Below are positions 1 to 32,588 of a stretch of 32,588 nt of DNA, piece after piece. Under the pieces are notes generated by a model, which worked only from the letters and a program-made list of their open reading frames with translations, was not told the origin of the DNA and made no database searches. Position 1 is the first letter of the stretch. Every line of letters starts with the position of its first letter. Source of the stretch: an uncultured Coriobacteriaceae bacterium (GTDB lineage: Bacteria; Actinomycetota; Coriobacteriia; Coriobacteriales; Atopobiaceae). Location: NCBI GenBank assembly GCA_902797175.1, contig CADBRX010000140.1, positions 1 to 32,588 of the forward strand. The letters run 5' to 3'. A program made the translations under genes and the position numbers.

Positions 1-70
1 ATAGCGTACATACTTAACCCTTCATTGCTGATTGACTGCAACAGTTCGCAATCTTACTCGCATGCGGCAA

Positions 71-793
71 CTACGTCAATGACCACGCAAAAGTCATGTC
101 GAATGGCTCCACAAGACGCCCATCTTCCTCGTGCCACTGGCCCGTGCGGCACACGCGCTGGGACTGGCGGGCACTTCCGGAGAGGCAATCCTCGCCAAAC
201 GCGGCGTCAAGAAGGATCGCGGGACGCAGCGCACCGAGGTTTGAGGAGCGCGTCTCAAGCTGGAGCGAGACGCCCCAGGGCTCCTGCGCCGACTTCCAGG
301 ACACGAGCGTCTGGCCCAAGTCGACGCTGCGCGGCTTGTCTCCTCGCATGAAGTCGATCCTTCCGCGCCTGGAGACGGCGGCGATCGCCTCGTCAAGCGT
401 CTGAGCATCAAGGCCCTCCCCACGCAGCTCGACATGCCAAAGTGCCCTGTTGAGCCAGGCTTCGAGCGCGGGCGTCTTGCGCGGAACATAGGCGGCACGA
501 ATCGGCTCCAGCGCACGGGGCGAGGCCGCCTTGAGGCGCTCCAGCGCCTCCTGGGTGTCGACCTCGCTGGTGAGCATCACGTCGTAGTACTCCCCGAGCG
601 ACGAGGCCCCCACGGGAAGCGCCTGCGAGAACTGCACGCGCATGCGCCGCGCAAAGCCGTTTCCCACCGAAAAGGGAAGCCCCGAGCGGCGAATGGAGCG
701 CTCGACGGTGTTGATGACCTCAAGGTGCCCCAGATACGCAAGGCGGCCATCCTTGGCGTAGGACACACGGAGGCGGAAGAGCTCATCGGCCAT
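71..793 (-). CDS. TIGR03936-type radical SAM-associated protein (DUF2344)
   Basis: Protein of about 240 aa whose N-terminus (MADELFRLRVSYAKDGRLAYLGHLE) matches the family encoded next to, or fused to, B12-binding-type radical SAM proteins (TIGR03936/DUF2344). The family's biochemical role is not settled. No radical SAM cysteine motif is present, so it is a partner rather than an enzyme of that class. The ATG at 793 gives the usual N-terminus; an in-frame GTG at 802 would add three residues. Neither start has a strong Shine-Dalgarno, and the gene overlaps the end of the upstream radical SAM gene by 11 nt, which points to translational coupling. It is the last gene of the mre operon seen here. 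The family assignment is good; the function is unknown. Confidence 0.8.
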   Translation of the reverse strand: MADELFRLRVSYAKDGRLAYLGHLEVINTVERSIRRSGLPFSVGNGFARRMRVQFSQALPVGASSLGEYYDVMLTSEVDTQEALERLKAASPRALEPIRAAYVPRKTPALEAWLNRALWHVELRGEGLDAQTLDEAIAAVSRRGRIDFMRGDKPRSVDLGQTLVSWKSAQEPWGVSLQLETRSSNLGALRPAILLDAAFGEDCLSGSARQSQRVCRTGQWHEEDGRLVEPFDMTFAWSLT

Positions 794-2666
794 GGCGATC
801 ACCGGCTATGTTGTTGTCGACGCCGAGCGTCGGGCAGACGCCGCACCCCGCACAGCTCGTCATCGTGCAGTCAGCCGTCGTCTTTCCCTCGAGGGCGCGA
901 CGCCACTCGCGAAGAAGGAAGCCCTTCGAGACGCCCGGCGACGTGTGGTCCCACGGGAGGCGCGCGCCGAGGGGCGTCGGCTCTGCGGCCAGCTCCTCGA
1001 TGTCGATGCCCATCGCGTGGCCCGCCTCGACCCACTGGTCATACTTGAACTCGCTCGTCCATGCATCAAAGCGACACCCGCGCTCCCAGGCGCCATACAC
1101 CAGCTCAAACCCCGCGCGCCCCATCTTGGAGAGCGCGGCCTCGACCACGGACACCTGTGCGTCGTGGTAGGAGATGCGTATGTCGCGGTCCTTTGCGGAG
1201 TGCAGCATCAGCTGCTGGCGACGGCGCACCTCCTCGATGGGAAGCTGGCCGCACCACTGGAAGGGCGTATGGCTCTTGGGCACAAAGACGGCCACGGAAA
1301 TGGAGACGCTCACGCCGCTCTTGTAGCCACGCCCGACAACCTCACGCCCGATGTCGAGTACGCGCTGGGCCGCCGCCGTTATGGCGAGGATATCCTCGTC
1401 GGTCTCGGTGGGAAGCCCCATCATGAAGTAGAGCTTCATGCGGCGCCAGCCCAGCTCGAAGGCGTTGCGCGCCGCCCGCTCGAGGTCCTCCTCCGTCACG
1501 TTCTTGTTGATGACGTCTCGCAGGCGCTGCGTGCCGGCCTCGGGCGCGAAGGTGAGCCCTCCCCTGCGAGACCCCGACACGGCCGCCGCCATGTCGACGC
1601 CAAACGAGTCGAGTCGCTGTGACGGTATGGAGACGCGCACCCCCTTGGCCCTCAGGCGCTCGTCAAGCTGAAGGAGGATGCGCTCGCACTGCGAGTGGTC
1701 CGTCGTGGAGAGCGACGAGAGCGAGACCTCGTCGTAGCCCGTCTCGTCAAGGCCGCGCTCCGCCGCCTCGACGACCTGCTCGAAAGGCCGCTCCCTCACG
1801 GGTCGGTAGGTCATGCCCGCCTGGCAGAACCTGCAGCCGCGGGCGCAGCCGCGCAGGACCTCGACGGCAAGGCGATCCTGGACGATCCCCATGTAGGGAA
1901 CCATCTTCTGGGGAACGGGGTCGGTGGCGGAGAGGTCGGGGATGCAGCGCTTGTAGACGACATCGGGCACGCCCGAGCCCTCTTTGGGAACGGCGTAGCC
2001 CCAGCGCGTGGAGCTCTCATCGACCACCACGTCGTAGAGGGAGGGGACGTAGACCCCCTGGACGCGTGCCAGGGACCGCAGCACCTCGGCGCGGGTCGCC
2101 CCCGCCTCGCGCGCATCCCTCACGGCTTGGGCAACGTCCACGATCTCCCCTTCGCCGTCGCCGAGGAGCACAGCGTCAAACAGGGCGCAGAGGGGCTCGC
2201 AGTTCCAGGCAGAGGGACCGCCCGCAATGACGATCGGGTCGTCCTCGTCACGCTCCGCGGCGCGCACGGGGATGTGCGCGAGGTCAAGCGCCTCGATGAT
2301 GTTGGTCGCTATCATCTCGTGCGCCAGCGTGAACCCGACGATGTCGAATGAGGCGACGGGCGACGACGTCTCGAGGGAGAGCAGCGGCACGCCCGCCTCC
2401 CGCATGAGGGCGGACATGTCGGTCCAGGGCAGGTAGCAGCGCTCGCAGGAGATGCCCTCTGCGGCGTTGAGCTCGTTGTAGAGGATGGCGATGCCCAGAT
2501 TGGGCTGGCCGACCTCGTACACGTCGGCATACATCATGCACACGTGGAAGGGACCGTCCTGCTCCTCGGTGGCGCCCCATTCGTGGTCGAGGTAGCGGGC
2601 GGGGTGCTCCACCTTTGCCAGAAGGGGCTCCAGGTCCGCATAGAGGTCCGTACGCTCAAGCCTCAC
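783..2666 (-). CDS. B12-binding-domain radical SAM protein (TIGR03960 type)
   Basis: Radical SAM enzyme of about 627 aa. The SAM-binding 4Fe-4S motif C-x3-C-x2-C is at residues 274, 278 and 281 (CARGCRFC), followed by the core barrel. The N-terminal 200 or so residues resemble the cobalamin-binding-like domain of TIGR03960 proteins. A second cysteine-rich patch lies near the C-terminus (around residues 600-617, C-x4-C-x2-C-x2-C pattern), probably another cluster or metal site. The reading frame stays open to 2885, but the GTG at 2666 is the likely start: it overlaps the TGA of the upstream gene (GTGA), and the extra upstream residues are low-complexity and lie inside that gene. The substrate is unknown. 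It pairs with the DUF2344 gene directly downstream. Confidence 0.87.
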   Translation of the reverse strand: MRLERTDLYADLEPLLAKVEHPARYLDHEWGATEEQDGPFHVCMMYADVYEVGQPNLGIAILYNELNAAEGISCERCYLPWTDMSALMREAGVPLLSLETSSPVASFDIVGFTLAHEMIATNIIEALDLAHIPVRAAERDEDDPIVIAGGPSAWNCEPLCALFDAVLLGDGEGEIVDVAQAVRDAREAGATRAEVLRSLARVQGVYVPSLYDVVVDESSTRWGYAVPKEGSGVPDVVYKRCIPDLSATDPVPQKMVPYMGIVQDRLAVEVLRGCARGCRFCQAGMTYRPVRERPFEQVVEAAERGLDETGYDEVSLSSLSTTDHSQCERILLQLDERLRAKGVRVSIPSQRLDSFGVDMAAAVSGSRRGGLTFAPEAGTQRLRDVINKNVTEEDLERAARNAFELGWRRMKLYFMMGLPTETDEDILAITAAAQRVLDIGREVVGRGYKSGVSVSISVAVFVPKSHTPFQWCGQLPIEEVRRRQQLMLHSAKDRDIRISYHDAQVSVVEAALSKMGRAGFELVYGAWERGCRFDAWTSEFKYDQWVEAGHAMGIDIEELAAEPTPLGARLPWDHTSPGVSKGFLLREWRRALEGKTTADCTMTSCAGCGVCPTLGVDNNIAGDRHGR

Positions 2667-3631
2667 TGCTCGTCCAACTCTCCCGAGGCGACGGCCATGC
2701 CCTCGCCCAGCGCACGGATGACGTAGAGCGACGGGCGCGAGGTCACGAGCGTTCCGAGGCTGCCCGCAAGGGCCCTCAGGTGCGGCAGGGGCTGCTCTCC
2801 GGCATCCTCGCGCTCGTAGTGCGAGGCAATGGCGTTGGCCGTGGCAACGGTGCCCAGGTACCCGACACCGGCGTTGAGCGCCCAACTCAGCCCTGGCAGC
2901 ATGCTCGTCGCGCTGCGCGCCACGGCGCGGTACCCCACGCCGGCGGTCACGACGCCCACAAGTTCCTGCACGCGCGACATCGAAAGCGACCGTCCGTACG
3001 AGGCGGCGATGTCGAGCGCCAGGCGTGCCTGGTTTGACGTCATGGCGACGAGGTCGGAGCCCCCACGGCTCCCGATGGCGCCCACGACGGCGTTCTTGTT
3101 TGCGTAGTCCCTCATGAGGTCGCTCACGCGGGCGCGCCGGCAGAAGGGGAAGTTTGAGGCGATGGCGGTGCTCTTTGCCGTCGACGAGACGAGCCAGTTG
3201 GAGAGCTGCGCTCCCCTCACCGCCTCGTTGACCGAGAAGATCGTGGTGATCAGGCCGGCAAGGTGCTCGGGCAGCTCGGGCCTCGGGGCGTCGAGGACGC
3301 TCTCGGAGACGATGGCCACAGGGACGCCCTGTCGCGCGGCGGACGAGGCTGCCTTCTTGACGAGCTCGTCGGAGCCTCCGGCAACCACGACGCAGACGTC
3401 GGGTCGGGGGCTCAGGGGAAGCGTCGCCTCGCCAAGCAGCTGGACGCGGACGGCGGCGTTGCTGTGCACGGGGAGCAGCGCGTCGCGCACCGAGATGACG
3501 ACCGGCCTTGGGGCCTGGGAGTCGACGAGGATCGCGACCTCGACATGCTCGAGGCGCTCGCGGTCAGCCTCGCGTGCCGACTCGAGCACCTCGGCCATCT
3601 GGCCCATGGGTAGTTTGCTGCTTGTTGCCAT
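2663..3631 (-). CDS. DUF697 (YcjF-like) domain protein
   Basis: 322 aa. The C-terminal half (about residues 178-275, starting NKNAVVGAIGSRGGSDL) looks like DUF697, a helical membrane-associated domain often attached to small GTPases. Residues about 30-150 have alternating strand/helix character (for example DVCVVVAGGSDE and GVPVAIVSE), like a Rossmann or degenerate GTPase fold. I see no Walker A motif or NKxD, so GTPase activity is doubtful. The ATG is preceded by GGAGGG at good spacing. The gene lies 43 nt after rodA and overlaps the radical SAM gene by 4 nt, so it belongs to the elongation operon. Its role is unknown; a link to envelope or division-site membranes is inferred from context only. 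Confidence 0.72.
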   Translation of the reverse strand: MATSSKLPMGQMAEVLESAREADRERLEHVEVAILVDSQAPRPVVISVRDALLPVHSNAAVRVQLLGEATLPLSPRPDVCVVVAGGSDELVKKAASSAARQGVPVAIVSESVLDAPRPELPEHLAGLITTIFSVNEAVRGAQLSNWLVSSTAKSTAIASNFPFCRRARVSDLMRDYANKNAVVGAIGSRGGSDLVAMTSNQARLALDIAASYGRSLSMSRVQELVGVVTAGVGYRAVARSATSMLPGLSWALNAGVGYLGTVATANAIASHYEREDAGEQPLPHLRALAGSLGTLVTSRPSLYVIRALGEGMAVASGELDEQ

Positions 3632-3674
3632 ACGGCCCTCCTTGCAAATAAGACCAGCGACGCCGTGGCTTGAA

Positions 3675-4889
3675 CTAAGCCGCCTTGGTGCGGAAATGCC
3701 ACACCGACTGGACGACGCCTATGGCCATGCACTGCGCGACCATCGAGGTTGAGCCAAAGCTGATGAAGGGAAGCGGAATGCCGGTGATGGGCATGATACC
3801 AATACACATGCCCACCTCCTGCAAGACTTGAAACGACCACATCGTGACGATGCCCGCCAAGACGAGCTTGCCAAAGGGCTGCTCCAGACGCTGGGCCAGT
3901 TCAAGGGTCGCAAAGATCATCCAGCCAAAGAGCGCGAGCAGCGAAATCGACCCCACAAAGCCGAACTCCTCCGAGAGCAGGGCAAAGACGAAGTCGGTGT
4001 GCGCCTCGGGCAGAAAGCCCGTACCCGACTGGCTGGCGTTGCCGATTCCCTTGCCAAAGAGTCCCCCCGAGCCGACGGCGATCTTGGACTGCTGGAGGTT
4101 GTAGCCGCTGCCGCCGGGGTCGACGGACGGGTCGACGAAGACGATGAGACGATTGAGCTGGTACTCCTTGAGGATGTGCGGAAGTCCGGGCGTCATGGAG
4201 GTGATGATGGCGATCGTGGCGACCGCGACGATGAGGCCGATGGTCACGAGCACCCAGCTTCTGCGCGCGCCGGAACAGATGATGATCGATGCCCCCGTCA
4301 CCAGCACGATGAGGCCCGTCCCGAGGTCGGGCTGCAGGAGGATGAGCAGGAAGGGAACAGTGAGGATGGCGCAGAGCTTGACGTATTCGCGCAGGCTCTC
4401 GATCTTGCCGTTGTACTGGGCGCCGAGCGACGCCATGAGGAAGATGGTCACGATCTTGGCGACCTCGGAAGGCTGGAACGTGAGGTGGATGAAGGGCACG
4501 CGCACCCAGCCCGTCATGCCCATGCCAAAGACGCCCAGGCCAGGGATGCGCGGCGAGATCATGAGGAGGCAATCAAACACGAAGAGCGCCGTCGACATGT
4601 TGGCGAACGCTCGGTAGTCGTAGTTCCTGATGAACCAGGCGGTGGCGAGGCCGAGCACGATTCCGATGATGTGGCGCGGGAAGTTGGCGTCATAGATGTT
4701 GAGGGACGCGGACCAGATCACCACGGCGCCATAGGCAATGAGCAGGAGGGCGGGGACGAGCTGCGGAAGGTAGAAGGTCTGTGCGAGGGACGACTTTGAG
4801 CGTCGCTGGACCTGCGACGCGTCGTCACGCCGCGGGCTCGCACCCATGTGCCTCTGTGCTGGCGACGCGCCAAGCTCTGGTGCAGCCAT
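3675..4889 (-). CDS. rodA: RodA, SEDS peptidoglycan glycosyltransferase
   Basis: 404 aa integral membrane protein of the SEDS (RodA/FtsW/SpoVE) family, which polymerises lipid II glycan strands during cell elongation as partner of PBP2. After a polar N-terminal tail of about 38 residues there are roughly ten hydrophobic segments. Hallmarks are QPDLGTGL (the conserved Asp of SEDS enzymes), the Gln/Gly-rich loop with KGIGNASQSGTGFLPEAHTD, and SEEFGFVG. The start is supported by a purine-rich Shine-Dalgarno (GGAGAGGGGGAG) just upstream. It begins 13 nt after mrdA, the classical PBP2-RodA pairing. RodA is chosen over FtsW because of the mre/mrdA neighbourhood. Confidence 0.93.
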   Translation of the reverse strand: MAAPELGASPAQRHMGASPRRDDASQVQRRSKSSLAQTFYLPQLVPALLLIAYGAVVIWSASLNIYDANFPRHIIGIVLGLATAWFIRNYDYRAFANMSTALFVFDCLLMISPRIPGLGVFGMGMTGWVRVPFIHLTFQPSEVAKIVTIFLMASLGAQYNGKIESLREYVKLCAILTVPFLLILLQPDLGTGLIVLVTGASIIICSGARRSWVLVTIGLIVAVATIAIITSMTPGLPHILKEYQLNRLIVFVDPSVDPGGSGYNLQQSKIAVGSGGLFGKGIGNASQSGTGFLPEAHTDFVFALLSEEFGFVGSISLLALFGWMIFATLELAQRLEQPFGKLVLAGIVTMWSFQVLQEVGMCIGIMPITGIPLPFISFGSTSMVAQCMAIGVVQSVWHFRTKAA

Positions 4890-4902
4890 CTCTCCCCCTC
4901 TC

Positions 4903-6933
4903 CTACCTCACGCCCGAGCTGTCGACGGCGTCCGAGGTGTCCGGCTCGTCATAGATGGCACCCATGATGTCACGTACCACATACATGGCGGACTCGCTGC
5001 CGTAGCCGCCCTTCTCGACGAGCGACGCGACGCAGTACTTGGGCTTGTCGGCCGGAACGTACGCGATGAACCAGCCCGTCGGGTTCTGGCCCGCGCGCTC
5101 CGCGGTCCCGGTCTTTCCCGCGACGAGCTCGTTCATGTTGGTGAAGTGGCTCGCCTGCGCGGCGGACTCCTCGTAGATGACGCCCGAAAGGCCCGCCTGG
5201 ACCAGGTCGTAGTGACCGGACTCCTCCTGGATGCTGTGGAGGATCTCGGGGCTGTGGTCGATGACGGTGCCCGACCCCGTGGAGGAGCGCACGCTCTTCA
5301 GCACGTGGGGGCGCCAGATGGTGCCGCGCGTGGCGATGCCCGAATAGACGCAGGCCATCTGGAGCAGCGTCACGAGCAGGTCGCCCTGCCCGATGGAAAG
5401 GTTCGTGCTGTCGCCGCCCTGCCAGGAGCGCGCGTCGTCTGGAGAGGTGTCCCAGTAGTTCCACTTCCACTCCGCGTCCGGCACGCGCCCGGACTCCTCG
5501 GAGGGCAGGTCGATCCCGGTGGCGGAGCCGAGGCCCCACTTGCGGTAGGTCTCCTGCAACCCCTCGGGGTTGTCGGAGTAGAAGAAGCCCATGCCGATCT
5601 CGTAAAAGACGACGTCGCACGAGTACGTGATGCCCGTCTGGAGCGTCATGCCGCCATGCCCGTCGTGGTTCCAGCAGTATTGGCCGTAATCCTCGCCAAA
5701 GCCAGTCCACCAACCCGTGCAGTAGTAGGAGGTCTCGGGCGTCGCGAGCCCATAGTCGAGCGCCGCGAAGGTCCCCAGCGGCTTGATGGTCGAGGCTGAG
5801 GGGTACTGGCCGGATATGACGCGGTTGAGCAGGGGGCTTCCGCTCTCCTCCGAGCTCAGGCGCTCCCAGTCGTCATACGAGATGCCGCCCGTGAAGACGC
5901 TCGGGTTGTAGGTGGGCTCGCTGGCGGCGGCGATGATCTCGCCGTTGGTCACGTCGATCGCCACGGCACAGCCGGCGAGGCAGTCTGGCTGCCCGCTGTC
6001 GTGGACCCGCTTGATGACGCGCTCGAGGGACTCCTCCGCCACGCGCTCGACCTTTACGTCGATGGTCAGCACGACGTCAGAGCCACTCTGGGGGTCGATG
6101 GATGACGAGCTGTCGAGCACGCTTCCGTAGGCGTCCACATAGACGACCTGCTCGCCACGGATGCCCTGGAGCACGCTCTCGTACTGCCACTCGACGCCCG
6201 CCTGGCCGACGACGTCGCCGGCATTGTACTTGATGCCCTCGGTGTTGCGGGGGTCCTGGCTCCACTCGAGCTGCTCCTGGCTCACCGTCCCCGTGTAGCC
6301 AAGGACGTGCGCGGCGAGGCTGCCGTTGGGGTAGAGGCGCTCGGTACGCTCCTGGACCTCGACGCCCTCAAAGAGGTAGGGATGCTCGTCGATGTAGGCG
6401 ACGACGCGCCGCGACACGTCCACGGCCACCGTTCGCTTGCTCTGGGCGCCCTCGTTTTGGCTCTGGATCTTGCGGCGAACGGCAAGGTAGGGCATGCCGA
6501 TGAGGTTTGCGAGCAGCTGCATCTCGATCTCGTCGTCCACGACGTCGGGCTCGGCAGCGACAGCAAGGCAGGGACGGTTCGTCACGAGTTCGACACCGTT
6601 GCGGTCGAGGATGCGGCCACGCGGCGCCGCCGTCGTGACGGTGCGCGTGCGGTTTGACTCGGCCTGCTCCTCGTAGTCATGGGATGACAGGAGCTGCATG
6701 GAAAAGAGGCGCGCCGCAAGCACGCCAAGGATGGTCCCAGAAAAGATCCCCAGGCCCACGAGGCGGGTGTGGAAGCCCTTCTCGGTCGACGTGTCCGAGC
6801 CTCCCGCTGCGGTGGGGGCGGCGTTTCCGATGTCGAGCTTGAAGGTCTCCCGCAGGCTGGCACGTCGGGAGTAGAGGAAGGCGGCCAGCGCGGCAAGGAC
6901 AAGGCAGCCACATATGATGAGGACGGCGCGCAT
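4903..6933 (-). CDS. mrdA: Penicillin-binding protein 2 (elongasome transpeptidase)
   Basis: 676 aa class B penicillin-binding protein, the DD-transpeptidase that crosslinks peptidoglycan during elongation. The active-site motifs are all present: S381-T-I-K384, S438-C-D440 (the SxD form usual for PBP2) and K607-T-G-T. The PBP dimerisation domain begins around residue 95 (APRGRILDRNG). Two hydrophobic N-terminal stretches are visible, at about residues 3-20 and 60-80, where PBP2 normally has one membrane anchor. The first could be a second anchor or an artefact of an upstream start. The chosen ATG lies 5 nt after mreD and has only a weak Shine-Dalgarno, so translation may be coupled. It is followed by rodA. 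Confidence 0.94.
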   Translation of the reverse strand: MRAVLIICGCLVLAALAAFLYSRRASLRETFKLDIGNAAPTAAGGSDTSTEKGFHTRLVGLGIFSGTILGVLAARLFSMQLLSSHDYEEQAESNRTRTVTTAAPRGRILDRNGVELVTNRPCLAVAAEPDVVDDEIEMQLLANLIGMPYLAVRRKIQSQNEGAQSKRTVAVDVSRRVVAYIDEHPYLFEGVEVQERTERLYPNGSLAAHVLGYTGTVSQEQLEWSQDPRNTEGIKYNAGDVVGQAGVEWQYESVLQGIRGEQVVYVDAYGSVLDSSSSIDPQSGSDVVLTIDVKVERVAEESLERVIKRVHDSGQPDCLAGCAVAIDVTNGEIIAAASEPTYNPSVFTGGISYDDWERLSSEESGSPLLNRVISGQYPSASTIKPLGTFAALDYGLATPETSYYCTGWWTGFGEDYGQYCWNHDGHGGMTLQTGITYSCDVVFYEIGMGFFYSDNPEGLQETYRKWGLGSATGIDLPSEESGRVPDAEWKWNYWDTSPDDARSWQGGDSTNLSIGQGDLLVTLLQMACVYSGIATRGTIWRPHVLKSVRSSTGSGTVIDHSPEILHSIQEESGHYDLVQAGLSGVIYEESAAQASHFTNMNELVAGKTGTAERAGQNPTGWFIAYVPADKPKYCVASLVEKGGYGSESAMYVVRDIMGAIYDEPDTSDAVDSSGVR

Positions 6934-6938
6934 GGAAT

Positions 6939-7493
6939 CTACCGGTTCCCAAGCGTGTAGCGTGACTGGCGGCCAGGCGTTCCGGACTTGATGCCACCGC
7001 CCCTGCGAGACCTGCCCATGAAGATGAGGAACGGCACGTACACGATGACCGTCAGCAGGGCTGACGGAAGCGCCCGCAGGAAGACCGCGTCAAAGAGCGA
7101 CTCCCCCACCCCGAAGGCGAGGGCAAAGAGGCCGTAGCAGAGCGACACCGAAAGCGCGGCTACCGAGAAGGGGATGAGCGTCATCATGGGCTCCTCGGAA
7201 ATGCGGTCACGCACCTCGACTCCCAAGACGTAGGCGGCAATCGAGAGGAGCAGGGCCATGAGGCCGATGGGCCCCGTCGTCGAGAGGTCATAGACGAGGC
7301 CCGAGACGAAGCCGCAGGCGACTCCCGTCCCGCCCCCGATGGACAACGCGATGACGGCGGCAAAGACGAACGCGAAGTTGGGATGGCCGCCACCCAGCGC
7401 GATTGCGGGGGCGATGCCCAGCTGGAAGAAGAGCGCCAAAAGCGCGAGCGCCCCTATGCTCCTGCGGTTCTTGTTTCTGTCCTTGACCTGCAA
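6939..7493 (-). CDS. mreD: Rod shape-determining protein MreD
   Basis: 184 aa, five to six hydrophobic segments, ending in a basic tail (GRSRRGGGIKSG). Size, topology and position between mreC and mrdA identify MreD, the integral membrane member of the elongasome; the sequence itself is poorly conserved in this family. Motif-like stretches include GFVSGLVYDLSTTGPIGLMAL, typical of MreD. The start is TTG at 7493, preceded by GAGGGGAGGG about 9 nt upstream; no ATG or GTG fits. The gap to mreC is 21 nt. Confidence 0.9.
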   Translation of the reverse strand: MQVKDRNKNRRSIGALALLALFFQLGIAPAIALGGGHPNFAFVFAAVIALSIGGGTGVACGFVSGLVYDLSTTGPIGLMALLLSIAAYVLGVEVRDRISEEPMMTLIPFSVAALSVSLCYGLFALAFGVGESLFDAVFLRALPSALLTVIVYVPFLIFMGRSRRGGGIKSGTPGRQSRYTLGNR

Positions 7494-7514
7494 CGGCTCG
7501 CCCTCCCCTCGCGC

Positions 7515-8507
7515 CTAGTATTCCACGTCGTCGTATGTGACGCTGTCGTCAGACAGCTCCTGGGGCTTCATGGCATCGTCGTTCTCGAGGCCGGAGGTCT
7601 CCTGCGCGTCGGCCTCGGCGATGTCCTCGGCGGTCGCCTGCTGCTCGGCGGTCACCGAGGTGATGACGAGCACCTCCTCGAGGCTCTCTGCCGACGAGAG
7701 GGGCTCGACCACGATGTCGTAGTAAGGCGCACCCGTCGGCTTCTCGACGCTGACGACCTTTCCGAGCGGGAGGCCCTTGGGGAAGACCCCTCCCAGACCG
7801 CTCGTGACGACGGTGTCACCCACGGCGACCGTCTGGTCGGTGCGGATGAGCGTCAGGCGCAGCGAGCCAGTCGCGGAGCCCTTGAGCACGCCCTGTGCGC
7901 GGCTCGACTGCACCATGGCAGAGACACCCGAGCTCTCGTCAACGATGAGGCGCACCGTGGCGGTCGTCGGGCCACACGCAATGATCTGGCCAATGACGCC
8001 GACCGAGTCGGTGACGGGCATGCCCACGGCAATGCCCGATGACGTGCCCTTGTCCAACACGACCGTGGCGGTCCAGGAGTCCGAGGAGTTCGAGATGATG
8101 CGGGCGCCCGTCGAGGTGAGCGAGTAGGCGTTCTTCAGCTCGAGGAGCGCCTCGAGGCGCCCGGTCGAGAGCGCCGCCTCCTCGAGCTCGGCATTGCGCG
8201 CCCTCAGCTGCTGGTTCTCGGCGCGAAGCTCGGAGAGGGTCTCCTGGTCGGTGGTGAGGTTGGCGACCACGTTTCCCGCCGCGTCAAAGGGCGAGGCGAC
8301 GAGGGCGCCGAGGTAGCGCACGGGCTTGGTTATGGTCTGGAACACGTCGCGCGTCCGGGAGAGGACCTTGGATGGCCCCTCGCGCGTCCCCAGGAAGAGG
8401 AGCGTGAGCGAGATCGCGACAAAGACGATCAGGAGGCGTCCGCCTGTCGAGGAGTCGCCCCTGCGTATGTTTGGACGTGTGGTCGTTCCCTTGCCCGTAA
8501 GCGGCAT
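7515..8507 (-). CDS. mreC: Rod shape-determining protein MreC
   Basis: 330 aa. A short cytoplasmic N-terminus is followed by a transmembrane helix at about residues 24-42, a coiled coil (about 85-115, LRAENQQLRARNAELEEA) and the two beta domains of MreC that bind PBP2 in the periplasm or outer space. The segment SDSWTATVVLDKGTSSGIAVGMPV is the typical start of the beta core. After about residue 285 comes an acidic low-complexity tail of about 45 residues, longer than in many MreC proteins. The ATG has GGGGA about 10 nt upstream. It starts 13 nt after mreB. Confidence 0.94.
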   Translation of the reverse strand: MPLTGKGTTTRPNIRRGDSSTGGRLLIVFVAISLTLLFLGTREGPSKVLSRTRDVFQTITKPVRYLGALVASPFDAAGNVVANLTTDQETLSELRAENQQLRARNAELEEAALSTGRLEALLELKNAYSLTSTGARIISNSSDSWTATVVLDKGTSSGIAVGMPVTDSVGVIGQIIACGPTTATVRLIVDESSGVSAMVQSSRAQGVLKGSATGSLRLTLIRTDQTVAVGDTVVTSGLGGVFPKGLPLGKVVSVEKPTGAPYYDIVVEPLSSAESLEEVLVITSVTAEQQATAEDIAEADAQETSGLENDDAMKPQELSDDSVTYDDVEY

Positions 8508-8520
8508 CTGCGGCAGTCCC

Positions 8521-9567
8521 CTACGAAGCCGAGCTCTGGACGAAGCCTCCCGAGAGCGCGTTCGCCTCGAGCACCTTGGCGCAGCCGATGACGACGTTTT
8601 CGAGGGCGGTGGGGCTCACGTTGACAGGCACGCCGGTCTCCTCGCGAAGGCGCTGGTCAAGCCCGCGCAGGAGGCCACCGCCACCCGTCAGCAGCACGCC
8701 GTAGTACATGAGGTCGGAGGCGAGGTCGGGCGGAGTCACGTCGAGGGCGTCCTTGACGGCCTTGGTGACGGCGTCGAGCGGCTTGTCGAGGGCGCGGCGG
8801 ATCTCCTCGCTCTCGATGCGCACCGTCTTGGGAAGGCCGCTCATGACGTCACGGCCGTTGACCTCGACGTCGAGCTCCTCGGCCAGGGGCGCGGCGGAGC
8901 CGACCTTGATCTTGATGTCCTCCGCGGTGCGCTCGCCAATGGAGAGGTTGTACGCCTCGCGGACGTGCTCGAGGATCGTCTGGTCAAACTCGTCGCCCGC
9001 GGTGCGGATGGACTGCGAGACGACGATGCCGCCCATGGCGATGACGGCGACCTCGGTGGTGCCGCCGCCGATGTCGACGACCATGGAGCCCGTCGGGTCC
9101 TCGATGGGCAGGTCGGCACCGATGGCGGCCGCCATCGGCTCCTCGATGAGGTAGGCCTGGCGCGCGCCCGCCGAGATGGTGGCCTCAAAGACGGCGCGCT
9201 TCTCGACGGAGGTGACGCCTGAGGGCACGCACACGACGACGCGTGGGCGGGGCGACCACGGATAGCGCCGCGACCCGCGCGCCTTCTCGATGAAGTAGCG
9301 GAGCATGACCTCGGTGACGTCGAAGTCTGCGATGACGCCGTCCTTGAGGGGGCGCTCGGCGATGATGGAGCCGGGGGTGCGGCCGATCATGCGCTTGGCG
9401 TCTGCGCCCACGGCAAGCACGCGATCCTCGCTCTTGTCGATCGCCACGACCGAGGGCTCGTTCAAGACGATGCCCTGCCCACGCGCGGCGACGAGTGTGT
9501 TTGCGGTTCCGAGGTCGATGGCGAGGTCGCCATCGTATTCCCCAAAGAGCGTGTCAAGAAGTGACAT
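8521..9567 (-). CDS. mreB: Rod shape-determining protein MreB
   Basis: 348 aa actin-like filament protein that directs lateral cell-wall synthesis. The phosphate-1 motif (DLAIDLGTANTLV, about residues 13-25), the phosphate-2 region (VVDIGGGTTEVAVI) and the adenosine motif (LLTGGGGLLRGLD) are intact. The frame is open 11 codons further upstream, but the ATG at 9567 (MSLLDTLFGEYD) matches MreB proteins. A GC-rich hairpin (9584-9606) sits just in front of the ribosome-binding region. It is the first gene of the mre operon, 79 nt after the TPR gene. Confidence 0.96.
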   Translation of the reverse strand: MSLLDTLFGEYDGDLAIDLGTANTLVAARGQGIVLNEPSVVAIDKSEDRVLAVGADAKRMIGRTPGSIIAERPLKDGVIADFDVTEVMLRYFIEKARGSRRYPWSPRPRVVVCVPSGVTSVEKRAVFEATISAGARQAYLIEEPMAAAIGADLPIEDPTGSMVVDIGGGTTEVAVIAMGGIVVSQSIRTAGDEFDQTILEHVREAYNLSIGERTAEDIKIKVGSAAPLAEELDVEVNGRDVMSGLPKTVRIESEEIRRALDKPLDAVTKAVKDALDVTPPDLASDLMYYGVLLTGGGGLLRGLDQRLREETGVPVNVSPTALENVVIGCAKVLEANALSGGFVQSSAS

Positions 9568-9583
9568 GGTTCCCAATCCTGTC

Positions 9584-9606
9584 GCCGGGGCGCCGCGCAC
9601 CCCGGC
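9584..9606 (-). promoter_or_regulatory. Hairpin in the mreB leader
   Basis: On the minus strand a 10-bp stem with a three-base loop (GCCGGGG...CCCCGGC, one inner G-T pair) lies between the TPR gene stop and mreB, ending 16 nt before the mreB ATG. No T-run follows. It could be a U-tract-less terminator or attenuator for the TPR gene, or a structure modulating mreB translation. The structure is read directly; the function is inferred. Confidence 0.4.
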
Positions 9607-9646
9607 ATGTAGCGTCTAACTTCAATGCTGGGCAGCCGCCGCGATC

Positions 9647-11119
9647 TTACTCCGCGACGGTCCCCTCCTCCTCCCAGGCGCCCTCGGACTCCTGGGTAGC
9701 CTCGCCTTCGCCCTCGGTGGGCTCGGACTGGGCCTCGGCCTCAGTCTCGGCAGGCGCCTCGGTCGTGGCCTCCTCGCCGGCTTCGCCCTCGGTCAGCTCC
9801 GGGGTGGCGGCATCAAGCGAGGGGGCGACGCCGCCCTGCGAGGGATACACGGCAGAGACGGAAGCGACCTTCCAGCTGATGCCGTCACGAAGCAGATGGA
9901 CCTCGTAGCTCTGCTCGCCGCCCGCGGAGAGCGTGGCGGTGCAGAACACGGTCGTCTCGGTCATGGAGCGGTCGACGCCGCTTACCTTGACGCCCGTCGA
10001 GGACGAGGGCAGCACAGAGGAGATCTGCGTCTTTGCCTCGTTGGTGACGGTGGCGTCGAGCAGGTCGGAGATGTCGCCGCCCTCGGCCTTGGTCGTGAAG
10101 AGCTTGCTCACGACGGCCTCCTGCGTCGGCCAGCCGTAGCCGCTGTAGTAGCCATAGCCACAGAGGCCACCCAGGATGAGCGCGAGGAGCAGCAGGAAGA
10201 TGAAGATCTTCCGGCCGGTGTGGTTGTGCTTGCGGCGCACCTTTCGGTTGCGGCGGTCCTGCTCGACGAGCTCCTTCTCGGTGACCGAGAAGAAGCCGGT
10301 GTCCTCGGGCGAGGGCATGAACTCACCGGACTCGCCCAGCGGATCGAGCGGGTCGTAGCTGCCCGTGCCGTAGCCGGCGGCAGCAAGGAACGCGTCGGTC
10401 TCGGAGGGGCTGCCGCCCGAGATGGCGGAACTCGCGCGCTTGGCAGCGTCAAAGGCCACGCTCGCCTCGGATGAGAGCATGTAGGTGCCGTCCGCGGTGG
10501 CATGCGTGAAGGCGTCAACGGCCTCGGGCATGCGGTTGGCGGCGACGTATGCCATGCCAAGGTCGGCATAGATGGCGTTCTGGTTAGCCTGCGGCGTCGA
10601 GAAGTCGAGCGCCGTGCGGTAGGCCTCGACGGCGTCGACGGGACGGCCCATCTGCACGAAGCAGGAGCCGAGGCTGCGCAGCGCCGACGAGGGGTCGGGG
10701 TTCGCCTCGTCGATGGCGGCGTTGCGGAAGGCGACGCCCGCGTCGCGGGGGTTACCCACCTTGAGGTAGGCGTTGCCGAGGGCGACCTGGACCTTGTACG
10801 GGGTCGGGTAGGAGGCGTCCTTGGTCGCCATCGTGAGCGACGCGATGGCCTCCTGGGGCTTGCCGGCCGCCAGAAGGGCGCGGCCACGGTTGCAGGCCAG
10901 GGCGCCCGCGTTGCCGTAGGAGGAGTCCTGGAGGGCGTCGCCGTATGCCGACGCGGCCTCCGAGAACCGACCGAGCTTCATGAGGCAGTTGCCCAGGAGG
11001 TGGTCGACCGCTCCCGACACCTCACCCGGCTGCTTCGCCTGTTCGAGCGCCTCGATGGCGCCCAGCACGTCGCCTTTCCTGTATGCGGCCTTACCCGCAT
11101 CAAATGCCTGTTGGTTCAC
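9647..11119 (-). CDS. Membrane-anchored TPR protein with acidic tail
   Basis: 490 aa. Residues 1-230 are tetratricopeptide-like helical repeats (AFDAGKAAYRKGDVLGAIEALEQA, LLGNCLMKLGRFSEAASAYGDAL, DLGMAYVAANRMPEAVDAFTHA). A basic stretch (RRNRKVRRKHNHTGRK) precedes one transmembrane helix at about 306-328. An outer domain of about 100 residues resembles DUF4878/lumazine-binding-like folds only in size. A Glu/Ala-rich low-complexity tail runs from about residue 432 to the end. Topology is therefore cytoplasmic TPR, one membrane pass, and external domain. GAGGAG lies 5 nt before the GTG at 11119 but abuts the GTG at 11125, so 11119 is the better start. It sits just upstream of mreB; a scaffold role is plausible but unproven. 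Confidence 0.8.
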   Translation of the reverse strand: MNQQAFDAGKAAYRKGDVLGAIEALEQAKQPGEVSGAVDHLLGNCLMKLGRFSEAASAYGDALQDSSYGNAGALACNRGRALLAAGKPQEAIASLTMATKDASYPTPYKVQVALGNAYLKVGNPRDAGVAFRNAAIDEANPDPSSALRSLGSCFVQMGRPVDAVEAYRTALDFSTPQANQNAIYADLGMAYVAANRMPEAVDAFTHATADGTYMLSSEASVAFDAAKRASSAISGGSPSETDAFLAAAGYGTGSYDPLDPLGESGEFMPSPEDTGFFSVTEKELVEQDRRNRKVRRKHNHTGRKIFIFLLLLALILGGLCGYGYYSGYGWPTQEAVVSKLFTTKAEGGDISDLLDATVTNEAKTQISSVLPSSSTGVKVSGVDRSMTETTVFCTATLSAGGEQSYEVHLLRDGISWKVASVSAVYPSQGGVAPSLDAATPELTEGEAGEEATTEAPAETEAEAQSEPTEGEGEATQESEGAWEEEGTVAE

Positions 11120-11203
11120 TGTCACTCCTCGTGTCGTCGTGCTTTGCGCGTTGGTGCCAAGCCAAGCCGATACGTACCGTGCGTGCGCTCTTAGCCGTTC
11201 GTG

Positions 11204-11746
11204 CTATGCGTGCTCGATCCGGACGGACTCGATGACGTCGCCTGCGCGAAGCGCGGCGATGACGTCCATCCCCTCGAGCGTCGTGCCAAATACCGTATAC
11301 CCAGAGTCGAGCCCGTGCTGAGGTCCCAGGCAGAAATAGAACTGGGAGCCCGCGGAGTCGGGGTCCTGGGAGCGCGCCATGGCGAGCGCGCCGTCGACGT
11401 GGCTGTTGTTGGGGTTGGTGGTGTACTCCTGCCGGATGCGATACCCGGGCCCGCCGGTGCCAGGACGGCCAAAGGGGCCCGGACGTCCGTCGGCGACCTC
11501 CTGCGGGGTCATGTCGCGGGTGTTGGGGCAGCCGCCCTGGATCACGAAGCCGGGGACGTAGCGATGGAACTTGAGGCCATCGTAGTAGCCAGACTCGGCG
11601 AGCTCGCAGAGGTTGGCGACATGGCGTGGGGCGCCCTTGCCGTCAAGACGCACGCGGATGGTGCCCTTGCTCGTCTCGAATACCGCGACCTCGTCTCCTA
11701 TGACCTCGTAGCGGGGCTCATAGAGCGGGTCTGGGAGAAAGCCCAT
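11204..11746 (-). CDS. Cyclophilin-type peptidyl-prolyl cis-trans isomerase
   Basis: 180 aa. Cyclophilin core with FHRYVPGFVIQGG (catalytic Arg in the FHR motif), the Gln of VIQGG, and DSAGSQFYFCLG corresponding to the conserved GSQFFI segment; the C-terminal Val-Phe-Gly is also present. These enzymes isomerise X-Pro bonds. No signal peptide is visible, so it is probably cytoplasmic. The frame is open to 11809, but the ATG at 11746 has GGAGG 8 nt upstream and a clear extended -10 promoter 67 nt away. It sits as its own unit between the zinc-ribbon gene and the TPR gene. Confidence 0.92.
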   Translation of the reverse strand: MGFLPDPLYEPRYEVIGDEVAVFETSKGTIRVRLDGKGAPRHVANLCELAESGYYDGLKFHRYVPGFVIQGGCPNTRDMTPQEVADGRPGPFGRPGTGGPGYRIRQEYTTNPNNSHVDGALAMARSQDPDSAGSQFYFCLGPQHGLDSGYTVFGTTLEGMDVIAALRAGDVIESVRIEHA

Positions 11747-11812
11747 GATGTGTCCTCCTCGGAGCGTGGCCACCCACGCAACGTGCTTGCAATCAACATA
11801 CCTAACCAAAGA

Positions 11813-11821
11813 ATTCTAGCA
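11813..11821 (-). promoter_or_regulatory. Extended -10 promoter for the cyclophilin gene
   Basis: On the minus strand TGC-TAGAAT fits the extended -10 form TGnTATAAT (5 of 6 in the hexamer). It is 67 nt upstream of the cyclophilin ATG. The hexamer 17 nt further upstream does not resemble TTGACA. Confidence 0.45.
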
Positions 11822-11860
11822 GGACGAACGCGGTTTCACATATTCGGCAGAGAGGCGGCG

Positions 11861-12880
11861 CTATTCTTCCGTAGACGTAACCTGGGGCCTCGACGAGGGG
11901 TATGCCTCCTCAAAGAGCCGCCGATACGCGTCCACGCCATCCTCCTCCTGGGCAACCAGGGGCGCGAGCACCTCGTCCTCCCCCGCACCGGGCTGCTCCG
12001 CGGCGGTGGTCCAGGCAGCCTCGAGCGCATCCGACCAGTTGCGAAGCCAGCTTGCGAGCTCGAGGAGCGTCTCGCGCTCCTCGACGTAGGTGCCCGACGT
12101 GACGTCGACGCCATAGAGCGTGTCGACGAGGTTGCTCGCGCTGAGGGCGATCTCCTCCATGTCGTGCGCGCCGCTGACGAGGGCGCTCTGGTCATTCGCC
12201 TGCAGGGCGGAGCGCAGCGAGAGCTCGCTTTCCTCCAGGTCGTCATGGAGCTCGCCGAGCGCGGAATAGGAGTCGCTCAGCGTCTCGAAGGACAGCTCGT
12301 CGGCACTTTGGACCTCGAACTCGGCGTTGGGGTCGGAGTCCTGCCCCGAAAGCGTCTCGCGCTCGCCCGGGAAGCCGACATGCGAGAGGTCGGCCTCCTC
12401 TGTCGCCCGCTCGTCGTAGGCGAGGGGGTTCCAGGGGTGGGTGATGACGAGCACGATGCCACCCATGACGAGCAGCGCGAGGAGCGCGGCAAAGGCGAGG
12501 TTTCTGGTGGGAGGCGCGTACTCCCGCTCCTGGCGGGCAACCTCGGCCGCATCGGGTGCGGAGGGGATCGCGCTTTCGATGAGCGCCGCGGTCTCCATCT
12601 CGGTCTCGATGGTCGGCCGCTCGACGATGGGAACGGCATCGGGGTCTGCGGGGGCCTTGGCCTCTATCGGCATGCCGCAGTTAGGGCACGAGCTCTGCCC
12701 GTCAACCACGAGCGCCCCGCATGAGGGGCAGAACGTACCCTCGAGACGCCCCATCGACACGGTCGACTCAAGCTCGGCTCGGCAGGCCGGGCAGCGGACG
12801 GCATCGTCAGGCACATGAGTTCCGCAATGTGGGCAGACCAAGGTGACCTCCGGACTTGGGCGACGGCATGCGGCATGCAT
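11861..12880 (-). CDS. Double zinc-ribbon membrane protein
   Basis: 339 aa, not recognised as a named family. Two zinc-ribbon units lie at the N-terminus: CPHC...CPAC (about residues 16-33) and CPSC...CPNC (about 51-70). An acidic linker, one transmembrane helix (about 155-176, LAFAALLALLVMGGIVLVI) and a largely helical external domain of about 160 residues rich in Glu, Ser and Leu follow. The architecture resembles the zinc-ribbon membrane proteins common in Gram-positives. The ATG at 12880 (MHAACRRPSPE) is preceded by AAAGG at 8-9 nt and is preferred over an upstream in-frame ATG at 12922. It is next to the cyclophilin and TPR/mre genes, all envelope-related; its function is unknown. Confidence 0.75.
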   Translation of the reverse strand: MHAACRRPSPEVTLVCPHCGTHVPDDAVRCPACRAELESTVSMGRLEGTFCPSCGALVVDGQSSCPNCGMPIEAKAPADPDAVPIVERPTIETEMETAALIESAIPSAPDAAEVARQEREYAPPTRNLAFAALLALLVMGGIVLVITHPWNPLAYDERATEEADLSHVGFPGERETLSGQDSDPNAEFEVQSADELSFETLSDSYSALGELHDDLEESELSLRSALQANDQSALVSGAHDMEEIALSASNLVDTLYGVDVTSGTYVEERETLLELASWLRNWSDALEAAWTTAAEQPGAGEDEVLAPLVAQEEDGVDAYRRLFEEAYPSSRPQVTSTEE

Positions 12881-13035
12881 GCGCGATACCTTTTTAGGAT
12901 ACCCACCTTTGAGCGTCTCCATGGGAAAGTCGTTGGAAGTAAGGGTCTACCTTACCTTGAGGGTTATTACCCCGTTTACCTGCGACAAAGGCAATGCTTG
13001 CCTTACAGCAAGTCCTTTGGTTAGCTCCGCGGTTT
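12881..13035. other. Intergenic region with small inverted repeats
   Basis: Leader region of the zinc-ribbon gene. It contains short inverted repeats: AAGGCAA-TGC-TTGCCTT (12988-13004), an outer CAAAGG/CCTTTG pair (12986-12991/13014-13019), and GTAAG/CTTAC (12939-12943/12951-12955). They could be operators or RNA hairpins. No convincing -35/-10 pair is visible on the minus strand. Confidence 0.4.
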
Positions 13036-13121
13036 AGGCTTTGCTGAATGCCCAACGGCATTGCCCATTCCGCCGCATATGCAACGGAACGAGCAATGCC
13101 GTTGGGCATTCAGCAAAGCCT
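13036..13121. repeat. 86-bp near-perfect palindrome behind acnA
   Basis: The two 43-nt halves are reverse complements except at four positions (13065/13092, 13067/13090, 13073/13084, 13074/13083). The outer 29 bp are perfect. In minus-strand RNA (the acnA sense strand) all four mismatches become G-U pairs, giving a continuous 41-43-bp hairpin; in plus-strand RNA they would be A-C mismatches. It begins 15 nt after the acnA stop codon. No T-run follows, so it is not a textbook intrinsic terminator. It may be a 3'-end stabiliser, a U-tract-less terminator, or a small mobile palindromic repeat. Confidence 0.85.
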
Positions 13122-13136
13122 GTGAGTCAGCCTCCC

Positions 13137-15830
13137 CTATCCCAGGTGCTCCAGGACGTAGGGCAGGATTCCGTCGGAGGAGAGGAAGCGACCCTCCATG
13201 GGGGTGTCCACGCGCACGACGCATTCGAACTCGACCACGCTCCCGTCTCCGCGCGTGGCGCGCACGCCGCAGGTCCTGCTGGCCGGAAGCCCCGCGCTCA
13301 CGTCAATCGGGTCGAAGTCATAGGTCTCGGTCCCGTCCAGCCCGAGGGACTCGACGCCCTCGCCTTCCTTGAACTGCAGGGGGACGACTCCCATCTGGAC
13401 CAGGTTCGAGCGATGGATGCGCTCGAAGCTCTCCGCGAGCACAGCCTGCACATGCAGGAGCGCAGGGCCCTTGGCCGCCCAGTCGCGGCTCGATCCCGAG
13501 CCATACATCTTACCTGCGAGCACGACGAGGGGGACTCCCGCCTCGACATACCCCTTCTCGGGAGCGAAGACCGCGTCGAACATGGGCTCGACGTTTCCGG
13601 TGAGCTGGTTCTTGGTCCAAGCCCCCTTCGTCCCGGGCGCAAGGCGGTTCTCGAGCTTGACGTTAGCAAAGGTGCCACGCATCATGACCTCGTGGTTTCC
13701 GCGACGGGCGCCGTAGGTGTTGAAGTCCTTGCGCTCGACGCCGCTCGAGACCAGGTATTGGGCCGCCTTGCTGTCGGGGGCAATCGATCCCGCGGGCGAG
13801 ATGTGGTCCGTCGTGACGAAGTCGCCCAGGAGGGCAAGCGCACGCGCGCCCTTGAGGTCGACCACGTCGTGATGCTGCGGGTTTACGAAGTAGGGAGGCT
13901 CGACGATGTAGGTGGAGCGCTCGTCCCAGGCGAAGGTGTCGCCTTCGGGCGCCTCGATGCCCCTCCAGGCGGCAGACCCCTCGAAGAGTCCCTTCGAGCC
14001 CTCCCTAAAGAGGTCGTCGGTCAGGGTCTGCGCGAGCACGTCCTCGATCTCTGCCGTGGTGGGCAGCAGCTCGGAAAGCATCACGGGCTTTCCGTCGGAG
14101 GCGATGCCCACCGGCTCGTTGGCAAGGTCCGCGTCCATGGTGCCCACGAGCGCGTACGCCACCACGAGCGCGGGCTGGCAGAGGTAGTTCTGCGCGACGT
14201 CGGGACTGATGCGCCCGTCAAAGTTGCGGTTGCCTGACAACACGCTTGTCAGCTCGAGGTCGCCCGACAGGTCATGCAGGGCGGGCAGGATCTCTCCCGA
14301 GTTGCCGATGCAGCTCATGCAGCCAAAGCCGCAGGTGTAGAAGCCGAGCTTGAAGAGGTCGTCGGTCAGCCCCGCCCGCTTGAGCAGCAGCTCGGCGGTC
14401 TGGCTTCCCGGGGCAAAGATGCGCTTGACCCAGGGCTTGGCCACAAGCCCGCGCTCGACAGCCTTGTGCGCAAGCAGGCCGGCGGCGACCATCATCGCGG
14501 GGTCGGTCGCCGTGGTGCAGCTCGTGATAGCGGCGATGGCAAGGGTGCCATGCCCCAGCTCGAAGGTCTCGTCACCCACGGTGACGCTGCGGCGCTCCGA
14601 CAGGTCGGCATGCCCGTGCTCGGCCGAGACGCCCCGGAAGCGCTCGCGCAGACCGGCGGGCGTCACGCGGTTGTGAGGACGCGACGGGCCGGCAAGGCAG
14701 GTCTCGACCGTGGAAAGGTCGAGTTCCACGGTGCGCGCATAGACTCGCTCGCCACCGGCTCCATAGGCGCCCTGCGCCTGGAGGTAGGCGCGCGCGAATG
14801 CCAGCTCGGCCTCGTCGCGACCCGTGAGCGAGAGATAGTCAAAGGTCACGTCGTCTGCGGGGAATAGCGTGGTGGTGGCACCGTATTCCGGCGTCATGTT
14901 TGCGACGCAGGCACGCTGTGTGGCGGAAAGCGAAGAGACGCCCTCCCCCGTCGCCTCGACGAGGGCTCCCACCACTCCCGCCTCGCGCAGGAGCTTGGCC
15001 ACCGTGAGGGCAAGGTCCATGCCGGAGACGCCGTCGGGAAGCGAACCGGTGAGGCGCAGCTCGACCACGGGCGGCACGAGCATGGACACGCTCTGGCCGA
15101 GAGCCGCGGCCTCGGCCTCGATGCCGCCCACTCCCCAACCGACGACGCCCAGGCCGTTGGCGGTAGGCGTGTGGGAGTCGGTACCGACAAGCGTGTCGAA
15201 GCACGCCACGGGGACGTCGCCCTCTGCCAGCGCGTCGCACATAACCACGCGGCAGAAGCGTTCGATGTTGAGCTGGTGGCAGATGCCACCTCCGGGAGGC
15301 ACGATCTCGACGTTCTGGAACGCCTTGGACGCCCACTTGAGGAAGGCGAAGCGTTCGCGGTTCCTGCTCACCTCGAGCTCCTCGTTGCGACCCGCGCAGC
15401 CGGGACTGCCGGCCTCGTCGGCAATGACGGAGTGGTCGATTATGAGCGTGCAGGGAATCTTGGGGTTGACCAGGGCGGGGTCGACGCCGCGCCTGACAGC
15501 GGCGTCGCGCATCGCGGCAAAGTCTACAAAGACGGGCACGCCCGTGAAGTCCTGGAAGAGCACGCGTGCAGGCATGAACTCGATCTCGTCGCCCTGCTCG
15601 CCGGATAGACCGGCAGAGACGATGGCGTGCGCCTGGGCGACCCTGCGCTCGGGGTCCTCCACGCGACGCACGACGTTCTCGAGCAGGGTCAGAAGCGCCC
15701 GCGGAAGGCGTTCTGCGCCCGGAATGACCGTGACGTCGTGAACGAGGCGCGTGATGCCGCCCGCAGTCAGCAAGCGGCCCTTTGCGGCGACCTCGACGGC
15801 CTGGACGAACTCTGGGGTGATCTGAGACAT
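13137..15830 (-). CDS. acnA: Aconitate hydratase A
   Basis: 897 aa, the usual length of AcnA/IRP-type aconitases, which interconvert citrate and isocitrate with a 4Fe-4S cluster. Cluster ligands are C438, C504 and C507 (SCT motif and GFGCMSCIGNSG). The domain-4 serine loop GSGSSRDWAAKG and the substrate-binding RNFDGR are present. The first motif reads S-C-T-T-A-T-D-P where AcnA proteins normally have S-C-T-N-T-S-N-P, so the conserved Asn after Cys-Thr is Thr (residue 440). The ATG at 15830 has GGAGAGGAC upstream. It follows the P-type ATPase gene by 15 nt and probably shares its mRNA; the 86-bp palindrome follows. Confidence 0.95.
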   Translation of the reverse strand: MSQITPEFVQAVEVAAKGRLLTAGGITRLVHDVTVIPGAERLPRALLTLLENVVRRVEDPERRVAQAHAIVSAGLSGEQGDEIEFMPARVLFQDFTGVPVFVDFAAMRDAAVRRGVDPALVNPKIPCTLIIDHSVIADEAGSPGCAGRNEELEVSRNRERFAFLKWASKAFQNVEIVPPGGGICHQLNIERFCRVVMCDALAEGDVPVACFDTLVGTDSHTPTANGLGVVGWGVGGIEAEAAALGQSVSMLVPPVVELRLTGSLPDGVSGMDLALTVAKLLREAGVVGALVEATGEGVSSLSATQRACVANMTPEYGATTTLFPADDVTFDYLSLTGRDEAELAFARAYLQAQGAYGAGGERVYARTVELDLSTVETCLAGPSRPHNRVTPAGLRERFRGVSAEHGHADLSERRSVTVGDETFELGHGTLAIAAITSCTTATDPAMMVAAGLLAHKAVERGLVAKPWVKRIFAPGSQTAELLLKRAGLTDDLFKLGFYTCGFGCMSCIGNSGEILPALHDLSGDLELTSVLSGNRNFDGRISPDVAQNYLCQPALVVAYALVGTMDADLANEPVGIASDGKPVMLSELLPTTAEIEDVLAQTLTDDLFREGSKGLFEGSAAWRGIEAPEGDTFAWDERSTYIVEPPYFVNPQHHDVVDLKGARALALLGDFVTTDHISPAGSIAPDSKAAQYLVSSGVERKDFNTYGARRGNHEVMMRGTFANVKLENRLAPGTKGAWTKNQLTGNVEPMFDAVFAPEKGYVEAGVPLVVLAGKMYGSGSSRDWAAKGPALLHVQAVLAESFERIHRSNLVQMGVVPLQFKEGEGVESLGLDGTETYDFDPIDVSAGLPASRTCGVRATRGDGSVVEFECVVRVDTPMEGRFLSSDGILPYVLEHLG

Positions 15831-15845
15831 TTCGGTCCTCTCCAC

Positions 15846-18257
15846 CTAGGCATCTGCAGGCGCAGGATGCCAGCGATCATAGAGCTTCTCGAGCCAACGC
15901 ACCACATCGGCAAGCGGGTCATCCTCGACACCACCGCCGTTGAGGCGCTCATACAGGATATGGAACAACGCAAGGGCGGCAAGGGCGCAGGCACCGAGAA
16001 ATAACGCCATGGTAACCGTGATGTCGGCAAGGCTGAAGAACCAGGGGAAGAACCCGCACCCGACGACGAGGATTCCCACGACTGAGACGAGCAGTCCGGC
16101 GCGGACCGGCGTGAGGGGCATCGAGATGCGGACGATGAGGGAAAAGCCGATGAGGGCCGAGAGGTAGAGCGAGCAGGTGGAGGCCTGCTCGTAGGTAAGG
16201 TCGAGCGGCACCTTGGCGACCTGCACCGCGAGGGCGGCGGCCACGATGGCGACCGACGCGGGCAGGGAGCGCCTCAGCACGCTCGAGAGGAAGTTGCCCC
16301 TCACCCGCTCGAAGTTGGGCTCGAGCGACAGGACGAAGGACGGCCACCCGATGACCGCCGAGGACAGGAGCGTCATCTGGATCGGAATGAAGGGGTACGG
16401 CGGCAGCACGATGCACACGAGTGTCAGCAGGGCCGAGAACACCGTCTTCACCAGGAAGAGCGAGGCGGAGCGGGTGAGGTTGTTGATGGAGCGGCGTCCC
16501 TCCGCGACGACCTCGGGCATGTGGGCGAAGTCGTTGTCGACGAGCACGATCTCGCTCACGTTGCGCGCTGCGGCAGAGCCTGACGCCATCGACACCGAGC
16601 AGTCGGCCTCCTTGAGGGCGAGCACGTCGTTCACTCCGTCTCCCGTCATGGCGACGATGTGCCCGTCTTTGTGGAGCGCGCGCACGATCGTGCGCTTCTG
16701 CTGCGGGGTCACCCGGCCAAAGACGTTCTTGGTGCGAGCCGCCTCGACGATCTCCTCGTCGGTATGCAGGGTCGTCGCGTCGACGTAGGCGTCCGCGTCC
16801 TGGATGCCCACCGAGGCGGCGATGGCCGACACCGTCCTTGGGTCGTCACCTGAAATGACCTTGAGGTTCACACCTTGGTCGTGGAAGTAGTCGATGGTCT
16901 GGGCCGCCGTGGGACGGATCTCGTCGCGCAGGGCGACGAAGCCCAGCACCCTTGGCGCGCCGACAAGCGCGCCGGACTCGTCGAATGCGCTGACCTCGGC
17001 CACGGTCAGCACGCGCTGGAGCTCGTCGAACGAGCGAATGACGTCGAGGTAGTCGGCCATCGCCTCGCCCAGCACAAACTGCGCGGCGCCGAGCACGAGG
17101 CAGCGCCCATCGCCGGTCACGCAGCCCGAATACTTGCGCGCCGAGCTGAAGGGCACGCTGCGCGCAACGTCGAAGGCGGCCACGCCGCGCTGCTCCGCGT
17201 AGGCGATGAGCGCAAGCGCCGTCTCGTTCGCGTCGCCCGCGTTTGCCTGCGTGACGGTCGCAAACGCGCGCTCCACGTCCGCCTGCGTCGCATCCCCCCA
17301 GGGCACGACGGAGGTGACCTCCATCTTACCGCTGGTGATGGTGCCCGTCTTGTCCAGGCAGAGCGTGTCGACGCGGGCAAGGGTCTCGATGCAGTAGCTC
17401 TGCTGCACGAGCACGCCATGGTTGCCGAGCGTCATCGTCGCGATGGCAAGGACGCCGGAGGTCAGAAGCACGAGCCCCTGCGGAATCATGCCCACCATGG
17501 CGGCGACCGACGAGAGGACCGCCTCTTGGAGCGTCGTCTCCCCCATGCTCACGGTGCGCAGGAGCAGCCCGACCCCGAGCGGGACCAGCACGATCGCGGC
17601 AAAGGCGATGATCATCGTGATGGTGCGCAGAATATCCGAGCTGACGGGCTTGACGTAGCGCGCCTCGGCATTGATCTTGGCGGCATAGCCCTCCTTACCC
17701 ACGCGGCTCACGCGATAGGCGACGTCTCCAGAAACCACGAAGCTGCCCGAGAACAGCTCGTCGCCTGCATGCTTCTCTATGTTGTCGCTCTCTCCGGTGA
17801 GGAGGCTCTCGTCCACGAGCGGGTCTCCGCGCAGCACCACGCCGTCTGCGGGGATCTGGTCGCCATGCGCCAGGAGCACCACGTCGTCCACCACGATGTC
17901 TTCCACCGCGATCTCTCGCTCCTGTCCGTCACGCAGCGCCTTCACGCGCTTTGCGGTGAGGATCGTGAGGCGGTCGACCATGCGCTTGGCACGCACCTCC
18001 TGGAAGACCCCGATGAAGAGGTTCAGGATCACGACGCCCATGAAGGCAGCGTTGCGATATTGCCCTGTGAAGAACACGACAATGGCCAAGGCAAAGTTCA
18101 CGCCATTGAAGAGCGTGAACGTGTGCTCTGCCAGGATCTGGCGAACGGACTTCGTCTTGACGTCGGTGTTTGCGTTGGTTAGACCCTGCTCGACGCGGTC
18201 TGCGACCTGAGACGCGCTCAGGCCGACGAGGGCCGTACCCTCCTCGTCAACGGACAT
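15846..18257 (-). CDS. CtpE-like cation-translocating P-type ATPase
   Basis: 803 aa P-type ATPase. The actuator-domain TGES (in LLTGESDN), the phosphorylation site D302-KTGT, the hinge MTGDGVNDVLALKEAD, and about eight to ten membrane segments are present. No N-terminal heavy-metal domain is seen. The M4 ion-binding segment reads MIPQGLVLLTS, so P-Q-G-L replaces the usual P-E-G-L/M of Ca2+ and related pumps. Size and order resemble mycobacterial CtpE, reported as a Ca2+ transporter, but the transported ion here is not certain. The ATG at 18257 has AGGGG about 10 nt upstream. It is the first gene of a two-gene unit with acnA. Confidence 0.88.
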   Translation of the reverse strand: MSVDEEGTALVGLSASQVADRVEQGLTNANTDVKTKSVRQILAEHTFTLFNGVNFALAIVVFFTGQYRNAAFMGVVILNLFIGVFQEVRAKRMVDRLTILTAKRVKALRDGQEREIAVEDIVVDDVVLLAHGDQIPADGVVLRGDPLVDESLLTGESDNIEKHAGDELFSGSFVVSGDVAYRVSRVGKEGYAAKINAEARYVKPVSSDILRTITMIIAFAAIVLVPLGVGLLLRTVSMGETTLQEAVLSSVAAMVGMIPQGLVLLTSGVLAIATMTLGNHGVLVQQSYCIETLARVDTLCLDKTGTITSGKMEVTSVVPWGDATQADVERAFATVTQANAGDANETALALIAYAEQRGVAAFDVARSVPFSSARKYSGCVTGDGRCLVLGAAQFVLGEAMADYLDVIRSFDELQRVLTVAEVSAFDESGALVGAPRVLGFVALRDEIRPTAAQTIDYFHDQGVNLKVISGDDPRTVSAIAASVGIQDADAYVDATTLHTDEEIVEAARTKNVFGRVTPQQKRTIVRALHKDGHIVAMTGDGVNDVLALKEADCSVSMASGSAAARNVSEIVLVDNDFAHMPEVVAEGRRSINNLTRSASLFLVKTVFSALLTLVCIVLPPYPFIPIQMTLLSSAVIGWPSFVLSLEPNFERVRGNFLSSVLRRSLPASVAIVAAALAVQVAKVPLDLTYEQASTCSLYLSALIGFSLIVRISMPLTPVRAGLLVSVVGILVVGCGFFPWFFSLADITVTMALFLGACALAALALFHILYERLNGGGVEDDPLADVVRWLEKLYDRWHPAPADA

Positions 18258-18290
18258 CAAACATACCCCTCTCATCGGCGGACAAGGGAG

Positions 18291-18322
18291 ATTGTACGCC
18301 AAGGCACCTCCCACACGGTGCC
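18291..18322 (-). promoter_or_regulatory. Promoter and operator-like repeat before the P-type ATPase
   Basis: On the minus strand TACAAT (18296-18291) is a good -10 hexamer about 34 nt before the ATG. The inverted repeat GGCACC-N8-GGTGCC (18303-18308/18317-18322) covers the expected -35 position, where no TTGACA-like hexamer is seen. The placement suits a regulator site. Function is inferred. Confidence 0.35.
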
Positions 18323-18335
18323 GCCTCCACCAAAA

Positions 18336-18366
18336 GGCCCCTGCCGAGGTGACGTCGGCAGGGGCC
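18336..18366 (-). terminator. Intrinsic terminator of fba
   Basis: A perfect 12-bp GC-rich stem (18336-18347 with 18355-18366) and 7-nt loop, followed on the minus strand by TTTTGG. It lies 32 nt after the fba stop and ahead of the promoter of the next gene. Confidence 0.8.
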
Positions 18367-18397
18367 CAAGAGGCTATCTGCTGGGAGGACGACTTGC

Positions 18398-19369
18398 CTA
18401 GCGGTAGAGGCCCGCCTTGTCCGTGCAGCCAAAGAGGTCGATCTTCTGCGCCGCGACGGCCTGCATGGCACAGATGCAGGGCGGCTCGATCTCGTTCGGC
18501 TCGCGCAGGCCCTCGTCCTGAAGGACCTCGCGCATCTTCTCGTAGAACGCGACCTTGATGTCGGACGAGATGTTGATCTTGGAGATGCCGATGCGCGCGG
18601 CCTCGGCAATCTCGTCGTCGGGGTTGTTGGAGCCACCGTGCAGGACGAGCTTGGTGTCGAGGCCTGCCGCCGCGATCGCGGCCTTGATCTCGCGGAGAAG
18701 GTCGAGCTTGAGCTCGGGCACGTAGCCCTTGGGATAGATGCCGTGGCAGGTGCCGATGGCGATGGCGAGCGTGTCGATGCCCGTCTGCTTGATGAACTCG
18801 ACCGCCTCGTCAGGCTGCGTGTAGTGGATGACCTGGCCAAAGGCCTTGTCGGCATCGGTCACGCCGATGTTTCCGAGCTCCGCCTCGACGGAGATGTCAC
18901 GGGCGAGAAGCGAGGGAACGTACGCGAAGGGATCCCCAGCAGGAACCTCGGCCGTGCGCGGGTCGTCGGCATCCGTGCAGACCTGCCACATCTGGGCGAC
19001 GTGGGCGACCTCGACGACCTTCTTGGTGATGGCGACGTTCTCCTCGAAGGGCTTTGAGGATGCGTCGATCATGACGCTCGTATAGCCGCTGCGGATGGCA
19101 GCCATGACGCTGCGCAGGTCAGGGCCGTGATCGAGGTGAATGACCGCGGGAACGGGAGAGGCCGCGATGCGCTGGCGGATGGAGGCGATCACGTCGGAGC
19201 CGAGGTGCTTGAGCTCGTCAGGATGGATCTCGATGATGACGGGGGCGTTCTTCTGCTCGGTGATGTCCATGATGCCGTTGAACATGGCGTAGCTACTGAT
19301 GTTGAACGCGGGGATGGCAAACTGGTGCTCGTCGGTCGGGGCGAGCAGCTCCTTCATGTTCATGAGCAT
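18398..19369 (-). CDS. fba: Class II fructose-bisphosphate aldolase
   Basis: 323 aa. Zn-dependent aldolase that cleaves fructose-1,6-bisphosphate to two triose phosphates in glycolysis. Visible motifs include the metal-binding HLDHGPD, the second signature VEAELGNIG, GTCHGIYPKG and VLHGGSNNPDDEI. The start is the ATG at 19369, preceded by AAGGAG at 6-7 nt; the open frame upstream to 19522 is ignored because it lacks family residues. The gene is monocistronic, with its own terminator. It is read away from the tRNA-Arg gene, so the two are divergent. Some ketose-bisphosphate aldolases use other sugars, so the exact substrate is not certain. Confidence 0.92.
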   Translation of the reverse strand: MLMNMKELLAPTDEHQFAIPAFNISSYAMFNGIMDITEQKNAPVIIEIHPDELKHLGSDVIASIRQRIAASPVPAVIHLDHGPDLRSVMAAIRSGYTSVMIDASSKPFEENVAITKKVVEVAHVAQMWQVCTDADDPRTAEVPAGDPFAYVPSLLARDISVEAELGNIGVTDADKAFGQVIHYTQPDEAVEFIKQTGIDTLAIAIGTCHGIYPKGYVPELKLDLLREIKAAIAAAGLDTKLVLHGGSNNPDDEIAEAARIGISKINISSDIKVAFYEKMREVLQDEGLREPNEIEPPCICAMQAVAAQKIDLFGCTDKAGLYR

Positions 19370-19565
19370 GATGGTCTCCTTCTGTGGCGATTCGTGCGGA
19401 TGGCGCCGCACTTGTTCACGCATCAGGGTACCACCCGGACGTCTCGGCAAGGGGAAAGGACGGACAATTGATGCCGTACACACATTTGAAGGCGGCCGGA
19501 AATACCGCCGGAGAGACGACATGTGGGGAGGCTGTCCAATCTCTCCTCCCCATGCCGATTTGGTC

Positions 19566-19571
19566 TATACT
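19566..19571 (+). promoter_or_regulatory. -10 element of tRNA-Arg
   Basis: TATACT, 13 nt upstream of the mature tRNA 5' end, matches TATAAT at 5 of 6 positions. No clear -35 hexamer is seen. Confidence 0.5.
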
Positions 19572-19584
19572 CGTCAGGTGCAAA

Positions 19585-19661
19585 GCCCCTATAGCTCAGC
19601 GGATTAGAGCGTTCGCCTCCGGAGCGAAAGGTCGAGGGTTCGAGTCCCCCTGGGGGCACCA
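19585..19661 (+). tRNA. tRNA-Arg (anticodon CCG)
   Basis: The 77-nt cloverleaf folds fully: 7-bp acceptor stem with one G-T pair, 4-bp D stem, 5-bp anticodon stem (TTCGC/GCGAA) with loop CTCCGGA giving anticodon CCG (reads CGG, Arg), and T arm with TTCGAGT loop; CCA is encoded. The T stem has one A-C mismatch at pair 50-64. A second copy of its last 21 bases plus 8 flanking bases occurs 175 bp downstream. Confidence 0.96.
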
Positions 19662-19669
19662 GGATATGA
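19641..19669 (+). repeat. tRNA-Arg 3'-end direct repeat, copy A
   Basis: 29 nt covering part of the T loop, the 3' acceptor strand, CCA and the first eight flanking bases of the tRNA gene. It is identical to 19816-19844. This half is the one inside the intact tRNA. Confidence 0.9.
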
Positions 19670-19670
19670 A

Positions 19671-19696
19671 GAAGGCCACCTGCTCAGGTGGCCTTT
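19671..19696 (+). terminator. Terminator after tRNA-Arg
   Basis: AAGGCCACC/GGTGGCCTT stem (10 bp including a T-A inside) with a short loop, followed by only three T. It lies 10 nt after the tRNA CCA. Confidence 0.65.
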
Positions 19697-19716
19697 CCTG
19701 TCTATCACCATCCCAT

Positions 19717-19730
19717 GGGGACTCGAACCC
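19717..19730 (-). repeat. Inverted T-arm copy 1
   Basis: GGGGACTCGAACCC is the exact reverse complement of the tRNA-Arg T-arm at 19636-19649. With the terminator between them, the pair forms a long imperfect palindrome of about 95 nt. Confidence 0.85.
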
Positions 19731-19737
19731 GTAAGGG

Positions 19738-19813
19738 CGGCAGCGTCCAGCGGACGCTGCCGGGCGGAGCGCCGGCAGGCGCGGAGCCGTCGAGCGTTGC
19801 CGCAAGGCAACGC
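19738..19813. repeat. Three GC-rich hairpins between the tRNA fragments
   Basis: Three successive perfect stems: 11 bp with AGC loop (19738-19748/19752-19762), 5 bp with GGCA loop (19769-19773/19778-19782) and 8 bp with GCAA, a GNRA-type tetraloop (19794-19801/19806-19813). They occupy the place where a tRNA body would sit in front of copy B. They may be a structured RNA, or REP-like hairpins inserted next to a tRNA. Confidence 0.7.
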
Positions 19814-19815
19814 GG

Positions 19816-19844
19816 CGAGTCCCCCTGGGGGCACCAGGATATGA
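19816..19844 (+). repeat. tRNA-Arg 3'-end direct repeat, copy B
   Basis: 29 nt identical to 19641-19669 but without a tRNA body upstream. It is consistent with an attachment-site duplicate, or with a segmental duplication of the tRNA 3' end plus terminator. Confidence 0.9.
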
Positions 19845-19875
19845 GAGAGGTCGTCAGCAACGGCGACCTCTTTTT
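19845..19875 (+). terminator. Terminator behind repeat copy B
   Basis: AGAGGTCG/CGACCTCT stem with inner pairs, followed by TTTTT. It occupies the same position relative to copy B as the tRNA terminator does to copy A. Confidence 0.8.
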
Positions 19876-19892
19876 GTTTGTCCCCATCATGC

Positions 19893-19906
19893 GGGGACTC
19901 GAACCC
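19893..19906 (-). repeat. Inverted T-arm copy 2
   Basis: The same 14-nt T-arm reverse complement as at 19717-19730, offset by 176 bp. This shows that the whole unit (tRNA end, terminator, inverted T-arm) is duplicated. Confidence 0.85.
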
Positions 19907-20011
19907 TGCGTTTTCTTCGCTACTCACCTTGTTGGTGACACAAATATCCCCCGACACGACCAAACAAGTCACCCTGACGGCAATGTTTGACCCATTTGCT
20001 ACCAACATCGA

Positions 20012-20134
20012 CAGAACGGGACGCCTGGGCGTCCTCAAATGACCCGTTCCGTTCACGCGTTGGCAGAACGGGACGCCTGGGCGGCCTCAAGTGACCCGTT
20101 CTTATCCTGAAAAGGCAGAACGTGACACGAGGGA
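20012..20134. repeat. 52-bp tandem repeat, type A units
   Basis: Three units begin with CAGAACG at 20012, 20064 and 20116, an exact 52-nt period. Units 1 and 2 are nearly identical and each is bounded by GAACGGG...CCCGTTC, so it can fold as a hairpin; unit 1 also has an inner GACGCC-TG-GGCGTC stem. Unit 3 diverges after about 10 nt and runs into the type B array. A weaker related stretch (TTTGACCCATTTG) precedes unit 1. Confidence 0.8.
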
Positions 20135-20338
20135 GTGTCCAATCCGTCCCAAACGGGGCCGCTTGAGACTCCCACGGACCTGAAAGTGTCCAATCCGTCC
20201 CAAACGGGGCCGCTTGAGACTCCCGCGTACTAGAAATTGTCCAATCCGTCCCGCGCGGTGCCACTTCGGACGCCTGCGTTCCTGAAAGTGTCCAATCCGT
20301 CCCCGATGGTGCCACTTCGGACGCCCCCATACGCGCCG
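20135..20338. repeat. 51-bp tandem repeat, type B units
   Basis: Four units begin at 20135, 20186, 20237 and 20288, an exact 51-nt period. All share TGTCCAATCCGTCCC at their start. Units 1 and 2 share GGGGCCGCTTGAGACTCCC; units 3 and 4 share GGTGCCACTTCGGACGCC. Units 1 to 3 close with TGAAA or AGAAA, as type A unit 2 does (CCTGAAAA), which suggests A and B are related. The minus frame stays open because 51 is divisible by three, giving a 17-residue repeat with GTDWT, but no start signal supports a protein. Confidence 0.85.
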
Positions 20339-20485
20339 CGAGTGGTCACGAGCAACCCCTCATGAACTCGCCTTCACAAGACACAAGCCGCCCGTTTCCA
20401 ACCACTGACGCAGCGTTGGAGACGATCCGACTCCCAATGGCGTAACAATGTACCTGAATACGACCGATTCGAAAGGTTTTTGACC

Positions 20486-21499
20486 ATGGGATATATCGAG
20501 CGCTTCCTTCGGCCCTGCCGCAAGTTCACTGACATCTTCCCCATCGCCATGATCGAGACGTTTCTGCTGATGATGGTCGGGTCGCTCATCGGCCTCGTTG
20601 TCAACAGGAGTCTCGGGCTGGACATTGACCTCACCCCGGAGATCCTCGAGCAGCTTATCACGGGCGAAACCGAGCTCAGCGACTTGACCAGCCTTCCCGC
20701 CTACCTGGTCTGCGCATCGAACTACACCATCTTCATCGGCATCTGGGTGGCCATCATACTCGCCATGCTTCTCCCCCCATCAAACCGGCCCATGCTGAAG
20801 AAGTTCCTCTTTGCCCGTGAGGGCAACACGGTCGGACGCGCGCTGCTCGGGCTGCTTGCCGGCTTTGGCCTCAACGCCACCTGCGTCGTCATCTCAATCC
20901 TCCTGGGCAACATCGAGCTTCGCTTCGACCATTTCGAGCCGATGCCCCTCCTCTTCCTCTTTGTCTCCGTCTTGGTCCAGTCGGGCGCCGAAGAGATCAC
21001 CTGCCGTCAGTTCCTCTATCAGAAGCTGGCCCGTCGCTACCGCCACCCCCTCGTGGCAGCCGTCCTCTCGGCCGTATTCTTTGGCGCTTGCCACTTGGGG
21101 AACACCGGCATGGGACCGGTGCCCTTCGCACAGGTCGTCATCATCGGCATCCTCTTCTCGGAGCTCATCTACTACTACGACGCCCTGTGGGCGTGCATCA
21201 TGATGCATACCGCGTGGAACTACACGCAAAACATCATCTTCGGCCTTCCCAACAGCGGACTCGTCTCCCTCTACTCGATCTTCGAGCTCCGGGCCGCCTC
21301 GTCCGGACCGTTCTTTGACGCGGTCTTTGGCGTGGAGGGCGGCATCGGCGCCTGCATCCTGCTCGCGCTCTCGTGCGTCGCGCTCTTCGTCTACGCAAAG
21401 CGTCACAACCTTGGCCCCAAGGACCTCTGGGCGGACGCCGACCAGGAAAGCGAGCAGAGTCTTCCCCCTGCTCCGGGAGCCCCGCGCCACATGGCGTAA
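20486..21499 (+). CDS. CPBP-family intramembrane metalloprotease
   Basis: 337 aa with about eight hydrophobic segments. The CPBP/Abi (Rce1-like) motifs are all visible: EExxxR in QSGAEEITCRQF, FxxxH in FFGACHLGN, and HxxxN in HTAWNY. These Glu and His residues form the metal site of type II CAAX-prenyl-protease-like enzymes. In bacteria, members are linked to bacteriocin maturation or self-immunity, or have unknown substrates. The ATG at 20486 has AAAGG 9 nt upstream; a TTG two codons earlier is less likely. It stands alone between the repeat island and the aro cluster, with no bacteriocin gene seen nearby. Confidence 0.88.
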   Translation: MGYIERFLRPCRKFTDIFPIAMIETFLLMMVGSLIGLVVNRSLGLDIDLTPEILEQLITGETELSDLTSLPAYLVCASNYTIFIGIWVAIILAMLLPPSNRPMLKKFLFAREGNTVGRALLGLLAGFGLNATCVVISILLGNIELRFDHFEPMPLLFLFVSVLVQSGAEEITCRQFLYQKLARRYRHPLVAAVLSAVFFGACHLGNTGMGPVPFAQVVIIGILFSELIYYYDALWACIMMHTAWNYTQNIIFGLPNSGLVSLYSIFELRAASSGPFFDAVFGVEGGIGACILLALSCVALFVYAKRHNLGPKDLWADADQESEQSLPPAPGAPRHMA

Positions 21500-21558
21500 G
21501 CCGTCGCAAAACGATTAGGTTAACGCTTGCCAACACTCCACGACTCCGTGCCCGGGCG

Positions 21559-21567
21559 TGCTACCAT
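21559..21567 (+). promoter_or_regulatory. Candidate extended -10 promoter of the aro operon
   Basis: TGC-TACCAT, 39 nt before the aroF ATG, fits an extended -10 element (4 of 6 in the hexamer plus TG). No -35 is evident at 17 nt. A TTGCCA lies 29 nt upstream, too far away. No T-box, leader peptide or riboswitch is visible in the 107-nt leader. Confidence 0.35.
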
Positions 21568-21606
21568 GCACCCTTATGAAAACACGCCTTGTCAAGGAGG
21601 TTGCCC

Positions 21607-22632
21607 ATGATTGCCATAGTCAAGCCCTCAGCCACGCCAGAGCAACTGCAGCATTTTGTGCGCTGGATCGAGAACCGCGGCTTCTCCACCAACGTCAGCC
21701 GCGGCGACAACGAGACCATCGTCGGTATCATTGGCGACACCACGCAGATCGACCCCTTCCTACTCGAGTCGATGGACATCATCGAGCGGGTTCAGCGTGT
21801 GTCCGAACCCTTCAAGAAGGCCAACCGCAAGTTCCACCCCGAAGACACCGTCGTCGACTGCGGCCACGGCGTGCTCGTGGGAGGCGGGAACTTCCAGGTC
21901 ATGGCGGGCCCGTGCTCCGTTGAGGGCAAGAACCTCATCCAGATAGCGCGCGAAGTCAAGAAGGCAGGCGCAACCATCCTTCGAGGCGGCGCATACAAGC
22001 CACGCACCAGCCCCTATGCCTACCAGGGCATGGGCGAGGAGGGCCTCGACCTCCTGCTCGAGGCATCGGCCGAGCTCGACATGCCCATCGTGACCGAGGT
22101 CATGGACGTGCGCGACGTGCAGCTCTTTGTCGACAAGGGCATAGACGTCATGCAGATCGGCGCACGCAATGCCCAGAACTTCAACCTGCTCAAGGAGGTC
22201 GGCAAGAGCGGGCTGCCCATCCTGCTCAAGCGCGGGCTCTCGGGAACCATCGACGAGCTGCTCATGGCGGCCGAGTACATCATGAGCGAGGGAAACGACA
22301 AGGTCATGCTTTGCGAGCGCGGCATCCGCACCTTCGAGACCCGCACGCGCAACACCTTTGACGTGAATGCCATCCCCGTCCTCCACTACCTGACCCACCT
22401 GCCCGTCATCGCCGACCCCAGCCACGCCACGGGCTACACCCGCTACGTGCGCCCCATCGCCTACGCCGCCACGGCCGCGGGGGCGGACGGGCTTGAGATC
22501 GAGGTCCACAACTGCCCGTCCGAGGCGTGGTCCGATGGCGCCCAGGCGCTCACGCCCGCACAGTTTGACGACGCCATGCGCCGCATCGCGCTCATCCGCG
22601 AGGCCGTGACCGCGGAGGTGGCAAAAGCATGA
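21607..22632 (+). CDS. aroF: 3-deoxy-7-phosphoheptulonate synthase (type I beta)
   Basis: 341 aa. Condenses PEP and erythrose-4-phosphate to DAHP, the first step of the shikimate pathway. An N-terminal ferredoxin-like regulatory domain (about residues 1-70) precedes the barrel, as in Thermotoga-type DAHP synthases, where it mediates Tyr/Phe feedback. Barrel motifs include MAGPCSVEG, LRGGAYKPRTSPYAYQG, QIGARNAQNF, LLKRGLSGT and DPSHATG. The ATG at 21607 has an ideal AAGGAGG at 6 nt. It is the first gene of the aro cluster and overlaps tyrA by 4 nt. Confidence 0.95.
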   Translation: MIAIVKPSATPEQLQHFVRWIENRGFSTNVSRGDNETIVGIIGDTTQIDPFLLESMDIIERVQRVSEPFKKANRKFHPEDTVVDCGHGVLVGGGNFQVMAGPCSVEGKNLIQIAREVKKAGATILRGGAYKPRTSPYAYQGMGEEGLDLLLEASAELDMPIVTEVMDVRDVQLFVDKGIDVMQIGARNAQNFNLLKEVGKSGLPILLKRGLSGTIDELLMAAEYIMSEGNDKVMLCERGIRTFETRTRNTFDVNAIPVLHYLTHLPVIADPSHATGYTRYVRPIAYAATAAGADGLEIEVHNCPSEAWSDGAQALTPAQFDDAMRRIALIREAVTAEVAKA

Positions 22633-23498
22633 GCGACGCGCAGCCCACCTTCGTGCCCGGACGCATCGGCATCGTCGGCCTCGGCCTCATCGGCGGCTCC
22701 TTTGCCAAGGCCCTCCACGCGGGAGGAGCCGAGGTCTATGCCTGGAACCGGACGCGGTCGACGCTCGAGCTCGCCATGATCGACACCGTCGACGGAGAGC
22801 TCACCGACGACGCCATCAAGACCTGCGAGCTCATCATCTTGGCCGGGTATCCCTCCGCGAGCGTGCAGTGGCTCAAGGAGAAGGCCGACCTCGTCAGCCC
22901 GGGCGCCATCGTCATCGACGCCGTCGGCGTCAAGCGGACCATCTGCGAGCAGTGCTTTGCCATAGCGCAGGGACATGGGTGGACCTTCATCGGCTGCCAC
23001 CCCATGGCGGGCACGCAGTACTCGGGATACGCGCATTCCCGCGCCAACATGTTCAAGGGCGCGCCTCTGGTGGTGGTGCCTCCCCATATGGACGACTTCG
23101 AGCGTGTGGCGGTCCTCGAGCGGCTCAAGCAGCTCCTCGAGCCCTGCGGCTTCGGGTCGTTCACGCTCTCTACGGCCGAGCATCACGACGAGGTCATAGC
23201 CTTCACCTCGCAGCTCGCCCACGTCGTCTCCAACGCCTACGTCAAGAGCCCGTCCGCCCGCGTGCACAAGGGCTTCTCGGCGGGCAGCTACAAGGACCTC
23301 ACCCGCGTCGCGCGGCTCAACGCGGACATGTGGTGCGAGCTCTTCCTCGAGGATGCGGACAATCTCAGCGAAGAGATCGGCACCCTCATTGACAACTTGC
23401 AGCAGTATAAGGACGCTATAGACACGCGTGACGCGGCGCGTCTCCACGACCTCCTTGCCGAGGGGGACCGCCGCAAGCGGGAAATCGAGGGAAGGTGA
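22629..23498 (+). CDS. tyrA: Prephenate dehydrogenase
   Basis: 289 aa. Oxidatively decarboxylates prephenate (or arogenate) toward tyrosine with NAD(P). The Rossmann nucleotide motif GIVGLGLIGGSFAKAL is at about residues 13-28. The catalytic and substrate segments GCHPMAGTQYSGY and HDEVIAFTSQLAHV, with the active-site His, are present. No ACT domain follows, so feedback control may rest on other enzymes. The ATG overlaps the aroF stop (ATGA). Prephenate versus arogenate preference cannot be read from sequence. Confidence 0.93.
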   Translation: MSDAQPTFVPGRIGIVGLGLIGGSFAKALHAGGAEVYAWNRTRSTLELAMIDTVDGELTDDAIKTCELIILAGYPSASVQWLKEKADLVSPGAIVIDAVGVKRTICEQCFAIAQGHGWTFIGCHPMAGTQYSGYAHSRANMFKGAPLVVVPPHMDDFERVAVLERLKQLLEPCGFGSFTLSTAEHHDEVIAFTSQLAHVVSNAYVKSPSARVHKGFSAGSYKDLTRVARLNADMWCELFLEDADNLSEEIGTLIDNLQQYKDAIDTRDAARLHDLLAEGDRRKREIEGR

Positions 23499-23505
23499 GG
23501 GCGTC

Positions 23506-24591
23506 GTGACCGAGACCATCCGCGTCGAGGCTGCCTCGCGCGCCTACGACGTCGTCGTGGGCGTGGGCGTCCTCGACGAGCTGGGAGAGAGGCTGCGCGG
23601 CGCCTGCTACGCCGATGCCGCCTTTGTCGTTACGGACTCCCATGTGGGACCCCTCTACCTCAGGCGAACCCTCGACGCGCTCGAGGCGGCGGGTCTGCGC
23701 ACGTCCTCAATCACCGTGCCCGCAGGCGAACGCTTCAAGCGACTCGACACCTTCGGATCCATCCTCGAGGCGATGGCCGCCGAGGGACTCACGCGCGACA
23801 GCGTGGTCGTCGCCCTGGGCGGAGGCGTCGTGGGCGACATGGCCGGGTTTGCGGCCGCCTCCTACATGCGCGGCATCCAGGTCGTCCAGGTGCCCACCAC
23901 CCTTCTTGCCATGGTCGACTCCTCCGTCGGCGGCAAGACCGCCATCGACCTTGACGCCGGCAAGAACCTTGTCGGCGCCTTCCTGCAGCCCTCGCTCGTG
24001 GTCGCTGACGTCGAGACGCTGCGCAGCCTCGAGGATGACGTCTTTGTCGACGGGCTCGGGGAGGTCGCCAAGCACGCCGTGCTGGCAGACCAGGCGCTCT
24101 TCGACTCCCTCCTGGGGGCACCCCTCACACGGAACTCCGACGCCTCGGCGCTCGTCGAGGTCGTCGCACGCAACGTCGCCATCAAGCGCGACGTCGTCAA
24201 CGCGGACGAGCGAGAGCGGGGCCTGCGCCAGACGCTCAACCTCGGCCACACCATCGGGCATGCGGTCGAGGCGGCATCCGGCTTCTCCCTCGGCCATGGC
24301 CACTGCGTCGCGATCGGCCTCTGCTGCGTGACGCGGGCGACCGAATCCCTCGGCTGGACGTCTCCTGGCGTTGCCGAGAGGGTGGAGCGCCTCGTCGCGG
24401 CCCAAGGCCTTCCGACGGACACGGACGTCCCGCACGACACCATCGTCTCCTTTGCCACGCACGACAAGAAGCGGCATGGCGACGGGGTGAGCCTTGTCGT
24501 CGTGGGGGACGTGGGACGATGTGAGATCAGGCACGTCTCGCTGCGGGAGTTCGCACACATCGTCGAGCTGGGCTGTGGGGTGGACGCATGA
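23506..24591 (+). CDS. aroB: 3-dehydroquinate synthase
   Basis: 361 aa. NAD- and Zn-dependent conversion of DAHP to 3-dehydroquinate, step 2 of the shikimate pathway. Motifs include ALGGGVVGDMAGFAAASYMRG, VPTTLLAMVDSSVGGKTAID, GKNLVGAF and the metal-binding NLGHTIGHAVEA. The start is GTG at 23506 with AGG at 6 nt; the frame is open upstream into tyrA. It lies 7 nt after tyrA and overlaps aroA by 4 nt. Confidence 0.95.
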   Translation: MTETIRVEAASRAYDVVVGVGVLDELGERLRGACYADAAFVVTDSHVGPLYLRRTLDALEAAGLRTSSITVPAGERFKRLDTFGSILEAMAAEGLTRDSVVVALGGGVVGDMAGFAAASYMRGIQVVQVPTTLLAMVDSSVGGKTAIDLDAGKNLVGAFLQPSLVVADVETLRSLEDDVFVDGLGEVAKHAVLADQALFDSLLGAPLTRNSDASALVEVVARNVAIKRDVVNADERERGLRQTLNLGHTIGHAVEAASGFSLGHGHCVAIGLCCVTRATESLGWTSPGVAERVERLVAAQGLPTDTDVPHDTIVSFATHDKKRHGDGVSLVVVGDVGRCEIRHVSLREFAHIVELGCGVDA

Positions 24592-25901
24592 GCGACGTGA
24601 GCGTCAGCATCTTCCCGCGTGAGCTCTCGGGCACCGTCGCCGCCGTGGCGTCAAAGTCGGTCGCGCATCGCCTCATCTTGCTCGCTGCCCTCACGGACGG
24701 CACTACCGACATCGACTGCACCACCACCTCGGACGACATCGAAGCGACCATATCCTGCGTCCGCGCCCTGGGAGCCATCGTCTCCAGGACGCACCTGGGC
24801 CTGCGCGTCGTCGGCATCCCCGCCACGCGCCGCCGTGAGCTTCCGCGGCGCGCCACGCCGCTCGACTGCGGCGAGTCGGGCACCACCTTGCGCTTCCTCC
24901 TGCCCATCGTGGCCGCCCTTGGGGAGGACGTCGAGCTCGTAGGACATGGCAGGCTTTCCGAACGCCCGCTCTCCCCGCTCTATGAGGAGCTCGTGCGCCA
25001 TGGCGCCGAGCTCTCCGGGCAGGGGATATTCCCGCTCGAGGTGTCAGGCACCATCTGTGGCGGGACCTTCCGCCTTCCCGGAGACGTCTCGTCGCAGTTC
25101 GTGAGCGGGCTCCTCATGGCGGCACCGCTCGTCGACGGACCCGTCAAGGTCCTCGTCAGCGAGCCCGTGGAGTCCTTCCCCTACATAACGCTCACCATCC
25201 GCGCGCTCGCCGCCTTTGGCGTCGCCGTCGAGCAGACCCACATCTCCATCGACGGCGAGCCCCACCTCTGCCTTGACGTCGCGCAGAGCCCCCTCGTCTC
25301 CCCCGGCGCCATCCAGGTCGAGGGAGACTGGTCAAACGCCGCGTTCTGGCTCGCCGCGGGTGCCCTCTCCCAGGGAGGCGTCGAGGTCACGGGGCTCGAC
25401 AGCACCTCGACGCAGGGCGACCGCGCCGTCATGGCGGCGCTCACGCTCCTGGGGGCTCGCGTCTCGCGCACGCGGGGCAGCGCCTCGTGCCGCCACGAAC
25501 GCCTCCACGGCATCGAGCTTGACGTCGCGGACATCCCCGACCTCGTGCCCCCGCTTGCCGCCGTCGCCGCCTGTTCTGACGGCGTGACGCGCATGCGCAA
25601 CGCCGGGAGGCTGCGCCTCAAGGAGTCGGACCGGCTCGCAAGCGTGTCCGCCGCGATCAACGACATGGGAGGACAAGCCCATGTCGAGGATGACTGCCTC
25701 GTCATCACGGGCGGCGCGCTTGCCGGCGGCACCGTCGACGCCGCAAACGACCACCGCATCGCCATGATGGCAGCCGTCATGGCAAGCCATGCGCAGGGAC
25801 CTGTACAGATCCGCGGGGCGCAGTGCGTCGCCAAGTCCTATCCCGCGTTCTGGGATGACTACGAGCTGCTGGGCGGGTCGATCGAGAAGACCGAGGAGTA
25901 G
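24588..25901 (+). CDS. aroA: EPSP synthase (3-phosphoshikimate 1-carboxyvinyltransferase)
   Basis: 437 aa. Transfers the enolpyruvyl group of PEP to shikimate-3-phosphate, step 6. Conserved stretches are SKSVAHR (the catalytic Lys), DCGESGTTLRFLLP (the PEP-binding loop, in the CGESGTTLRF form instead of the E. coli NAGTAMR form), GDVSSQFVSGLLMAAP, EGDWSNAAFWLAAGAL and RLKESDR. Nothing is truncated. The ATG overlaps the aroB stop (ATGA), which points to translational coupling. Glyphosate sensitivity cannot be judged from sequence. Confidence 0.95.
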   Translation: MSDVSVSIFPRELSGTVAAVASKSVAHRLILLAALTDGTTDIDCTTTSDDIEATISCVRALGAIVSRTHLGLRVVGIPATRRRELPRRATPLDCGESGTTLRFLLPIVAALGEDVELVGHGRLSERPLSPLYEELVRHGAELSGQGIFPLEVSGTICGGTFRLPGDVSSQFVSGLLMAAPLVDGPVKVLVSEPVESFPYITLTIRALAAFGVAVEQTHISIDGEPHLCLDVAQSPLVSPGAIQVEGDWSNAAFWLAAGALSQGGVEVTGLDSTSTQGDRAVMAALTLLGARVSRTRGSASCRHERLHGIELDVADIPDLVPPLAAVAACSDGVTRMRNAGRLRLKESDRLASVSAAINDMGGQAHVEDDCLVITGGALAGGTVDAANDHRIAMMAAVMASHAQGPVQIRGAQCVAKSYPAFWDDYELLGGSIEKTEE

Positions 25902-25904
25902 AAC

Positions 25905-27020
25905 ATGCCCTCTTCCTTTGGCACCACGCTGCGCGTGACGGTGTTCGGCCAGTCGCACTCCCCCGCCATCGGATGCGTTGTGGAGGGGCTTCCAGCTGGC
26001 TTTTCCGTTGACCAGGACGCGCTCGCACGCTTCATGGCACGGCGCTCCCCTGGGGCAAACCGCTGGTCCACGCCTCGCAGGGAGGCGGACGCCGTGCAGA
26101 TCCTGTCTGGTCTCAACCCCCAGGGCGCCACCTGCGGCGCCCCCCTTTCCTGCGTGATCGCAAACACCAACACCCGCAGCTCCGACTACGACGAGCTCAG
26201 GCGTGTGCCACGCCCAGGCCATGCCGACTTCACGGCACAGGCCAAGTGGCACGGGGCGCAGGACGTGGCAGGCGGCGGTCACTTTTCGGGGAGGCTCACG
26301 GCACCCCTGTGCGCCGCGGGAGGCATTGCCCTGCAGGTGCTTGAGGCGCGCGGCGTGCTCATAGGGGCACATCTCGCCGAGGTCGCGGGCATCGCGGACG
26401 AGCCGTTTGACGATGGCTCTGGCTCCGGGCAGCAGCTTGCACGACAGCTTGCCTCCCTGCGTGACGGCAGGGACTTCCCCGTGCTTGACGACGACGCGGG
26501 CGCGCGCATGCGCGCCGCCATCGACGCCGCACGCGAGGACAAGGACTCCGTGGGTGGCATCGTCGAGTGCGCCGCCACCGGCATGCCCGCCGGCGTGGGC
26601 TCCCCCCTGTTTGACGGCATCGAGTCCGCGATCGCGCGGATCGCCTTCGGCGTCCCCGCCGTCAAGGGCATCGAGTTTGGCGCGGGCTTCTCGGCCGCCC
26701 GCATGCGTGGCAGCCAGAACAACGACCCCTATGGCATGGACGAGGGCGGCAATCCCCTTCCGCTCAAGAACGACGCGGGCGGAAACCTTGGCGGCATCAC
26801 GACGGGAGCTCCCGTCATCTTCCGCCTGGCCTTCAAGCCCACCCCCTCCATCGGACGGGAACAAGACTCCGTCGACCTCGAACAGGGGACGCCCGCAAAG
26901 CTCTCCGTGCGGGGCCGCCATGACCCCTGCATCGCGCCGCGCGCGGTTCCCGTGGCGGAGGCCGTCATGGCGCTCGCCCTGCTCGACAGCTGGCTCTCCT
27001 TTCCCCCAGACTCCCTCTGA
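25905..27020 (+). CDS. aroC: Chorismate synthase
   Basis: 371 aa. Uses reduced FMN to eliminate phosphate from EPSP to give chorismate, step 7. Visible signatures: FGQSHSPAIG, RPGHADFTAQAKW, GGGHFSGRLTAP, GSQNNDPYGM, NDAGGNLGGITTG, FKPTPSI and RGRHDPCIAPRAVPV. GAGGAG lies 6 nt before the ATG, 3 nt after aroA. The stop codon lies inside a strong 15-bp hairpin (27017-27049). Confidence 0.95.
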   Translation: MPSSFGTTLRVTVFGQSHSPAIGCVVEGLPAGFSVDQDALARFMARRSPGANRWSTPRREADAVQILSGLNPQGATCGAPLSCVIANTNTRSSDYDELRRVPRPGHADFTAQAKWHGAQDVAGGGHFSGRLTAPLCAAGGIALQVLEARGVLIGAHLAEVAGIADEPFDDGSGSGQQLARQLASLRDGRDFPVLDDDAGARMRAAIDAAREDKDSVGGIVECAATGMPAGVGSPLFDGIESAIARIAFGVPAVKGIEFGAGFSAARMRGSQNNDPYGMDEGGNPLPLKNDAGGNLGGITTGAPVIFRLAFKPTPSIGREQDSVDLEQGTPAKLSVRGRHDPCIAPRAVPVAEAVMALALLDSWLSFPPDSL

Positions 27021-27049
27021 CTCACAGGGGTCCCACCCCTGTGAGTCAG
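27017..27049 (+). terminator. U-tract-less hairpin overlapping the aroC stop
   Basis: Perfect 15-bp stem (27017-27031/27035-27049) with loop CCC. It includes the aroC TGA and is followed by no T-run. It may end or attenuate transcription between aroC and pheA, or protect the mRNA 3' end. Confidence 0.55.
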
Positions 27050-27145
27050 GGACCTCGGCCAATGTCTCCATTTGCGAAACTCTCCCCCATACGCGCCTTC
27101 ACCCGTCACAATATGACGAGTTGAGACGAGACGATGGGAGCACAC

Positions 27146-28291
27146 ATGAAAGACCTTGCCGACATCCGCACGCGCATCGACCAGATCGACACGCAGATCA
27201 CCGACCTCTTCCTCGAGCGCATGGAGGCGGCAGCTGACGTGGCCGAGTACAAGCGCGCGACAGGCAAGCCCGTCTTTGACCGCGCCCGCGAGCGCGACAA
27301 CGTCGCCCGCGCGTCAAAGCGCGTTCCCGAGAACCTCGCGAGCTATGCGGCCGTCATCGAATCGGTCCTGATGGAGGCCTCGCGCGAGGCGCAGTATCAG
27401 CGTCTGGGCCTCAAGAGCGAGACGTCCCGCAAGGTCGAGGTTGCCCTTGGCGAGCAGCCGGCGCTCTTTCCCCAGCAGGCCTATGTCGCCTGCCAAGGCG
27501 TCGAGGGCGCCTACCAGCAGATTGCCTGCGACCGCATGTTCAAGCGCGCCCAGATCAGCTACTTTGACTCCTTTGACGGCGTGTTCCGTGCCGTCGAGCA
27601 GGGCTTTTGCGAATTCGGCGTCCTGCCCATCGAAAACTCCACCGCAGGATCGGTCAACCACGTCTTTGACCTCATGATGCGCCACGACTTCCACATCGTG
27701 CGCACCTGTCGCCTCAAGATCGACCACTGCCTGCTCGTAAGGCCCGGCACCGCCCTTGAGGACGTGCGCATCGTCTACAGCCACCAACAGGCCATCAGCC
27801 AGTGCGCGGACTACCTCTCGCGCCTTCCCGGATGCCGCGTCCACGTTTGCGAGAACACGGCGGTCGCCTCGCAGCTCGTCGCCAACTCCGAACGTGGCGA
27901 CGTGGCGGCCATCGCCTCGCGAGACTGCGCCGAGCTCTATGGCCTCAAGATCGCCGACCAGGCCATCCAGGACCAGAAGAACAACTACACGCGCTTTGCC
28001 TGCATCGCCAAGGACCTCACGATTTACCCGGGTGCCGACCGCACCTCCCTCATGGCCGTCGTCGCCAACGAGCCGGGTTCGCTCTACAAGGTGCTTGCCC
28101 GCTTCTATGCCCTGGATGTCAACCTCGTCAAGCTCGAGAGTCGCCCCATCCCCGATCGCGACTTCGAGTTCATGTTCTACTTTGACGTCGAGTGCCCCGC
28201 CGCCTCGAGCGAGTTCCAGACCCTCATGAACTCGCTTTCCGACGTCTGCCAGGACCTGCGCTACCTGGGCAGCTATGCGGAGGTCGTCTAG
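27146..28291 (+). CDS. pheA: Bifunctional chorismate mutase / prephenate dehydratase
   Basis: 381 aa. Converts chorismate to prephenate and on to phenylpyruvate for phenylalanine. The domains in order are a helical AroQ-class chorismate mutase (about 1-90, IRTRIDQIDTQITDLFLERM), prephenate dehydratase (about 105-285, with PIENSTAGSV and NYTRF, the conserved Thr-Arg-Phe catalytic motif), and a C-terminal ACT domain (about 300-378, with VANEPGSLYKVLARF and LESRP) that binds Phe for feedback inhibition. The ATG at 27146 has GGGAG at 5 nt. It starts 125 nt after aroC, past the hairpin, so it may have its own promoter; I see no convincing one. The next gene starts 1 nt after its stop. Confidence 0.94.
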   Translation: MKDLADIRTRIDQIDTQITDLFLERMEAAADVAEYKRATGKPVFDRARERDNVARASKRVPENLASYAAVIESVLMEASREAQYQRLGLKSETSRKVEVALGEQPALFPQQAYVACQGVEGAYQQIACDRMFKRAQISYFDSFDGVFRAVEQGFCEFGVLPIENSTAGSVNHVFDLMMRHDFHIVRTCRLKIDHCLLVRPGTALEDVRIVYSHQQAISQCADYLSRLPGCRVHVCENTAVASQLVANSERGDVAAIASRDCAELYGLKIADQAIQDQKNNYTRFACIAKDLTIYPGADRTSLMAVVANEPGSLYKVLARFYALDVNLVKLESRPIPDRDFEFMFYFDVECPAASSEFQTLMNSLSDVCQDLRYLGSYAEVV

Positions 28292-28292
28292 C

Positions 28293-29573
28293 ATGAGCGC
28301 GGTTCGCGAGGTCACGTACGCGCTTCTGGGCCGCACGCTGGGGCACAGCTGGAGCCCGCAGATACACGCTGCGCTTGGCAGCGTCCCCTACGACCTTGTG
28401 GAGCTCGAGCCCGACGAGGTCGTGCCCTTCGTGCGCGAGGGATCGTGGCGTGGCCTCAACGTGACCATCCCCTACAAGCGCCTGGCTGCGGAGGCGGCCG
28501 ACGTGCGCACCGAGCGCGTCGAGGCTCTCGGAGTGTCCAACACGCTCGTCCACCTTCCCGACGGGCGCATCCTTGCCGACAACACCGACGTGCTCGGCTT
28601 TGAGGCCATGGTCTCGTCATTTGCGCGACGCGCGTTGGGGCGTGAGGCACGCGAGGCGTTTGGCGGAAAGGCGGCGCTCGTCCTGGGCACGGGCGGTGCC
28701 GCGCAGGCCGTCACCTTCGCCCTGCGGGAGTCCGTGGGCTGCGACGTCATGTCGGTCTCGCGCACGGGGGACGTGAACTACCAGAACCTCGTGGAACGCG
28801 GACGCGACGCCGTCCTCGTCGTCAACACGACCCCTGTGGGGATGTATCCGACATGCCCCGCCTCCCCCCTCCCGGACGGGACGCTCGAGCGGCTCCCGCA
28901 TCTGGCCGCCGTCCTCGACGTGGTCTACAACCCCACGCGCACGGGCATCTGCCAGCAGGCGGAGCGCCTTGGCGTGCCTGCGGAAAGCGGCCTTTCCATG
29001 CTGGTCTGGCAGGCGCTCTTTGCCAGCGAGCTCTTCCAGGGAAAAGCCCTTGACCACGCGCTCGTGGACCAGATTCTGGGAACTATCCTGCGGCAGACGA
29101 CCAACGTCGTGTTCATCGGCATGCCGGGAGCCGGAAAGACGACGGCGGGGCGCGCGCTCGCCCGCCTCACGCACCGCCCGTTCATCGACCTCGACGACGC
29201 CTTCAGCGTCGAGACCGACCTGACGCCCGCAGAGTACATCACCTCAAGGGGCGAGCAGGCGTTTCGCGTCAGCGAGACCGAGGTGCTCAAGGGCTATGCC
29301 GCGCGCTCAGGCCTCGTCATCGCCTGCGGAGGAGGCGTCGTCACGCGGGCAGAGAACTATGCGCCCCTGCACCAGAACGGCACCATCGTGTTCCTTGACC
29401 GCCCGCTCGACCAGCTCTCGAGCAGGGGGCGCCCCCTGTCCCAGCAAAAGGGCATCGAGCAGCTTGCCCAGGAGCGCATGGGGCTCTATCGATCGTGGGC
29501 CGACCTCATCGTGAGCTGCACGGGCTCGCCCACGAGCGACGCCGCGTTCATCCGCGACAAGCTGGGCCTCTGA
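28293..29573 (+). CDS. Shikimate dehydrogenase::shikimate kinase fusion
   Basis: 426 aa. The N-terminal AroE domain (about 1-265) reduces 3-dehydroshikimate with NADPH. Its motifs are LGHSWSPQIHAAL, NVTIPYK (catalytic Lys), DNTDVLGF, VLGTGGAAQAV and NTTPVGMYP. The C-terminal AroK domain (about 270-426) phosphorylates shikimate. Its P-loop is G276-MPGAGKT, followed by FIDLDD, AFRVSETE, CGGGVV and RGRPL. Both active sites look intact, so the two consecutive steps 4 and 5 sit on one chain. The ATG at 28293 is 1 nt after pheA, with GGAGG 9 nt upstream. The fused order E-K is continuous, with no stop or frameshift between the domains. Confidence 0.93.
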   Translation: MSAVREVTYALLGRTLGHSWSPQIHAALGSVPYDLVELEPDEVVPFVREGSWRGLNVTIPYKRLAAEAADVRTERVEALGVSNTLVHLPDGRILADNTDVLGFEAMVSSFARRALGREAREAFGGKAALVLGTGGAAQAVTFALRESVGCDVMSVSRTGDVNYQNLVERGRDAVLVVNTTPVGMYPTCPASPLPDGTLERLPHLAAVLDVVYNPTRTGICQQAERLGVPAESGLSMLVWQALFASELFQGKALDHALVDQILGTILRQTTNVVFIGMPGAGKTTAGRALARLTHRPFIDLDDAFSVETDLTPAEYITSRGEQAFRVSETEVLKGYAARSGLVIACGGGVVTRAENYAPLHQNGTIVFLDRPLDQLSSRGRPLSQQKGIEQLAQERMGLYRSWADLIVSCTGSPTSDAAFIRDKLGL

Positions 29574-29635
29574 CCTCCCCCTTTCCGCTTATCGATAGCA
29601 CGGCAAAGCACAGGCGCCGCCCAGCTTTTGGCCCG

Positions 29636-29641
29636 TATACT
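29636..29641 (+). promoter_or_regulatory. -10-like element before the EIIB::AroQ gene
   Basis: TATACT, 36 nt before the ATG, matches TATAAT at 5 of 6 positions and equals the tRNA -10. The -35 position is GC-rich with no consensus. It suggests separate transcription of the fusion gene within the 104-nt gap after aroE::aroK. Confidence 0.4.
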
Positions 29642-29677
29642 AAAAACGTTGTAACGCGCACGAAAGAGGTCTCGGGC

Positions 29678-30625
29678 ATGTCTTATCGCGATGTAGCAAG
29701 CGCCGTCCTGGGCTGCGTGGGAGGCTCGGGCAACGTCATCGCAAATACTCTCTGCATGACGCGCCTGCGCATCACGGTTGCCAACCCGACGGCCATCAAT
29801 CGTCCCTCAATCGACCTCATCGAGGGTGTGCTGGGCACGGCCACGCGCGGGACCAACGGCATCGAGGTCGTCTTTGGACCCAATGTCGTCAAGGGCGTCT
29901 TTGACGAGTTTTCCAAGCTCACGGGCATCCCCAACGACTTTGACCCCCTGGCGGGCTTCAGGCGTCACCATTCCAACCTGCACGTGCACATCTCGCCTGG
30001 GCGCCGCAAGTCCTATGTTGCGCAGGCAAACGCGCTCGAGAAGAGGGACGAGGCGCAGGACGACGACATGGCCCAACTCGCCCACCTCCTCGACGACGAG
30101 GGCGGCGAGGCGGACCTGGGTCTCTCTGACGAGCTTGGTGCAGCCAGCGAGCCTTCCCTCGGCGAAGGCCACGATCAGCCCAGGGCTCGGCGCCTCCTGG
30201 TCATCAACGGCCCCAACATCAACATGCTGGGAATCAGGGAGCCGGGCGTCTACGGCAAAGAGGACTTTGCCGCGCTGCTCGAGCTCTGCAAGAAGACCGC
30301 CCGCGAGGTGGGCTTTGCGGACTGCCGTTGCTTCCAGTCAAACCACGAGGGAGCCATCGTCGACGAGATCCAGGACGCCTACGGGGTCTTTGACGGACTC
30401 GTCATCAACCCCGGCGCCTACACGCACACCTCCATCGCCATCCTCGACGCGGTGAAGGCCATCAGCATCCCCACCATCGAGGTGCACATCTCCAAGGTCG
30501 AGGAGCGCGAGGACTTCCGCCAGGTCTCCTACATCAGGCAGGCATGCCTCGAGACCATAACGGGCCTGGGGATTGACGGCTATCGCGTGGCAATCGAGCA
30601 CATGGCCGCGCACCTGGGAGTCTAG
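29678..30625 (+). CDS. aroQ: PTS EIIB domain fused to type II 3-dehydroquinate dehydratase
   Basis: 315 aa with an unusual architecture. Residues about 4-84 match a glucose-family PTS EIIB domain, including the phosphorylation site C26 in LC26MTRLRI (family consensus C-x-T-R-L-R), the preceding GGSGNVI and the later GVLGTATRGTNGIEVVFG. Residues about 85-170 are an acidic linker. Residues about 172-315 are a complete type II dehydroquinase (AroQ): INGPNINMLG, catalytic R187 and Y192 (REPGVYG), QSNHEGAIVDEI, NPGAYTHTSIAILDA, and catalytic H270 in EVHISK. The usual HISN/HLSN Asn is K273. It dehydrates 3-dehydroquinate (step 3). The ATG at 29678 has AGAGG 8 nt upstream. No EIIA or EIIC gene is nearby. 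A regulatory role of EIIB is inferred. Confidence 0.92.
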   Translation: MSYRDVASAVLGCVGGSGNVIANTLCMTRLRITVANPTAINRPSIDLIEGVLGTATRGTNGIEVVFGPNVVKGVFDEFSKLTGIPNDFDPLAGFRRHHSNLHVHISPGRRKSYVAQANALEKRDEAQDDDMAQLAHLLDDEGGEADLGLSDELGAASEPSLGEGHDQPRARRLLVINGPNINMLGIREPGVYGKEDFAALLELCKKTAREVGFADCRCFQSNHEGAIVDEIQDAYGVFDGLVINPGAYTHTSIAILDAVKAISIPTIEVHISKVEEREDFRQVSYIRQACLETITGLGIDGYRVAIEHMAAHLGV

Positions 30626-30639
30626 CTACCCACCAACCA

Positions 30640-30666
30640 AAACGGCCCACGACTTGTGGGCCGTTT
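30640..30666 (+). terminator. Bidirectional terminator after aroQ
   Basis: AAACGGCCCAC/GTGGGCCGTTT, 11 bp with a 5-nt loop, 14 nt after the aroQ stop. There are three T on the plus side and four T on the minus side, so it could also end the convergent folate gene. Confidence 0.7.
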
Positions 30667-30681
30667 CGCATCAGATGAAAG

Positions 30682-30727
30682 AAAAAACGCGGCTTCCAGG
30701 GCCAGAACGGCCCATGATCCGTGGGCC
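30682..30727 (-). terminator. Terminator region of the 5-formyl-THF cyclo-ligase gene
   Basis: GGCCCA/TGGGCC hairpin (30709-30714/30722-30727), starting 7 nt after the stop. A run of six T follows on the minus strand at 30687-30682. Its core resembles the aroQ terminator hairpin. Confidence 0.5.
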
Positions 30728-30734
30728 AATCCGC

Positions 30735-31277
30735 CTATCTGCGGCAGCGCCAGATGGCTCCGTCGCTGACGAGGACGTCCACCGCCACGTCATGCGGGTC
30801 GCGCGGCAACGGGTTGGAGCTGATCTGCACCGTGCGGGCAAGCGACACCTTGCAACCGGGATAGGTGGTGAGGAAGTTGTCCACGTACCCGGCACCATAG
30901 GCCACGCGATACCCCTCCGCGTCAAAGATGAGCCCCGGGACCAGGCACACCGACGAGTCTATGAGCTCGTCGTCCATGGAGAGGGGCGTTCCGTCGTCCA
31001 GATGGAAGGTGATCTTGCCGTCCGAGGCGACCGTGGGGACCGCCACGGTCTTGCCCTCCTCGCGTGCGCGGCGTGCCGCCTCGATCGTGTCGGCCTCCTC
31101 GCGCTGCGAGGGAAAGGCCAGCACGAGCTGACAGGCACGGTATTCGGCCAGCATCCTCAGGTGCGACAGGATGTCCCCGTCAAGGCGCGCCTGGTGCGAG
31201 GGCGACAAGGTGGGGAGTTCCATATACGCCGAGCGCAACGCCTGCTTGCTTGCATCCTCGCCATACGAACTCGCCAT
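30735..31277 (-). CDS. 5-formyltetrahydrofolate cyclo-ligase (divergent)
   Basis: 180 aa. Family of 5,10-methenyl-THF synthetase, which recycles 5-formyl-THF with ATP. Support comes from the N-terminal KQALRSAYMELP (family K-x2-LR), the central LVLAFPSQREEADT and VPTVASDGKI, and the C-terminal VPGLIFDAEGYRVAYGAGYVDNFL. The last corresponds to the family's P-x2-FD-x2-G-x-RLGxGxGYYDR loop, but YYDR is YVDN here, so the enzyme is divergent. The ATG at 31277 has GGGGGAG just upstream. It is convergent with aroQ and divergent from the metallopeptidase gene. Confidence 0.82.
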   Translation of the reverse strand: MASSYGEDASKQALRSAYMELPTLSPSHQARLDGDILSHLRMLAEYRACQLVLAFPSQREEADTIEAARRAREEGKTVAVPTVASDGKITFHLDDGTPLSMDDELIDSSVCLVPGLIFDAEGYRVAYGAGYVDNFLTTYPGCKVSLARTVQISSNPLPRDPHDVAVDVLVSDGAIWRCRR

Positions 31278-31386
31278 GGTCTCCCCCTTCGCATTACCCG
31301 TCAAGGAGACGGGCTGAACTACAATGTGCTGAGCCTGTACCTATTTTCCATTCTAGGCAACCCACAGGAAGAGAAGAACCGCACAC

Positions 31387-32109
31387 ATGAAACGAGAAGC
31401 ACGTAAAACCCATTATTTTGCTGGGACGATCGGCTTTGAGCTCGAGCGCAAGCGTGTCAGGAACGTGAACCTGCGCATCCGACCCGACGGCACGGTGTAC
31501 GTGAGCGCCCCGCCCCGGGTGCCCCTTTCCGAAATCGAGCGCTTCGTCGCCACGAAGGAGCCATGGATCAGACGAAAGCAGGAGGTGGTCCGGGGGCGCT
31601 CGGAGCGAGAGGCCAGCAGCTGGGAGGATGGCGGCAGGACGCGGCTGTGGGGAGAGGAGCTCACCGTCAAGGTGGCCGAGGCCGCCTCGGCAAGGCAGGA
31701 GCATGTGGCGCTCGAGGGCGCTCAGCTGGTGCTCTACGTCGCGCCACGCTGGCTCGACGACTTCGAGCAGGCTGCCGCGCACCGCGAGCGGCTCGCCCAG
31801 GCATGGCTGCGCACCCAGCTGGAGGAGGCGCTGCCCGACCTCTTTTCTCGCCACGAGGAGGCCATGGGCGTGCACGCGAGCGAGGTGCGCCTGCGCACCA
31901 TGAAGACGCGCTGGGGCTCGTGCAACGTGAGAAGCGGCGCCATCACGCTCAACACGCGCCTCGTCGGCTTCCCGCGCCGATGCCTTGAATACGTTGTGGT
32001 CCACGAGCTCTGCCATCTGCTCGAGCCCTCCCACAACGCGCGCTTCCACGCCCTCATGGACCGCTACTACCCCAACTGGAGGGCGGTGCGCAGGGAGCTG
32101 CGCTCCTAG
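31387..32109 (+). CDS. YgjP/SprT-like (DUF45) metallopeptidase
   Basis: 240 aa. C-terminal zinc-binding HExxH as VVHELCHLLEPSHNARF (about residues 201-217), preceded by the family signature KTRWGSCN with the invariant W-G-S-C. The N-terminal half has RKRVRNVNLRIRPDGTVYVSAP, the usual opening of YgjP-like (M48-related DUF45) proteins. The substrate is unknown and no signal peptide is visible, so it is cytoplasmic. The start is the ATG at 31387; the upstream sequence is purine-rich (AGGAAGAGAAG) but not a tight Shine-Dalgarno. Confidence 0.87.
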   Translation: MKREARKTHYFAGTIGFELERKRVRNVNLRIRPDGTVYVSAPPRVPLSEIERFVATKEPWIRRKQEVVRGRSEREASSWEDGGRTRLWGEELTVKVAEAASARQEHVALEGAQLVLYVAPRWLDDFEQAAAHRERLAQAWLRTQLEEALPDLFSRHEEAMGVHASEVRLRTMKTRWGSCNVRSGAITLNTRLVGFPRRCLEYVVVHELCHLLEPSHNARFHALMDRYYPNWRAVRRELRS

Positions 32110-32112
32110 CCC

Positions 32113-32146
32113 GATACGAAAGGGTCCCACCCTTACGTTTCGCATC
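32113..32146 (+). terminator. U-tract-less hairpin after the metallopeptidase gene
   Basis: Hairpin with the core AGGGT-CCC-ACCCT, continued by CGAAA/TTTCG around a 5-nt bulge and GAT/ATC at the base. It starts 3 nt after the stop and has no T-run. The loop GGGT-CCC-ACCC is the same as at the end of aroC. Confidence 0.45.
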
Positions 32147-32160
32147 GCGCCATTTTCGGC

Positions 32161-32166
32161 TAGTAT
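32161..32166 (+). promoter_or_regulatory. Candidate -10 of trpS
   Basis: TAGTAT, 35 nt before the trpS ATG, matches TATAAT at 4 of 6. The leader is far too short for a T-box riboswitch. Confidence 0.3.
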
Positions 32167-32201
32167 TAAAGGGTTGAAAACCGAGAAGTTTGGAGTCTCC
32201 T

Positions 32202-32588
32202 ATGCCCAACGAGGGAAGCTACGAGGCCGCGCTCAGGCGCAGCAACGAGATACATGCGGACCTGCCCGTCCATCCCGAGAAGTACACCATGCTCACGGGC
32301 GACCGCCCGACCGGGCGCCTGCACCTGGGCCACTACTTTGGCACGCTCGTCGACCGCGTCCGCCTGCAGGACATGGGCGTGCACACCAACATCATCATCG
32401 CCGACTACCAGGTCATCACCGACCGCGACACCACCGAGCACATAGCCGACAACGTGCTCAACATGGTGGTCGACTACCTCGCCTGCGGCATCGACCCAGC
32501 CAAGACGATGATCTTCACGCACTCCGCCGTGCCGGCCTTGAACCAGCTCATGCTGCCGTTCCTCTCGCTTGTCTCCGAGGCAGAGCTC
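32202..32588 (+). CDS. trpS: Tryptophanyl-tRNA synthetase, N-terminal part
   Basis: Runs off the right edge with 129 codons visible. Class I aminoacyl-tRNA synthetase signature GRLHLGHYFG (HIGH-type motif, about residues 38-47), then DYQVITDRD, FTHSAVPALNQLMLPFL and LSLVSEAE, which follow bacterial TrpRS. It charges tRNA-Trp. The ATG has GGAG at 6-7 nt. The KMSKS motif would lie outside the window. An aromatic aminoacyl-tRNA synthetase next to the aromatic cluster is noted, but other genes and promoters intervene. Confidence 0.9.
   Translation, partial: MPNEGSYEAALRRSNEIHADLPVHPEKYTMLTGDRPTGRLHLGHYFGTLVDRVRLQDMGVHTNIIIADYQVITDRDTTEHIADNVLNMVVDYLACGIDPAKTMIFTHSAVPALNQLMLPFLSLVSEAEL

Follow-up and report, generated by a model that had tools for sequence, protein, structure and literature searches.

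Background

Among the described systems closest to the arrays reported here, mycobacterial MIRUs are ~50-bp tandem intergenic units of an actinobacterium that are not known to form arrays of dyad sites, and the Tn3/gamma-delta res sites bring together inverted GTC-type half-sites, a subsite of ~34 bp and a spacing of ~five helical turns. The present arrays are like MIRUs in their tandem units of ~50 bp between genes and would differ from them in their dyad sites. They have half-sites, subsite and spacing similar to those of res sites, but are regular and have no linked recombinase.

REP/BIME elements are short intergenic palindromes of genome-specific types, present in many copies and forming clusters of inverted halves with regular spacing (PMC2817692, PMC3733652); they favour co-directional and convergent intergenic regions (PMC3733652). 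The CGTC-tagged REPs, including dRS3 and RPE-4/6, have NGTC at their ends and no dedicated transposase; their unpaired tag stands at one end only, next to stems of 8-9 bp, loops of 4-5 bp and a CCA tail, their clusters are rare, and they are given for five phyla, with the Actinobacteria unmentioned (PMC3733652). Literature searches on intergenic repeats of Coriobacteria, Olsenella or Atopobiaceae returned nothing relevant.

The window, i.e. the whole stretch of 32,588 nucleotides analysed here, belongs to the genome of an uncultured Atopobiaceae-like bacterium (G000) and contains a tandem array near a tRNA gene. A sequence-only reading had reported this array at 20012-20338, as three type A units running into four type B units, and had proposed a family-specific intergenic repeat, a small-RNA array or a protein-binding array. 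We report here its organization, its distribution among related genomes and the explanations that can be given for its architecture.

Organization of the array in the window

TRF detected a period of 52 at 20012-20126 and a period of 51 at 20134-20326. In the best run at a single period, 83 of every 100 positions matched; 200 first-order Markov shuffles of the 1.1-kb region of the array, with any period from 20 to 120 allowed, gave at most 50. Once framed on their dyads (features without assigned strand), the A units recur at exactly 52 bp, as claimed, in the form of 34-bp dyad sites at 19989..20022 (A1, GACCCATTTG...GAACGGGAC, left half diverged), 20041..20074 (A2, GACCCGTTC...GAACGGGAC) and 20093..20126 (A3, degenerate in its right arm, GAACGTGAC); the first of them begins upstream of the reported interval. 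The four B units likewise keep the exact 51-bp period attributed to them, with 33-bp dyad sites at 20137..20169 (B1, GTCCAATCCG...CGCTTGAGAC), 20188..20220 (B2), 20239..20271 (B3, right half-site GTCCGAAGTGG) and 20290..20322 (B4), after which the array ends. An 18-bp linker follows A1 (20023..20040) and is also found behind A2, B1, B2 and B3, while the A/B junction is shortened to 10 bp (20127..20136), giving a step of 44 bp from A to B. The GAACGGG/CCCGTTC arms described for the A type are present. The CCTGAAA joint supposed to be common to both types lies inside the dyad in A3 and in the linker in the B units, and since it is thus out of register, the sharing is probably coincidental. What the first description missed is that the A type (GACCCGTTC...GAACGGGAC) and the B type (GTCCAATCCG...) represent one half-site motif and one architecture in two dialects.

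The nearest RNA gene is a tRNA-Arg(CCG) at 19585-19661, ~330 bp from the array, and the next gene downstream is CAAX-protease-like (20480-21499). The database record nearest to the product of this gene comes from an Atopobiaceae MAG of roe deer, so that this family of Coriobacteriia is the most likely source of the window. A 136-residue open reading frame on the minus strand (19920-20330) stays open across the B units and reads through them as a 17-residue repeat, which is the observation in favour of a repeat protein. Its codon score is strongly negative (-0.47 per codon, compared with +0.38 to +0.53 in eight real genes of the window), a non-coding usage that makes it very unlikely to be a gene. 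Furthermore, each unit of the 52-bp sister arrays shifts the frame, and the arrays overlap no predicted gene, so that we regard a protein-coding repeat as practically dismissed.

Among the matches listed, the tRNA-Arg(CCG)-bearing contigs of array-bearing congeners have no model-detected array, and the window array is therefore probably lineage-specific at this site. The interval 19641-19907 comprises the 3' end of the tRNA-Arg(CCG), a terminator and an inverted GGGGACTCGAACCC fragment, with a second copy ~175 bp downstream (19816-19906). Similar partial tRNA copies of 25-28 bp occur near the orthologous tRNA in the genomes G006 and G011, and the partial copy has the appearance of a scar left long ago at the attachment site of an integrative element.

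A common architecture with variable sequences

The literal array units had almost no matches when sought elsewhere, and the feature would have failed the check proposed in the sequence-only reading; a search for the architecture succeeded instead. The window array matches no Rfam family, the sole match at gathering score being the tRNA, and nothing in phage and plasmid collections. More than 40 intergenic arrays, most of them of one build, were read in G000 and, with a patchy distribution, in related Atopobiaceae-like genomes. Aligned on the dyad, most arrays follow a common plan of GWC, 27-28 bp, GWC on the other strand and an 18-bp linker: inverted half-sites of the form G-W-C-N-N-R-W-N-C-G face each other over 33-34 bp, which together with the linker gives 51 or 52 bp.

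From 46 array-level half-sites of four genomes the motif G-W-C-S-V-R-W-N-C-G was obtained, with R at position 6 in all 46 and W at position 7 in 45. Because framing was done manually on G-W-C, positions 1-3 are conserved by construction, whereas positions 4-16 are free. The dinucleotide at positions 4-5 is mostly constant within an array and has a genome-wide favourite (CC in G000, CG in G001, GG in G008 and GC in G011); it agrees between halves in ~0.9 of the units of one array, compared with 0.43-0.52 across arrays. The two halves are strongly symmetrical at positions 1-7 and 11-16 (the latter above control) and show no symmetry at 8-10, the second matched block lying ~one helical turn further in. 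Arrays such as L071 and L073 conserve, in every copy, a pair of unlike half-sites that are not complementary. Inside an array the same linker types reappear, and the sequences differ from one array to another. A CRISPR array was rejected, since the repeats vary between units and the linkers recur within arrays.

A few arrays that were detected from their period only (L116, L129 and L089) have other palindromes and fit the common plan less well. In G008, the 51-bp arrays at L116 7640-8110 and L121 8580-9010 keep the same ruler with a different motif (GCACCCC...GGGGTGC plus ATGTCCCGC) and are tightly placed between convergent genes. In the same genome, 34-bp CACAAAG...CTTTGTG palindromes occur in tandem at 63 bp and at 52 bp, at one locus each (L129 13976-14350 and L089 2215-2560), with linkers of 29 and 18 bp that differ by ~one helical turn.

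With genes predicted by a simple codon-usage method, all 44 arrays examined in the own and related genomes are intergenic, reaching within ~10 bp of stop codons and mostly staying at least 35 bp from starts. Their flanking genes are co-directional in 13 cases, convergent in 12, divergent in 10 and undetermined at contig ends in 9. The proposed family-specific intergenic repeat thus holds, as arrays of the same architecture in the own and related genomes, all of them intergenic.

Distribution among related genomes

A profile of three units, trained on the arrays of G000, G001 and G008 only, recovers arrays of this build from G011, G013, G022 and G036, the last two belonging to other genera, as well as arrays with wider dyads in G146 and G134 of a sister genus (g4). 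In g4 the linker remains at 18 bp, with a dyad of 44/45 bp and a period of 62/63 in G146, a dyad of 42 bp and a period of 60 in G134 and G020, and a dyad of 53 bp and a period of 71, in two copies, in G149. The 18-bp linker is common to four genera. Within the genus of the window, G000, G001, G004, G008, G011 and G013 are array-positive, and G002, G005, G006, G012, G015, G016 and G017 are array-negative. About a dozen congeners have no profile match or marginal ones only, presence being patchy among close relatives, and a 400-kb sample of G003 contained no phased dyad array. The arrays are often located at contig ends in these draft genomes. Outside the family, profile matches are few and weak; eight non-Coriobacterial genomes had matches at E <0.001, and consequently only strong or multiple matches were trusted. 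Four weak out-of-family matches (L264, L265, L281 and L283) were inspected, and none is of the phased dyad kind.

Two other kinds of tandem repeats were observed in the order: GTCCCAAAGTTAAGGATCAGGACT... arrays recurring every 41 bp in the L057 region of another family (G038, C54, C79) and, in a different genus of Atopobiaceae-like type (L203/L204, G019), tandem repeats of 33 bp that contain GTCCA...TGGAC motifs.

Conservation of the spacing

In the non-coding DNA of bacteria, one indel usually accompanies every ten to twenty substitutions. Over 103 adjacent unit pairs, ~1290 substitutions were counted and only 5 length changes, a gapless detection that favours equal lengths and under-counts indels. 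A search for GTCCNAA pairs with a spacing left free from 37 to 67 bp served as an unbiased check and gave 51 or 52 bp in 25 of 26 pairs in G000, 20 of 26 in G001 and 5 of 5 in G011; in most congeners, those without arrays, the spacings are scattered. Stretches sampled without regard to repeats provided the same picture: the long intergenic arrays met in 400 kb of G008 all have a period of 51 or 52, except one at 63, and 164 kb of G000 contained two further long intergenic arrays, of periods 52 and 51, the sampled arrays having very different sequences despite their common period. The evidence for conserved array spacing is strong, though gapless detection is biased.

Replication slippage at quasi-palindromes could have duplicated the units neutrally, with a period inherited from an ancestral array; this would account for the recurrence of linker types inside arrays, and the motif shared by the half-sites of all arrays makes common descent plausible. 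Against such an origin, linker and inner sequences are largely replaced while their lengths remain fixed, and four genera share the 18-bp linker; we consider it improbable as an explanation.

DNA sites or RNA hairpins

Arrays of RNA hairpins, acting as terminators, processed small RNAs or protein sponges, are suggested by good hairpins in some other arrays (z ~-3 in L079, L236 and L238) and by T-runs after a unit in an array of G001 (L078) and one of G000 (L003). Across all intergenic palindromes, the length spectrum corresponds mostly to ordinary terminators and is uninformative on the arrays. If RNA hairpins were under selection, G-T pairs would be expected in excess of A-C on one strand of any given array. 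G-T and A-C pairs are balanced (75 and 69) with no heterogeneity between arrays (p 0.21); a skew in the G001 arrays looked promising as an RNA signal and was gone over all arrays. Compensation within the unit was found in only 5 of 83 changed cells at paired positions, L071 and L073 conserve heterotypic arms that do not pair, and divergent genes flank 10 of 35 arrays. Single units of the window, when folded, did no better than shuffles (z 0.96 to -1.4). This lack of strand asymmetry, the rarity of compensation and the three unmatched middle positions argue against hairpins, and the small-RNA array proposed for the window is not borne out; we judge RNA hairpins to be highly improbable for the arrays as a whole. 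Symmetry in two patches suits groove contacts and not a continuous stem, and the pattern favours recognition of double-stranded DNA, probably through two patches per half-site.

Relationship to mobile intergenic repeats

The arrays are like REP/BIME elements in their many short intergenic palindromes, their genome-specific types and the regular spacing of inverted halves. They differ from GTAG REP/BIME in that they have no unpaired one-end GTAG tag and bear GWC...GWC at both sides, stand in direct tandem with an 18-bp linker of fixed length, do not avoid divergent regions, and flank no RAYT. With CGTC REPs they share NGTC at the ends and the absence of a dedicated transposase, but GTC/GAC stands at both ends of the array sites, around a middle of ~14 bp, instead of the one-sided tag with its stem, loop and CCA tail.

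RAYT-type Y1 transposase genes do occur in the same genus (L222 871-1996, L224 1328-2396, L225 1790-2022 and L227 919-1375), flanked by REP palindromes of the (A)AGGGTCNNACCCT or GGGGTGGGACCCTT type. A RAYT/REP origin was rejected: the RAYTs of G000, G001, G004 and G011 are flanked by palindromes different from the arrays, and G008 has none. An array of serine-resolvase sites was also rejected, PF00239 being not associated with arrays and having no match in G000 (82% complete) and G004 (87% complete).

A broader possibility is that the arrays are selfish palindromes of the REP/BIME kind, copied by a putative dyad-recognising transposase or recombinase and devoid of host function, their fixed spacing reflecting the geometry of the copying enzyme. 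The dominant dialect that each genome displays over many loci, the patchy presence among close relatives, the restriction to intergenic regions in any gene orientation and the lack of an array on the tRNA-Arg contigs of congeners, among the matches listed, all speak for it. Conversely, the RAYTs present locally have palindromes of a different type (GGGGTGGGACCCTT) at their flanks, the array-rich G008 has no Y1_Tnp match, and an unsystematic search saw no solitary mobile unit or target duplication. We hold this origin to be rather unlikely as a full explanation; it overlaps with a reading as phased sites and does not exclude it.

Possible phased sites for a putative DNA-binding protein

With a site of 33-34 bp and a linker of 18 bp, sites recur ~every five helical turns. 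Our preferred reading, to which we give slightly less than an even chance and which is drawn from sequence comparison, is that the tandem arrays may be phased DNA sites for successive dimers of a putative sequence-specific protein. Dimers of one such protein would occupy successive dyad sites along approximately the same side of the helix, its specificity would drift between lineages, and the bound array could act in chromosome structuring, insulation or self-propagation; the arrays may lengthen through tandem duplication and give rise to arrays at further intergenic loci by a REP-like spread. The sequence-only reading is thus retained in part: the intergenic repeat stands, the protein-binding array is the best mechanistic reading of the architecture, protein binding itself being what we infer, and the small-RNA array is not supported.

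Two observations sit uneasily with phased sites. It is awkward to attribute the many half-site dialects of one genome to a single protein, and the g4 periods of 60 and 71 (two copies each) misfit whole turns. No candidate protein partner emerged: the occurrence of PF00239 resolvases and of PF01797 transposases does not follow that of the arrays. A more specific scenario, in which a dimeric, fast-evolving putative protein would polymerise along the dyads in ~five-turn steps at dozens of loci, with lineage dialects and a chromosome-organising or self-propagating role, appears to us unlikely in its entirety.

Conclusions

As far as literature searches reach, phased dyad-site arrays represent an undescribed class, nearest in habit to BIME/REP and lacking the features by which BIME/REP are defined. 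Bacterial intergenic repeats are usually recognised by their shared sequence; here the ruler is kept and the letters are not, so that sequence searches miss the arrays. If a protein reads this ruler, the genomes of this group would hold a natural series of spacing variants (50, 51, 52, 60, 62/63 and 71 bp) and specificity variants (several half-site dialects), in which helical phasing and the coevolution of repeat and protein would be directly testable.
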